Shown piece by piece: positions 1 through 64,000 of a DNA stretch of 64,000 bases. The notes under the pieces were generated by a model. It saw only the letters and a list, made by a program, of their open reading frames with translations, had not been told where the DNA came from and did no database searches. The stretch spans positions 54,189 to 118,188 of the forward strand of contig BLSF01000092.1 of NCBI GenBank assembly GCA_012862575.1, read 5' to 3'. Within the stretch, counting starts at the first letter, position 1; each line of letters begins with the position of its first letter. The position numbers and the translations under genes are program-made. Source of the stretch: Parietichytrium sp. I65-24A. Lineage: Eukaryota > Sar > Bigyra > Thraustochytrida > Thraustochytriidae.

Positions 1-1052
1 ATTTGAGGGGTAAACTCCGGCAAGAGCTCGTCGAGCTCCTCTCGCACCTCTTCCTGTGTGGTGGGCTCTTCCCAAGGCTCGATGACCACCATTGAGCCAG
101 GGTCTAAAAGGGAAGAGATGTGAACGACACGTTGCGGCTCGGGAATCGTGACGCCTAGGATCACCTGCTCATCTGCATCTGCCTCGCCTTCCATCACCTC
201 AATCGAGAGGCCCACTTTGTAGTACTCGTAATACACAATGACGGAGGTGAACCCGGCCAAGCCGAAGAGCATGATGCAAATGTCCTTGATCGGATGTGGG
301 TCAATTTGGCTCACAAACACTTGAATGAACATGTACATCCCACACGTGCAGCAGACCTGCCCAAAGTACGCAATCATTCCGCGGAGAGCCAACAGCACAT
401 TTGACTCCACTCTCTCGCTCCAGTACCTTTCGATACTGGAAAACATCGGGTCGTCAGGAGCCACCACCTGACCATTCTGCAGCAACGACCCGGCCAGATA
501 AGCGAGTGAGATGCCCAGAACCATCAGGCAAATTGGCAGCCAGTACGCTGGGGCCGTGCACTGATACCCGTCATCATTATCCAAAATACTTCGGCAGTCC
601 AGCAGACCCACGCCAGTCAAACTCAGATTGTTCCAGATAGCAACCCACGAACCCACGCTCGAATATACGGCCACCACTCCGATGCTGTACAATGCTGCCA
701 GACGCATAGCCGATTTGCGAACCGAGATCTCACCATCCTTGTCCATCCAGTCTGCCGCAGGATGTTCGCAATTAGCCAATGCGCAGTCATGCTCAAAGTC
801 GTACTGGCATGTGGAATGCGAAACTGTCGTCCCTCGCTCCCGGAATGACCTACCGCTGCGCCTGCTGCGGTGGCTGCGTCTGGCTGCCGACATTCGCGAA
901 GTGCGAGTGTTTCTGTCATCTTCCTCGTCCTCATCCTCTTCTTCATCCTCCTCTTCCGTCTCCTCTCCTTCGCGTCCGCGGGCGCCTGTCCATCGAACTT
1001 CACGGGCCATACCGTCTGAAGCTACCAGCGGCTCTCGGAGCCCAGATTGCAT
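1..1052 (-). CDS. Multi-pass membrane protein, 3' end off the window
   Basis: The open frame runs from ATG at 1052 (second in-frame ATG at 1010) to the left edge without a stop, so at least 350 residues are present and the C-terminus is missing. The first stop upstream is at 1101-1103. The N-terminus has a strongly acidic Glu/Asp stretch followed by an Arg/Ser-rich stretch. A Cys-containing segment (CQYDFEHDCALANCEH) comes next, then four hydrophobic segments that look like membrane helices (around GVVAVYSSVGSWVAIW, WLPICLMVLGISLAYL, GMIAYFGQVCCTCGMYMF and IMLFGLAGFTSVIVYY). An acidic tail rich in Glu follows. I do not recognise the family. The frame is real judging by its length and ordered hydrophobicity; the choice between the two ATGs is open. 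Confidence 0.7.
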   Translation of the reverse strand, partial: MQSGLREPLVASDGMAREVRWTGARGREGEETEEEDEEEDEDEEDDRNTRTSRMSAARRSHRSRRSGRSFRERGTTVSHSTCQYDFEHDCALANCEHPAADWMDKDGEISVRKSAMRLAALYSIGVVAVYSSVGSWVAIWNNLSLTGVGLLDCRSILDNDDGYQCTAPAYWLPICLMVLGISLAYLAGSLLQNGQVVAPDDPMFSSIERYWSERVESNVLLALRGMIAYFGQVCCTCGMYMFIQVFVSQIDPHPIKDICIMLFGLAGFTSVIVYYEYYKVGLSIEVMEGEADADEQVILGVTIPEPQRVVHISSLLDPGSMVVIEPWEEPTTQEEVREELDELLPEFTPQ

Positions 1053-2231
1053 GAATCGCGCTCGCGAAGCAACGCTCTTACGCTCTCCTCCAACGGGCTC
1101 TTACCTACCACGTGCGATATACGATCTAAAAATTTGCGTCCTTCCGTTGCGAGATTAGCTCTTCTTCGCGCAAATACCCAAATACAACACGAGTAAACTC
1201 GAACGAGCAAGCCCCTGAATGCCTCGGCGCAGGCTCGCGAGTTGGTGTATGCCCTACTCACCAGCTCAACCCTGACCCATAAACAATAACCGATGACCCA
1301 GTGACCAATGCCACTGTCGTTTCCACTGATCCACCCGCAAGCAAGGCAACACAAGCAAGCAAGCAAGCAAAGCACGTACGCCCGAACGAACGAACGAACG
1401 AACGAACGGTGACACGGAGGAACCTCCCGCCCTCTGTCCTCAACTGCCGCTACCTGGCAAGACCACCCTGCACTGTGTGACGCCCCGAGGCGGCTAATTT
1501 CGACGGCCACACACAACCCCAACCCCAATCCCAAACGCCACGCGTCGTGTGCGCGCTGAGGTTTGTCGTTCACCAGCTCCACGTGAACTCTGCGAGCTGT
1601 GCGAGCCCTGCGAGCTGTGTGTCTGTTCGCTTGATCGATTATGATCGATTATGATCGATTGATCGATTGATTGTTCATTGATTGATGGATAAGACAAGTA
1701 ACAGGTGTAAAGACTACATACACTTGGGCACTGTCAGAACTGTCAGTGCGTAGCTCAAGTAGTTGAGCATCAAGAACATCAGGGCGTCAGCAGCAAGGCG
1801 CCTAAGACCTTGCTCACAAGGCTGAATGAAGCAAGACCAGCATGTAAAGAATGTAAAGTTTAGTTTGTTTAGTTGTTTGTATCTTGATCATTTGAGGCAA
1901 GACAGCGCCAACGTGTGTCCGCGAGTGAGCCTCTCAGTACTCGCCTACAGGGTAGCGTACGTACGCGCTGGATAACTGCAGCACTGTACGCACAAGTTGC
2001 CAGAGGTCGGGCCGGTCACTGGAATCTCGCTTGGTCCGCGGTGGCGTGACACTGGGACTCGGGACTCATACAACGCGAAAGTGTCCTAGACTGTGGACGA
2101 AGACGAGAAAGGCTTGATTGAAAGCGGGCACGGGGCCAAGATTGGAGCAGAAAGGGGGCTGGGACGCTGGGCAACTGGGCAGAAGTGTTAGTGGGTAGTT
2201 TTGATCGGAGCAGGTTTGTCACTGTCTCGAA
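1053..2231. other. Intergenic region with simple repeats
   Basis: No coding frame is convincing here. It should hold the divergent promoters of the left-edge membrane protein and the MRS2-like gene. Simple repeats stand out: AAGC units near 1349-1368, AACG units near 1384-1408, and a GATCGATT/ATGATCG-type tract near 1631-1680. Confidence 0.6.
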
Positions 2232-4153
2232 ATGTTCGACATAGTGCTCAGGAGCTCGTCGGCCGGGAAGGCTATTTGGAATGCACGCGGAGGAATGAGC
2301 GGGTTGCGCAGCAGCGGCCTGGTGCCATGGCCATGGAGGCTTCAGCAGCAGCGGCGGCTGGTGTGGGACAGGGTCAGAGGAGCGACAGATGTTCCCCACA
2401 AACTGCCAATCTCAGAGCCGCGCATCCAGAAGATGAGCCACGGGACCTTTGACGTGTTTGTCTTTGACGCACAAGGAAAGTTTGCAAGGCGGCGCATGAC
2501 AAAAGCGGAGCTCATTGGGAAAACTCAGCTCAATGCGAGGGATTTGATTGTCTTGGATTCTGGATACCATCGCAGACCTCGCCCCGTGATCCTCGTGCGA
2601 CCAACGTCGACCGTAATAAGTTTGGCGTACGTCAGAGCAATTATCCGCCACGACTCAGTATATCTTTTCCACCCAACGATTTCTAGTGTGCAGGCATTCG
2701 CGCTTGGTCTGGGAGAGTTTCTCCAAGGTAAACGGAGCCCATTCTTGCCGCACGTAAATTTGGGCAGCGACGCTAGTTCGCATCCACTCGAATTGCAAGA
2801 TGACGACGAAGAAGCGAACGCCATCACGGCAGCGGCGCAGCAGGACTGCAAGTCAGCTCCTGCCCCATTGCCCTACGAATTGCGCGCCTTAGAGGGTATT
2901 CTCAGCCATGTTTCCAGACGATATCACAACAGGACTCTGCTGCTGTCGCCTCTTGTAAAAAGCGTTCTTCATACCCTCAGCTCTAAGCAAGTCGAGCCAG
3001 AAATTCTGCACCAGTTGCTACCAATGAAAGACACGCTCTCGCAGTTTGAAATAGAGACAACACTGATGAGAAATGTTCTCACGGAGCTGATTCACAGCGA
3101 AGATGACATGCTTGAAATGCTCTTGACGGAAAAGGCCGCCAACAATGGGACTCTTCCTGCCCGGGAGCAGCACGAAAAGGTTGAACTGCTCTTGGAAAAT
3201 TATTGCTCACAGTTTGTGGACATAGCCCAAGAATCATACTACCTCCGGAAACGAGTCGAGTCTACCCAGAGCATCATTGAGCTCAAATTGGTAAGTTTTT
3301 CTTGCTACTACACAGCAGGACAAGCCATAGCATGGAGCTCACATACTTTGTCGTGTGTGTACGCGACTCTCGGGCACTTCAGGACACTCATCGCAATTAC
3401 ATGTAAGTTTGGAGAATGTGGACTTTCCGCATGCACAAATTGGGGGAAAAGGAAGAAGCAAGAGAAGAAATTATCTGACTTCCCACGTGTCACCCCAAAG
3501 CCTTCGCGTAAATATTCAAATCGCCATTGGGTCTATGGCTATTGGGCTTGGGACTCTCATCTCAGGTTGGTTTGGGGCGAACTTAACAAATGGGATGGAA
3601 AGTCATCCCACCGCGTTTTACTGGCTCGGCGTTCTAACCACAGGAACAATTGTAGGGTTGTTCCAAATTGTCAAGCGCAAGGTGGACACCTCCATCCCGC
3701 GGATGCTCGAGGGGGACCCCTTTGATAGTATTTTTAATCATCTTGACGAGATCCAGCAGATACTCTCTGTGGCACGATCGAGGCTCTACACCAACAATCG
3801 TAGCCTAACGAGGAACGAGCTACAGTCCATGCTCCGCAAAATCGCGGTAAGTTTTTCATTTCACTTTAGCTTGATTCATTCCGTCGAGCGCTACTGACAA
3901 CACACCGCTCTGGCATTATGGTTGGCCAATGCAATTTGGAATACAATAGGGAGTTAAGGTCTCCGATGAAGACCTGGATATTATATACAACACGTTTGAC
4001 CTCGATCGCGACGGAGTCCTCACAAGCGAAGAAGTCTCACGCGGGGGCGAAGCATCAATTTCAAGCGACAAAGAACTCCGAAAGCTAGAGTGGGTCAAAT
4101 CGAGGGAGCTCTCCGGAATGCACATTAAGACAAGACGCGCACCAAGCTTTTGA
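2232..4153 (+). CDS. MRS2: MRS2-like Mg2+ channel with C-terminal EF-hand (4 exons)
   Basis: CorA/MRS2 family protein, probably in the mitochondrial inner membrane. I read four exons: 2232-3290, 3383-3402, 3501-3846 and 3950-4153, giving 542 aa. All three donors are GTAAGT. Splicing rebuilds the family signature just before the first membrane helix: exon 1 ends ..IIELKL, the 20-nt exon 2 encodes DTHRNY, exon 3 starts (I)LRVNIQIAIGSM. TM1 is about residues 365-384 and TM2 about 395-415. The pore motif after TM1 is GAN (385-387) where the family has GMN. Exon 4 adds a canonical EF-hand loop DLDRDGVLTSEE (492-503), not part of standard MRS2. The Arg-rich, acid-poor N-terminus looks like a mitochondrial presequence. 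Transport activity with GAN is uncertain; family assignment is firm. Confidence 0.87.
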
Positions 4154-4363
4154 AGGCGTGTCTGTTCAAATAGACAATTTATTGCGTGAAATTACCCAAG
4201 TCGGGGTCCACTTCACGATTATGAATCGCATTGACAGTGTGAAGCTTTTCTTTATGTAGAAATAGAAGACATGTAATTATTTGGCCTCTCCCTATCTATG
4301 TATTGTTCAATGTTCTTCTTCTCACAAATCATGATTCAGCGCCAGGACGGCAAATCTAGCACA

Positions 4364-7300
4364 TCAGTCGCTGGAGAATATGGAAACTGGGGGAACGTCC
4401 CAAGGTACCTTCTTTCCAGAAGGCAGCTTAGCTTTGCGCACAACCCGGATTCCCTTTTTGTGGACTGGACCGTCCAAAATATCCTGGATTTTGTCCAATT
4501 GGGACGGCTTCAAGTCATGAATGCCATGGTGAGAGACGAACGAAGTGTTATCAACTACCACCTTGTCTTTCCAAGCCTGCTTTTCGCGTGCAACAGCCAA
4601 CTTTCGCTCCTGCTCAACACCATCACCGCCCATATGCACGGATTGGAAAAAGTCCGGATTTTTGGTTCCGTCCTGGTTGTACCCACCGAAGACCTCATAG
4701 TCATTCGTCGGCATGCAATCAAAATTCGATTCTGACTTGGTCCTGAACTCCCGTTTCTCCTCCCAAGGAACCTTTAACTCCTCTGACCTAGCCTCGCTAA
4801 CTTCAAGACCACGTCTCCTGTCTTCCTCAAGAGAGCGGGCCACTGGATACACGAAGCCCCGCTTGGTGATAAATTGGTCTCGCGCACGCTGAGCCTCGTC
4901 GCGAGCGACTTGATCCTCATTGACCAAGCTGAATCCAAGACTCTGAAAGTCCTTAGAGTACGTGTACGTCGCGTTCTTGTGTTTGGACAGCTTCTTGCGC
5001 AACGCTTCTTGACTTTTCTCCACAAAGTTGAGTTTTTGGCCAGAGTATGTGAATATCTCTCCGTTTGGCCCACCAAACTGGCGCACCAGTTCCTCATCTG
5101 CATCTCTTCTTCGTTCCATACGCTCTTCGAATTCTTTACGAACTTTTGCTTGTTCCACTCGGCTCTCCGCCAAAAAGTCTCTTGTAGTACGATTCGCGAT
5201 TGCTCGCTCGAATTCCGGGTTGCACGACACGGTTGGACCTTTGAGGCGACTGTTCGCGAAGCCACCATCCTTCTCTTCAACATTACATCTAGAGTCCTCA
5301 ATCTGATTTGAGCTTGCAGGAATCGGGCTGGTCTCATGGGAGGGTCTCTGAGAGAGTTTGACTGATCTTCTTCGAGCTGCAGCTGGAACCCCGTCAAGGT
5401 CCTCTATTGATACACTTTCGCCGTATTTGGACTCGAGCTTGGAGAGCATCTCCACGGTCGGGAAACTTTGTGTTCTTGACAAGCGCTTGCTTCGGGTGAC
5501 ACTTCTCAGAGCAGTCAAAAGGAGAAGAGCTTGTCTGCACGTCTCTTCGACTTTAAACGAGTCATAGATGTCAGGAGAGAGCATGATGTAACGCAGCGGA
5601 TCACGCAGCCGAATTACCTTGAGATCAACGTCAAAAGATGCGTAAAGCCTGTTCACGTAGCGCACCTGGGAATTACTGATGACTCGAACTTGGTCAGTGT
5701 TTCGGATTCGCGGGAGTGAGTTGAGAAACCTGGTTATCGAGCCGTCTCCAACGCCCTCAACGACTATAATTCGAAATTCGTCGTCCAACACCTGAAATCC
5801 AGTGAGAATATCGAGCTCCCCGTTGTTGGCAGACTGCCGTTCGTCCTCTCGAAGCTGATACGACCGTAGACTTTCCACGTGAGGCACTGCCTGCTGGTTG
5901 ATTTCGTTGTACGTCTTCCGAAGAAGAGTCATCATATCCCTGTTGCGGTATTCCATTAAAACAACAACTCGCTCAAATAATGGTGCGCGTACGCCCAAGG
6001 TACGAGTTGCACGGGTTACAATTGCCGATGACGGAACGGTGTTGGTGTCTTCCAAACACAGACGAGCATTCTGGGATTCTATTGAGAGATGGTGGTGATG
6101 CAACGGAACGGATATACTTGCGCTCAGACGAACTTGCGTGTCAGCTTCGAAATAGCGGCCAGGCTGCCTCACGAGATATTCAACCTCCGAAAGGTCGAGC
6201 TCTGCCCTTTCCACTTCTCCTCCAACCGGAATTTTACGCTTTCTCGGAGCAACAGTCGCTCGCAGCGAGACGCTTGCCGCTTTGTTGCTCTTTCCGAAGG
6301 GAGTTTGTCCGATACCGTGGAGATCTTTCCTTAGTCTGTTGGCCAACTCTTTGGAGGAGCTCCAGAGCTCATCTAAAGCGAACGTTGCCACACCGCATGC
6401 CTGTTGTTCGCTATCGCTCTCTATGATATGGGAATACTTGGTCCAAGCCTCTCTATCAAGGTCTGCAATAATTTTCTGCAGCTCCGGGGCTGCGGGTTCC
6501 GAAGAGGTTGCTTCAAGCGCATCCTTGTCCTTCTGTGCAGGTGCCTTCTTGTCCTTCTGTTTTGCCGAGTTTGTCGCTTCTTTCCGGGCGCTGAGAAGAC
6601 TCTCTTGGCTGGCGACGTCTGCATACTTTCCGCTCATTTCCTCTACCAATGCTTTCACAGCATTCGTTGTTGTTACCAGTCGCACGTCCCGGTCGTGAAG
6701 AGTGACAGTGACTGGCTCGCTCTCCAGCTGCTCTGCAAATTTGTCTCGACTCAAACTTCCGACCAGTATGGTGGTCTTTAGTCGCATATGCACGTGTTTC
6801 GCACCTTGTTGATAGCCTACGCTGCGGATAAGACGCTCTTGTGGAATGGCAGACTTAAAAATCGTCATGCGAGCGTAGATCGGTTCGCAATAGCGCTTGA
6901 CCAGGAGGAACGGGTCTCTCAGGCCAGTCTCCTTGTCTTGAATACAGCTTTCCATCTTTGGATTCCCGTGCTCCACGATTGTTCCGGGCAATGCTTTCAC
7001 GGAAGTTATTTCAAGTGTCAAAGGGTTGAGAAGGCTGGTTAGTTGCTCAGATAATATGGCGGATTCCGCAACTACTGAGATGCGAACTGCGTCGATCATG
7101 TCTGTGCAAAAGTTTGGCGGGGCAACTAGGTGATTTGAATCTCCAAATTGGCCCCACTGACCACTCAGTTGGAGCTCCCCATCAAGTAACGGAGACGCGT
7201 CCATCGAGAATGCGCCAATCCACTCCTCTTTGCTATTGCAAGCGCTTATGACCAAGGTGGAGTCATCGTTTAACCGATTGGCCCACGCTGCGTCCACGCA

Positions 7301-7702
7301 CACGTCGAATGGATAGGCCCAGTTCAACGTAACGACCTCATCCAAATTCTGCTCGCCTGGCTCAGCTTCTCCGCTCTCGGAGATTGTTGCTGCTTGCTGG
7401 TCCTCATCCACAACTTCAAATGGATCGATGCTATTTGCATCGCCCCGTCTCCAAGTCTTCAAACCGTCGGACACCACAAGCTTCTCGGTCCCAGGAAACA
7501 CGAATCGAAATTTAAGCCCATCTTTCCCAGCCTCATCTCCATCTCCCGCGTCGACGATTTCCCGCAGAGCCACTCGAACGCTGATCATAACTGCAAGTTT
7601 GACCTGCTTGAAGTCTCCAGCAGCTTCACCTTGTGACGCCTCATCTTGCCCTTCCATCTGCTCTGGAGGCTGGTGGGCCTCGTCACTTGTCTTTGGCGCC
7701 AT
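4364..7702 (-). CDS. CFAP92: CFAP92 (KIAA1257)-like flagellum-associated protein
   Basis: Intronless frame of 1112 aa from ATG 7702 (MAPKTSDEA); the frame stays open upstream to 7912, but that extension reads less like protein. I recognise the CFAP92 family (KIAA1257, including the DUF4550 region) by the order of several segments: an N-terminal NWAYPFDVCV block, EPIYARMTIFKS followed by VTLHDRDVRL, ACGVATFALDELW, PGRYFEADTQVRLS, GFQVLDDEFRIIVVEG, and SNSQVRYVNRLYASFDVDL leading to IRLRDPLRYIMLSPDIYD. A charged, coiled-coil-like C-terminal third follows, with VHMGGDGVEQER-type sequence. The family is tied to cilia and flagella, so the organism probably builds one. Exact biochemical role is unknown. 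Recognition rests on recalled family pattern, not on a search. Confidence 0.72.
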   Translation of the reverse strand: MAPKTSDEAHQPPEQMEGQDEASQGEAAGDFKQVKLAVMISVRVALREIVDAGDGDEAGKDGLKFRFVFPGTEKLVVSDGLKTWRRGDANSIDPFEVVDEDQQAATISESGEAEPGEQNLDEVVTLNWAYPFDVCVDAAWANRLNDDSTLVISACNSKEEWIGAFSMDASPLLDGELQLSGQWGQFGDSNHLVAPPNFCTDMIDAVRISVVAESAILSEQLTSLLNPLTLEITSVKALPGTIVEHGNPKMESCIQDKETGLRDPFLLVKRYCEPIYARMTIFKSAIPQERLIRSVGYQQGAKHVHMRLKTTILVGSLSRDKFAEQLESEPVTVTLHDRDVRLVTTTNAVKALVEEMSGKYADVASQESLLSARKEATNSAKQKDKKAPAQKDKDALEATSSEPAAPELQKIIADLDREAWTKYSHIIESDSEQQACGVATFALDELWSSSKELANRLRKDLHGIGQTPFGKSNKAASVSLRATVAPRKRKIPVGGEVERAELDLSEVEYLVRQPGRYFEADTQVRLSASISVPLHHHHLSIESQNARLCLEDTNTVPSSAIVTRATRTLGVRAPLFERVVVLMEYRNRDMMTLLRKTYNEINQQAVPHVESLRSYQLREDERQSANNGELDILTGFQVLDDEFRIIVVEGVGDGSITRFLNSLPRIRNTDQVRVISNSQVRYVNRLYASFDVDLKVIRLRDPLRYIMLSPDIYDSFKVEETCRQALLLLTALRSVTRSKRLSRTQSFPTVEMLSKLESKYGESVSIEDLDGVPAAARRRSVKLSQRPSHETSPIPASSNQIEDSRCNVEEKDGGFANSRLKGPTVSCNPEFERAIANRTTRDFLAESRVEQAKVRKEFEERMERRRDADEELVRQFGGPNGEIFTYSGQKLNFVEKSQEALRKKLSKHKNATYTYSKDFQSLGFSLVNEDQVARDEAQRARDQFITKRGFVYPVARSLEEDRRRGLEVSEARSEELKVPWEEKREFRTKSESNFDCMPTNDYEVFGGYNQDGTKNPDFFQSVHMGGDGVEQERKLAVAREKQAWKDKVVVDNTSFVSHHGIHDLKPSQLDKIQDILDGPVHKKGIRVVRKAKLPSGKKVPWDVPPVSIFSSD

Positions 7703-8592
7703 TTCTCTCCAAGCACGCCCTTGATACTCTGCTTCAAGCGTCTGCCAAGAAGCCAGCGCTCGCCAATCTCGGCCACTCTTCGTCCGCTGCTTCAAAACTT
7801 GTGCGCGAACGAAAGCAAAGTCAAAAGCCACTTTCTTTGCTCTTCTTATTCTCGCGCTAGAATAGGTATAACATGGGACCATTAAATTTATCCATAATAC
7901 CTCTTGCAACAAAATTTCTCAAAAAATTTTCGGAACCCCTAACTGGCACACTATATGTAAACGTTAGTGCCGTGCCTCCGAAAAAGAAATTGTTTACGAA
8001 GGTACAGTAGCGAGCCATTAGAACTACCCAACGGATCAAAATGAAATTGGTAGAGCGATGGTTAAGAATACTTGTACGAGTCTCAGTGAACTTGTGAAAC
8101 AAAAAACGCACAAATGAAGATAGAGGTATTCGATATTCGATATGCATATTCGAGCACGTGGCAACAGATCTTCATTGACACAAAGAGAAGGAAAGAGTCC
8201 CGTGCTTGACAGTGAATCGAGTATTCGTCTTCTCTGTCGTCTGGGCGACTCGATGCTCACCATGAAAAAGGTTTTGTTCACTTCAAAGTAGTTCTTGCAT
8301 TCCACGCACACCGCTGTTCCTTCACTCGACCGTGTACTTTGGAGCCGCGCAGCGTTGAAATCGGTGTGTACCTTGAGACCTTGGCTCCCTTGGCTGTGAG
8401 CTTACTGGCAAGAAAGTCGGACTAGTTTACAACTCAACGGCAAAGTGTAAGGCTCTAGTCGAACGCAAAACAATTATTGGTGCTGGTACAATTGAGTTGG
8501 CACAAGCTCCTTACTCATTGAAACACAGATTTGGCGGGCAGACGCTTCAGCAGAAGGAGGGATCGCGCGCGCTGCCGGGCACAGAAGCAAAC
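7703..8592. other. Divergent promoter region
   Basis: 890 bp between the divergent starts of the CFAP92-like gene and the F-x-P-x-N repeat protein. It is more AT-rich than the flanking genes. A TATTCGATATTCGATATGCATATTCG tract lies near 8127-8153. No coding exon was recognised. Confidence 0.55.
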
Positions 8593-9894
8593 ATGTATGT
8601 AACGAGACGTCAGCGAAGGCTTTCGCAGGATGCTCGCGTGGTGGAGAATAGACTCATGAAGATGGTGGAGCCCACTGGTGGCTACGAGATGGAGGAGAAG
8701 GAGGATGGTGGCGACTTGGCGCTCAGCCTGGACGAGCTCTCGACTCTCTTCGAGAAGAGAAACACCGACCCACGGGTGAGCCAAAAAACGACCGAGCTCG
8801 TGCAACAGATCTCTTCAGAAATCACCAGGATACTTGACTACGAGACAATGAGCAGTCAGTCTGGGAAGGTGAGCACCATCGCAGACCAAGCTTGCAAAGG
8901 CCAAGAGGTATTTCAGGCCGCGAATTCACCGAAGGCAGAGCAGGCTCATCCTCCCGCACCACCATCGCGGCAAGCGTCGGCTCCTATCCAGCTCGAAGAG
9001 GGCCAACTGGAAGAAGATCTCGAGTCGCTGTTTAGCTATCTGAGTGATGAGGCTGGCGAATATTGCTCCCAAGAGTCTTTGGTGTCTTCGTTGGAAACGA
9101 AGAGCGCGCTGACTCCGTATGATATTTGGAAGCAATCGAGAAATAGAGGAGCGAATAGCGGCAAGAGCCCCAAGAAACTCAATGAGCGTGAATGGGCAAA
9201 TGTAGTCGAACGACTGACAAAATATCAAAGAGATAAGGAGGAGGCCATTATGCGAGTGCAATTCAATGTCCTCAGCGAGCAGCTCGCTTCCGCAAGATTT
9301 CAACCCGCGATCAACGAAAAGTCTCGCAAGATTGCGCGGGTGAAGCCCCTTCGTGAGCGATTGAACAGTATTATAGAAGAACGCGCGAAGAAGGTCGAGC
9401 TGGAAAGGCAGAGGCTAGCAGAGGAAGAGGTTGCTTCTTTCACTGGGGTTCCGCAAACGAACAAGACGAAGCGCTGGAAGGGAATTGTTTCTAAAAAATA
9501 TTTGAATGCCAACAAAGAGCACCTGAAGGAGAGCGATGCAGAACTAACGTTTTCGCCAAAAGTGAACAAAGTTTCTGCCCGACTCGCTCAAAAGGCTTCG
9601 CTCGAGGGAACGCGCATTTCAATAACAAATCCCACTCAAAAATCAACCAAGCGTCCAACCGCTGTGGAGCAACCCACGTTTCACCCAAAGATAAACCATC
9701 GATCGAGGAAACTTAATCGTCCTGGAGACGAGCCAATACATGAGCGGTTATACCGATCGAATTCTGCGGGAGCGTTTGATTGTAAAGGCATCGGTGCGCC
9801 TCAAGCGTCTGTCTCTAGAGGCACGAACAGACTAGAGTACGAGCCATCCAAACACCAATTTCTACTCGCACGATGCCTTGTATCTCAAGATTAG
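8593..9894 (+). CDS. Charged protein with three F-x-P-x-[IV]-N-x2-S repeats
   Basis: Protein of 433 aa from the first in-frame ATG (8593); the frame is open about 30 codons further but only with non-ATG starts. It is highly charged, with predicted coiled coil around residues 195-285. Three similar blocks occur: ARFQPAINEKSRKIAR (235-250), LTFSPKVNKVSARLAQ (319-334) and PTFHPKINHRSRKLNR (361-376). Each is followed after a gap by an E/HERLY-like or RERL element. Blocks of this F-x-P-K-[IV]-N-x2-S type are common in protist proteins of the cytoskeleton and flagellum, but I do not recognise an exact family. It is divergent from the CFAP92-like gene across an 890-bp promoter region, so co-expression with flagellar genes is possible; that is inference. 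Confidence 0.75.
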   Translation: MYVTRRQRRLSQDARVVENRLMKMVEPTGGYEMEEKEDGGDLALSLDELSTLFEKRNTDPRVSQKTTELVQQISSEITRILDYETMSSQSGKVSTIADQACKGQEVFQAANSPKAEQAHPPAPPSRQASAPIQLEEGQLEEDLESLFSYLSDEAGEYCSQESLVSSLETKSALTPYDIWKQSRNRGANSGKSPKKLNEREWANVVERLTKYQRDKEEAIMRVQFNVLSEQLASARFQPAINEKSRKIARVKPLRERLNSIIEERAKKVELERQRLAEEEVASFTGVPQTNKTKRWKGIVSKKYLNANKEHLKESDAELTFSPKVNKVSARLAQKASLEGTRISITNPTQKSTKRPTAVEQPTFHPKINHRSRKLNRPGDEPIHERLYRSNSAGAFDCKGIGAPQASVSRGTNRLEYEPSKHQFLLARCLVSQD

Positions 9895-10200
9895 ATTTAT
9901 GTAGGAGCTTTTGCTTTTGCATTTAGCTAACCAAACCAAACAACACGCGAGGCTCAGTTGGCTGCTAGACATCCGTTGATCATCTAACCACCCTTCTTTA
10001 TGTGCAGCAATTCTTCATCTAGCTTTTGTGTTCTTCACATTAAAAAAAGTTTTGTAAGGTAGCCCTTTGACAAATGATTTCCGACCACTTTTGATCTGTC
10101 GTTTCAGATGCAGGAAGCCTCCTCTTGCTTTTTTTAACGTTTTGTGCGATCTCGGGTATACCTACAACATCCAACCATTCATCCATTCAGTTTGGGCAAT
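9895..10200. other. Convergent 3' intergenic spacer
   Basis: 306 bp between the convergent stops of the F-x-P-x-N repeat protein and the HtrA-like protease. It holds AT-rich and poly-T runs that suit 3' ends; I see no gene. Confidence 0.5.
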
Positions 10201-11385
10201 CTAAAATGGTAAGACTTCGGTTGTCACGAAGAGGTCCTTTTCAAGATTGTTTTTACGCGCCACAGTGACTTGGTAGGTCTTGCCCACGTCGTAAGAAATG
10301 ATGCGCACAATATCCTGAACCGCGCTGACCTTCTTTCCATCAAATGTAGTGATAACATCTCCAGGTATAATTCCAGCTTTTCCAGCTGGTGAGTCGGGGG
10401 CGACATTTACGACGATAAGTCCATGCTCCACATCAGGGAAGTTGTTGTTCTGCTTCTTTTCGTATTTGATCAGATTGCGAGAGAGCGCTGCCATTCTTAG
10501 ACCAAGGTATGGCCTCACGACTTTTCCAGTGTCCCGTAGCTGGCCGAGTACCATCCAAGCGGTATTTATCGGAATAGCAAATCCGATGCCATCGCCCCCG
10601 GCGACTTTCATTGTATTGATACCAACGACCTCACCCCGTAAATTGATGAGCGGACCCCCGCTGTTCCCGACGTTGATTGCTGCATCCGTTTGAATATATT
10701 CGTTGCGACTTTGAGGAATCCCAATTTCCGACGCACCACGAGCAACAGAGCTCACAATTCCTGCAGTGACAGAATTTTGCATATTGAGCGGGCTGCCAAG
10801 TGCAACGACAAACTCGCCCGGACGCAGAAGCGAACTATCTCCAATAGCCATGATCGGAAGAGGGGACTCTAGAGGTTCGTCCACGATAACCAGTGCAAGG
10901 TCCGATACGGAATCAGTCGCATATACTTTGCCTCTGTACTGTCTTCCGTCGTTCAATGTGATGTTGAGATACTTGGCGCTTTTGACGACATGCGCGTTCG
11001 TGGCGATGAGTCCATCGCTTCGGATGACAAACCCAGAGCCTGCGGATTGCACTACCGACCCCCAGGCCCCGTGTTGCACAGCCGAAATGTTGACAAGCGC
11101 TGGAATCGCGACCTCACACGCGTCCGCGATGAAATTGGGACCCCAGTCCATCTCCTTCTTCTGCTGCTGCTGAAAGAAGCTCGCCTCGCATTGGCTCTGA
11201 GACTTGAGCTCCGCTGCCGTAATTCCTAGCGCGACCGTGCCGCCTGCGAGCCCAAGGGCCACCATTCTGCCGGACCATCGTCCGCAAGCCGCGCCTCTCG
11301 AGCGTAGCGTCGAGCTGTGGCGCCTTCCAGAGAAACCAAAAGTGCGCGGCAGCTTGCTCACGGTTCTTGCGCTTCGCCACCACAT
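10201..11385 (-). CDS. HTRA2: HtrA/Omi-type serine protease, probably mitochondrial
   Basis: 394 aa from ATG 11385 (MWWRSARTVSK). S1C-family protease of quality control. The first 40 residues are Arg/Ser-rich and lack acids, as in a mitochondrial presequence. A hydrophobic segment follows (about 41-57), suggesting anchoring in the inner membrane with the protease in the intermembrane space, as in Omi/HtrA2. The catalytic triad is visible: His132 in ATNAHVV, Asp162 in VSDLALVIVD, Ser242 in VGNSGGPL. One C-terminal PDZ domain (about 290-394) contains DSPAGKAGIIPGDVIT. A short Gln run (FFQQQQKK) lies between anchor and protease. Length and domain order match the family. No intron is needed. Location is inferred from the N-terminus only. 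Confidence 0.92.
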   Translation of the reverse strand: MWWRSARTVSKLPRTFGFSGRRHSSTLRSRGAACGRWSGRMVALGLAGGTVALGITAAELKSQSQCEASFFQQQQKKEMDWGPNFIADACEVAIPALVNISAVQHGAWGSVVQSAGSGFVIRSDGLIATNAHVVKSAKYLNITLNDGRQYRGKVYATDSVSDLALVIVDEPLESPLPIMAIGDSSLLRPGEFVVALGSPLNMQNSVTAGIVSSVARGASEIGIPQSRNEYIQTDAAINVGNSGGPLINLRGEVVGINTMKVAGGDGIGFAIPINTAWMVLGQLRDTGKVVRPYLGLRMAALSRNLIKYEKKQNNNFPDVEHGLIVVNVAPDSPAGKAGIIPGDVITTFDGKKVSAVQDIVRIISYDVGKTYQVTVARKNNLEKDLFVTTEVLPF

Positions 11386-12117
11386 GGCAAAATTGGGGGG
11401 CACCTTTCTATCGCCGTGCTATCGAGCGAGGCCTCTCTTGCGGCGGAATCCTGTCAGCAAGTTGCGAAGGGTTTCGAAGAGACACCCAATGAAAGCCACC
11501 GTCGCGCTCGACACGAGACTTGCCGTTGACCTTTCCTTCCTTCCTTCCTCCAATCCTTTCCTTCTTTCGTGTTTTCTTGATTGATGATCAAGTTCAATCA
11601 ATCCAAACGCGGCCAAGTCGGTCAAGTCATGTCAAGTCGATCGATCTTCTTGACCTCTCTCGAAGCTTTTCGAAGCTTTGGAACACATAACACATGCTGA
11701 CTACATCTGACTACACTGGTACGTGAGTGATAGTACCCACAGTCACTTAAAGGTAAGCTAACTGTAAGTACCTGTCTATCTTCCCATCCGTGGCAACATT
11801 CGTTTGCAACCTTTCGAAACTTTGGAAAGCTGACGCTAGAGCTAGGTTCACGTGTAAAGTTGGACGAGAGGAAAGCCATGCAAAGCCACCAGGACAAGAG
11901 AGAGGGAGAGAGAGAGAGAGTAGCGGATCGTGCGTCACTGCGCTTGAGCGTGGAAGAGGAGAGGCGCCGTTAAGTAGCTGCCGATGAAAAGAAGGTTTTG
12001 ATCACAGCAGAGATATATATTTCTTCTTGAAGAATTTGGAAGACGGAAAGATTGAGAACCGAGTGACCGGTTCAAAGATATTAATGGTTCAATCACGAAG
12101 CGGCAGGAATGGCCAGT
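11386..12117. other. Intergenic region with GA microsatellite
   Basis: No convincing gene. It holds the upstream region of the HtrA-like gene and the 3' flank of the subtilase. A CCTT/CTTC-rich tract lies near 11535-11570 and a (GA)n tract near 11898-11921. Confidence 0.55.
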
Positions 12118-14844
12118 TTATTCTTCGTACCTTGGGTTGGCACTCATGATCTTGCCGTTGACATTCTCAATGTCATCGTTGGACTGTGGCTTTGGGCGGT
12201 TGAACCACCACATGATCGTGGCTGCCGAAATCACGAGCACCACGATTCCTGCGATGACACCGCCGAGAATGGCGCTCTTATTCATGTCGTCTTCTGATTC
12301 CTCAGAAGTTGTTGGTGCAGATGTTGGAGTCGCGGTCGGAGCGGTCGGAGCTGCAGTTGGAGCTGCCGTTGGAGCAGCAGTTGGTGGTGCGGACACGGAA
12401 TCAAAGTCTCCAGAAATGACAATGGCGTAAGGCTGTTTGTTGTAGTTGAGCTTCCCTGCAGAAACGGTAACGATGTACTCGCCCGCCTCGGTTAGCTCAG
12501 CCATGGGAACGACGACTTTCTCAACAGTGTTGATGCTGTCAGGTTGCGACAGTCCATTTGGGTAGTAAATACTGCCGCTCGGTGTTTGCACCTGGATGTT
12601 CAAATCATTGATGAGTGCTTTCAGCGCAAAATCTGAAGAAGCAGGCTCGTACCATGCGAGAGTTGCTTGGAGGTCGAAGAGGCTGTTGGCAGCGACAACG
12701 ACAGTGTAGTTCTTCTCGAGTTGGTCACGAGCAAGAGTTGGTTTGCTAGCCATGTCGCCGTGGACATACACCGACTTGGTGCCATTGACGCCGCTCAGAG
12801 GCATATTTTTGTCCAGATGCACACGACCGAATCCTTGCGCACTGTTCGGAGCCTCAGATGGGATGAGATCCAAAGTGCCACTGTGATTGTAGTAGCCCGT
12901 AATGTATTCGGCACCATCGACAAACATTGCTTTCAAGAGAGCACCCATAGGAGCAAACTTATTAGCTTCGGTTGCAACGCCGCTAGGGTAAAATCCATCC
13001 GCAAAGTATTGGCGAATAAGGGCAGCATGCCCGGCAGTAATTGGAGTTGCCATAGACGTTCCTGCCTTGGCGCCAACCTTGCACGTCTCAAAGGTGCTGG
13101 AATCAGCTGTATCGAGCTTTTGGCTAATCGCACTGGTGATAAAAAATCCTGGGCTTACAACATCGGGAGTAATCCGGTCGTCAAACGCTGGGCCTTGGCT
13201 GCTAAATTCGGCTAAATTTTCACTCAAACCTAACTTGGTCGTGTTCTCGTCGGTTGCGTATGTTGGAATGCCCAGTCTCTCGATGTATCGGCCTGCACTG
13301 GTGATGTCGGAAGTATTAGTGGGACTTGATGCATATATACTGCTAAAAGACCTGCCTGTGTTCATTGACGCACCAACAGTCATAACGTTCTTGGACTGAG
13401 AGTAAATGTTCATCGTGAGCTCCAGCCCATCATTTCCGGCTGCAAACAAAACCAGAAAGTCCTGGTGCTCCCAAGTGTATTTGTCTATTGAGCCAGCTGC
13501 AGTGCTTTCGTACGCGGAAAAAGTAGAACCCCAAGAGTTGGTATGGATACGAGCTCCTGCTTGATAGGCAGGATCAAATAAATCGTCGAGATCATCAGGA
13601 GGAAAAACATTTCTCTCAATATCAGCATCTCCGATATCGAAAAAGGCGATTTTGGCACCAGAAGCAATCCCTTCGTAGTCCTCTGCATCAGCGTCTGAAA
13701 CGTTGTACAGGGTGACGTCTCCTGTCACACTGTATAGTTTGCCCGCGACAGACCCAGCAACGTGGGACCCATGACCTCCATACGTGCCTTCAATACCGTC
13801 CGAATGCGCAACGTATTGAATGACTTTACGGTGGTCAGGATAAGAGTGAACGGTGTCCGCAGAAGACTGCAATCTCGTCAACGTGTTTTGATATTCGTCC
13901 ACATTTGGGTCATTAAAATAGCAGCTTCCCATGTCAATTCCGGAATCAGCAATTCCAACAATCTGGCCGGTCCCGTCGATGCCAGCAACCGCAAACCTGG
14001 TGGATGTTCGCACAAGAGTGTCTTTGTCCAGAAGAGTATCGAACGTGGTTTCGTTAACGATAACTGGGCTGTCGATGTTCTCCTGAAGAAGCAAAGCAGC
14101 CTCTCCATTGAAGATAGTATTCTCTCTCTTCTTCGAGATATACGAGATCTCCGGCAAGGTGGCAAGATCTAGGAGATCCGACCGCAAAGCTCCGGTTACC
14201 TGCACAAACTTGGAGCTGGAGACCGCTCCTCTTGGAATTGAGAAAGAAAGCTCAGAGTTGCTATCGCCTAGGCGACGGCGTGCTGCAGCTCTTGCGGCGA
14301 TGCTTTTTGCAACGGACGTGGCCTGTCCGCGGGAGGATTCAGAGAGATGAAGATTGAAGGTGGCTCCGGCGGAACTGTCCTGAAATTCTTCTGCAAGCAC
14401 ACTTGGGGTCAGCTTAAGCTCGGGGGTGAGGGGAATCTCGAAGTCTACAAGGGAGGAGTCCAGGGAGCCCTCGACGAGTGCGTAGGTTCCCGCTTCGCAG
14501 AAGAGGAATGAGCTCACGGAAGAGCTAGCAGCGAGGACCTCTTCGACGGTCGTAGCATTATTCAGGCGGGCAAGGTTGCTCGTGGTTGAACTGTTCGTAA
14601 CGGCAGCCTCAAAGTCATCGCCCGATTCGTAAAGCTGAAAGTAGGTCATGTTTCTGGGGATCGGGGATGAAACGGAAACGCAGTTCTCCTTGGAAACATT
14701 TGGGATAATTCCTGTAGCTGACATGCAAGATCCGAACGAGAAATGGCATCCCGATAGCTCGGTCACGGCCTGCTCGTACTTGGCCGATGCACCAAGCGCC
14801 GCAACGACGCTCGCTGCTGCAGATACGCTGTAGATAAGCTTCAT
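12118..14844 (-). CDS. Membrane-anchored subtilisin-like serine protease (S8)
   Basis: 908 aa from ATG 14844. The frame continues upstream to 14940, but MKLIYSVSAAASVVAAL is a clean signal peptide and marks the start. After a pro-region of about 280 residues, containing an ARAAARRRLG basic stretch that could be a processing site, the S8 catalytic domain shows Asp300 (VGIADSGID), His358 (GGHGSHVAG), an oxyanion-region FAAGNDG (467-473) and Ser597 (AGTSMATP). A beta-rich domain follows. Then comes a low-complexity APTAAPT-type stalk, one membrane helix (GGVIAGIVVLVISAATIMWW) and a short cytosolic tail. The layout implies a type I cell-surface or secretory-pathway protease. Substrate unknown. 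Its 5' end and promoter are duplicated in the assembly (see 14653-16242). Confidence 0.93.
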   Translation of the reverse strand: MKLIYSVSAAASVVAALGASAKYEQAVTELSGCHFSFGSCMSATGIIPNVSKENCVSVSSPIPRNMTYFQLYESGDDFEAAVTNSSTTSNLARLNNATTVEEVLAASSSVSSFLFCEAGTYALVEGSLDSSLVDFEIPLTPELKLTPSVLAEEFQDSSAGATFNLHLSESSRGQATSVAKSIAARAAARRRLGDSNSELSFSIPRGAVSSSKFVQVTGALRSDLLDLATLPEISYISKKRENTIFNGEAALLLQENIDSPVIVNETTFDTLLDKDTLVRTSTRFAVAGIDGTGQIVGIADSGIDMGSCYFNDPNVDEYQNTLTRLQSSADTVHSYPDHRKVIQYVAHSDGIEGTYGGHGSHVAGSVAGKLYSVTGDVTLYNVSDADAEDYEGIASGAKIAFFDIGDADIERNVFPPDDLDDLFDPAYQAGARIHTNSWGSTFSAYESTAAGSIDKYTWEHQDFLVLFAAGNDGLELTMNIYSQSKNVMTVGASMNTGRSFSSIYASSPTNTSDITSAGRYIERLGIPTYATDENTTKLGLSENLAEFSSQGPAFDDRITPDVVSPGFFITSAISQKLDTADSSTFETCKVGAKAGTSMATPITAGHAALIRQYFADGFYPSGVATEANKFAPMGALLKAMFVDGAEYITGYYNHSGTLDLIPSEAPNSAQGFGRVHLDKNMPLSGVNGTKSVYVHGDMASKPTLARDQLEKNYTVVVAANSLFDLQATLAWYEPASSDFALKALINDLNIQVQTPSGSIYYPNGLSQPDSINTVEKVVVPMAELTEAGEYIVTVSAGKLNYNKQPYAIVISGDFDSVSAPPTAAPTAAPTAAPTAPTATPTSAPTTSEESEDDMNKSAILGGVIAGIVVLVISAATIMWWFNRPKPQSNDDIENVNGKIMSANPRYEE

Positions 14845-15448
14845 TTTGACAGCTTGCACGCAATTCAACAATCTCTCCTGGTCTGGAGGCAGGTTTGCAA
14901 AATGCGTTGGAAGAGAAAGCAAAAGTTTGAGACCACTCAAACTTTGGCGGCGACTTGGTTTGGTGTCTGCGATGTCTATTGGTGAGGTTTTGAATTTTGA
15001 CAGACTTTTTTTGTGACATCACTCTCCGCCACCGGTCATAGAGAAGTGCAATCTATACGAAAGAGGTGGCGAGCCTCTGGGCCAAGGCGTACTGCAATGC
15101 AAGTGGCGAGTCCTTGCTATGATTTCCTGCAACGTGTTGTGAGAGCGATTGTGAAAACATCTTGGAAACCTACGGCTTTCCCAAAGGCACACTTTGACAC
15201 GTGCAGACTCTTGTGTTACTGTATCACAAATCAGCCGAATTGTAGTTTATACTCCGCAGGAGTCCGGCCCGGCGAACCTGGTATTCGTACCCGAGAGCCG
15301 AAGGTGAAGGCGCTGGAAATTTCCATATCAACACGATTGATCTGTGCGTGTACTTCTTGTGCTACCTTCTTCGGGCTCATTAGTGCTGGTCGTCATGGTC
15401 GTCCTCAACCGACCCCTGCCACCTTTTTGTGGCGAGCAATGAGTGCAG
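14653..15448. repeat. Copy A of a duplicated segment (subtilase 5' end and upstream)
   Basis: This segment reappears almost unchanged at 15450-16242 directly after a single N at 15449. It contains the first ~64 codons of the subtilase and about 600 bp upstream. The copies differ by scattered substitutions (for example CCTGTAGC against CCTGAAGC), a GGC unit, one T in a T run and a 4-bp inversion. Copy A joins the intact gene on its left; copy B joins unique sequence on its right. That is the pattern of two overlapping contigs from different haplotypes placed end to end. Confidence 0.9.
14922..14945. repeat. Perfect 10-bp inverted repeat with ACCA loop (copy A)
   Basis: AAAGTTTGAG, loop ACCA, CTCAAACTTT: a perfect hairpin 77 bp upstream of the subtilase ATG. 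In copy B (15718-15741) the arms are identical, but the loop is TGGT, the reverse complement. Confidence 0.9.
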
Positions 15449-15449
15449 N
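15449..15449. other. Single-N assembly join
   Basis: One N separates copy A from copy B of the same locus. It marks a scaffold join of unknown length, not a real base. Confidence 0.9.
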
Positions 15450-15640
15450 CTGGGGATCGGGGATGAAACGGAAACGCAGTTCTCCTTGGAAACATTTGGG
15501 ATAATTCCTGAAGCTGACATGCAAGATCCGAACGAGAAATGGCATCCCGATAGCTCGGTCACGGCCTGCTCGTACTTGGCCGATGCACCAAGCGCCGCAA
15601 CGACGCTCGCTGCTGCAGATACGCTGTAGATAAGCTTCAT
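15450..15640 (-). pseudogene. Truncated second copy of the subtilase N-terminus
   Basis: From ATG 15640 this repeats the signal peptide and the first ~63 residues of the subtilase, with one visible change in GSCMSASGI against GSCMSATGI. It then stops at the N. It is an allelic contig end, not a decayed gene, and should not be counted as a second locus. Confidence 0.85.
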
Positions 15641-15717
15641 TTTGACAGCTTGCACGCGATTCAACAATCTCTCCTGGTCCGGAGGCAGGTTTGCAAAATG
15701 CGTTGGAAGAGAAAGCA

Positions 15718-15741
15718 AAAGTTTGAGTGGTCTCAAACTTT
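15718..15741. repeat. Same inverted repeat with inverted TGGT loop (copy B)
   Basis: Arms AAAGTTTGAG and CTCAAACTTT are as in copy A; the loop is TGGT where copy A has ACCA. This is exactly what flipping the loop between the arms would give. Confidence 0.9.
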
Positions 15742-16242
15742 GGCGACTTGGTTTGGTGTCTGCGATGTCTATTGGCGAGGTTTTGAATTTTTGACAGACT
15801 TTTTTTGTGACATCACTCTCCGCTACCGGTCATAGAGAAGTGCAATCTATACGAAAGAGGTGGCGAGCCTCTGGGCCAAGGCGTACTGCAATGCAAGTGG
15901 CGAGTCCTTGCTATGATTTCCTGCAACGTGTTGTGAGAGCGATTGTGAAAACATCTTGGAAACCTACGGCTTTCCCAAAGGCACACTTTGACACGTGCAA
16001 ACTCTTGTGTTACTGTATCACAAATCAGCCGAATTGTAGTTTATACTCCGCAGGAGTCCGGCCCGGCGAACCTGGTATTCGTACCCGAGAGCCGAAGGTG
16101 AAGGCGCTGGAAATTTCCATATCAACACGATTGATTTGTGCGTGTACTTCTTGTGCTACCTTCTTCGGGCTCATTAGTGCTGGTCGTCATGGTCGTCCTC
16201 AACCGACCCCTGCCACCTTTTTGTGGCGAGCAATGAGTGCAG

Positions 16243-18341
16243 ATATACTTTCTCCAAAAGGCATCGATCTTTAGCGCAGGCGGACCAATACAAATATCGC
16301 AGCCCGTTTCTTTGTTCTAAACAGACGACAGTCAACTTTTACAATTTCTTGAACTCTGACTCTGGTTCCTTGACGTCGGCGCTTATCGCTCCCATGGTAG
16401 TAGTGGCGAGCTCACCGTCAGAAATTGTGTCATCTTTCCGCTCTCAGTCCAACAAATTCTTTTTTCCCTTTCTCTCGCTCGCAGGTGTCAGTAGCTATTC
16501 TTTAGTAATAACTATCTTCTATGGTTAGTGTTATCGATGTCTATATGGGCAATCTGGATCTGAACTAAGGCCCGGTACGATAAAAAGTTTACTACTATCC
16601 ACGTGCTGCTATCCACATTTATAATATGCTTATGACTAATCATGAGTAATCTCGGTGTTTTCTATACGACCGAGAATACTCTGTGGGATCGAGCGAAAGT
16701 GTGCGCAAAGATGCCCAGGCATAGGGCTGGCTACAATGCCCGAGTGCCACTAACATAGTAAATAATTAAACCATTTTCGAGCGATTCTCGGCGGCGGCGA
16801 ATGACAGTGAGCAGCTGTAACCCCTGTCATAGTGGGGTGGGCGATTGTTCGTTATCATGTGTGATTGCACGCCATTGCATGCATGGCATGAGAAAATCCT
16901 TTACCGTGCTGTACGGTCCCAGTAACCGTACCGGTACGAGTACTACATTCTGTGGGAAGATTTCGTTCTGTAACAAGCAAGTTACAAGTTACTAATGGCG
17001 TAGTCGTAAGGACTTTGTAATGCTGTGAAACACTGTGAAGCAAAGACATTCGTCATGAAAGACTCTGAAAGCCGTGATCAATTCGGTCACGTTTGCAAGC
17101 GGTTGGTTGGACGGGATATATTTGTGACATTGTTGGGGCCACGGTGCGGCTCACAGCTTTCTTTCTTTCTCGCCAGCATGATTGATTGGAGCTCCCATGT
17201 CATGAATCTGTGACAAAGATACTCGCTGTAACATAGTACTCCTTCCGACGCAAAGATTTTGCAGTGTCCCGACCGCAGGCTTCTTCCAACTTCTAATTTG
17301 AACCGAGCTCGCAATCATCCGCGCTACTAGTCAACTATGATCGACTATGAGAAGAAGCGACGAGCAAAGTGGACAAACAGTGGCGCCATGACTTACACAT
17401 CACTATCTTGCTTCATGCTCGCTGCAGCCATGCGAATCTTTGGTGAAATACTTGAAATACTTGAAATACCTGCTCGAAGTGTGAGCGCCTTTGTAAACCC
17501 TCCGTTTATTCCCTCCTCCTTTCGCCCGCAACTCGATCTTTCCGGCTCCCTGACAAGCCTTAAAAGCACAAATGTTGAGACTTTTTGTGTTTCCTTCACC
17601 GTGGCTTGCTTGACCACTTTACAGGACCGAAGACTGTCAGTGACCGGCTTCACAAACTCCTCCGAGTTCACAACTCATGCGGCGTCGCAACCAACACGTG
17701 ACCAGTCCTGGCTCACGGCACTGTACGAGTCTCGACAGGCAGGCTTTCTTGTCTTGCTCTTGCAATCTCACACCTAAAACCATCCCTTGGAATACTAGGG
17801 GACGCCCCCCCCCACTCTTACTGTTGCCTTTACTCTTTACTGTACTAGCTGGAACATCGACCATCGAGGCGCTAGTATGCGTACCGCGCGCTACCGGCGC
17901 ATGCCAATCCCGGCAAGGTAAGGGAGTGTAAAATCTGTGAATGAAAGGAGTGGGGAAGTGGGAAGTAGGAAGTGTGAAGTGCGAAGTGGGAAAGAGAATT
18001 TGTCGCCGATGAAGTGGAATCGAGGTTGGACCTTGCTCGAACCCCGAAGCAGAGCAGGCCCGCACGGGATACGGTCGATGTTCAATCAACGCATGCCACG
18101 AGAGGTTGCGTGACTCATAGGTAGTTGCCAGGTCCAAGGATATGATGGACCGCAGCCACTGCTGGGAGAAGGTGTGCAATCTGACATAATCTGACAGTGA
18201 ATCAGGAGTTCAGGGACACCATGCGACCGATTCGATCCGTCGCTTACAATCGGCCGCGCGCGATGCCATTCGAGACGCCAGCTTTGGCTTAGCTTTAAAA
18301 GTTCTGCCAAGGTGTGGAGATCTTACGGCGCCAATTTGATA

Positions 18342-18377
<36 letters not shown>

Positions 18378-18909
18378 GTCAATCTTTACCTAGGTCCGCC
18401 AAAGTCTTGCTCGAACGTGGCATTGGAAAGCTCAAAGCTAGTAAGCCAGCGGACCATCGACCCTTCTCCGAGCCCACCAACCAAAGCGGAGCGGAACAAT
18501 GCGGAACATACTCGGTGGCTCACAGGCGAAAGGTTCTTGGTTCGCTCCGCTCGCTCTGAGCATCTCTGCACGCGAAATTCGTCAAGGTGGTGCTGGATAT
18601 GAGTCGAGCAACGTGCGCTCGCTTATCACTTTGGCTTGTCAGTAGGAAAAAAGATTAGAAATGAAGCATTTTTCGATCAGGGATCCTGTACAATTTTTGG
18701 AACACTGACCCACAAATCTGCTCTTGGCGAAACACTCCGCCTGTGCCAAGCAAGAGATGCCAGGGGCTGAACCATTCAAGGTATGAGGGGGCTTCATGCC
18801 TTGGCGGGGACACCAACAACCAATAAGCTTATCTGATTATTTCATTTTTTCCTAGTTTAGAAGAAAAGGGAACATCTATCAATCCAGCCAGCTGCTAGAG
18901 CGAGGACAA
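16243..18909. other. Long intergenic region, no gene recognised
   Basis: 2.7 kb without a credible coding frame on either strand; the short frames are interrupted and unlike any family. Visible items are a TACCGGTA palindrome at 16929-16936, a GGGAAGTGGGAAGTAGGAAG-type purine tract near 17951-17995, and a (CT)n tract at 18347-18373. The last part is the 3' flank of the nucleotide-sugar transporter. Confidence 0.5.
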
Positions 18910-19911
18910 TCAACGCGGGAGGACATTGCGCTTCGGAGCTTGCTCATAGAAGAAGGCACATACAAGGCAGAGAAAAAGTGCCATGACCCCCTCCGGAGAC
19001 GCGTGTTTATCCCAAAAGAGAATGTTCAGAGAGACAGTAATGACCTGTGGAGCAAATTCAAGAGAAATCAAGAGTCAGATTCACAACAGACAACACATTG
19101 ACACACAAAGACCTGTACTTACCTTGCAAGTGTTCCCTACAACGGTGAAGTAAGTCGCTGAAATTGCAGCGCGAGCCAGGAAAGCAAAGTAACTGATAGC
19201 GACACCGCAAAGGCAACTGACCAGGAGCCAGAATTTTGAGGGAAACGAAAACTCAAACCCAGACAAGGCCTGAAACTCTCCGTTGTACATCATGATGAAA
19301 AATAAAGGCACGACTGGGATTATGTTGGTGTAGTAAACGCGGCCCCACGTGGTCATGTGAACAGTGTCCGTGACGTGTTTGATGTAAATCTGGTCGAAGC
19401 AGAACACCACATACCAACACGTCACCCAAAAGTATGAGTCCGCAGTCATGGACCCGTTTTCAAAATACATGTAGGAGATGGCGCCAGCGAGCAAGCCGAA
19501 GAGGCACACCCAAGATTTCTTCGAGGGCAGCTCTCTGTCCATGAGGAGATAGTCGAGGACGGACAAAATCAGAGGCGTGCTCGCCCTGAAGACAATAAAG
19601 GTCTCCACGTTGGAGTGCTGAAGGATCTTGATGTTCGCAAACACTGTCGCCAAGAACGCGACGGGGACGATCCAGAACTTGGAAACCTTGCTCGGAGTGA
19701 GCGGGTCCACTTCAATGTACCCGAGCTTGCCGGCCAGCCATGTCATCGCCCCGGAGGAGAACAGCTGGCAGAGGAGAACAAACCCGGGCGTGGGCATGTG
19801 ATGCACCGCCAGTTTGTTCACGAGCAGCATCAGCGCCGAGCATGTCATGTATCCCACCACCGCGAACGCCGTGCCAAGCCTTCCCGGCTTTTTGTCATCA
19901 TCTTTGTCCAT
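18910..19911 (-). CDS. GONST/GDP-mannose-type nucleotide-sugar transporter (2 exons)
   Basis: Exons 19911-19123 and 19044-18910 give 307 aa; the 78-bp intron has donor GTAAGT and acceptor CCACAG. The start is ATG 19911 (MDKDDDKK); the frame upstream begins only with GTG. About ten membrane segments fill the protein, as in the drug/metabolite-transporter superfamily. Family marks are VNKLAVHHMPTPGFVLLCQ near the N-terminus, NVETFIVFRASTPL, DQIYIKHVTDTVHMTTWGRV, and across the splice site VVGNTCK/VITVSLNILFWDKHASPEG, which matches the conserved N-K-x8-N-x3-WD-x-HAS motif. It ends FFYEQAP plus a short basic tail. Antiport of GDP-sugars into the Golgi is the likely role; plant GONST3 is the closest pattern I recall. 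Exact substrate unknown. Confidence 0.88.
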
Positions 19912-20699
19912 AATGCCTTCTGCCACACTCTAACCGAGCACACAATCCGAGAAATATCTCGCCGGCTTTGCCTCCTATGAATAGGATCTGGCTCGGAGGG
20001 GTGCGCGATTGGGTACTCAGAGTAGTTCTGACTGTGAGTGTATGTACAGTATGTACTCCGCACTCTGCTCTGTGGCTGTCATCCACCTCATCGCCTGCTC
20101 TTTTCGCGCTGTCGTCAGCAACCATTACGCATCTCAATGACTACAGCGTAGTTGCTGACGCCAGTCGCTTATCTGTTACCAGACAAGGTGGGCTTGGGTC
20201 TGATTTAAGGACGTTACTCACGTTATTGACCGGTACCTAAAATTCGATCGATTTCAACAAGATTGTGTAACAAGATCATGTGACTGCAAGACTCCCTCCC
20301 AATAATGCAAGATGCAACTACGGAAATCAAGAGATTAAAAAACCAAAACGTGATCAAAACTCAAAGGCTTTCTCTTGGCCCTTGGACACCATGGACAAGT
20401 CCTTCTGAGTTCTGAACAGAATATCGCTCACTATGCTACTTGAACTCCAAACACCTTTGTATACCTTTGTATAAACGAAAAAAATGAGACAGAGAACAGA
20501 AGAGAACGGAAGAGAACAAAATAGAACAGAAGTGAAAAAGGCTTTGACATGACTTGACCTTGTCATCTTGTCTCACTTTCTCTCTCTCGTCTTGTGTCAA
20601 CGGTGTGACAAGTGTATTGTGAGTTGGACTTGGCGCTGCAGCAAAGCAGTCGGCACATTGGAACAGTGGTATTGCACAAGAGCCAAGAGGACGGGAAAG
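19912..20699. other. Divergent promoter region
   Basis: Between the nucleotide-sugar transporter and LSm6 starts. It includes a GACCGGTACC element at 20228-20237 and a purine-rich AGAACAGAAGAGAACGG-type tract near 20490-20535. No coding exon is seen. Confidence 0.5.
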
Positions 20700-21086
20700 A
20701 TGGCAGACGAGGCAAAGAAGACACCGGCGGATTTCCTCAAGCAGGTAAGTTGACGCAGCAGCAGTTAGTTGCGAGGATATCACTTGCCTCTCGACGCGTC
20801 TCATGCGGACGTGAGTGCCGCTAGGTGTGATGGATGGGCTGTGATGTGTGATGTGGGATGTGCTTGCGTTTGCTGACGACGCCGTGGGATTGCGCAGGTG
20901 ATCGGGAAGACGGTGATTGTGAAATTGAACTCGGGGGTGGATTATAGAGGCACTCTGTCGTGCTTGGATGGGTTTATGAATATCGCTCTTCAGCAGACAG
21001 AAGAGTATGTAGCAGGCGAGAAGACAAACACGTACGGCGATTGCTTCATTCGTGGCAACAATGTTTTGTATATCAGTCGCGCATGA
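20700..21086 (+). CDS. LSM6: LSm6, U6 snRNA/mRNA-decay Sm-like protein (2 exons)
   Basis: Exon 1 20700-20744 and exon 2 20898-21086 give 77 aa. The 153-bp intron starts GTAAGT and ends GCGCAG. Exon 1 encodes MADEAKKTPADFLKQ; exon 2 continues VIGKTVIVKLNSGVDYRG. The Sm1 motif is visible (G-V-D-Y-R-G-T-L-x-C-L-D-G-F-M-N) and the Sm2 motif is FIRGNNVLYIS. Length and sequence match LSm6, a subunit of the LSm1-7 decapping ring and the LSm2-8 ring on U6 snRNA. Neither exon is long enough to be noticed alone, so the gene is easy to miss. Confidence 0.95.
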
Positions 21087-21334
21087 TGGGCTTTTTTTTT
21101 CAGGCGAGGCGACGTATTAAATCTGAACTGATTTTTAGCTACATAATCTAAACGGTCTAAGCGAATACCATCTTTCCACACAAAGTGTTTTTTTGTTTTG
21201 ATCATGAAAAAGTCAAACCAACAGCCACAACGTCTAACAGAAAGTCTGGGATCCAGCGCGATAGATGTCAGATCAAAGGACACAGTTTCTTTCGAGCCAC
21301 ATTCTTACAGCTAATTTTAAAATCATCTCATTAA

Positions 21335-24300
21335 TCACACAACCTGCAGTTCATCGTCCCCCCCTTCCGATGGCAGTGGGTAGTTGAGAGAGATATTTTG
21401 CGTGGGCGGAGATGGCTCAGAATGTGCTGGAGCCGAGGTACGGTGCCCCTCGTCTACCGGTGCACCTCGACCAGCCGCGGCGGATGGTTCGCGAGAAGGG
21501 GAAGAAGGTGGAGGAGGTGAAGAGAGCACCTTTAACGCGTTTTCAATCTCCAAACGCACCCCTGGAGCATGTGATTCAATCGCATTCCAGGTGAGCTCCC
21601 AGATATTCTGACCACCATTCATCGACAGCTTTCCAAAAAGGCCTTCACCCTGCATCACCATGATGAGGTTTTTCAAGTTCTCCAGAGTCGACTCTCGAAC
21701 CGTCTCCTCGCCCTGCAAACGTTTGCTCATGAAGTTGATGAGCCTTAACCACAGGAGATGCAACTCTGGGGCCGAGCTCAGCGCGCTTATGTTGTAAAGA
21801 AACGCGCGTGTCAACAAATTGATGCTCCGAATCACTGCAGCCTGGTTCCCAGCGTGCACGCACTGATCGACGAGCGGGAACAGGATTTGATCAAAGATTT
21901 CGGCCCACTTGAGCTCTTCGGCTCTCTCATCGGAAGACCACAGCGCCTTTTGCAGGCATTGGGTTGCAGCAGCAGCTACTTCCGGCCGCGGATCCGCAAA
22001 CCAGGTGCGAAGTTGAACAATCATAAGAATCCAACACTTTTCCTTGTCTGGAAGAAGCAGATCACTGGACTGATTCACCACGTAAGAACCGTTGCCAGCA
22101 CTAACAATTTCATGAGTAACGAGACCGCCTCCTACTGAGTCGTCGGCATCGCTTGGGGACTTGGTGGCCTCACCCTTGCTTTCAGAAAAGCCACCCTGGA
22201 TTTCGGTGCGGTTCGCCTCGGCTTTTTGATATGGAGAGCAAAAGTCCGAGTCTTTCGAAAGGATCTGTCTCGACAACTCAAAGATCAGACGAACGCCTTC
22301 TGCGCCTCGCTCTGCCGCCCATCTTTTAGAGATATTCCTCACCTCCGACTGAGGCTGGCGGATCTGGTGGTTTTGATCGGATTGAACAGGAGATCCGCCA
22401 CTTGCTGGCGCGACTGGAGAGGCGCGTGGCGCAAGCGCGCCTTTCTCATCATTCCGAATAAACACCTTGATGACCTCCAGAACACTATTCATGTTGATTC
22501 TGTTGACATGACCACAATGAACAATGTTTTGTGTAATGTCCCAGGTCGCGTCAACTGAGTCCGCAAAGTGGCTAAATCTTTCCAGCAAGCGACACACTAT
22601 TCTCCACTCGACTGCAGTCTTGAAATTGCCCCCATTGAATCTCAGCACCATCGAAAGCCCCGATCCAATACGTGAGGCAAGTCGCTCGCAAATTTCGTCT
22701 CCAAAGTCCGCAAGCCAGTTGAGTGCGCCGAGGAGGGATGGCAAAACCTCCAACTTGTCCACCATGTGTACACCAATACGGAGCAAGCTCACAACCACGC
22801 GTTCCACCACAAAGAGGGAGCACTGGCCGACCTTCCTAACACGATGAGGGCGTTTACTCAAAACTTCCGCGGAAATACTCGATCTTCGGCTCCGAGCACC
22901 ATTCTTGGCCCCTTCGCTGCCGTGGCCATTCGCCTGTTTTGCGACGGCCTGCTCTTCAACCTCCGGAGCGTCTTCCACACCGGTCGACGGAGCCGCATTG
23001 GATTGTGCATGGTTTGCAGATTGTGGCGGCGAGTGTTTCTCCGGTGTCACCATCTCCTGTGGATCGTCATCGCCCTCGGGAACCGCTCCGGCGTTCACCA
23101 ACACTTGGCGATAAGCTCGGCGAAGCAGTGGCCAGACCTTGGCAATTCGCTCAGCATTGGCCAGGCCTACCTCCGTCAGGAGCTCGACGCAAAGCACCGT
23201 GTTCCGCTCAAAAGAGGGCAAGCCGCCGGGCTGGTCACCTTCATCGTCGGATGCAAAGGCAGGTTCTTCCAAAGGGACGAGCAGTGCGTCCAAGAGAAGA
23301 ATCAGAGAGTCCTCGGACAACAGCTTGGAGCGAACAAAAACAGAGCTCATGCGACATGCGGAGAGGGTTTTCCGGATCAGGTCCTTGCATATCATATAAT
23401 TTTCGTCCATTTCTTCCTCTTCGGACCAAATGAACGAGGTCAAGGTGCTGAAGAACCCACCACCGCTTGTCGTGCGTTTCGCTTTCTGTGAGCCGGATTT
23501 CCCTTGGTTCGGGCGAAAGCTGGAGCTCGCATTGACGTGCGACATTTTCTGGCTGCTATGGTTTGGACTCATGTCGCCAGCAGTCGTTGGAAGGCGATTT
23601 CCGTGAGCATCGACTACGTCATCGACTTCAACGAATGAGGAGGGAAGAAGGTCGTACTCGTGCATGGCCAGAAGCGTCTGTATAAAGTTTCTCCAGGATT
23701 CGCGCATAAAGTTACCATACTGCTTGGTGAGCGACAGCAAGGCGCGAAAGGTCAGCAAGGCACGACACGATGGATGTGCCGCAAATCTCTCGGCGCGGGC
23801 CAAGGAGCTGGCTAGTTTGACCTTGCGCTTTTGCGAGCGTGTTGCTGCGATCGTAGCATCGCGCAAGGCGGTGAGACCTTCCACATCTGCTTCAGATTGC
23901 CCTCCCTCTCCGAGGGCGGGGAAGAAGCGCAGAAAGTATCGACACAGAGTAATCATGATCCTATTGAATTGATCACTCATTTCGAAATAGACTGCAATCT
24001 TTCCAAGGTTTCGGAACCCTTCAAGAGCCCTCGCTGCCATTTTGCCATCATAAGTCATCTCAAACATGACGGATATTGACTGCATGGACGAGTCAAATGT
24101 GATCGCAAACATATCGCGCTCGTGAACACCGGCACGAAAGTTACCCAATCGACCAAATCCTTTAGGAGTGAACATCGCCTTGTCCACCATCTGCGAGTGA
24201 CGAAGTACGGTGTCCCATGTCGGGCCACTACTTGACATGGTTTTGGGGCCCCCTGTTGCAGGAACATCCCCGGAGAAGTCGTCGATGTTGAGCCCGTCCG

Positions 24301-27145
24301 CAGAGTGCGGATCATACAACATCCGCATTTGCTCGTCTTTGATAGCATTGTACACACATACGAGAAGAGACTCGGGAAGGTTCTCCCCTTCGTTGATGTT
24401 CCGGTTGTTTCGAATAAACTCGTGCAGCTTCATTTTCTTCTCAGCGGGGATCACAGGATTGTGGAGGTCAGTATGCAACATGATAATCGAAAAGGCGAAA
24501 ATGAATGCAACATCAGCTGACTTGAATACCCCTCGCGTTAGAGAGCTTTCGTCCCACTCAGTTCCCGAGACGGTGGATACTTTCCCTTCGCCTTCTGCTG
24601 GAGGAGGGCTTTGAGCCTCAGCAGACTGATTCTGTTGGAAGAGATGATTCCCGAAGGCTTCCATGAGGCGATCAACCTTTTGAGCCTCGCCAGGAAGGCG
24701 GAAACTCTCCAAGAGCATGCGCAAAGCCAAGTCGATCCGAACGCCCTTGAAGTCAAAGCTCTGAATGTAAGCCTTCATAACATCAAAATTAAATGGCTTC
24801 CGCTCGGGATCTTCTGAGATATATTCACCGACAGCCGACTTATCCAGTCCCGGGGTGTTAAGAAAGAATGCTGCGACATCAGACGGACTCGCCGGGTTGG
24901 GCAGAATGCCAAGATCTTGCGCATATTTTAGCCAGTACTGCTTCGTTGGCTGCTTGTTAAATTGTCGAGCAGCTAAAAGCAACCGACGTTTCATGCGCTT
25001 TCTCTCTCGCAGCGCGTTTGCTTTGCGTTCGCGGGCGTTTAAGAGCCAAGCAAAGTCATCATCCGCGCCTGCCTCAATAGCATTCACACTGCTCGAATCG
25101 GATTCCATGCCTGAGTCAAAGTCAACCTGTTTCAGCTGCTTGACGCGCCTGTCTTCTACACCGGCTTGCTGCGAAAGAGATACTGATTCTCTTGAAGACT
25201 TGGTAAAAGAAACATCGGGCTGTTCACCACCTGCGCTCTTATCGCACCGGCGAGCAATCGCATCAATCACGGCCAAGACACCTTCCAGAGCCAATGCCTC
25301 CAGAACGGTGACACCGCCGGTGCCTGGCACATCAGAGTCCACTTGCTCACTCGAGATGGCCATGATGTGGTCCAAGCTGGAAGAAAATTCTTCCGTGGAA
25401 ATGAAGGAGTACACGTTGTCATCATCGTCGTAGCACTCCTGGCCTGTGCCTGTCAGGGTCCTAACAAAGCTGGCGTCACTAGACAAGACTGCTTTCGGAA
25501 TGGAGCACCGGCAAAGGCATTTACACAACGTCTCAAAAAGATTGGTACATCGGAAATCACAGTCGTAGTTTGTGTACAAATCGAGCATCAATGCTGGCTC
25601 CCTGCAAAAATCGAGCAACGACTCTAAGGCCAGCTCCTTCTGTTCGAATGTGGCAGATGGGGATTCTGCGATTCGGAGGTGGACGCTCGTGAGAAACACC
25701 TCGAGCTGTACCTTGAGATGGCCCTTCATGGCACTAAACAAATTGAAGATGACGCGCAGGGTCAAAGATAGAACCGACAAGTCCAGCGACTGTGAGTTTT
25801 GCAACAGGTGCTTGCAAAGGTCTCCTTGGAGAACCAGGATAATTGGAGAAGTCTCTTGAGCAAGTTGAGGTGTTTCGCTACTTGGTACGCTGGTCCCCAA
25901 AACTTCTCCGCCGCTTTCGAGAACGATATTAATTAGCTGAAGAGCAAACACCCTGGTTGATTCCGGATTGCGACTTGGATCTGTAAGCTCGGCCAAAAAC
26001 TCGAGGACCCGGACGAGGACGTGGAGACCATACGATTCTGCGGTGGAATGCGGGGCCTTCTTCTGTAGAGCAGCTATAGCCGCACTCGCATTCCCAAATT
26101 TAATCGGTTGGAGCATTCGATAGAGCATTTCGTCGGGGTCCTCCTCCATGCTGCTTGTCGTACTCAAAGCAGTTGAGGACGGAATCCTCTTCGTGCCAGA
26201 TCCCAGGTTCTCCACCCCTCGCACAGAGGAAGTTGCCTCATCCCGAGAGAGCTTTATATTCTCTTGACCAGCTGGAGTAGAAGCTGAGCGTGGGGAGCTA
26301 GCTGCGCGCGCACGTTCGGGAACCGCTTCCGTCTCATTTTTCTCGTCCTCGTCCTCCTCCTCGTCGTCCGAAGCATCGGAACGCTCGTTACTATCGTCTG
26401 GTAAGAATGCGCCATCACCGCTTTGGCGACGCGCTCTATGCCAGGAAACGAGGCTCTCGTGGTACCCATCCGGCGGCCCTGCGAAGTCAACCTTGCGGCT
26501 CGAATAGGCACTAATTGATTCAACAGAAATGAGCTCCGCGGAGCGGCTGAACAAGGTAAGGATTAAATGTGTCAAGGAATTCGCCGCAGTTCGGCGAAGC
26601 AGCTGGCTCGTACCGCCTTCTGAAGTCAGCCTGTAACATGTCTCTACCATTTTCCAAACGTTCACGTCCGAAATATATGTGCCGGCGGGGCAGCGGAGTA
26701 AATTGACCATAACCTCCAACAGCTGCATGAGAACGACCTCATCGTTGTACGAGTTGGTCGCCTCAAACTTGCACTCCACCACAGAAGCCACCGCGAGGTT
26801 GATCGCCTCTCGTCCTCTCGGAGACTCTTGTGTCACCGAGCCGTACAACAGAAATTTGTTGATAGAAGACAGCGCGCGCCCGGTCATGGCGCCATTGGTG
26901 TTCGGGAAAGCCACAACATCCAAGAAGGGCTGCAGATAAGCCACGGCGTCCACATCGCTGATATCTTCGAACGGCTGCAAGTAATCATGGAGACCTTTCA
27001 GCGATCGGATCAGAGGATTCTCGAAATCGGACGGTATCTCCCTGATAAACCGTTCCTCCGAAGCCCAGCGCCCATTTCTCCGCATCGTAGAGAGCACATT
27101 GTGGATCTCGCTGCGCACGCAGTTCAGGCACTGCGACCCATCCAT
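21335..27145 (-). CDS. GBF1: Large Sec7 ARF-GEF of the GBF1/GNOM class
   Basis: Single 1936-aa frame from ATG 27145, no intron needed. It activates ARF GTPases on Golgi/ERGIC membranes. Domains: DCB region 1-200 with LQPFLDVVAF...GRALSSINKFLLYG, typical of GBF1/GNOM; acidic low-complexity linker 250-340; HUS box around 527-538 (YDCDFRCTNLFE); Sec7 domain about 735-945. The catalytic glutamic finger is Glu820 in FRLPGEAQK. The second Sec7 motif reads FIFAFSIIMLHTDLHNP. Downstream HDS regions include CRMSSVFVRSKLLSEDSLILLLDALL split over 1280-1310 approximately. The tail is Pro/Ser-rich. DCB and HDS favour GBF1, while the Sec7 core reads somewhat BIG-like, so the subgroup is less sure than the family. 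Upstream (27268-27350) is a sense-strand GA tract. Confidence 0.9.
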   Translation of the reverse strand: MDGSQCLNCVRSEIHNVLSTMRRNGRWASEERFIREIPSDFENPLIRSLKGLHDYLQPFEDISDVDAVAYLQPFLDVVAFPNTNGAMTGRALSSINKFLLYGSVTQESPRGREAINLAVASVVECKFEATNSYNDEVVLMQLLEVMVNLLRCPAGTYISDVNVWKMVETCYRLTSEGGTSQLLRRTAANSLTHLILTLFSRSAELISVESISAYSSRKVDFAGPPDGYHESLVSWHRARRQSGDGAFLPDDSNERSDASDDEEEDEDEKNETEAVPERARAASSPRSASTPAGQENIKLSRDEATSSVRGVENLGSGTKRIPSSTALSTTSSMEEDPDEMLYRMLQPIKFGNASAAIAALQKKAPHSTAESYGLHVLVRVLEFLAELTDPSRNPESTRVFALQLINIVLESGGEVLGTSVPSSETPQLAQETSPIILVLQGDLCKHLLQNSQSLDLSVLSLTLRVIFNLFSAMKGHLKVQLEVFLTSVHLRIAESPSATFEQKELALESLLDFCREPALMLDLYTNYDCDFRCTNLFETLCKCLCRCSIPKAVLSSDASFVRTLTGTGQECYDDDDNVYSFISTEEFSSSLDHIMAISSEQVDSDVPGTGGVTVLEALALEGVLAVIDAIARRCDKSAGGEQPDVSFTKSSRESVSLSQQAGVEDRRVKQLKQVDFDSGMESDSSSVNAIEAGADDDFAWLLNARERKANALRERKRMKRRLLLAARQFNKQPTKQYWLKYAQDLGILPNPASPSDVAAFFLNTPGLDKSAVGEYISEDPERKPFNFDVMKAYIQSFDFKGVRIDLALRMLLESFRLPGEAQKVDRLMEAFGNHLFQQNQSAEAQSPPPAEGEGKVSTVSGTEWDESSLTRGVFKSADVAFIFAFSIIMLHTDLHNPVIPAEKKMKLHEFIRNNRNINEGENLPESLLVCVYNAIKDEQMRMLYDPHSADGLNIDDFSGDVPATGGPKTMSSSGPTWDTVLRHSQMVDKAMFTPKGFGRLGNFRAGVHERDMFAITFDSSMQSISVMFEMTYDGKMAARALEGFRNLGKIAVYFEMSDQFNRIMITLCRYFLRFFPALGEGGQSEADVEGLTALRDATIAATRSQKRKVKLASSLARAERFAAHPSCRALLTFRALLSLTKQYGNFMRESWRNFIQTLLAMHEYDLLPSSFVEVDDVVDAHGNRLPTTAGDMSPNHSSQKMSHVNASSSFRPNQGKSGSQKAKRTTSGGGFFSTLTSFIWSEEEEMDENYMICKDLIRKTLSACRMSSVFVRSKLLSEDSLILLLDALLVPLEEPAFASDDEGDQPGGLPSFERNTVLCVELLTEVGLANAERIAKVWPLLRRAYRQVLVNAGAVPEGDDDPQEMVTPEKHSPPQSANHAQSNAAPSTGVEDAPEVEEQAVAKQANGHGSEGAKNGARSRRSSISAEVLSKRPHRVRKVGQCSLFVVERVVVSLLRIGVHMVDKLEVLPSLLGALNWLADFGDEICERLASRIGSGLSMVLRFNGGNFKTAVEWRIVCRLLERFSHFADSVDATWDITQNIVHCGHVNRINMNSVLEVIKVFIRNDEKGALAPRASPVAPASGGSPVQSDQNHQIRQPQSEVRNISKRWAAERGAEGVRLIFELSRQILSKDSDFCSPYQKAEANRTEIQGGFSESKGEATKSPSDADDSVGGGLVTHEIVSAGNGSYVVNQSSDLLLPDKEKCWILMIVQLRTWFADPRPEVAAAATQCLQKALWSSDERAEELKWAEIFDQILFPLVDQCVHAGNQAAVIRSINLLTRAFLYNISALSSAPELHLLWLRLINFMSKRLQGEETVRESTLENLKNLIMVMQGEGLFGKLSMNGGQNIWELTWNAIESHAPGVRLEIENALKVLSSPPPPSSPSREPSAAAGRGAPVDEGHRTSAPAHSEPSPPTQNISLNYPLPSEGGDDELQVV

Positions 27146-29136
27146 CGCGCGACGCTATCGGCTATCGGCTATCCGCTATCCGCTATCCCGTCTCCAACGC
27201 CCACGCTAGCCGCGCAGGGACTGCCCTTTCGACGTTAGTATCCTCACTCCTCACTCCTCCTTTAAATCTCTCGCTCTCTCTCTCTGTCCCTCTGTCTCTC
27301 TGTCTCTCTCCTTTAATGCCCACACTGTTCGCCGCTCTCTCTCTTTCTCTCTCTCTGATTCGTCTGATTCGTCTGATTCGTCTGATTCGTCTGATTCGTC
27401 TGATTCGCGGCACAGCGGACCTTTGCGTCACAGAGACACAGAGATACAGAGACACAGATGCTGCAACAACTCACGAGACGGATAGCTCAAATATTTCATT
27501 CATTTTCACAGCATTCACATTATTCACATGTGACCTGTAACTATTGAATACCTGTAAGGTGCTACTCTGGGCGGTAGTGACCTCCCACTCGGTATCCTAG
27601 CTCACTTCGTTACTCTACTCATCCACCGCCACTCCTATGCCACGCCTACTCCGACTTGGGCTATGCTATCCGTATGCGCGAGCCTAATGATCTCATCAGA
27701 TAATATGCCGTAGCCAGAATGGAGTGGCTTACTGTTATGCATGGTTACTGGATGTATATTGATTCGTGTAGAGTCTTAGAATTTTTGGGTAGGCCTTGAA
27801 AAGTGGTAGAGTATGTTATGCTACTGAAGGCTGGCATACCTCCACATAGGCGACGGTTGTAGGAGTCTGGTGATCCTTAGTGCTAATTATTAAAGTGTTT
27901 TACATTTTGTCGTTGTTCGCATTGTTCTTTCAATTCCGCAACGTCTTAACCGGAGATGATAGCGTCTTTTTTAAGAGGAAAATCGCTTAAGTGGCTATTA
28001 TCAAGATATAGCAAGCTCATTTGTTCGCCAGTAACTAGATAAGAAAGACTACACTCATATCCACATCTACACAGCCTTCTATGTCATGCATTGTTCACTT
28101 CGTTCGCTGACTCTACTACCCTCATTCTATCTGTCCTTAATGTAGTTGCATTTAGCTATCGTTGCACTGAAAAGGATCTCGGCAGATGCACACCCATTCA
28201 CTATAAGAGTATAATTCTTGGAGATTAGTAAAATGTATAAGAAGTGATAGGCGCGAAGGCTTGGCAGATGTGAAAGTCGCCAAGGTGCGCACTCAGTGCG
28301 TAGTGAAACGATAGAGAGTACAGTACAGTACGAGAACTCTCCGCGCGGGCAGTGGGCAGTAAGAGAATTCTATTGCAGATGAGTTGATGTAGTGCTGGTG
28401 AACATTAGTGGAACTAGTGGAACAGTGGATTGAGTGCGCTCACTTTGCGCTTTGTGAAGGCCAGGCTTGCCCGCTTTTTGAGGTGGTTGTACACATGTCA
28501 TAGTAGGTAAGAGAGAGCGTGACACAAGACTTGGCGAGTGCGTGCGTGTCAACTGACAGTCTCAGCAAGTCATCGCCAATAGCCTTCAGTGGAAGAAACA
28601 TATAGGTTGGACATTGAAATGCATTTGGCTGGCTTCAGCCACCCATTGCTACTGTGTCTTCACTGACAAAAACCACCTCGGACTCGGACGAATGATAAAC
28701 TGAGCTGACTGTGACTGTTGTAATCGTGGGACTAAACGTTTGTGAAGAAAAAAGATGAATGAAGAAAGCTCAAAGTGGTTCTCTCAGTTTGCAGTTTGCG
28801 CAGGTCACACTTGGAGGCTTTGTCCTTCCCATCCAAGGATCGTCCATTCTTTTCGGTCTGAGAGCTACCAAGCCAAGGAGCCTAAGGATGCAAAGGGCAC
28901 ACAACACCCACCCACCCACGCACCCACCCATCACCACCATTCTTCTACCTCAGTACTTCGTAGCAGAGACCAGCAAGTTCCTTTCTTCCTCGCAACCTTT
29001 TCGATCGTGAAACAACCTTTCTGACTCTGACGAGAATCACCACGGTAGATCCCAAACTAATTTAGGTGCGAAAGCGGAAGCGGAGGGCTCGCTGTTTTGG
29101 TGCTCTTTTCAGTGCAGCATTGGCAGGAAGGGAAAG
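27146..29136. other. Intergenic region between GBF1-like and DAGK genes
   Basis: 2 kb without a convincing gene. The left part is the GBF1 promoter with CT-rich tracts (27268-27310, 27335-27356) and a 9-bp tandem repeat. The remainder is AT-richer and has only short, interrupted frames. A CACCCACCCACGCACCCACC tract lies near 28910-28930, in what should be the 5' flank of the lipid kinase. Confidence 0.5.
27357..27407. repeat. 9-bp tandem repeat GATTCGTCT, about 5.6 copies
   Basis: Perfect tandem GATTCGTCT units embedded between CT tracts, about 210 bp upstream of the GBF1-like ATG. Confidence 0.9.
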
Positions 29137-30219
29137 ATGGTGGTGCCCATGATTCAAAAGCATCCCTACACGGCATTCGTGCCTGAGGCCGCGACTGAAA
29201 AGCGCGAGCTGAAGCGTGTTGTGCTCATTGTGAATCCAAAGTCTGGAGGACAGCGTGGAATCACGATATTGAAACAGGTCAAGCCGATTTTGGAGAAGGG
29301 CGGGTGCGATGTCAAGGTGTTGTACACCAAATACGCTGGTCACGCCAAAGACCTCGCGCACGACGAGGACTTGAGTGAAGTGGACGCCTTCTGTCCGATT
29401 GGAGGAGACGGCACCGTCCACGAGGTTGTCAATGGCTTTATGTCCCGCAGCGACTACGAGGAATTGAAAGACCGCGTGACGATTGGCATCATCCCGGGGG
29501 GCTCGGGCAATACTCTTGCATATGATCTTCACCTGAGCACCCCAGTGAAGGCTGCCAAGCTCATTGTTGCTGGCTCAACACGGCGAATCGATTGCGCCAA
29601 AGTTGACGCTGTCGGCGAAGGAAGTGCACTGGTGGCCGCTGCGGGACAACCGGAGGCAGAAGACGGCGACAAGAAGGCTGCACCTGCCAGTAGCAGTACC
29701 ATCTATTCGATCAACATCATTGGCTACGGTCTTCCTTCCACGGTTATGAAAGTTGCGAACAAGCTTCGCTGGCTCGGTGGGGCCCAGTACAATCTTGCGG
29801 CATACCACAGTCTTCTACGAAACAAGGGTTACTATGCGGACATCGAGATGGTCGACAAGGACGACAATGTGATTACCGTATCTGGCAAGTACGCAATGAT
29901 CCAAGCTCAGAATACCATTCACATGGGGGACAGAATGGCTTTCGCTCCTGACGCCAAATTGGATGATGGTATGCTGGATCTCATTCTCGTCGAGCATGGG
30001 AGCGTAGGCAAAATGCTCGGCACCATGACCGCAGCAAAGAAGAGCAAGCACCTTCGCCGCAAAAACGTAAAATCGTACCAGGTCAAGTCGTTCAAGTTAA
30101 CGCCAAAGAAGACGAAGCTCATCGGCGTCAACACTGTAAATGTGGACGGTGAGTTGGCATCTGTAACTCCATTCCAGGCCACTGTGCTTCCTAAAGCTCT
30201 CCGGATGGCGGCCCCATAA
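29137..30219 (+). CDS. DAGK-domain lipid kinase (diacylglycerol/sphingoid-base kinase family)
   Basis: 360 aa from ATG 29137, no intron. Phosphorylates a lipid hydroxyl with ATP; the substrate could be diacylglycerol, a sphingoid base or ceramide. The N-terminal nucleotide-binding lobe carries VLIVNPKSGGQRG (29-41), the signature GGDGT (89-93) followed by VHEVVNG, and GIIPGGSGNTLAYDL (117-131). The C-terminal beta-sandwich includes SINIIGYGLP and the LDDGMLDLILV strand typical of the family. The protein has no C1 or PH domain and no membrane helix, so it is a minimal catalytic unit, as in sphingosine-kinase and YegS/DgkB-like enzymes. Neighbouring lipid genes include an acyltransferase and a sphingolipid synthase, but there is no operon. 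Confidence 0.9.
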   Translation: MVVPMIQKHPYTAFVPEAATEKRELKRVVLIVNPKSGGQRGITILKQVKPILEKGGCDVKVLYTKYAGHAKDLAHDEDLSEVDAFCPIGGDGTVHEVVNGFMSRSDYEELKDRVTIGIIPGGSGNTLAYDLHLSTPVKAAKLIVAGSTRRIDCAKVDAVGEGSALVAAAGQPEAEDGDKKAAPASSSTIYSINIIGYGLPSTVMKVANKLRWLGGAQYNLAAYHSLLRNKGYYADIEMVDKDDNVITVSGKYAMIQAQNTIHMGDRMAFAPDAKLDDGMLDLILVEHGSVGKMLGTMTAAKKSKHLRRKNVKSYQVKSFKLTPKKTKLIGVNTVNVDGELASVTPFQATVLPKALRMAAP

Positions 30220-30676
30220 ACGAACCGGAACCGTGCGCACGTCAGTAGTTCTGCTCACTGGTTTAAGGCAGTAGTTCTTGCAGCCTGCCTGACTTTTGCA
30301 GTACCGGTAAATGTGTCGAAGCTTGGAAGAGAGCGCGCGTCTCTTTGCGAGCCATGTTGTTGTTTATTAACTTTTCTTTTATCTTCCATTGATTGAGAGT
30401 TTGCATCTAAAGAAGAACCAACGTAATTTCTTCCCCCTGTGTTAAACAATCCATCCGGGACCAAAAGAATGGAGAGAAAGAGCGAAGGTCTGTCGTTTTT
30501 CATTTAAAGGCACAGTCAATCGATCTGAATAAAATTACAAAACTAAATAATGCCAACCCCCGACTCAGGTTCAGGCTACCATTCACGACGCATCTATGCC
30601 GAAGGCACCAACCGGAGGTGCTGCCCCTCGACAAGTATGTAATTTTAATGACTTGTTAAAAGGGATGCCACACCAT
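30220..30676. other. Convergent 3' spacer
   Basis: Between the lipid kinase and the RAMP4 stop codons. A TACCGGTA element lies at 30302-30309. No gene is seen. Confidence 0.5.
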
Positions 30677-30985
30677 TTACTCTGAAGAGTCGAGAAAGAG
30701 CTTGAGAAGCTGGAGGAATGCGCTACCAACGACCACAAAGAACAAGAATCCGAGAACATACGGGCCGACAACCGGCTTGTCTCCCTTCTCCTTGGCTACA
30801 ACCTCTCCGCGGGTTCTCCTCTCGGCGCGCTCAACCTTTGCGCGCCTGCCTTTGCTTCTTGGAATCACCTGAGCTGCAGACCCAGAGTCCACAACGGGAA
30901 TGAAACGCGTCAGTTTGCTCAGACTCACACTTCTTGCACCACAACCACCTGTGCTCGAGTTGATAAATATAAATCACTTACGCAT
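30677..30985 (-). CDS. SERP1: RAMP4/SERP1-type stress-associated ER protein (2 exons)
   Basis: Tail-anchored protein of the ER translocon. I read exon 1 coding bases 30985-30982 (ATG plus one base) and exon 2 30873-30677, giving 66 aa, the usual RAMP4 length. The 108-bp intron has donor GTAAGT and acceptor TCTGCAG. The protein starts MPQVIPRSKGRRAKVERA and has the conserved basic region, RG-EV, then VVGPYVLGFLFFVVVGSAF, the VGP-plus-helix signature of RAMP4/Ysy6. The helix ends a few residues from the C-terminus. The open frame continues upstream of exon 2 for about 18 codons to a non-family ATG, but the spliced version fits the family better. The four-base first coding exon is inferred. Confidence 0.87.
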
Positions 30986-31907
30986 ATTGCTTCACACTGC
31001 TGCTTTGCGGATCGAAACTAGTCCGAGACGGCTTGACTGCGACGCTCGGATGCTCCCACTGCCCGTGACTGCTCGCGACAAAGCAACTAACAGCGCACCT
31101 TCTTCTGTCTTCTGCTCGATAACTTACTAACTTGATCAAGAACAACAACTACTACAACAACAATGAACAAGTCAATCAATGTATCAATGAATGACTTCTC
31201 AACGGGGCAACAATCTTCACTGCAGCGTCATAACACTTGCCTACGAGCGCGCGTAGTGCCACTGGGCATCATGAGTCTAACCTTAGCTTGTTTCCCGATG
31301 TGACACGTCAGCCATCGCAGAGCAGGAGAACAGCCGAACAGCTTCGATCGTATCCAGCATTTTGCGAATACTACTTACGTGTATTCGCGTACTCGCCAAT
31401 ACGAGGTCTCTCTGAACCCTAGCCCTACCGAACCCTGACCTCTCAGTCAGGTCGCCAGGGTCCGCATCTGTGGAGGAGAACAATCGCAAGTTCGCTGGCA
31501 ATGATTGGTGCCCCAGGCGGAGGCTTACCCTCGACTACCTCTCCCCTAGTCCGATCGGGCGGATGGGAGGGCTACCCATCCCACTAGCGCGTGCAACTCG
31601 ACGCGCGGTAGGACCTCGCCACTACCGCACGCTAGGCTTGGCGGTAGTCGCTGCGTTTGGTGGTGAGAAGGGAGAGAACGGGAAGGGGTGGCGGAGACTA
31701 GCCGGGTGCTAGCGAATCCCGTGGAAGCGGTGGGTCCTAGCGGCGGGGAGAGGGCGAGCGGTAGAAGTGAAAGAGGAGCGCCGTAGTAGTAGCAGTAGTA
31801 GTGAGAGAGAGAGAGAGAGAGAGAGAGTGATTCATTCGCTGCTGCAGAGACAGAGGACAGTGGACAGAGTCCGAGAAGGGAAGCGGTGAGCGAGCGCGAG
31901 CGACAAG
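30986..31907. other. Divergent promoter region with GA tract
   Basis: Between RAMP4 and RPS9 starts. No gene is seen. A GTAGTAGTAGCAGTAGTAGTG tract and then (GA)n at 31802-31828 lie 80 bp upstream of the RPS9 ATG on its sense strand. Confidence 0.55.
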
Positions 31908-32753
31908 ATGCCGAAGATATCTGCGCACAGGAACTACAGCAAGGTCTGCGTGCCACCACGCAGGCCATACGAGAAGGAGGTGAGTTGGTGCAACTGTGCG
32001 GAATGTGGGTGTTGGAGTTGGCAGTGGGGATGGTTTGGAGGTCTGCATCTTGAGGGATGTGTTTGTTGGTCTTCAGTTTGTCTGTCTGTGTATTGGTTTT
32101 GGCGGGGGTTGTGGAAATGCGAAGCGATTGGCGCTGTGGAGGTTGGATGCTGACGGAGATGAATTGTGTTTGTTTGTTTGTTGTCTTGCGTGTTGGCTGC
32201 CTTGTCGATTGGTGTGTGGACTCGTTTGGTGGTTGGCTTTGGGTGTTGGCAATAATAGCGCCTTGACCAGGAGCTCAAGCTCTGCGGTGAGTATGGACTC
32301 CGCTGCAAGCGCGAGATCTGGCGCACTCAGCTTATCCTCGCAAAGATCCGTTCTGCTGCCCGTGTTCTTTTGACTCTTCCAGAGAACGACCCTAAGCGCA
32401 TCTTCGAGGGTCAGGCTCTTCTGCGCCGTATGATTCGCTCTGGTCTCCTTACCGAGGAGGAGGGCAAATTGGATTTTGTGCTCCAGCTTTCTACCCAGCG
32501 CTTCCTTGAGAGGCGTCTTCAGACCCGTGTGTTCAAGTCAGGTTTGGCAAAATCTATTCACCATGCTCGTGTTTTGATTAGACAGCGCCACATCCGTGTC
32601 GGCAAAAGACTTGTGAACGTGCCATCGTTCATGGTTCGCACGGACTCTGACAAGCACATTGACTTCTCTTTCAGCTCTCCATTCGGCCAGGGACGCCCAG
32701 GACGCGTCGCCCGCAGGAACGCTAAGAAGGGAGGTGATGCTGACGAGGAGTAA
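31908..32753 (+). CDS. RPS9: 40S ribosomal protein S9 (uS4), 2 exons
   Basis: Exon 1 31908-31979 and exon 2 32259-32753 give 188 aa. The 279-bp intron starts GTGAGT, the only non-GTAAGT donor in the window, and ends AATAG; it is GT-rich. The joined sequence reads [36 protein letters not shown], the standard start of eukaryotic uS4. It continues through [58 protein letters not shown] and a C-terminus ending [14 protein letters not shown] plus an acidic tail. It binds 18S rRNA in the small subunit body at the mRNA entry. The exon boundary near the N-terminus is typical for an intron-poor genome that keeps introns in ribosomal protein genes. Confidence 0.96.
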
Positions 32754-33295
32754 ACCTAAATCCAGACTTTTATTCTTCTTCATTGTTCCTCTTCTCTTCT
32801 GATTTTGACCTTTTTTCTTCGTTGAATGTTTGATCTTGATATGCTCTGGTTTAAAGAATATCTGCAGTAATGTAGCTTTTGTCGGCGTCAACTACGCAGG
32901 AAGGCAATGGGTCTTCTTCGGAGATCTCGCCACGCCAATTTGCTTTCCAATTTCAAAATAAATACCGGCACGCAACACCTTGTGAAATTGCAGCTGCGAA
33001 GGAATGCCCCGACACGGCGGGATGTCCGCGTGACAAGACAGCACAGTAGAGCTAGTAGAGCTGTTTGTTGCTTGTAATTTCTCAATCAAACAAGCTAGAA
33101 AAGTGCTCGTACTCCCCTCCTATCTTACAAATTAGGAGTTCCCAATCTAATGAGCATGATCATCATGTCAGTGTAGTGTACCGGTACCGGTACACGATAC
33201 TACAAGCACATGATAAATATATCTTGGCGAGCACTTTTGCAAGACAATTGCAGCCTCGAGGGAGGCAGTGAGGCGGGCTTTCGTCTTGTGCACCA
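32754..33295. other. Intergenic region
   Basis: 3' flank of RPS9 and promoter of the CoA-transferase. No gene is seen. It contains the 20-bp palindrome listed separately. Confidence 0.5.
33176..33195. promoter_or_regulatory. 20-bp perfect palindrome containing two TACCGGTA units
   Basis: GTGTACCGGTACCGGTACAC equals its own reverse complement. It lies 100 bp upstream of the CoA-transferase ATG. It could be a dimeric factor site; function is inferred only from symmetry and place. Confidence 0.45.
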
Positions 33296-34665
33296 ATGTA
33301 CGGGCGAACTAGCAAGTTGCCGTTGGTGGCGCAACGCAGATTTGTGCATTCTGGAGCGTCACACGGCCCGTTGCACGGTGTGAGGGTGGTGGAGGTTGGC
33401 AACTTCATTGCCGGACCGCACTGTGGCACTATTCTCGGCTACTACGGAGCGGAAGTTATCAAGGTGGAACCTCCCGGCGGGGATCAAATTCGTGCGTTTC
33501 GAAATGTGGACAAAACCGGCACGTCATGGTGGTGGCGGTCTATTGGGAGGAACAAAAAGTCCATCGAGTTGAATTTGAAGAAGGAAGGAGCGCAAAAAGT
33601 CGTGCAAGACTTGGTTCGCGACGCCGATGTCTTACTCGAAAACTTTCGACCGGGAAAGATGGAGGAGTGGGGCCTTGGGCCGGATGTCATCTCTAAAATC
33701 AACTCGGAAATTATTTATACGCGAGTGAGCGGATACGGGCAAACAGGGCCATACTCTCCTCGACCTGGTTTCGCGTCGGCTTGCGAAGCGATGGGAGGCT
33801 TCAGATATGTGAATGGTTTCCCCGATAGACCAAGGTAAGTGACTGAGTGATGCTGTCGTTGACGTATTGTCGTGGCCGAATCACTCACTTGATTGTGATT
33901 GGTGTAAACAGCGTACGTCCCAACTTGAGCATGGGTGACACCCTTGCAGGGGTGAACGCCGCGCTTGGCACGGTGATGGCTCTCTTTGCGAAGCAAAAAG
34001 GTAATGCTTCGCCAGGTTTTCAAGTGGTGGACTCCTCAATTTATGAGTCTGTGTGGGGAATCATGGAAGGGGTGTTGTGCGACTATGATGGCGCCGGCCT
34101 CGTGCGAGAACCATCGGGCTCAACCGTAACCGGGATCGTTCCTACCAATACCTACCCAACGTCGGATGGGAAGGCGGTTGTAATTGGCTCAAACTCCAAC
34201 ACTCTTTTCAAGCGATTGATGGGCGCTATTGGCCGGCCGGACGTCGCTGAGAGCGACCAATACTCTGACAACCAGAAAAGGGTCATGCACCAGGAATTTC
34301 TCGACAATCTTATCTCAAATTGGACCAAGCAACGAACCGCCCAACAAGTGATGGACGCCGTAGATGCCGCACAGGTACCCAATGGGCTCATTTACTCGAT
34401 AGAAGATATTGTAGCGGATCCCCAGTACCAATCCAGGGGCATGATCGAGGAGGTGGAGGTTCCATCTCTTGGCCGGACCCTCAAAATCCCGGGCATGTCT
34501 CCGAAGCTCAGCGTTACGCCAGGGCTTACCAGGTGGGGGGGAGGAGAGCTTGGAGAGCACACAAGGGAGATTCTTTTTGACATCCTCCATTACAGCGAAG
34601 ATCAGGTTCAAACCTTACTGAGCGACGGCTCACTGGTGTATAGCGGAGGAGACCTTAAACGATGA
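33296..34665 (+). CDS. Class III CoA-transferase (CaiB/SUGCT type), mitochondrial, 2 exons
   Basis: Exons 33296-33834 and 33912-34665 give 430 aa; the 77-bp intron starts GTAAGT and ends AAACAG. It transfers CoA between carboxylic acids. Family marks are GVRVVEVGNFIAGPHCG (28-44), GAEVIKVEPPGGD, NKKSIELNLK, LLENFRPGKMEEWGLG and SGYGQTGPYS. Across the splice site comes RPS/VRPNLSMGDTLAG, where Asp189 is the catalytic carboxylate position of the family. The first ~25 residues (MYGRTSKLPLVAQRRFVHS) look like a mitochondrial presequence. Succinate-hydroxymethylglutarate CoA-transferase (SUGCT) is the nearest animal family by pattern and location; the substrate cannot be told from sequence. Length matches the family. 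Confidence 0.92.
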
Positions 34666-34877
34666 TTGTTTGTCCACGTCGTGTTCAAGCGCCCGCGGCG
34701 ATTGAAGGGACGGAAAAATCTTATTGGCTTTACACAATACTTGGCGTTTTTAAAAAGTCAGATCAGAGTTACCGGCGAAGCCCACTCGAACTAGAAGAAG
34801 AAAAATTGCCACGTATGTTTAAAAACATGAATAAGACTAACAGTAAAGCAACTTTTTCTCGAAACCTGGAATCAGGT

Positions 34878-35513
34878 TCATTTTTTTACGCGTTGAGTAA
34901 TTTCTGCTGCCAGAAACCTGGCACCAAAATCAGGACCGGGTGATATAGCTTCAACATGTGCCGGAATCTCAAATTTCTCGCGCGTTGCTTCCACGAGATC
35001 CTGTGGAAGCGCAGGCTCGAGTGCCTTGGCATAATACATTATGTTGTAGAGCTCGCAAATAGAGAACTGAACTTGCGAAAGATGTAGAAATTGCCGCAGA
35101 TTTTCTGGAATGCGAGCGAAACCTTCCCTAGTGCTTGCTGAGTCATCCTTAGAAAGAGTCATGAAATCGCCGAGACGTGCATACATCGGGTGCATGTAAG
35201 GCGCTTCGCTCACTCGGACGTTCAGTTGTCTAGCCAATGCAAAGCAGTTGTAAGCTTCGGTCAACTCAGAGGTGTGGCTCTGAAGCAAGTGAGCTCTGAA
35301 CATCATGTCGTCCCAAGCATCGAATGTTATCATACAAAGCGGACACATGATCCTTGGACCCTTGCACAGTGCGTGAATTTCCTTGAATCGAGCGAGATCA
35401 TCCCCATCCAGCTCTTTCCTCAATTCAAACAACGCAAGCATCCTGGCCCTAGCCGCATCCACATATTTGCGTATCTCAGTCAAGTCTGTTTGCGCAAAAC
35501 TGTTGGTATTCAT
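34878..35513 (-). CDS. Unknown 211-aa protein with one C2H2-like zinc finger
   Basis: Intronless, ATG 35513. I do not recognise the family. A single zinc-finger-like unit is visible: Cys57-x2-Cys60, then His75 and His80 in AHLLQSH, with the hydrophobic and aromatic spacing of a C2H2 finger. The N-terminal 50 residues are likely helical and charged. The C-terminal part (110-205) is also predicted helical and has no further motifs. One finger with a helical frame suggests RNA or protein binding, not DNA recognition; that is inference. It is convergent with the CoA-transferase, whose stop lies 212 bp away. Confidence 0.7.
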   Translation of the reverse strand: MNTNSFAQTDLTEIRKYVDAARARMLALFELRKELDGDDLARFKEIHALCKGPRIMCPLCMITFDAWDDMMFRAHLLQSHTSELTEAYNCFALARQLNVRVSEAPYMHPMYARLGDFMTLSKDDSASTREGFARIPENLRQFLHLSQVQFSICELYNIMYYAKALEPALPQDLVEATREKFEIPAHVEAISPGPDFGARFLAAEITQRVKK

Positions 35514-36841
35514 GGAACCACCCGCGTTTCCTTTTCTCCAAGTCCCAACCGCGCACCTAGTGGCACGTACTATTCTTTCTTTAACTAAATCTCAATCCAG
35601 CAGTTGGATTCGCAGCAGACTACCCCAGTCCGCGCGACGAGATCTTTGCCGGACGGCAAGGGCTCCGCTCTCCGCTTGCAAGATCCGAGCCGGGACCCAG
35701 CCCGCTGCGGCTCCGAGTGATGCAACTCTTCCGTGCGTGATCCACGATTGAGCTCGGATCATCAGCTAGACGATGATCCGTTCACGGGGGATGGCAATCC
35801 CCGCGCGGTGCTCGGTCGAACCAGCAGCGGCGAGCGAGTTCTTCGAGCGATGTTTAATGGCTCACACAACTCTTCGATTGGCACTCAACCCCTTTGACCC
35901 AGAAAAACTCTTGTCACCTTCTCTTTGAGAAGCTTTGCGGTGAAATAAGAATTCCAAAAGCTTGCAAGTCTCAGCCAGGTCATTAACAGTAGTATTGCTC
36001 TTCGCAGGATACGCCCCTCCGAAGTCTGTATCCCTTTAATTTGCGATGCAAAGAAATGCGTTAGGGTGTCCGAGCTGTTCTATAACGGCGGAAATTTTCT
36101 TTCATGTACTAGTGATTTATGTGGTAGGTGTTATGGGAGGCTGGTGGAAGAAGGCGTGGGACCAATTAACCCACTCGGTGGTGTTTCAAATGCGATGTAC
36201 AAGCGGTATGTAGAGTGAAGCTGGGCCTAAACCTAAGACATTTGTCAGCTTTTGGGACTTCAATGAAATCCATCAACTCTGATTCTGCTTCTCTGCCTCT
36301 CAGTTCGAACAGTTCACACGAGATGTGAGAGTTGGCGAGAATTGCAACTCGTGAATTATAAAGCTTCGTTCTTGAATTCGCAAACGAAGGCAGACCATGT
36401 CAACGCCGAGTACTGCTATCGTGAGCTAGCTGGGAAGGTGGTATCAGGTCCGAGCGGCGATTGTTGGTTGATGTTTAATTTTTTTTTTTTTTAACTTGTT
36501 CTTTGCGAGAATACATTCCCCAAAGTCCTAAATCAGCATCTTGAATGGCAGTCATGCCGGCTTTGTTTACGTGTTTACGCTTATCGGGATCTGTAATTTC
36601 CTGAATTCTGAATTCTGAATTCCGAATTCTGCTCATTCCCCGATGACTCGGACCTGTGTGTTCTCTTCGCTGTGTCATCCGCAAATAGAACAGGAGGAGG
36701 TTACTGAAGGCAGTGAGTAGTGCCTACTAGCCCGCTCGCTAGAGACGCGCCAGTCTGGAACGGGCTTATTGGACGAGTTGGAGCACATCACTCAAACCAA
36801 CTTCGCTTTCACAACTTTGGCAGGAACACAGGCACGGCAAA
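35514..36841. other. Intergenic region with a GC-rich, possibly structured segment
   Basis: No coding frame is convincing. Bases 35610-35860 are clearly more GC-rich than the rest and hold two adjacent perfect hairpins (35755-35802). A GAATTCTGAATTCTGAATTCCGAATTCTG tract lies near 36602-36630 and a T12 run near 36480. Confidence 0.5.
35755..35802. other. Two adjacent perfect hairpins, candidate structured RNA
   Basis: First stem: CGGATCATC (35755-35763) pairs with GATGATCCG (35772-35780) over an 8-base loop. Second stem: GGGGAT (35787-35792) pairs with ATCCCC (35797-35802) over GGCA. They are six bases apart in a GC-rich block without a gene. I could not match it to U1-U6, SRP, RNase P or MRP RNA. 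Confidence 0.3.
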
Positions 36842-37897
36842 ATGGAGAAGTTCACTCGGTGGGAAGACAAGTCTTGCGGAATCAACCCTTTTGTGCCCGT
36901 AAAGCAGCGCTCGAGAGGGTTTTTGCCAGCCGTATTGGGTGCCGTCCTCGCAGCTGTACGACTGCTTGCTCTCGTGCCGGTGTGGCTGCTTTTATTAGTC
37001 GCGGTTGGAGTGGAACCGCTGCTCGCGGTCCGCCCGGTAAGACTGATTGCTCGCCGCATACTGCTCCAGCCATTGACAAGATTGCTGTTGTTCCTGCTTG
37101 GGGTGGCGTATGTTCGTGAGAACGTCCCCGACGTCCGGAGACTCCGGCTTGGCAAATTATCGGAGGAAGGGCAAAAAAGCTCGGAGACGGCCAGGAAAAG
37201 GTTCGGGGCCACCGTCAGTGCCGGCGACGTGATCCTTGTGAATCACACGTGCTTGCTGGACATCCTGTATTGCTACAGTCGCTTTGGGTGTGACTTCGCA
37301 ATCGTGACGTTGCCAGAAGGGAAGAATCTGAGAAGAGTTGGCCTCCTCGGAGCACTGAGGCGAGCCGCTTGGACAGGTCTGGAGCCACAGCATGCTCCTG
37401 GCAATCTTCCTGACGGAACTCCTCAAAAGACCGCATCGGACCTAGCAGCCGAAAATGGAGCGTTCCCATTAGTCCTCCTTGCTGAGGGCGTTAGGACCAA
37501 CGGCAAGGCCCTCATTCGATTTGCCCCAATCGTTGCCGAGGATCAAAAGCTCGAGAGTTCAACGCGCGTGCATCTTCTTGCGATCGACTACTCTAGCACC
37601 AGTGCCTTTTCGCCTTGCAATACAGTTTCAGGTCTACTCCCTTATGTATATTCATGCTCCAGTCAGCCGACTGTGCCAATGTCAGTGAATCTGGTTCCGT
37701 ACGAATTGCGAACCGCAAGCACCGTTTTGCGAACTTCTCAGGAAAACGCGGACGCAACTCCAAGTGTCGGCGTCGGCGCGCTCCTCGCAGCCTGCGTCGG
37801 AACTCGCGGTGTCAAGCAGGTCGATCTTGGTACAGACGAGTACTTTTCATTTCTAGCTTACTATTGTGACAACGCTAAAGTGAAGAAAACGCAGTAA
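36842..37897 (+). CDS. PlsC-family glycerophospholipid acyltransferase
   Basis: 351 aa from ATG 36842, no intron. It should move an acyl group from acyl-CoA to a lysophospholipid or glycerol phosphate in the ER membrane. Two hydrophobic stretches (about 27-62 and 78-92) precede the catalytic part. Block I of the family is present as VNHTCLLD (His135 and Asp140, the NH-x4-D motif). The block III region reads LLAEGVRTNGKALIRF (212-227), close to the EGTRTNG form seen in fungal Vps66-like members. A membrane-interacting C-terminus ends in a basic KVKKTQ. The long hydrophobic, Arg-punctuated N-terminus is unusual. The acceptor lipid cannot be predicted. Confidence 0.85.
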   Translation: MEKFTRWEDKSCGINPFVPVKQRSRGFLPAVLGAVLAAVRLLALVPVWLLLLVAVGVEPLLAVRPVRLIARRILLQPLTRLLLFLLGVAYVRENVPDVRRLRLGKLSEEGQKSSETARKRFGATVSAGDVILVNHTCLLDILYCYSRFGCDFAIVTLPEGKNLRRVGLLGALRRAAWTGLEPQHAPGNLPDGTPQKTASDLAAENGAFPLVLLAEGVRTNGKALIRFAPIVAEDQKLESSTRVHLLAIDYSSTSAFSPCNTVSGLLPYVYSCSSQPTVPMSVNLVPYELRTASTVLRTSQENADATPSVGVGALLAACVGTRGVKQVDLGTDEYFSFLAYYCDNAKVKKTQ

Positions 37898-38497
37898 ATC
37901 GATCAGCAATGCCTTGTTGCACAAGACGACGTACTTCAAACTTGAACTTTCGAAAGCGGCGATAGTGGCGGTAGACCTAACACAATGTAAATTTGCACTC
38001 TTCCTATTTCACAAGTACTTAGAGTTTCAGGCTAATTCGGTGACCCGAGTAACCCGAGTAACCCGAGTAACCCGAGTAACCCGAGTAACCCGAGTCGCTT
38101 TTCGAGGATAGAACGGCTGGTAACCATGTAACCCCTGCCTTCTTTTCACATTACTACTGGAGCTTGATTGACTTGAGTAATTCGTTGTGGTTTGCCTTTG
38201 CAGACTTAGCAGTGCACAGAATTGCACAGAGGTGCCCGTGCCAGAGCCATTGCCAGGAAACGCTTGAGCCAGGGTTATCGCCTGGCGTCACAATCCGCTC
38301 GCGTACGCTAACAGGGAGATGGGCACGGCGAGAGGTCAATAAAGACCTCACAGGCCGCCTGAGCGTCGCCCGAGACAGGGCAACAGACGACGAAACGCTT
38401 CACAGCATCGGGGGAAGAGTTGTGCAGAGGAGAGGAAGAGGCGCGAAGCTCCTAGGCAAGGCGTGAGGCGGGGCGACGGAGAGAGCAGCACAGGAAG
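37898..38497. other. Intergenic region
   Basis: Between two same-strand genes, the acyltransferase and GT31. It carries a 9-bp tandem repeat at 38043-38094. No gene is seen. Confidence 0.5.
38043..38094. repeat. 9-bp tandem repeat ACCCGAGTA, nearly 6 copies
   Basis: Perfect tandem ACCCGAGTA units about 145 bp after the acyltransferase stop. The unit length equals that of the GATTCGTCT repeat at 27357-27407, but the sequence is unrelated. Confidence 0.9.
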
Positions 38498-39568
38498 ATG
38501 GGGCTGCGGAGGAAACATACTATGCTCTTCGTTTCTGTTATTGCAGCTTTCTATGGGCTGATGATGTTCTTGTTTAACAGCGAACGAAGCTTGAGTGTAG
38601 CAGAGGATGTCGAGAGTACAATGCTACAAGTGGGTCGACCAGAATTTGGGGGGAGCACGGAGGACAAGAAATTTGCAAGCACGTTAAGGAACGTTGGTGT
38701 ACTAGTGCTCTCAGGTCGGTCCAACTTTGCGGAGCGAGCCATGATTCGCAAAACGTGGAAACGGGAGTTCCCGGCCTTTGTTTTCGTCATTGGAGATAAA
38801 GGATGTGATGTCCCGGAGGTGGCACGCGATCATATTCAAGCGTGCGGTTGGTCTACACGCTTCTATTACTGGAATATACCGGCAGCCAGGCAGAAAATTC
38901 CCGCAGTTCGAAGAAAAAATGCGAGGATAAGAAGAAAAGTCGAAGCCGAGGCGGCAAAGTATGGCGATATCTTGATTGTTGACATGGTCGACACATTTCC
39001 CAATTTGGGCTTGAAGCTCAAGTTGGGCCTGATGCAAGCGCTGGAGCTGCCCGCATTTGCGACCGTGACTTACATCCTGAAAGCTGATGATGACGTTATC
39101 CTGCAATCTCAATACTTCCAATCAATGCTTAATGCTGCGAACGCTGAGAACGCTGAGAACGAGTTGGCTGTAGTTGCGAACTTGGAGAAAGGCAACAGAG
39201 TCTTAAGGACCGGTAAATGGATTGAACTCGAATACAACAACCCCACATACCCAATTTATCCCCAAGGGCGCTCGGGATACTTACTAACTCGAAAGCTTGT
39301 AGAGCTCTTCAAGGAGTATAGCGATGAGATGCAGCCATACCACAACGAGGACTCGTCCGTCGGAATTTGGATAGAGTATCTCAACACCTACCATGGCTTT
39401 GAAGGGAAGATTAAGTTGATACAAAGTGAATATCTCTGCAAGCTTTGCGGCTACGATATGTGCATGGAGGCGCTTGCAAGGCCGAGATTTGCAGTTTTAT
39501 CACACGACTTCAACCCAGAACAGATGAACACATGCTGGAATCGCCTTTCGGAACTTACAACGGTTTGA
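38498..39568 (+). CDS. GT31 (beta-1,3-galactosyltransferase-like) glycosyltransferase
   Basis: 356 aa from ATG 38498. Type II Golgi membrane enzyme. A short basic tail (MGLRRKH) precedes one helix (about 8-26). Family motifs: AERAMIRKTWKREF (78-91, the R-x-x-I/R-x-TW motif), DILIVDMVDTFPNLGLKLK (157-175), and YILKADDDVIL (192-202) containing the metal- and sugar-nucleotide-binding DDD (197-199). Later PIYPQGRSGYLLTRKL and YHNEDSSVGIWIEYL (with the E-D-x-x-x-G motif) complete the fold. It transfers a hexose, probably galactose or N-acetylglucosamine, to glycan acceptors. Several Cys near the C-terminus (CKLCGYDMCM) may form disulfides. Donor sugar is unknown. Confidence 0.9.
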   Translation: MGLRRKHTMLFVSVIAAFYGLMMFLFNSERSLSVAEDVESTMLQVGRPEFGGSTEDKKFASTLRNVGVLVLSGRSNFAERAMIRKTWKREFPAFVFVIGDKGCDVPEVARDHIQACGWSTRFYYWNIPAARQKIPAVRRKNARIRRKVEAEAAKYGDILIVDMVDTFPNLGLKLKLGLMQALELPAFATVTYILKADDDVILQSQYFQSMLNAANAENAENELAVVANLEKGNRVLRTGKWIELEYNNPTYPIYPQGRSGYLLTRKLVELFKEYSDEMQPYHNEDSSVGIWIEYLNTYHGFEGKIKLIQSEYLCKLCGYDMCMEALARPRFAVLSHDFNPEQMNTCWNRLSELTTV

Positions 39569-40845
39569 GCTCTCGACGGAGCATCTCACCGCGACCAACG
39601 ACCTGCGCGCACGGTCCGCATCCTGTGGACTGAAGTCATAGGTCTAGGCTATGTACAAAATTAATGAACAAAAAAGAAAGAAAGAAAAGTTGTGAAGAAG
39701 GATAATCTTGACGGTTTCAATGTATGCTCGTGAATACATCGAAGAAGCACACCCTAGGTCTCCCTGGGGGGCTTCTCTCCGTCAGAACCGAAAACCTCCG
39801 ATCACTCGTCGCTGTATTCGTGAAGATCGCGAGGATGTAGGCTATGTACAAAATTAATGAACAAAAAAGAAAGAAAGAAAAGTTGTGAAGAAGGATAATT
39901 TTGACGGTTTCAATGTATGCTCGTGAATACATCGAAGAAGCACACCCTGGGTCTCCCTGGGGGGCTTCTCTCCGTCAGAACCGAAAACCTCCGATCACTC
40001 GTCGCTGTATTCGTGAAGATCGCGAGGATGAGGACGAGGACGAGGATGTGGACTTGCTCATTTCGCAGTCGCTCATTTCAACTCGCCTAGTTTCGCATGT
40101 GCCTATGCACGCACACTACACAAGTGTACTTGTGGTTAAGTTTTCCATTTCTTCTCCTCACTGGCACTTGGCCTCTTGGCCCCCACCCCCGATCTCTCTC
40201 AAAGGCTCTTTCAGGAAACCATTCCATCTTGCGTTGTGGTTGATTCTCGAGTTTGATTTTGGATCAACAAGTTGATGTGTACTTTCCGTTCCAATTAACT
40301 GGTAGTGCTGACGATAGTGACCAGCGGTAATCAATGCCGTAGTAAGAAAGCCACATCGCCAATAGCAAAACGCGCATGCCGTACTACCTTCTACTACATT
40401 CACCTTCTCCTAGCTAGCTCTACTGGATAGCTGATACTATACTACCGACTACCAATGACTCTAGTAGCTAGCTAGAACGCAATGGTTTGCACACTCTAGC
40501 TACCGTCAGGTCTAAAGTCTTTCTACCACCTGTTCCTGCCGGGTGTTATCCACAATTACTAGTAGCGAGTAATGGGACGGCATTCACAGTCAATGCAATG
40601 ATGAAAGTTGTGTGAACGCAAAGGAGAAGGGAGCCTCTGATATCTCTGAGAGAGAGACACAAGGACAGCGGATTAGTGGATCGAAGAACACAAGCAAAGA
40701 AAATAATCCAAGCGGAAGAAGCGAAAGAAGCGAAAGAAGCTTTACGTGACGAGAAGTTTCCGCGCAATCGCTGAGTTGATAGGCACGACTCGAACAATTG
40801 GTCGTTGAAGTGCTCTCGGATGCCTGCACACTTTTCGACTCGGTG
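39569..40845. other. Intergenic region with a 193-bp tandem duplication
   Basis: 1.3 kb, no credible gene. The 193-bp duplication is listed separately. The right part holds TAGCTAGC-rich sequence near 40413-40475 and a short GA run near 40648-40660 about 190 bp upstream of the next ATG. Confidence 0.5.
39645..40029. repeat. 193-bp direct tandem duplication
   Basis: 39645-39837 is repeated at 39838-40029 with few changes (for example AATCTTGACGG against AATTTTGACGG and CCCTAGGTC against CCCTGGGTC). No N lies between the copies, unlike the contig joins elsewhere. It sits just after the GT31 gene. Small divergence indicates a recent event or an unmarked allelic join. Confidence 0.9.
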
Positions 40846-42924
40846 ATGTTCAGGAAACTCCGGCGCGCGGCCAAGTCCTCCGGCACGCCGGAAGTCCACA
40901 CGGTTCGCACGAAGGCGCTGTTTGCGAGTTCGTCAGAGCCGGAGTTGCTGGGTGGCCGCAAAAACTCTTCGCCTTTTCGAGCGTCGAAACGAAGGCTGCC
41001 GTCGGCTCTGGGCGAGCCATCCGAGACGGAAGAATCGGCGGCAGAGAAGAAGGGATTGGCTGTAAAAGGCAAACTGCCTTCATTTTTTGACGGCTCCAAA
41101 AAGAATGAGTCTGATTCAGAAGATGTAGCCAGCTTTGATCAAGAAGTCGTGCATTCTCACGTCGAAGAAGTCGGAGAAGAAGCGGACGATGGGGGGAACG
41201 AGCAGCAACGAATCAAGGCATGTGTAGTAGGCGCAAATGACTTTTTGGAAGTGTTTCGGAAAGAGGTGGAGCAAGTCGGGGACAATGCTGTGACTAAAGA
41301 AGTTCTTGGTCTCACGCTCCCATCTGTTGCTCAAGCCGTCGAAGCAAGTTTACAAGTCCAGAAGTGTACAAATATTGTATTCCATCCAAACTCGAAAGCT
41401 CTGAGTTTTGTCGACTCGCTCGCCGAGTGGTGCGAGTCGCGCGTAGCAGATGCTCCCGGCCTTCAGTTCCTTTTTCTTAGGGCTGAAGTGGACACTTGCA
41501 CTATGTCTGAAGAGGCAGCTAGAGACTGGATTCGCGGCGCTCTGAAGTTGTCCCTGGAGTGCGCGGACACATTAGTGGTTGCAGATTTCTCTTCAGATGG
41601 GGTGTTTTCATACTCGTGGGCAGTGATGGAAATCTGTGCGCTTGTCGAAGCTGGGAAAGAGTTCGAAATATGCTTTGAGCGCAAAGTCAGGTCAAATGTA
41701 CTGACTCAACTACTGAATGAGAAGTGCGTAATTCCCCATTTCTGCGACTCTTTCCATCTTTCCAAGTGCTCGGCCAAAGGTAGTCCTGCCCTGCACAACG
41801 CGGTGGTGAGTGAGCTTTGTAGCGAGTCATCAGGAAGCTCTAGTACATCCGAAAGTCCGGAACGCGTGGACGACATTTCAGAGAAAGTTGGGAACCAGCT
41901 TCGCAAGTATTCTTCACGCTGGCTTGCCGAAGTTTGTGAGCGTTTTGCAGAATACGAAGACAATAGCTATACTGATGTTGAGATTGCCGCGATTTACAAC
42001 CATGCCGCTGGGGCACTGATGGCGATGGGGTTTCCAGAATCCGCTGAGCCTTTATACTTGAAGGGTGTGGAGCTGGAGAAGAGCCTGCAACTAAAGCGGA
42101 GAAGAATCGCTCGCTCTTTGCAAGATCTAGCGAACTGCTACGAGGGACAAGGAAAGTTTGCGGAAGCTTTAGAAAGCGCCAGCGAGGCGCTCTCTCTGTT
42201 GAAAGACAAGTTTGGCCCCACAGACGCACACGTATTTGAAGCACTTCAAATGACGTCCCACATTCACAGTGAAATGACTGAACTTCGCATGGCGCTGGCA
42301 GATCTTCGTGAAGCGTTGGAGATTGGCAAGACTTTGTTTGGACCCAGGAGCCTTAAGGTCGCCCATGTGGAGCACAACGCGGCTGTTTTGTCAATTGGCC
42401 TGGATGATTTGGACACAGCGCTCCAACTCAGCCAAAGCGCTCTCCAAACGAGAGAACGTAAGCTGAGCTCGGAAAGCCCAAGGTTGGCAATCTCGCATTT
42501 TTGCACCGGGGAGATTTTTCGCCTCCAAGGTGAAAAGATCGCCAGCATCGAGCACTTCCACAAAGCTCTCCGTATATTCTGGACTTCTACCAACACCCCC
42601 ACACACCTATTTGACCTGCTTTGTAGCGAAGGAGATTCGTGGCGTGGTTTGTTGGAGCAGTATCAAATCTGTGATAGCCCAGTTCGGCTTTGCATTCAAG
42701 CGCTCCGGGTGTGCGAGAAGTTAGGGTGCCTCTATCGTAGCGACGGGTCGATGGAGCGTGCCCTGGTAACACTCTCCTTTGCTCTCGCGGTGTGCAAGGA
42801 ACAGAAAGTTTGTTTGACCGAGCTCTTCCCACACCTGCTGGAAACGATCCATGAAATTCTAGGCGAGGTTGGGGTGAAACGTACGTTTTCTAGCTCGAGC
42901 GCTGAATTTCAGAGCCCGACGTGA
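40846..42924 (+). CDS. TIR-like plus kinesin-light-chain-type TPR protein
   Basis: 692 aa from ATG 40846; the frame opens 16 codons earlier only with TTG. The N-terminal 120 residues are Ser/Glu-rich and disordered. Residues about 123-325 form an alpha/beta domain with KACVVGAND..., TLVVADFSSDGVFSYSW and WAVMEICALVEAGKEFEICF. This resembles the TIR-like domain found before TPRs in many algal and stramenopile proteins, where the W-C-x-x-E-x-x... pattern is conserved; here Trp-Ala-Val-Met-Glu replaces it. From about 375 to 600, 42-residue tetratricopeptide units like those of kinesin light chain appear (EALESASEALSLLKDKFGPTDAHV). No NTPase domain separates the two parts. It is probably a signalling scaffold; the TIR-like reading is tentative, the TPRs firm. 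Confidence 0.78.
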   Translation: MFRKLRRAAKSSGTPEVHTVRTKALFASSSEPELLGGRKNSSPFRASKRRLPSALGEPSETEESAAEKKGLAVKGKLPSFFDGSKKNESDSEDVASFDQEVVHSHVEEVGEEADDGGNEQQRIKACVVGANDFLEVFRKEVEQVGDNAVTKEVLGLTLPSVAQAVEASLQVQKCTNIVFHPNSKALSFVDSLAEWCESRVADAPGLQFLFLRAEVDTCTMSEEAARDWIRGALKLSLECADTLVVADFSSDGVFSYSWAVMEICALVEAGKEFEICFERKVRSNVLTQLLNEKCVIPHFCDSFHLSKCSAKGSPALHNAVVSELCSESSGSSSTSESPERVDDISEKVGNQLRKYSSRWLAEVCERFAEYEDNSYTDVEIAAIYNHAAGALMAMGFPESAEPLYLKGVELEKSLQLKRRRIARSLQDLANCYEGQGKFAEALESASEALSLLKDKFGPTDAHVFEALQMTSHIHSEMTELRMALADLREALEIGKTLFGPRSLKVAHVEHNAAVLSIGLDDLDTALQLSQSALQTRERKLSSESPRLAISHFCTGEIFRLQGEKIASIEHFHKALRIFWTSTNTPTHLFDLLCSEGDSWRGLLEQYQICDSPVRLCIQALRVCEKLGCLYRSDGSMERALVTLSFALAVCKEQKVCLTELFPHLLETIHEILGEVGVKRTFSSSSAEFQSPT

Positions 42925-43191
42925 CAAAGCTTTGTTTTTCTGGCTCATCGGAAGCCCATAAGGCTTCGCATAAGGCTGCGAGAATTTTGATATTTGCACT
43001 CTGTAAATTTATGAAAAGTATTTTTTTTGCGAATGAATTAAACCAAACGCTTGTCTTCTTTTTGGCGCGATCATCCGGCACTGCACTCTTCATAAAGAAT
43101 GCGCTTCAAGATAAGGCTCAACTGAAAGCAACATGAGGTCAACGAAATAATTATTCTGCTGTTATTCACAAAGCGTGCAACAAAGCACACG

Positions 43192-44170
43192 CTATTGCAC
43201 TGTACTGAGGCGCATAGACATTGACGCATTATCGTCATCTATTCTTTGCTTTAGCTGTTGACGCTGACTTTCCACTTGAGCGTCGAGACTCATAATTTTG
43301 CTAATTACGTCTTGGTTTTTCTCGCTTACTCGCTGCAGAGACTTGTAGACCGCGGACGCTGAATTCTCAAATGATTTGTACTCCCGCTCCCGCTCTTCCA
43401 TCACTTGCTCGAGCCAGTGGTCATGAGCAGCAAACATTTTGTTCAGATCGACATGGGCGGCAGGCAGACTCAGCTGATTCATCCGCGTCTCGCCAAAACT
43501 CTGCTGCTGCGACGGGTGGGCGAACGAATTTGCTGGCGCCAGAGGCAGATCTGCGGATTGCGCGTCGTTGTAGTCCCTAAAAGAGCCTCCATCGGCTTCG
43601 CTATTTGCATCATTCGCTCCCAAGGTCTCGAGCAAGTGCTGCGGGAGTCTTGGGTCCGACAACCTCCGGATCGGGGCCATTCGCGACGCTCTTGTCGGCG
43701 ACTTTTCCCGCGTTGAGGAAGCTTGGCTCGAATTGGAATCAAAGTTTCTCCTGTACCCGCTGCCTCGAGGACTGCTCCTCTCGGACCCGGTCATGCTCCC
43801 CGCAGTGTACGGTCTAGCCGACCCTTTAAGGGACGGCACTGGCGACGTGGCATGCGACTTTGGCACGTCGCTCGCGTCCACCTTGACGATATAATCTGCA
43901 CGGACCAAGTCAGCTTCAGCACCAACTACAAACGACATGGGAAAGCACAACGACACCACAACCACCGTGCGCAAACTTACTCGCGGGGACATAGCCCTTG
44001 GAAAATGGCGGCGACAGCGTCTCCACCAACGTCCATCCGTCCTTGCTGCCTTCGTCCTCCTCCGCCGCGCTCCCTGCCGCTGCGGCAAAGCGCAAGACGT
44101 CGCCTTTCTTCACGCTCAGCTCGCCCTCCTCCTCCGCGCGGAAGTTGTACTTGACGCGGTACAGCCTCAT
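43192..44170 (-). CDS. N-terminal SH3 domain protein with C-terminal coiled coil (2 exons)
   Basis: Exon 1 44170-43981 and exon 2 43895-43192 give 297 aa; the 85-bp intron has donor GTAAGT and acceptor GTGCAG and lies inside the SH3 domain. The joined sequence reads YRVKYNFRAEEEGELSVKKG, then DGWTLVETLSPPFSKGYVPA/NYIVKVD, a complete SH3 fold with ALYDY-, DGW- and G-x-VP-x-NY-type motifs. The n-Src-side loop contains an Ala/Glu-rich insert. A Ser/Arg-rich disordered middle follows. The C-terminal 90 residues form a coiled coil (QVMEEREREYKSFENS through RQQLKQRID). Such proteins act as adaptors for actin or membrane dynamics. I do not recognise an orthologue. Each exon alone looks unremarkable, so the splice is the key evidence. 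Confidence 0.85.
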
Positions 44171-44792
44171 CCCGTGCACCTTCTCTCGGAGACAGCGCCC
44201 ACTTGCCCAACTGCCTAATTCACTGATTCACTAATTGCCTACTTGACTGATTAACTGATTCACTAATTGCCCGCTTCCTCGCCCTCTTGCTCTCCAACTC
44301 GCGGTCCTCGCAGTCCTTCGTCTGCCACCTTCCTTCCTTCCTTCCCACTCACACATGCTCTCATTCATCATCCTATATCATCCTCATTCAAGCGCAACTT
44401 ACGGTTAGGCGAAACACGGCACCAGTACTAGTCCTCACTGCCACGGCCATGTCACATGCATGCAGTAATATGCAATGGTACTCAGTACTCACTGTCAGTA
44501 GCCCACATCGTTCAATCAACTGACTGACATGTGAGAACAATGCGTTCACGTGTTCATGACTTGGTGACTTGTGACTCGCGGCGGAGATAAACGGGGGACT
44601 CGTGCAGGCGCTGCCGAAGAGCCGAAGAGCGAGCAGGTTGGGGATGGGCGGCGAGTGTTTTTGACCTTGCGACTGACAGGCCAGGCTTGCAGAGGTGTGC
44701 TGGGAGAGAGAGAGAGTGGGGGGACTCAGCTTGATTTGCTGTTGTGGTTGCGACTGGCGACTGCCCCTGTGCTTATCCTAGGAGCCGCGCGG
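44171..44792. other. Divergent promoter region
   Basis: Between the SH3 protein and sphingolipid synthase starts. It contains two copies of CTGATTCACTAATTGCC (44223-44272) and a GA run at 44703-44716 about 80 bp upstream of the ATG on the sense strand. No gene is seen. Confidence 0.5.
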
Positions 44793-45992
44793 ATGGCAGC
44801 ACAGGAACAGCAATCTTCGCTGGGACAGCAAAGAGACCTGAGCTTTGATTCTTTGAACGAAGCGGAGTTATGGGGCATTGACGGAGGGCAAAGGCCACAG
44901 AGGATTCGCGCGTCTAGGTTGCGCTGGGCTGCAATTTATGCCGTCTCCAGCATGTACCTGGGGTGCTACTTTGTAATCCTTGCCCATCGACGAGGACTCG
45001 ATGCATTCGGAGAAGCCACAAAGGGTCCCAGCCAGCCGCAACAAGATGAAGACCCTGTCGGCGACCCGACATACAATATAAGTAGCACAGGTCAAGATGT
45101 CGGGTCCAAGTGTGTCTTCTCATTGCCAGATCTGGGCTTCGACCTCATTCCTGCTAGCTCACTGCCAGAGTTGGCGGAGTTTTGGGTCTTCTTTGGCGTA
45201 TTGGTAACCATCGCGCGGTTTATTTTTAGTCCCATGGGAAGAACGATCACCCGACGTTGGCTTTTCTGCGCGGGAAGTCTTTCTCTAATCCGCGGCCTCT
45301 CAAGGCTTTGCACTGTTCGCCCAGTTCCGGAAAACAGCTGCGAGTTTGAAGATGACCGGTCGATGAGTGCAGCGTGGGTTGCTGCGTTGGTCTTTCTTCG
45401 ACAGGCGCCCACCTGCGCCGATGTGCTCTTCTCGTTGCATGTGGTGAATTTGTCTTTGTGTGCCTTGGTTTGGTTCTACTATCTGCACGTTGTGAAGGAG
45501 ATGAAAGACATGCAAAGGGCGGTGAAACAAGTCGTTGTTCTGTACCTCCTTTCAGGCTACTACCTCATCTTGGCAACTCGAACTCATTACACGGCGGACA
45601 TATTTTTGTGGTGGGTATTAACATTTTTTACTTGGACCTGGTATCACCAATGGATTCTGCTGGTCCGCTTAGACTATTTACATTTGATCGGTGGTGACAG
45701 GCTCGCGCCTTACAATGTATTCTCCAAGGCCACCCTCTGGTTTGAAGAAGAAGCAGAAGATCTAGACTTGAAAGAGTTCTCCGTCCTGGACGAGGCGCGC
45801 GAGGACTCGGTTCACCGCAAACAAAGTGTGCAATCCTTTGAGGAGGATCCCGAATACGACGCCGCATTTGCTGACGCGTCTGATGTACAGATTGCGTTTC
45901 ACACATCTGTGCCGTTTATCTCAAACCCTACCAGAGCCCCCACCCCTTCTGCCCCACTGAGGTATGAGTCGTTCACAAGGCTAACTGGCTGA
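44793..45992 (+). CDS. Sphingomyelin/inositol-phosphoceramide synthase-like enzyme
   Basis: 399 aa from ATG 44793; the frame extends upstream 74 codons only with a GTG start. About six membrane helices. It should transfer a phospho-head-group from a phospholipid to ceramide in the Golgi or plasma membrane. Family motifs in order: TRRWLFCAGSLSLIRGLSR (D2 region, 153-171), CADVLFSLHVV (D3, 208-218) and THYTADIFLWW (D4, 264-274). The catalytic residues His216, His265 and Asp269 are all kept. The D3 motif normally reads C-G-D-x3-S-G-H-T; here Gly is replaced by Ala and Leu, and Thr by Val. The acidic C-terminal tail is cytosolic. Head-group specificity (choline, ethanolamine or inositol) is undetermined. 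Confidence 0.83.
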   Translation: MAAQEQQSSLGQQRDLSFDSLNEAELWGIDGGQRPQRIRASRLRWAAIYAVSSMYLGCYFVILAHRRGLDAFGEATKGPSQPQQDEDPVGDPTYNISSTGQDVGSKCVFSLPDLGFDLIPASSLPELAEFWVFFGVLVTIARFIFSPMGRTITRRWLFCAGSLSLIRGLSRLCTVRPVPENSCEFEDDRSMSAAWVAALVFLRQAPTCADVLFSLHVVNLSLCALVWFYYLHVVKEMKDMQRAVKQVVVLYLLSGYYLILATRTHYTADIFLWWVLTFFTWTWYHQWILLVRLDYLHLIGGDRLAPYNVFSKATLWFEEEAEDLDLKEFSVLDEAREDSVHRKQSVQSFEEDPEYDAAFADASDVQIAFHTSVPFISNPTRAPTPSAPLRYESFTRLTG

Positions 45993-46029
45993 GGAGGCTT
46001 TTCCGAACAGCTTGTTGAGTTTTGGCGAC

Positions 46030-47070
46030 TCATTCCTCTGCGCCCTTGGAGTGCGACTCGTTCGCGGCAATGTCGAGAATAAGCTTTCCTCTTGTGTGCT
46101 TGGTGCCCAACTTGGTAAGCAGCGCCCGAACTCCTTTGCTGTTGAACTTGAATGGCGAGTCTGGGTCCAGGACGGGCTTCAAATAACCTTGCTGTACCAT
46201 CTTGGAGATGTACGCTAGGTGGCGGTTGTTAGAGAGGTCTATCTGACTCACAAACTTGAATTTGCCTCGAGATCGTAGCTCGCGGAGCGGAAGCCCAAAT
46301 TTGTACCCAAAATACTCCACGGGGCCATCCGGGGAGTCTGGAACCAGTGAGACAAATCGGCCTTTCTCAGGGTGGAGAACTTTCATGCAATGCGCCCAGG
46401 CGCTGTAGCCCACGCCAAAGTCTAATATTAATTCGATGTTCTGGCCTTTAAGCTGCTCGTGCCACTGGCACTTGGTGTAGTCCAATACGTTTTCCGGAGG
46501 GATGCCGAGCCCACAAAGCATTTCGACGTGCCTTGATGCGGTTGCAAAAACCTTTGCTTTCTTGTAAAGCGCCATTTGAACAGCCAAGCTCCCGACCCCT
46601 CCGCTCCCGTTCAGGATGAGAATCTTCTCGCCCTCCTTCAACTTGCCATGCAGATACAGGCACTGAAATGCGAGCACGCCACTGTAAGGGAAAGCTGCTG
46701 CATGCAAGTGGCTCACGCGCTTTGGTTTGCGCCCCCACTGCGCTTCTGGTGCCTTGACATACTCGGCCATAGCGCCAGACGCTACGATGCCGATTACCTC
46801 ATCTCCAGGCCGAAGCTTTCTGCACCGGTCGCCCACTGCTTCCACAACTCCGCTTACGTCCCCTCCCAGCACCACGGGGAAACGACTCACGGGTTCGACG
46901 CTTTTGTAGTCCCCGACTACTGTCTTGAGATCCCGCTGCGTAAGAGAAGCAGCTTTGACACGCACCAGCACTTGATCACTATCCACGTCGATGTAAGCCC
47001 TCGCAAACGAGTCGGCGAGGTCCACCACGTCGTCCGGAGCGCCGTATCTGTCATACACCACGGCCTGCAT
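46030..47070 (-). CDS. MDR-superfamily NADPH oxidoreductase (quinone-reductase-like)
   Basis: 346 aa from ATG 47070, no intron. Zinc-independent medium-chain dehydrogenase/reductase. The N-terminal GroES-like half has VLVRVKAASLTQRDLK and PVVLGGDVSGVVEAVG; the zinc ligands of alcohol dehydrogenases are absent. The Rossmann part carries LILNGSGGVGSLAVQMA (151-167) with the GxGxxG-type nucleotide loop. C-terminal RGKLILDI is typical. Reticulon-4-interacting-protein-1-like and zeta-crystallin-like quinone reductases are the nearest types I can suggest. No signal or membrane helix. It is convergent with the sphingolipid synthase, with only 37 bp between stop codons. Confidence 0.88.
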   Translation of the reverse strand: MQAVVYDRYGAPDDVVDLADSFARAYIDVDSDQVLVRVKAASLTQRDLKTVVGDYKSVEPVSRFPVVLGGDVSGVVEAVGDRCRKLRPGDEVIGIVASGAMAEYVKAPEAQWGRKPKRVSHLHAAAFPYSGVLAFQCLYLHGKLKEGEKILILNGSGGVGSLAVQMALYKKAKVFATASRHVEMLCGLGIPPENVLDYTKCQWHEQLKGQNIELILDFGVGYSAWAHCMKVLHPEKGRFVSLVPDSPDGPVEYFGYKFGLPLRELRSRGKFKFVSQIDLSNNRHLAYISKMVQQGYLKPVLDPDSPFKFNSKGVRALLTKLGTKHTRGKLILDIAANESHSKGAEE

Positions 47071-47766
47071 CTCTCCCTCTACTTGTTCCTCTCAACAACT
47101 ACCTCTGTGTCCTTCTGGCCCAGACACTTGGCTGTCTCCCTGGCCTTCTCCCGCGCACGCTCCCTCTGCTCTACGTGCCTGCTATTACCGGCCCAAAAAG
47201 TGCCCGGGGGATCAGCTCAGCACAGTTGGAACGGTCTATCTTTGCTGGCGAGGCTCTCTTCTCTTCTCATGAGGCGCGAGGACTCCTCGTCTCCCCCTTC
47301 CTTCCTTCCTTACTTCCTTCCCTCCACTGACTGTGAGTGTTTGTTTGTGCGTGAACATTTGGCCAACTAGTACTGAGCACCGAAAACGTGTACTAGTACT
47401 GACATGTGAGTATGAAGATGTATGAAGCCACCATCGCACACACGTGGTTGGTTCTATTGGAGCTCTGGCAAGTATTACGAGTATTACATTAACATGCTTT
47501 GATCAGGATATGCATCGTTGAAGGATGGTGGCGTGCTTGTGAGCGGGTTGAGAAGACATCACGATGATGGTCGATCGACGTTGACTGCGGTGCGGACATC
47601 TGCGGACGGAAGGAACACGAGAAGGATTCGTCGTTTCTGCGCGATTTTGATTTTTTTGTTTTTTGTGTGTGTGTGTGAGTGCTGTGCTTCTGCTCGTAAA
47701 CAACTGCTCTTCACCATTTCATCTCCCTGTCAGCGGAGCAGCAGTGAGCTTACCATGTGCAGGATA

Positions 47767-47809
47767 TATAGACTATAGACTATAGACTATAGACATCTAT
47801 AGACTATAG
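47767..47809. repeat. Tandem TATAGAC tract
   Basis: Four to five 9-bp TATAGACTA-type units with one interruption (ACATC). Confidence 0.8.
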
Positions 47810-48717
47810 CAGCTCACTCGTGTGTGCACTGACTTTGAAACATCCCAATTATTACGACCGAGTCTTATCAAATTGCTCTATGTAAATGAGACTTACCTAC
47901 CAAAGAAGTAGCATACAACTGTGATAATGTTTACTATGTACACATGCGTACAGTCGATTTAGGTTCGGTATAGGATCTCCAATCCACTAGCCGCACATAG
48001 GGAACGCTACCAGCTATTTATTTAAGTCTAAGTGGTTACTAATCCACAATCTGGTGCGGCTTTTTCGAACTTGAACTTTGCTGAGCACTAGTAAGTACTT
48101 GTGTTACCGCTATTTATAGCTAGCTAGAGAGTGGCATAGTTTCGTATAATGGGGAGCAAGCATAGCACAGCTGGTTACGGATTGGGGGGCAGAATTGCCT
48201 ACCACAAGGATGTCATTCTACTCTTGTCTTATGCGGCACTGTAGAGCCAGGTGCACGAGGCGACATCCTATAAAGCATCTATGTATAAACAATAATAATT
48301 GAAGCAGTAGAAGAGGATTAAAGTATCAGATAGCCGCGCCAACTCACGAACGAAAAAAGTGTGACTAGTGTTCTTGTGAGTTCCGCTATGGGCTCCAATA
48401 CCTGGGCCATACGAGTCCACCTCACCACCACAAACACTAGCAAACCTACCGCCTCTCGCGTGGGAGTCCTACCCAGGTAGCTAATAGCTCGCCGGCATCC
48501 GTCTACACGTGACCACTACTGTCTCGCTAGGTACCCTTAAAAGTCAGTGCAGTACGGCAGGAAGTCAGAGAAACGCGGCCAAGCGAGGCTAGTGGGTCTG
48601 GCTAGAGCGGGAGATAGTGGTAGCGCAATCGCTAGGCCATATAGTGAGAGTGGTGAGCATCGTAATGCGAGGAAAATGCTAAAGGAGTGAAAGGAGGAAA
48701 GAGAAAGGGCAGAGAGT

Positions 48718-48721
<4 letters not shown>

Positions 48722-48752
<31 letters not shown>
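48722..48752. repeat. (GA)n microsatellite
   Basis: About 15 GA units on the sense strand of the Sec7-PH gene, roughly 390 bp upstream of its ATG. Confidence 0.9.
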
Positions 48753-48755
<3 letters not shown>

Positions 48756-48832
48756 AGCGCACAAGTATAGCTCAAGTGCGGTCTCTTTCTTCTGCGCGCC
48801 ATCCCAACCATCCCACTCTCTTCACGCACTTT

Positions 48833-48868
48833 CAGTCAGTCAGTCAGTCAGTCAGTCTGTCTGTCTGT
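48833..48868. repeat. (CAGT)n followed by (CTGT)n microsatellite
   Basis: About six CAGT units, then three CTGT units, a compound tetranucleotide repeat. Confidence 0.85.
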
Positions 48869-49137
48869 GAGTTGACGCTCTCCCAGCGAGGACGCGAGGA
48901 CAGAGGACAGAGGACGCGAGACAGAGGAGACAGAGGAGACGGAGGAGAGAGTCTTTGGGCAAAGGAAACAAGACTGGCGGTTTCCATCTAAATTCTGGTC
49001 TCTCAGAGCCAGTCCCTTCACTTTCCTTATCCTCCCTTCCCTTTTGCGCGACCTGTGTAGAGGGAGCTGGGCGACGGCGGGAGAAGGGAGAACCAGCAGA
49101 ACCAGCAGAAGAGGAACAGGGGAACAGAGGAACAGAC

Positions 49138-51162
49138 ATGACGCAGTCTCTGCGGTCTTGCGAAGGCGACAGCAGAGACAGCAGAGACAGCAGAGACGGC
49201 AAGCGTGGAGTAGTGATGTTGAGCGAGAGGCTGCGCACTGCGAGCGACGCCACGATCATGTCCACGGACATTGACGAGGACGCGGACGAGGAGGAAGAGG
49301 AAGAGGAAGAGTACGACGATGGGCGTCTCCGGGGAAGCGCTCTGTCGGGCTCGGCGGCTGCGATGGGGTTGGCGATTAAGCTTCCGATAAAGGAATCGGT
49401 AGAACACCAGGGCGGGTTGGAGACGCCTGCGGAACACACGCCACACTCGGGCGTGCGGAGCGAGTCGTGCGACACGCTGTCGTCGCTTGATTTGAAGTTT
49501 CCTGGCCCTGACCAGCCAAGGGAAGCGCATCTTTTCGCGGGCACGGATTCTTCGATGGTGGAGACGCTCAGCCAAGGGATTCGAACGTTCAACCTGAACC
49601 CGATCCGAGGCATTGACTTCATCCGCAAGAAAGGTCTGGTTCATTTCAGCAAAGGTGACGACGAGGGAAACGCTAGACGCGTAGCGATTTTTCTCAAGCA
49701 CACCCCGGGGCTCAACAAAGAACAAATTGGCAAGGTACTCGGGTCCGAAGACAACGAGCATGTGGAGATTCTCAAGAACTACTTTCTCCTGTTTGACTTT
49801 TCGAGCTACGGGCCAACCATTCACGGACTAGAGAACGGGCTGCGTCTCGTATTCAGCTGCTTCAAGCCCCCTGGTGAGTCTCAAAAAATCGAGCGGATTC
49901 TCACGGCGTTCACGGACAAATTTACAGAAGACAACAATATGAAGAACGGACAGCCCGAGAATGCCGAGTTCAAAGGGTCCTCAGCATTGGTGCTTGCGTT
50001 CAGTATTGTTCTCCTCAACGTGGACCTTCACAACCCTAACAACCCACAGCGAATGTCCCGGCGAAACTTTGTTCGAAACAACCGCGGACTGGATGACGGT
50101 GAAGATTTTCCCGAGCAGGAGATGCTTAGACTGTACGAACGGATTCTCCGGAACGAAATAAGACACAAGGTGGACAGAGATGAAGTAGCGGGCAATCTCT
50201 TCACTCAGCCGGACAAGTGTGGGTGGCTGAGTAAGAAAGGCGCTACAAAATTGTCCAAGTGGAAGCGAAGGTGGTTTATTCTTTCAGTGAACGCCCTATA
50301 TTACTTTCGCGACTCGGAAGACGTCGACTTCTTGGGGTTTATTCCTCTCGAAAATGTACTCGTGCGGACATGCTTCGATGCCGAGAACGAGGTTCATGCG
50401 CAATCATCATCCATGAACTCACGCCAAAACTCGCAGTGCCTTACTCCAGCTTCTCAGCTTTCCGTCGGGAAGGAGAGCGTAGTCGTTGGGTCGCCCTCTT
50501 CTGCTGGCGCACTTGTGAAGAGAAAATCAAAGTACATGCCCAAGTTGGCACACTCTAAAAGCGAGGGCATCATTCGGGGGTCAACACCAGGCACAACTGA
50601 CAAAGATCGCAAGAGAATGTCTCGACGCAGAGATTTCTGGTTTGAGATTTACCATCTAGATCACCGCCTTAATGTGAAAAGTGCGAGGATGACCAAGACC
50701 GGCTTAGATTTGGGTCAGCATCGGACAATCAAGCTCCGCGCGTCAAGCCGCCAAGAAATGGAGAGCTGGGTTGAGGTGATCAACAAAAAGGGGACCTTCA
50801 ACACTCTTATCGAGCGCGCCCGCCTGGTCCGTCAAGAGTCTTCAGAGGCGGGATCGATTCCAGACTCCATATCTGTCTCTACACGGAGCTCAACGAGCTC
50901 CAGGCAGAACCGCATTTCTGCTCGGTTTCGGCGAATGATCTTTTCTAGGCGAAGTCTGCAGGCGAGCCCGTCCTCAAATTCTCTCTTGTCGACGCCCGGA
51001 AGTAAGGAGCTGGAAGACGAAGACTTTAATAGCGAGTCTGCCTTTACTGCGCATTCCTCGGTACTGGAGACGAGTCCTCAGCCTTCCGAAACATTTGAGC
51101 AGGAGAGATCTGAGACGCTGCAACCTCCACAGCCTTTGTCTGCTTTAGAAACTCAAGGGTAG
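49138..51162 (+). CDS. Cytohesin-like Sec7-PH ARF guanine-nucleotide exchange factor
   Basis: 674 aa from ATG 49138; the frame opens earlier only with a TTG. Small ARF-GEF acting at plasma membrane or endosomes. The N-terminus is acidic (Asp/Glu run around 45-60). Sec7 domain about 157-345: FLKHTPGLNKEQIGKVLG, glutamic finger Glu247 in FKPPGESQK, and LAFSIVLLNVDLHNP. A PH domain follows at once (from about 360) with CGWLSKKGATKLSKWKRRWFIL, the basic phosphoinositide-binding strand pair. It is split by a Ser-rich insert of roughly 85 residues before the second half (FWFEIYHLDHRLNV to MESWVEVINK). A basic Ser-rich tail follows. Cytohesins have a coiled coil before Sec7; this one does not. Confidence 0.91.
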   Translation: MTQSLRSCEGDSRDSRDSRDGKRGVVMLSERLRTASDATIMSTDIDEDADEEEEEEEEYDDGRLRGSALSGSAAAMGLAIKLPIKESVEHQGGLETPAEHTPHSGVRSESCDTLSSLDLKFPGPDQPREAHLFAGTDSSMVETLSQGIRTFNLNPIRGIDFIRKKGLVHFSKGDDEGNARRVAIFLKHTPGLNKEQIGKVLGSEDNEHVEILKNYFLLFDFSSYGPTIHGLENGLRLVFSCFKPPGESQKIERILTAFTDKFTEDNNMKNGQPENAEFKGSSALVLAFSIVLLNVDLHNPNNPQRMSRRNFVRNNRGLDDGEDFPEQEMLRLYERILRNEIRHKVDRDEVAGNLFTQPDKCGWLSKKGATKLSKWKRRWFILSVNALYYFRDSEDVDFLGFIPLENVLVRTCFDAENEVHAQSSSMNSRQNSQCLTPASQLSVGKESVVVGSPSSAGALVKRKSKYMPKLAHSKSEGIIRGSTPGTTDKDRKRMSRRRDFWFEIYHLDHRLNVKSARMTKTGLDLGQHRTIKLRASSRQEMESWVEVINKKGTFNTLIERARLVRQESSEAGSIPDSISVSTRSSTSSRQNRISARFRRMIFSRRSLQASPSSNSLLSTPGSKELEDEDFNSESAFTAHSSVLETSPQPSETFEQERSETLQPPQPLSALETQG

Positions 51163-51507
51163 AGAAATTGCGTTGCCGCTTAATCTGCCAAATTTTGAAC
51201 ATGTTGTTGTGTAATATATATAAATAGATATATATACCGCTTTTCAATCCTTCAATCGTCCGACCACTCGCTCTGTGCATATTTTTAGCTCGCGTACACT
51301 ATTTGCGAACGTCAAATTTCTTTACACCCACCGTTGGTTACGAGCAGCCCGCCTCGATGCGTTGGACGATGTGCTCGATGGACGGGCTCTCTCCATTCTC
51401 TCATCATCCCCGAAGCAAACCCTTCTTGCAAATCGTCTCAACTACGAGGCCCACATTGCGTTGGTGCGCGACATCCGTGCGAGCAATGAGCAAAAATGTA
51501 ATCCTTC
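51163..51507. other. Convergent 3' spacer
   Basis: 345 bp between the Sec7-PH stop and the zinc-finger gene stop. It has an ATATATAAATAGATATATATA AT tract near 51215-51237. Nothing else is recognised. Confidence 0.45.
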
Positions 51508-52407
51508 TTATGTTATTTTTGAAGGTTTATCTGAGGGCCAATTCCACCCGCACGATGAACACCATAGCTGCAGTGGCTCCAGCTCGGCGGCGACTCCCTG
51601 TATGGATTTTTCCAGCGCGTCGAGTTCCTCGGAAGCTTTTGTTAGATCATGATATCCAACCTTGGCTTGCCTCCATCTTCTGTTGAGATATTTGACCTGA
51701 TTATGCAATGCCTCTGCATCCTTCCTCATGGTGCGCAACTTCCCCGCCTTGTTAGCCTTCACCTCTTCGGAATCTAAGGCCGCTGATCCGTTCGAAAGAC
51801 GGCTTATCTCGCCACACCTCCCACAGAGAAGGAAGTTTCGCATCTCGAGTGCGACTTGTCGAAAGTCCTCTTTCTTGTTTGCCGAGCTCCAAAGCAGCCA
51901 CACCTGCCCCTTCAACAAGTCAGCTTCGCTCAATGTGGCTTTAGTCGGGAAAGCGCTCTCAGCGTGAGCGCTGGGGTTCCCCTCTGTTTGGCTCTGCTGA
52001 TCTTCCCTCTGGCATATAATACTCAACTCTTTCCCTCGATAGTCGATCTGGGACACCAACCCACGGTACACGACACCCATCCGTTTAAAGCGAACACAGC
52101 TCCCTTCCTCGATAATGTCGCCATCTGCAAGCTGCAGCCACTCCGCATGCTTTCCCCGACGGCAAACAGAGCATCGTTCTGCGGTGTCTTGGTTCGCATG
52201 AGAGCAGAGCCAACACCTCCATACGGCAGATTTCTTTGCCTTGTCACGCTTCACAGGCCCAAAAGCCGATTTGTTCTCTTTGAGCATCTCGCTCAGCAGA
52301 TCCGGGGGCACTAACAAGCCGCACATCGGCCTTGTGAACAGCGCCCGCTGGTCCACGCACGGGTACGTTGGCACCCCTCGCGCCGCCTTCGCCACCTTCG
52401 CCGCCAT
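51508..52407 (-). CDS. RanBP2-type zinc-finger protein of unknown function
   Basis: 299 aa from ATG 52407 (MAAKVAKAARG); the frame reaches 52521 only through a TTG. One RanBP2/NZF-type finger is visible at 63-85: W63-x-C65-x2-C68-x10-C79-x2-C82. A charged beta-rich segment follows. Two further Cys pairs, CGRC and near the C-terminus CSSC, flank a basic coiled-coil-like stretch and could together form a second zinc site. The family binds ubiquitin, RNA or proteins; which one applies here is unknown. No orthologue recognised. Its 5' side abuts the duplicated contig-end region starting at 52773. Confidence 0.75.
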   Translation of the reverse strand: MAAKVAKAARGVPTYPCVDQRALFTRPMCGLLVPPDLLSEMLKENKSAFGPVKRDKAKKSAVWRCWLCSHANQDTAERCSVCRRGKHAEWLQLADGDIIEEGSCVRFKRMGVVYRGLVSQIDYRGKELSIICQREDQQSQTEGNPSAHAESAFPTKATLSEADLLKGQVWLLWSSANKKEDFRQVALEMRNFLLCGRCGEISRLSNGSAALDSEEVKANKAGKLRTMRKDAEALHNQVKYLNRRWRQAKVGYHDLTKASEELDALEKSIQGVAAELEPLQLWCSSCGWNWPSDKPSKIT

Positions 52408-52772
52408 CGTGTGCCTTCGCCCAGCCCTTTGCCACCACGCCTCTTTTGGGCCGGAGCTTTGGATTGACAAGTGAGTGCTCGGCTTCTCTGTGGTGTATAC
52501 AGACTTTGCATTGTCAATCAATCATCTATGGCAACTTGATCAAGCAATCAATTTTCGACTGAAAGAAAGAGACATGACGACAATGATGAAGTAAAAACCA
52601 GTATCTCCCTCTCGCGATTGGGTTCTGTCGACTTGGTTTGTCAAGGGTCAAAAGCTCAACTTTCCAAGTATTGAGCCACAGGCTAAAGTGCAATTCTTTC
52701 AAGTTCAACTTTGCGCGTTTTGAACTTTGGAGATTCCAATTTCACAGTCAAGTTGGATCCCGACGTGTCGAA

Positions 52773-53638
52773 GTTCAAGTTCAACTATCTCGTCAACGGT
52801 CCTGAACACGAGTACTCGCTGTAGGCACTGTTGGCACCCCCGCTAAGACACTAAAGCTATGCCAAGGATTACCAACTCTGGTATCCTTCCGAGAGTCGTA
52901 GGTTGGCTAGTAGAGCTGACTAAACTGCGAGTAAGAGAGGATATGATATATTTGCATCACCACATCATGATGATCATGATGATCCATGATGATCATGATG
53001 ATCATGATGAGTTGATCAATTTCATCAGATTCGAAGACCCATTCTGCGACGGCCTTTTGGCGGGAAAGACGGCGCCCAGATGGTCCATTGGCGAGCCAGG
53101 AAAAGCGCTTGGACGGCACCAACCAAGGTGAACGAACGGTGTGAGATGGTGTGAGTGTGAGATCTCCTTTAGTTGCTCTATAGTTACCAGCTAGAGCCAG
53201 CCAGCACATCCAGCTACATCAGCTTACAGTCTCTCCCCGTACTCCCAGTACTCCCAGTCCCCGAAATCGCTCAGCTATTCTCAGCTCTCTCAGCTATTCT
53301 CAGCTCGGCGAGTTTCTTTTCATGACTGACAAGTGAGTACTGAGAGTGCGGGACGTGCGAGTCTCTTTTGCTGCGTCTCGGCGACTGCCCACGCAGATTG
53401 TTCTCCAACTTTGACAGGAGGGTGCCGAGGCTGCACGTCGGTGGCGACCAGCGACGCGCCATGGAGGTTGACTCGGAGCCCAAAGATGTCCTGGCTGCTC
53501 TGCGGAATACAGTGTCGCTTAATGTGCCAGTTTCCTCGGTGATGAGCGTCGATGACTTCGGCGAGCTTGACGTGGATGGCCTGACAGTGGCTTTAGGCGG
53601 AATGCTGCAATTGGCAGAGCAGCTTGTGGGCATGGAGC
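52773..53638. repeat. Contig end X of a triplicated assembly segment
   Basis: 52773-53379 is repeated at 53640-54246, and 53332-53638 is repeated from 54248 to 54553. The copies look identical. The segment includes an ATCATGATG-type tract (52962-53012, again 53829-53879). Confidence 0.88.
53461..53638 (+). pseudogene. Truncated duplicate of the 216-aa protein gene
   Basis: Identical to the first 59 codons of the gene at 54376 and cut by the N at 53639. The offset of 915 bp equals the redundancy of the assembly here. It is one gene seen twice, not a real partial copy. Confidence 0.85.
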
Positions 53639-53639
53639 N
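53639..53639. other. Single-N assembly join
   Basis: One N within an open frame, between duplicated contig ends. Confidence 0.9.
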
Positions 53640-54246
53640 GTTCAAGTTCAACTATCTCGTCAACGGTCCTGAACACGAGTACTCGCTGTAGGCACTGTTG
53701 GCACCCCCGCTAAGACACTAAAGCTATGCCAAGGATTACCAACTCTGGTATCCTTCCGAGAGTCGTAGGTTGGCTAGTAGAGCTGACTAAACTGCGAGTA
53801 AGAGAGGATATGATATATTTGCATCACCACATCATGATGATCATGATGATCCATGATGATCATGATGATCATGATGAGTTGATCAATTTCATCAGATTCG
53901 AAGACCCATTCTGCGACGGCCTTTTGGCGGGAAAGACGGCGCCCAGATGGTCCATTGGCGAGCCAGGAAAAGCGCTTGGACGGCACCAACCAAGGTGAAC
54001 GAACGGTGTGAGATGGTGTGAGTGTGAGATCTCCTTTAGTTGCTCTATAGTTACCAGCTAGAGCCAGCCAGCACATCCAGCTACATCAGCTTACAGTCTC
54101 TCCCCGTACTCCCAGTACTCCCAGTCCCCGAAATCGCTCAGCTATTCTCAGCTCTCTCAGCTATTCTCAGCTCGGCGAGTTTCTTTTCATGACTGACAAG
54201 TGAGTACTGAGAGTGCGGGACGTGCGAGTCTCTTTTGCTGCGTCTC
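53640..54246. repeat. Contig Y, repeat of 52773-53379
   Basis: 607 bp bounded by an N on both sides and wholly contained in contig X; its last 47 bp (54200-54246) are repeated again right after the second N (54248-54294). Confidence 0.88.
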
Positions 54247-54247
54247 N
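54247..54247. other. Single-N assembly join
   Basis: One N flanked by a 47-bp direct repeat, the overlap between two contig ends. Confidence 0.9.
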
Positions 54248-54375
54248 GTGAGTACTGAGAGTGCGGGACGTGCGAGTCTCTTTTGCTGCGTCTCGGCGAC
54301 TGCCCACGCAGATTGTTCTCCAACTTTGACAGGAGGGTGCCGAGGCTGCACGTCGGTGGCGACCAGCGACGCGCC

Positions 54376-55026
54376 ATGGAGGTTGACTCGGAGCCCAAAG
54401 ATGTCCTGGCTGCTCTGCGGAATACAGTGTCGCTTAATGTGCCAGTTTCCTCGGTGATGAGCGTCGATGACTTCGGCGAGCTTGACGTGGATGGCCTGAC
54501 AGTGGCTTTAGGCGGAATGCTGCAATTGGCAGAGCAGCTTGTGGGCATGGAGCCCGCTGAGGCGCTTCAGAGGGCGATGCTGGATATTGTTGAGTTCCTG
54601 GTCGCCTACAAAGACGTACTGTGCACGTACGAAACTGCAAAGCTCGTCCCGCTTCGAAAATTAGTTGAACGCTTTGAAGACTTGGTTCAAAAAACAAAGG
54701 CATCGGTGGATTACCGAGTCTTCAGCGTATTCATGGAGAATAAAATCGGCAACACCTCACTGAATGACCAAGGCCCAATCGTCAGTGAATTCAACAAGAT
54801 CAAATCCAAATTATTGAGGGCGTCTCGTCTCTCTTGGGAAGAGAGGGAGGTGATCATCGGTAAACTTCTTTCCTCTGTAAATGATAAGCGACGCGGTTTT
54901 CTCATCGAAGGACGTGCCGAAGTTCGCGGATACCAAGACATGTCTGACCAAGAGCTCATTGGGTGGAGTACACTTGCTGGCGAGTTGACACCTGGCATGC
55001 AAGACGATGAGGACGGTAGTATGTAA
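54376..55026 (+). CDS. Unknown 216-aa acidic helical protein
   Basis: ATG 54376 (MEVDSEPKDVLAAL); the frame is open upstream to about 54283 without an ATG. I do not recognise a family. The protein is acidic and largely helical by composition, with no signal peptide, membrane helix or Cys motif. The N-terminal part contains VDDFGELDVDGLTVALGG, a middle section LRKLVERFEDLVQKTK looks amphipathic, and the C-terminus ends in a short acidic run. The locus is the true copy of the truncated one at 53461. It may have an upstream exon, since the 5' flank is disturbed by assembly joins. Confidence 0.65.
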   Translation: MEVDSEPKDVLAALRNTVSLNVPVSSVMSVDDFGELDVDGLTVALGGMLQLAEQLVGMEPAEALQRAMLDIVEFLVAYKDVLCTYETAKLVPLRKLVERFEDLVQKTKASVDYRVFSVFMENKIGNTSLNDQGPIVSEFNKIKSKLLRASRLSWEEREVIIGKLLSSVNDKRRGFLIEGRAEVRGYQDMSDQELIGWSTLAGELTPGMQDDEDGSM

Positions 55027-55653
55027 CGGCAATGACCAAACAATCAAAAAAAGGCACGATTAATTCTGCACACCTTTCCTTTTCCCGCAGTAACTCTCGT
55101 AATCACCACAACATCGTGAAAAGACTGGCCTTAGCGCTCTTCCGTCGAAATATGCCTACGAACGGAGGGCCGCGTTTTCATCTCTTGTCTTCCCCTCTGG
55201 GTGAACAAGTCCTTTCGCTCCTCACTTATCTGAGCCATCACCTCATCTCAAGCGTCGATCAAGACGATTGATCCCGCTCACACCCCTCGTTTCACCGAAA
55301 CGTTTTACCTTGCTTCTTATTCCTCGGACAGACACCACGCGAACGCATAAAAGCATCGGAACATCGGCCAAAATAATTCCATGGGTACTGCCAAAACGCG
55401 TGAAGCTTAGACTATTCATGGTGTCACCTAATCAAATAAGAAATGAAGTGCTGACATCAAGTGACCAAAATGCAACTATTTCACATTCTTACAAGAGAAA
55501 GAAAAAGCCGGAGCAGACACTCTTGATGAAAGACCGCCTTCTCGCTAACTCGATCTCAGTTCTAAAAGGACAGAAGAATCGTCCGCTCTTCTTAAATTAA
55601 AATTCGACTTTTGAAAACCTCTCAGACCCGCCCAGGTTATTTTCGAGGCTCAC
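55027..55653. other. Convergent 3' spacer
   Basis: 627 bp between the 216-aa protein stop and the PqiA-like stop. A 110-codon frame (55268-55600) exists on the plus strand, but it lacks family character and is AT-biased, so I read it as chance. Confidence 0.45.
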
Positions 55654-58600
55654 TCAAATTGGCGGCTGTCGTTGTGATTGTGGATATCGTGGCATTTGAA
55701 TCCCTTGAGAGCTTTCTCGTGCCTCGTATTTCGACTGCGGAGCATAACGCTGACTAGATTGTTGTGGTTGCGAAAACGACCAGCTGCCTTGGCCGCTACT
55801 ATGAGGCGCTGAACGACCAGCCAGCATAGATCCGTACGGGTCCACCACAGACAGAGAGAGCTTCGATCTTTGGCCAGTCGTGGACTCGATCGTGATGAAG
55901 CCAAGGCGCGAGAAAATGCTGTATAAACCCGTCGCAGAAGTGTTGCCGCCCTGCGCTGCGCTGCTGCCCGGACTTGCCGAACTCTTTCGCACCTCGATGA
56001 ATGACTTGAAGATTTTCATGACGAAAATATGAACAAAGTTCGAGATTGCCAACGACACAAAGAAAAAGTAAGCCCCAACATCGATTCGGGCAATAAGCGC
56101 AAAGCAGGTAGCCTGCACATCCCGGTCTGTCACCACGTCCACCGACATCAAGAGGTCCATGATCGGCTCCACGAAAGAGCAACGATCTTTGACGAGCATG
56201 CTGGTCGCATTCTCCAACTCCAAGACTGTTAAGATCGCCGCAAGTACGAAAACTTCAGTTCCGCACCACGCACAAAGCAGATTGTTTCTCTCCTGGTACA
56301 CAATAGCCTCCTCGAGCGTAAATGACTTGGTGGAGAGCAGAATGAGGTAAGCCAGTTGTATTGCAGGGATTACGAGCACAGAGAGAACAAAAACGATGCC
56401 AAAGTATACCTTCCCAAAGCTAAGATCTGCAAAAGTGTCGCCAATGAAAGAGTACAACGAGAAGCCTTTAATGGTCTCTTGAGCATCAAACTCCATCAGC
56501 ACGCGAATAATGCCCACGGTTTCGAGCTCAAGAACCGGAATGGCCCCATTGATGAGCAATAAGACAAGCGCCAACGAAGCAAATACAGTGAGAGCGCGCT
56601 GCCCGCGTCTAGACAGCGTTAGGTAGAACTTGGTGCTTCCGTCTTTGTTGTGGACTGCATAAGTGGTCTCCAGCACAGAAAGCTTTTGCATAGCCGTCGG
56701 TGCGGAGTGGATCTCGTCAAACGTCGCAACATGTTTGATACGCTTTTGGAAAACAAACACCACGTTGCTCACGCCAAGGGACAAGAGCAATGCAGTGATG
56801 AAAGTGTATAGGCTCAGCTTGGGAATGAGATTCAGCTTGAGAGAGTAGGCGTAGGTGTCACTAGGTAGATAGGTCTTATCCTGTGGGCTGTGAACCTCGA
56901 TGGAGAGTAACACCAACACGAACGCAACGAAGAAAAGCTCCACCAAACTCCACTTGCCCAGCTGGTCGAGGAGCGTGATGACGGTGTCGCGATTTTTGAA
57001 ACTCAAGATGCGAGAAGGCGCGAACCAGGTAACCAGCACACCAAAAATTTTCATGTATGGCCAGAGGATGGAGAAAACAAACAAAAGTCCTGCCAGGAAT
57101 TTAGCTCCGCCCTTCCACAGTTCCAGAGTCGTAGACACCACTGAGAACTCTCCAAACTCCTCAATGTTAATTGGCATTCCAGCAGCTGTTCCTTCGACCC
57201 CGGCGCCCATCACTGGTCCGGTGTGACCAAGAACAAACATGAAAAGATTCAATAATAGCAGTCCTGGCACGGCGATTTTCGCCCACAGAGGAACGGAAGG
57301 GTGATGAAACAGGGCAATTTTGGTCAGATCTTGGGCCATTGGAGACTGCTTGACTGGTTCCGCGTAATACAATGAGCGTGAGTGGTCATCTCTGACACCC
57401 TGGTGCACAGCTGGGCGACGACCAAAGCGGCAGCCGCAAAAGCACATGCCAGCTGCAGCAAGAACACTGCCAAACATGCCCGCAAATACATACGCAGATC
57501 CGAGGGGCTCGTGAGAAATGGCGCTACCAGAAAGAGATTCTTCGCACTGCAGTTGCGCATTCCGAACCGTTTCCTCCCAGGTGTCTTGTGCATAAGGCTC
57601 GACAATATTGTTTGCAAAGTTTTGCATCAAATCGTTGATGGCTGCAGACATGTCTTCCGACGCAACTACACTTTGCAGTTTGTTCGCCCACTCCTCGAGG
57701 ACCGCGCTCTCACAGTTGGTACATTCCAGAGATACTGTAAAACCGCGCAAGAGCATAAAGAATTCCCTTACGCCGCCATAAGGATCGAGTTTCCCCACCC
57801 AGCAGTCCAGGTTAATAGCCTCTGCGACTTTCATGCTCTCCACATCATAGATGCTGAGGGTCGCTAGTAGATCGAGCACAGCTTCGAAATTTTCGAAGCC
57901 AGCTGTAAGCACGAACTCGTTGGACTGCGTGTACTCCCTGCTTGGTGCATTTTTTGACGCGGTTTTGAAACTGTTAAATTCAAGGCTGAGGGACAACGAG
58001 AACGGGAGGGAACTATTTGCGATATTGAGCCCACTGTACAGGTCTTGCGGGTCCTCAGAAGTAGCTCGGAACAACTTGGCCTCCTGAATAGCCGGCGGGG
58101 CTCCATTCCGCAGACTAAGAGAATCGAGAACAAGCTCCAGCGAGACCTCGTTCCCAGTTGTCGCGACAAAATTCGGAATATCAAGCTCCAAAAGTTTAGT
58201 TGGTTCACTGACCACAACTGCGACTCCATTCGAGTCTGCTTCCCCAAGGCTTGCCATCGCACTTGCAAGAAGCTCCGGGTTGACCATATCGGAAATGTTT
58301 CGAACAATTCCGCGACTAAAATCGTACATTGTTTGCTCGGTGTAAGTTGTCGCTTCAGCGAGTGGGCACTCGCTTGGCTCGTCCACAAATGTTAGATTCG
58401 TCAGCGACTCAGCGAGAAATGTGGGAATTCCAGCTTGATATGGCTTTGCGAGTGTGTTCACAAGATCGCCCGCAAGAACTCCGAGGCCATCCACAAAACC
58501 AGAAAGAGCAATTGTCACACCAGATGATTGCAACACTGCTGCTGACAACGATGGAGAAGGTGAGTAGAACGTTGACAGAGCACAGGTCCCCAGATGCTCC

Positions 58601-60009
58601 ACGAGGGGGCCCAGCTGTAGAGATTTGATGGAATTGAGATCGATTGCTAACAGAGCGGCAAGTTGCGCCAGAAATGAGCCCCAATCCAGGTTGAACTCTA
58701 CGTTCTCCTCAATACTAAGAGAGATCATCTGATCGAATAACGCGTCGGTGGCGATATCAGCTTTCATTCGAAACGTTGCAAGAAGGCTCAAATCTCCAAG
58801 AGATATGTCTGTGAGGCCCAAAGTGTGCGCGGCAACCATCTGAAACGTGAGTAAGCCATCGAACAATTCTTCATGGCGCGCGCTCAGCCGAACACTGTCA
58901 ATCTCAATCTCGAACGCGCCAAGGTCTTCGAATTCAGAGGAGAATGACACAGTTTGTGAATCTAATTCTGCTCCCTCAGCGGTTCCCAGAACATATCGGA
59001 GAAGAGGCATTAGGTCGTAATCAATAGAATCTGTTTTGGAGAAGACTGCGTGCAATGCGGACACCACTTCATTATCCAAACCATCAAGCTTCTCCAGAAG
59101 GTTTGTAACATTTATTTCGAGACTATCGTTGCCCGAATCCTCTCCGAGAACCAAGTTTGTAACTGGATTGTTTCGCAAATCAATGAGGTCAACATTACTC
59201 GGGATGTCGCCAAGCTGATCAGACTCTTTCGTTCTTGCATAGTCTTGGAAAGTGACTCCAGCGCCAAGGCCGTACTCGGGAAGTTTTGTGAGCGGGTTGG
59301 ACATGGCAAGCTCATTAATTGTGGTTCCCAGGTCCGCCAACAAATCGCAGACGGCGTTGGAGATTGGCTCCACCGCAGTGCTTTTAAATGGCCCATTGAG
59401 AGCCGCGACAATGAGTCCCGATATGTCAATCCCAATGACTTTGACAATATCTTCTCCTTCAAACGTGACCCCGTCCATCTGCACCTTTTCGGAGCATGGG
59501 CTATCTACACTAACAGCCTTTGACGGCGGTTTTGTTGAGAAATTCTCGCTGAGCATGACGGTTCCAATGTTTACAATGCTTTTGCTTGCTGCGGAGGAGA
59601 TAACAGTGATAGTCCCGTCGCAATCATGTGTCCCCAGGCTGGTGTCCACGCAGATTCCAACAGTGCATCGCAGTCGCACATTCTGAAGACTGAGGCCGAC
59701 TTGATAGGACTCGTACTCGATGCCATCAACAACTTGCTTGGCGTCGCCAAAGACTCCTGAGACAATCACATCGTCCAGCCCAAAGCTTTCGCAGTTTGTT
59801 GTGTTGGCAAGTTTCGCTGTTGCGGAGAGGCCCAATGCGCCAACTTCAATCGGGTCAACATCGCTTGTATCGACAGGAATCTTTAATGATCCAAGAACAC
59901 TATTTATGAGCTCGTAGCTTCCCGCAAGTCTTCTCTCCACTCGCTCGGAGTCACTCGCGCCACTGATCCCCGCCTGCAGCACCAAGCAAAGAACAACCGG
60001 CGCCCGCAT
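55654..60009 (-). CDS. Fusion of a TULIP/BPI-like secreted domain with two PqiA/LetA-like membrane domains
   Basis: 1451 aa from ATG 60009, one uninterrupted frame. Residues 1-19 are a signal peptide. Residues about 30-830 are extracytoplasmic and rich in beta-strand and Leu/Asn patterns. VGLSLQNVRLRC (104-115) and EPISNAVCDLLADLG (214-228) resemble the start of BPI/TULIP lipid-binding domains, possibly repeated later. A helix (838-860) with a CFCGC cluster follows. Two related four-helix blocks then appear, about 905-1095 and 1135-1340. The first has LLDQLGKWSLVELFFVAFVL (1013-1032), close to the LG-x-W-S-[ML]-x-[DE]-[VL]-F hallmark of bacterial PqiA/LetA. The Gln/Ser-rich C-terminus (1345-1451) is cytosolic. 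Bacterial PqiA works with MCE proteins in lipid transport, so lipid transfer is a plausible role. PqiA likeness is fairly secure, TULIP likeness tentative. Confidence 0.75.
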   Translation of the reverse strand: MRAPVVLCLVLQAGISGASDSERVERRLAGSYELINSVLGSLKIPVDTSDVDPIEVGALGLSATAKLANTTNCESFGLDDVIVSGVFGDAKQVVDGIEYESYQVGLSLQNVRLRCTVGICVDTSLGTHDCDGTITVISSAASKSIVNIGTVMLSENFSTKPPSKAVSVDSPCSEKVQMDGVTFEGEDIVKVIGIDISGLIVAALNGPFKSTAVEPISNAVCDLLADLGTTINELAMSNPLTKLPEYGLGAGVTFQDYARTKESDQLGDIPSNVDLIDLRNNPVTNLVLGEDSGNDSLEINVTNLLEKLDGLDNEVVSALHAVFSKTDSIDYDLMPLLRYVLGTAEGAELDSQTVSFSSEFEDLGAFEIEIDSVRLSARHEELFDGLLTFQMVAAHTLGLTDISLGDLSLLATFRMKADIATDALFDQMISLSIEENVEFNLDWGSFLAQLAALLAIDLNSIKSLQLGPLVEHLGTCALSTFYSPSPSLSAAVLQSSGVTIALSGFVDGLGVLAGDLVNTLAKPYQAGIPTFLAESLTNLTFVDEPSECPLAEATTYTEQTMYDFSRGIVRNISDMVNPELLASAMASLGEADSNGVAVVVSEPTKLLELDIPNFVATTGNEVSLELVLDSLSLRNGAPPAIQEAKLFRATSEDPQDLYSGLNIANSSLPFSLSLSLEFNSFKTASKNAPSREYTQSNEFVLTAGFENFEAVLDLLATLSIYDVESMKVAEAINLDCWVGKLDPYGGVREFFMLLRGFTVSLECTNCESAVLEEWANKLQSVVASEDMSAAINDLMQNFANNIVEPYAQDTWEETVRNAQLQCEESLSGSAISHEPLGSAYVFAGMFGSVLAAAGMCFCGCRFGRRPAVHQGVRDDHSRSLYYAEPVKQSPMAQDLTKIALFHHPSVPLWAKIAVPGLLLLNLFMFVLGHTGPVMGAGVEGTAAGMPINIEEFGEFSVVSTTLELWKGGAKFLAGLLFVFSILWPYMKIFGVLVTWFAPSRILSFKNRDTVITLLDQLGKWSLVELFFVAFVLVLLSIEVHSPQDKTYLPSDTYAYSLKLNLIPKLSLYTFITALLLSLGVSNVVFVFQKRIKHVATFDEIHSAPTAMQKLSVLETTYAVHNKDGSTKFYLTLSRRGQRALTVFASLALVLLLINGAIPVLELETVGIIRVLMEFDAQETIKGFSLYSFIGDTFADLSFGKVYFGIVFVLSVLVIPAIQLAYLILLSTKSFTLEEAIVYQERNNLLCAWCGTEVFVLAAILTVLELENATSMLVKDRCSFVEPIMDLLMSVDVVTDRDVQATCFALIARIDVGAYFFFVSLAISNFVHIFVMKIFKSFIEVRKSSASPGSSAAQGGNTSATGLYSIFSRLGFITIESTTGQRSKLSLSVVDPYGSMLAGRSAPHSSGQGSWSFSQPQQSSQRYAPQSKYEARESSQGIQMPRYPQSQRQPPI

Positions 60010-61290
60010 GGTCCCGCTTGCACGTTCGACGCAGAGCTTTCCAGTTCAGATATTCTTGAACAAGCTGAAAGCCACACTCGTGGGGGTGAGTGAAGCTCTC
60101 ACCTTGAGACGGCTACTTTCTCGTGGTCTGCACTGAAGCCCTCGCAGCTGCACATAAAAAAGCTGCGCGAGTCGTCGCAAGCCGAAACGAGAGCAAACCA
60201 GACAAGTGATGGCGCCTGCAGCTGGCAAGCGAGTCACTGGTGACGGCTGTTCCTGTTCTGAGAAGCTGGTTTGACTTGACGGAGAAGTGGAAAGTCTGGG
60301 CAAACCTTCACTCGAGTAGCACTTCTTAATACACCAGTGCAGGATTTCGTACCAGGATTCCCTCAGTGTGCATCCGACAGCAAACCAGAATTCAGACTCA
60401 GAATTCAGAATACCAAAAGCGAAACAGTGAGCGCAGTTGGATGCAAAGTTGTGTGCCTTGTCCGTGGCGATACTGAGTACCAGTGCCGGTCCTCCAATCG
60501 TTATCGTGGTGCCACTAGAAGCGCGCTTTCTGAATTCTGATGGTGTTGAAATTGACGGCAAGAGAAGTTCGTTTCCGGTTCAGAATATTAGTAAATCCAA
60601 GGAGACAGGAAAACAAGTGAAGAGGGGAAATAGACCTTTTGATGACATTGCAACCATTAAGTTTAGGTTTATGTGAAATAGCAGTTTGTTGGGTTGTGAA
60701 GCATTTGATATGCCCAAGTGCTGGGCTTGCTGGCAAAGAGTGAGCAACTTCGAAGGGGGTGGTTTCTTGTTTTGGCCACACGCCCACACCAGAGTGTGCA
60801 CGTGTTCTATGAAGTCGGTAAATAAGGTTATTCTCGGCATTTTTAAGGTAGGGGTGGCTTCTTAACGTAGCTGTCTTGGGAAATTGGTTCTCAAGCATAC
60901 TTTGTCGAAGATATAAGTGAAGCCACGAAGTGACAGCGTAAAACAAACCCTATCGGAAGGTGGGGCGTCGAAGATAGGCTCAAACAGCCCTTCGACTTTG
61001 ACTGGTGAACAGCCCTTCTCATCATTCCCATCTCGCGTTTCCCCGCCAAAAGCTCGTATTAACGGCTGTGATCGCTAACTGCAGTAAGTTCTCCGTAGTG
61101 GGCATCTTTACCGGTACCCCGTACTACGTCAATGAAGAGCGAAAGAAATTCATGCAACATGGAAAAACATTGTTGCAGAGGAGGGGTACTCAGTACTCCG
61201 TACCATGGTGCAGAGACGCAGGGACTTCGCCAGTTCGCACGAACGCGATCAGCGGTTCACTGTCAATCAGTGATGTGCGAGAATTTTCTA
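60010..61290. other. Intergenic region
   Basis: Promoter side of the PqiA-like gene and 3' flank of the M20 peptidase. No gene is recognised. A CAGAATTCAGACTCAGAATTCAGAAT tract lies near 60388-60413 and a TACCGGTA element at 61109-61116. Confidence 0.5.
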
Positions 61291-63164
61291 TTATTCTTGA
61301 AAGGTATTAAGGTTGGATATCAAAGTTCTGTAAAAGTGAAGCAGTAATCCAAGCTGGCTTGTAGTCACCCGCTCATCAAAGCCGTGAAACATTTTCGTGT
61401 CCTCAACAGATTCAAAGATAATTGGAGTATGACGATAGATGTTGTCTGTGAGATCCCAGTACCACCTTGTGTCGGTGTTTCCAATCTATGAGTTTACACC
61501 AGCAATCTCGAGGGATCGTGTAAGCGCAATGTTTCATTATTTTCAAGAGTACAAAGATCAAAACTTACCATCAAACATGGAATCGAGGGGCAGTTGAAGC
61601 ATGTGGCCAATGTTCGCTGCAAGTATTTGAATTGCGCTGCCCCTGGGTCGGAAATTGGGGAAGGTTGCACGTAATCAATTTTATCGTATTTCTCCACCTT
61701 CACGCGAGGGTCATTGATCACCTTGCGGTCGTACTCGAGAACTCTCTCATCATTAACATCGCGCGGGTGAATTCTGTGATTCACCCAAGCCTCTGCTACT
61801 TCAGGAAGCACGTTGATCTTGGTTCCAGATCTTGTCAGCGTAACGGCTGTTGTCGTGCGGCAGCTTGCCGCAACAACGGGCTTCTTCAGAATAACCGCTC
61901 TCAAGAGAGGCTCAAAAAGCCACGCATTTGAGGCAACAAACCTAAGCCAATATGGAAGGTCTCGGCCAAGATGCTTGAGATTTGCCAAATAATCGTTGAG
62001 TCGAGCAGGGAACGGTCTCTCTTCAAGGCGTTGAATCGCTTTGGAAAGGATGCCGATGTTACTTTGGGGGCCAGGCATCGACGAATGGCCGGGGGGGATG
62101 GCACGACAAGACAGCTTGGCACTGACATTTCCTTTTTCAACATTGCCTATCAAACCGACGGCCTTTTTGATGCCAGGAATGATGCCCTTGATCAAAAACG
62201 TGCCTTCGTCAAGTACAAAGGAAAGCTTTTGTTCCCCGAGTTTCTTCTTCATTGCAATCGCGATGTGCTGCGCTCCATTCACGCCCCCGACCTCCTCGTC
62301 ATGGCCGAATGCAAAAAATACCGTGCGAGAAGGCTGCTCCATGCCTTCGGCAAGTAAGTCCTCCACGGCTTGGAGCTGCATAAGTACATTGTGCTTGTTA
62401 TCAATCGCGCCTCTGCCCCACACAGTCCCATCTTCGTCAACGTGCCCGCTGAACGGAGGCTGCTGCCACCGTTCCGGTTCTGGCGCTGGAACAACGTCAA
62501 GATGAGCACAAAGCATGACAGGTGGGAGGGTGGAATCTGTCCCTCGCCACTCAAACAACAATGAGTGTCCATTCACTACTTCACGAGTGATGTGCGGCGA
62601 GCTGTAAACCTTTGGAAACGATGCCACCAGGAGATCGCGCAATTTTGAGAACTCGCTGTAGTCGGCATCTTCCTCTGTGTAGTCTGACCGGTCGAAAGAG
62701 ATGGTTTCGCACTGCAAAGCGCGCGACGTGAGCTCTGCCAATGCGCGTAGTTTATCTTTTCCATAGGGTGGAATGGCGTCCACGTTGGAAGTTCCTTGGC
62801 CAGGGCGTTCTTCAAGTTGAGTTTTGCCAACCATTGCCATCAAAGCCGCCAAGATGGCACCGAGTGTCACAGCCCCTAGCGCAAAGCTGCTCTGCCCGAA
62901 AGAGCTTGGTGAATTTGCAGCGCCGGTAACAACGTGGCTTTGCAGCACCACGCTTGCGACCAAGGCAAAGGCTAGGGCGCAAGACGCCTGAAAGATTTGG
63001 TGAAGCTTGCTTAGAGTGAGGGCAAAGTTGCTTATCACGTTTGCGTCCTCCAGGGCTACCTTCGCTTTCGTGCTCGTGCACGGCTCTGGAACGTACTCTT
63101 CTGAAGAGCAAGCCCAGCAGGAGTGCGCCCGCAGAGGGCCGTTTTCCACTGCGCCTGCACTCAT
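61291..63164 (-). CDS. Membrane M20 peptidase (carboxypeptidase S/PM20D1-like), 2 exons
   Basis: Exons 63164-61569 and 61485-61291 give 596 aa. The 83-bp intron has donor GTAAGT and acceptor CATAG. Without splicing the frame runs only to 61494 and loses the conserved end. Two hydrophobic segments (about 58-80 and 95-112) near the N-terminus anchor it. Zinc ligands and catalytic residues are in CAHLDVVP (His221, Asp223), GRGAIDNKHN (Asp255) and FGHDEEVGG (Glu290/Glu291). The dimerisation insert follows. The spliced C-terminus gives CLM/IGNTDTRWYWDLTDNIYR and FHGFDERV, the G-N-T-D-T-R and H-G-x-[DN]-E-R marks of CPS1/PM20D1. It hydrolyses or forms N-acyl or peptide bonds; substrate unknown. Confidence 0.92.
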
Positions 63165-64000
63165 AGTTGATGAACCCTGCTCGAAAATACTGCGCCCAGT
63201 GTTTCCAATGCGTTTGCTGTCCCAAATGGCTTCTCGCTTGCAACTGCGAAACGTCTTCAGTGAACTTGGTCTCAGCGCGGAGGAGGGGTGTATGAGAGTG
63301 TCGAGGACAGTGCAACTCTCTCCATAAGAAGAGGTGTATGGACGGCATTATAGACATTATAGCGCCAGTGAGTTCAGAGGTAGCCCCTACCGTAGTGTGG
63401 TGTGCATGTCAGGTAGGCATTTCCGCTTTCGAGAGATCGCGACAAGCGAGTGAAATCTTCCGCGACCAGAGCTCCGTTCACCACATGCTGAGCCTCTGAG
63501 GGTACTCACAGTCAGTACACGCGAGCGGAACGGATAAATCATAATCCTTCAAAATCTAAATTCAAAACTCAAAACTCTAGATTCTGCCATCTCGATTACA
63601 CTGCGACGCTCTTCAAGAACAGCGTCAACGTGGAAACTTTTTCGTCACTGATTGAAAGATCTGGGGAGTGTTTCGCGTTCGCTTACTAATTTTACCATAC
63701 TACCTAAGAAAAATAGGAAATATTAAGGCATCGTTACATTCCAATTCCTTTTAACAATCATGAAGACTGAACTCAGAAATGGACTCTCACTTTCGCATTC
63801 TCTTTCGAGAAAGGGGGTAAGTCCCAACGTTTGTGCAAATGCACGCCCTCTTGTTTGTTTCAATGTTGAGAAACTGTTCGTTCAATGTAAGGTATCTCAA
63901 AAGAATGTTCCTGGCTCCGTTCGCGTCGCGATCGCTGATGTTGTGGCACCTGTTGCAATTGAAAGTCTTGGAGGATCCTAGATGATGGTCAAGGACGCCC
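63165..64000. other. Right-edge region, no certain gene
   Basis: Upstream side of the M20 gene. An ATG at 63760 opens a 73-codon frame; a GGTAAGT site lies at 63818 within it, so a 5' exon of a gene reaching past the edge is possible but unproven. Confidence 0.4.

Follow-up and report, generated by a model that had tools for sequence, protein, structure and literature searches.

A single gene on the minus strand of the window (the whole stretch of 64,000 nucleotides analysed here) encodes a protein in which three tandem units of predicted TULIP fold are fused to a membrane part of the LetA/PqiA type, and it is one of 22 loci with a PqiA domain in a eukaryotic genome of 42.5 Mb. The protein rather likely acts as a lipid transporter made of a single chain in the eukaryotic secretory pathway, at the cell surface or facing a lumen, whose tandem-TULIP arm would stand in the role of the MCE tunnel. 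The earlier note had known of no described system of such a design, but in section 2.1 of their review Wong & Levine (2017, PMC5507252) present CETP/BPI proteins of protists and amoebae that end in a PqiA domain. The general design was thus already noted in 2017, and what is added here is the 22-locus family with its three- and five-unit arrays. The parts of the gene are located as follows:

55654..60009, minus strand: full gene, single exon, complete, 1451 aa
59956..60009, minus strand: signal peptide, residues 1-18, MRAPVVLCLVLQAGISGAS, read straight off the sequence
59224..59922, minus strand: predicted TULIP unit 1, residues 30-262, with conserved Cys172 and Cys221 (VIA fold matches, conserved Cys)
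58330..59022, minus strand: predicted TULIP unit 2, residues 330-560, with Cys476 and Cys548 (VIA, Foldseek LBP/BPI)
57532..58242, minus strand: predicted TULIP unit 3, residues 590-826, with Cys736, Cys763, Cys766 and Cys822 (fold model, VIA)
57433..57489, minus strand: transmembrane helix TM1, residues 841-859 (hydropathy and positive-inside charges), taking the chain from outside to the cytosol
56740..57297, minus strand: LetA-like block A, residues 905-1090, four helices and an extracytoplasmic beta hairpin (Pfam PqiA at 955-1034, sequence match to 9n8w, fold)
56929..56961, minus strand: PqiA hallmark LGKWSLVELFF, residues 1017-1027, its Lys invariant in 15/15 aligned paralogs
55990..56598, minus strand: LetA-like block B, residues 1138-1340 (second Pfam stretch, VIA alignment)
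55654..55989, minus strand: Ser/Gln-rich cytosolic tail, residues 1341-1451, and stop codon

The open reading frame is a single intact one (1451 aa counted from the ATG, 1463 codons from stop to stop), and from the N- to the C-terminus it runs through the signal peptide, the three TULIP-type units, a TM helix, the LetA/PqiA-type membrane part and the cytosolic tail. The signal peptide, the extracytoplasmic part, the two related multi-helix blocks and the LGKWSLVELFF motif described in the earlier note are thus all present; the N-termini of most paralogs are hydrophobic too. The ectodomain covers about 820 residues (about 20-840) and is acidic, with 42 K+R against 120 D+E. By hydropathy, the helices of block A lie at residues 910-928, 975-993, 1021-1039 and 1069-1087, and those of block B at 1142-1160, 1205-1223, 1244-1262 and 1316-1334; the loops carry 12.7% K+R on the cytosolic side against 7.0% outside, which is the positive-inside pattern. 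The adjoining genes are eukaryotic and encode Sec7 ARF-GEFs and MRS2.

The membrane part is recognized by sequence as well as by fold. The Pfam PqiA model (PF04403) matches it in two stretches with E 2e-10 and 41.2 bits (cut-off 23.8), and a profile of 15 paralogs searched against 177,635 PDB sequences gave a single match, LetA/YebS (E 1.8e-4), covering both hallmark stretches. Besides the Lys of the GK/RW hallmark, several prolines and glycines of the core do not vary among the paralogs. The kinship to LetA/PqiA supposed in the earlier note is borne out by the predicted structure: E. coli LetA (9n8w) is the best match in Foldseek (E 1.4e-7, 445 columns) and in VIA, where it reaches Z 14.9 over 322 residues (protein 904-1341) with the next row at 11.1; claudin and TARP folds come after it. 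According to the model, therefore, there are two homologous 4-helix blocks with the LetA fold. The NCBIfam model TIGR00155 (PqiA/YebS) scores 24.7 bits, below its cut-off of 260.35, so that by sequence score the protein is a relative of this bacterial subfamily and no member of it. Paired CxxC motifs were found in none of the fused paralogs, only isolated CAWC and CAPC, and the zinc ribbons of LetA appear to be absent from the fused proteins; these ribbons are a feature of the bacterial proteins, and the PF04403 model that was scored does not need them. In general, the window protein shares with E. coli LetA/YebS and PqiA (PF04403, TIGR00155; 9n8w) the two homologous claudin-like 4-helix blocks, the GK/RW hallmark, the entry into block A from the cytosol and the extracytoplasmic beta hairpin, whereas it is eukaryotic and has an extra N-terminal helix, a fused ectodomain and no MCE partner gene that could be found. 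No zinc ribbons are seen in the fused members, and the window protein scores far under the NCBIfam cut-off.

For the ectodomain, the best 18 Foldseek matches of the model in the PDB all belong to the TULIP superfamily, headed by LBP (E 2.7e-6) and BPI (3.5e-6) and followed by Der p 7, Takeout, JHBP, SPLUNC1 and Mdm12/Mmm1. The earlier note had seen a TULIP resemblance at the start of this region; the predicted fold agrees, but it is not confined to the start, and three TULIP-type units fill the whole ectodomain. In VIA, unit 1 matches CETP 2obd (Z 8.2), Der f 7 (7.9), BPIFA1 (7.3) and Takeout (7.2), these rows covering model residues 12-226 (protein 29-243) and the CETP row extending into unit 2. 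Unit 3, modelled at a pLDDT of about 75-80, matches BPI 1ewf (Z 5.8, protein 606-816) and the Mmm1 SMP domain (Z 5.4), and its type is repeated in the longer paralogs. Unit 2 matches LBP 4m4d (Z 5.6, protein 351-546) and has nearly invariant Cys; on the models it is the weakest of the three assignments, as overlapping StARkin and capping-protein rows have similar Z. These two folds were rejected for unit 2, since their Z of 5-6.5 lies within the warning range of the tool and they leave the other units uncovered. The TULIP units are probably disulfide-stabilised.

The TULIP assignment rests on predicted folds, because the Pfam TULIP models PF01273 and PF02886 matched neither the window protein nor the paralog ectodomains, and a sequence-profile search of the PDB with the ectodomain gave no match. 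A search of the genome with the same two models was also silent, but so were its positive controls. Remote TULIPs usually share little sequence similarity (PMC6791001), and the ectodomain is filed under the TULIP superfamily by its modelled fold. The models are moderate (mean pLDDT 55 for the ectodomain and 59, pTM 0.40 and 0.45, alignments of 13-15 sequences), so that they show neither how the units are placed relative to one another nor whether any tube is continuous; the Foldseek E-values above stem from these whole-chain models with low mean pLDDT, and the low TM-scores are attributed to unreliable domain placement. Compared with the BPI/CETP/LBP branch, the predicted beta super-roll with a long helix, the secretion and the Cys pair per unit are alike, whereas that branch has one or two units and here there are three or five, membrane-fused, acidic and with no sequence match to PF01273/PF02886.

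The repeat itself is established, at the level of sequence, through the longer paralogs. Among the units of three-unit proteins, hhalign placed units 2 and 3 in register but without significance (E 0.084) and found nothing between units 1 and 2 or 1 and 3, while an HMM built from the membrane-adjacent units alone matched the upstream units of 5-unit paralogs with E 7e-17 to 3e-7, the best among 315 decoys reaching 7e-4. A TULIP-type ectodomain of tandem units of about 300 residues is present at 15 of the 22 loci: seven genes have three units, seven have five, in arms about 1,550 residues long, and one is undecided. The other 14 loci lie elsewhere in the genome and keep the same part order; the paralog on contig C39, for example, is 30% identical over residues 6-1337 (E 8.7e-149). 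The membrane-part tree has long branches, as in an expanded and diverse family, and the 5-unit group needs one change on it, a value as low as this being reached in 0/500 shuffles. The unit number thus tracks the membrane-part phylogeny, which means that the arm is inherited along with the permease.

In bacteria, LetAB and PqiABC likewise combine a LetA-type membrane loader with an extracytoplasmic lipid conduit, but the conduit there is a stack of hexameric MCE rings, whereas here it would be a covalent TULIP array. In the earlier note the lipid carrier was supposed to replace the MCE protein; the genome gave no match to the MCE domain PF02470 in a six-frame search in which 4/14 control genomes were positive, although assembly gaps leave this absence short of full proof. 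The architecture, the repeat, the topology, the co-inheritance and the lack of an MCE match are shown by sequence or fold prediction; lipid as the cargo, a hand-off between arm and membrane part and a cell-surface location are inferred. In the proposed mechanism, the two-block LetA/PqiA-fold part would shift lipids between the bilayer and its own extracytoplasmic pocket. The N-terminal arm would sit on the same side as this pocket, and its three tandem units (five in sister genes) would collect lipid from the pocket or deliver lipid to it, bridging an aqueous gap such as a cell wall, glycocalyx or vacuole lumen and taking the role of the bacterial MCE rings (LetB/PqiB). If this is true, eukaryotes own LetA-type lipid transporters with the MCE tunnel swapped for a fused tandem-TULIP arm, and two fields of lipid transfer are joined, loader and carrier being open to study together in a single chain.

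Wong & Levine proposed the PqiA domain of their proteins as a lipid permease, and shared ligands were inferred there as well (PMC5507252). Compared by description only, those proteins have the same order of parts, a TULIP region outside the cell and then PqiA at the C-terminus, and it may be precisely to them that the window protein is related. The review gives them one paragraph and a figure panel, and its text states no three- or five-unit arrays, family size in one genome, match to the LetA structure or MCE absence. Whether TULIPs act as tunnels or shuttles is put there as an open question, on which a genome that has both three-unit and five-unit forms provides a natural test. It is conceivable, albeit doubtful, that the arms form graded covalent conduits, the units lying end to end so that an unbroken hydrophobic path leads from the LetA-type loader across a cell wall or similar gap, with the arm length set by the unit number. 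If one unit measures about 6 nm, the stacked arms could be up to roughly 18 nm (three units) and 30 nm (five) long, and such a path would be a eukaryotic counterpart of the trans-envelope MCE tunnels.

The same transporter may possibly work inside an organelle (the lumen of ER, Golgi, vacuole or phagosome) and off the cell surface, which overlaps the main reading. The signal peptide and the conserved cysteines point to the secretory pathway for the arm and no further, with surface and lumen indistinguishable by sequence; however, the long 5-unit arms suggest a wide gap, and Wong & Levine, with no experiment stated, put such proteins in the plasma membrane (PMC5507252). An unlikely alternative is a surface receptor or adhesin, in which the arm senses lipids or lipid-bearing partners and the LetA-type part is a claudin/tetraspanin-like anchor that transports nothing. 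The claudins and TARPs that follow LetA are non-transporters, the family is expanded and diverse, with long branches in its tree, as is often the case for receptors, and the missing zinc ribbons fit as well. Yet LetA, matched over both blocks, stands clearly ahead of the next row (Z 14.9 and 11.1), and an inert anchor would not need the invariant GK/RW Lys, core prolines and glycines.

It is less probable still that the protein is a membrane-anchored BPI-type antibacterial or LPS-binding protein, for all that LBP and BPI are its closest folds and many protists eat bacteria. The LPS-binding tip of BPI is cationic, whereas 16/16 of the ectodomains that were examined have an acidic composition, with a net value of -3.7 to -10.8 per 100 residues. 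An anti-LPS role would require no 3-5 tandem units and no conserved LetA core. PqiA being mainly a bacterial domain, a gene-model artefact, bacterial contamination or a chance fusion of two genes was also considered, and it is exceedingly improbable: the neighbours are eukaryotic, and it was rejected on the unbroken frame and the 14 paralogs with the same order.

Relatives were found neither in viral contigs nor in prokaryotic genome contigs, so these searches led to no bacterial source for the membrane part. Some paralogs have no ectodomain and the related gene L030 has no membrane part, so the TULIP arm and the membrane part may work apart as well. Light-harvesting proteins were not found in the genome, and a search for elicitin was silent, as was its control. 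The genome also encodes PKS/NRPS-like giant ORFs with ACP domains.

The window protein is encoded in a single frame:

55654–60009, minus strand: uninterrupted ORF from ATG to stop, 1451 codons

Along the chain, a signal peptide is followed by about 820 extracytoplasmic residues, a single membrane crossing (841–859) and, at the C-terminal end, two four-helix blocks, A (905–1090) and B (1138–1340), which are PqiA by Pfam (E 2e-10). The layout described in the earlier note is thus confirmed. Lys+Arg amount to 12.7% in the predicted cytosolic loops versus 7.0% in the predicted external loops; block A is therefore predicted to start on the cytosolic side, and block A of LetA is likewise entered from the cytosol.

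The profile of 15 membrane parts matched one PDB sequence only, LetA/YebS (E 1.8e-4), and the match includes both hallmark stretches. The predicted model of the membrane part agreed with the LetA likeness that had been proposed: LetA came top in Foldseek (E 1.4e-7, 445 columns) and also in VIA (Z 14.9, 322 residues, rmsd 7.4), where the alignment spans residues 904–1341 of the protein, and was followed in VIA by TARP and claudin proteins at Z 11 and below. LetA was reportedly likened in 2025 to the tetraspanin/claudin/TARP fold. Bacterial LetA/PqiA carry zinc ribbons, whereas none were seen in the fused members; CAQC and CKTC motifs resembling a zinc ribbon occur in L027, a locus with the membrane part only.

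The ectodomain was modelled by AlphaFold2 with 15 paralog rows (mean pLDDT 55, unit 3 about 75–80). When this model was compared with 350,542 PDB chains by Foldseek, LBP and BPI came top (E 2.7e-6 to 8e-6), followed by Der p 7, Takeout, beta-carotene-binding protein, JHBP, SPLUNC1 and SMP proteins, and rows 1–18 all belonged to the TULIP superfamily. The TULIP likeness, noted earlier at the start of the ectodomain, was found by VIA in all three predicted units: unit 1 (30–262) with CETP (Z 8.2) and Der f 7 (Z 7.9), unit 2 (330–560) with LBP (Z 5.6), and unit 3 (590–826) with BPI (Z 5.8) and Mmm1 (Z 5.4). These Z-scores are modest, and the assignment depends on the consistent fold class and the Foldseek E-values.

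An HMM built solely from membrane-adjacent units, and searched against ectodomains without those units, detected further copies upstream in each of the seven long paralogs (E 7e-17 to 3e-7; best E among 315 reversed or shuffled decoys, 7e-4), with unit starts spaced by about 300–340 residues. The window ectodomain has 12 cysteines beyond the signal peptide, most of them kept in the three-unit paralogs. Judged from spacing, they would pair as 172–221, 476–548 and 736/763/766–822, and those of locus L014 as 203–246, 500–581, 788–876, 1132–1218 and 1419–1507. Since this independent cysteine count is concordant with the HMM copies, five units are assigned to the long forms and three to the short ones; within three-unit proteins taken alone, unit–unit sequence similarity is not significant.

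The assembly holding the window (G000, eukaryotic, 42.5 Mb, 172 contigs) contains 22 PqiA-domain loci, a set on which the searches converged whether the query was PF04403, the window protein or one long paralog, and all 22 were read. The ectodomain has about 780–1,030 residues in seven loci and about 1,500–1,600 in another seven, is partial or unclear in L026, and is missing from the seven with the membrane part alone (L019, L021, L023, L025, L027, L028 and L029). Also observed were:

L017, 1131–7897: five-unit member, frame broken once within the membrane part (frame change near 6443–6581), either an intron or a disabled copy
L030, 4600–7113, minus strand: ectodomain relative of secreted type that ends in a single TM helix and lacks the PqiA part; it could act as a separate partner

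In the maximum-likelihood tree built from the membrane parts, the five-unit genes group together, with support of only 77/47; this grouping needs one change, and none of 500 shuffles needed so few. All three architecture labels require only 3 changes versus a shuffled mean of 9.9. Ectodomain type has therefore been passed on together with the membrane part, and repeated independent fusions need not be invoked.

The earlier note held that such a design had never been described, which is contradicted by section 2.1 of Wong & Levine 2017 (PMC5507252): it mentions CETP/BPI proteins of protists and amoebae that carry a PqiA domain at the C-terminus, with 9–12 helices, a proposed role as lipid permease and ligands possibly shared. 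The window protein is thus a member of this known but uncharacterised kind. No further paper combining PqiA with BPI or TULIP was among the 15 full-text matches listed out of 76, ranked by terms. In these sources, as far as their text was available, no earlier description was found of the three- and five-unit arrays, the family size within a single genome, the resemblance to the solved structure of LetA or the absence of MCE, and multi-unit forms may already be drawn in Figure 1A of PMC5507252.

The earlier note proposed to check for absence of MCE proteins; no MCE domain was matched in G000, and the identical search gave matches in four control genomes. The bacterial MCE tunnel LetB receives its lipid from LetA, the component seated in the inner membrane. 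Here the sole extracytoplasmic partner in sight for the LetA-type part is the TULIP arm, which belongs to the same polypeptide, and lipid binding and transfer are known activities of TULIP domains (PMC5507252). In the simplest reading, the LetA-type pocket would exchange lipid with unit 3; beyond unit 3 the lipid would go along, or be carried by, the remaining units, which may act as a single tube or as separate shuttles. A BPI-like anti-LPS role is disfavoured because every ectodomain is strongly acidic.

The window also holds the following genes:

21335–27145, minus strand: Sec7-domain ARF-GEF, GBF/BIG type, 1936 aa
29137–30219, plus strand: YegS-type lipid kinase
44793–45992, plus strand: PAP2_C protein, sphingomyelin-synthase-like
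49138–51162, plus strand: Sec7-domain ARF-GEF, Sec7-PH

The lipid-related YegS-type and PAP2_C neighbours are probably a coincidence, and the two ARF-GEF genes fall within 30 kb. Elsewhere in the genome, uninterrupted frames of 4460 codons (contig C7, about 20–28 kb, three acyl-carrier domains) and 5583 codons (contig C66, about 8–23 kb, at least five) are PKS/NRPS-like giants.
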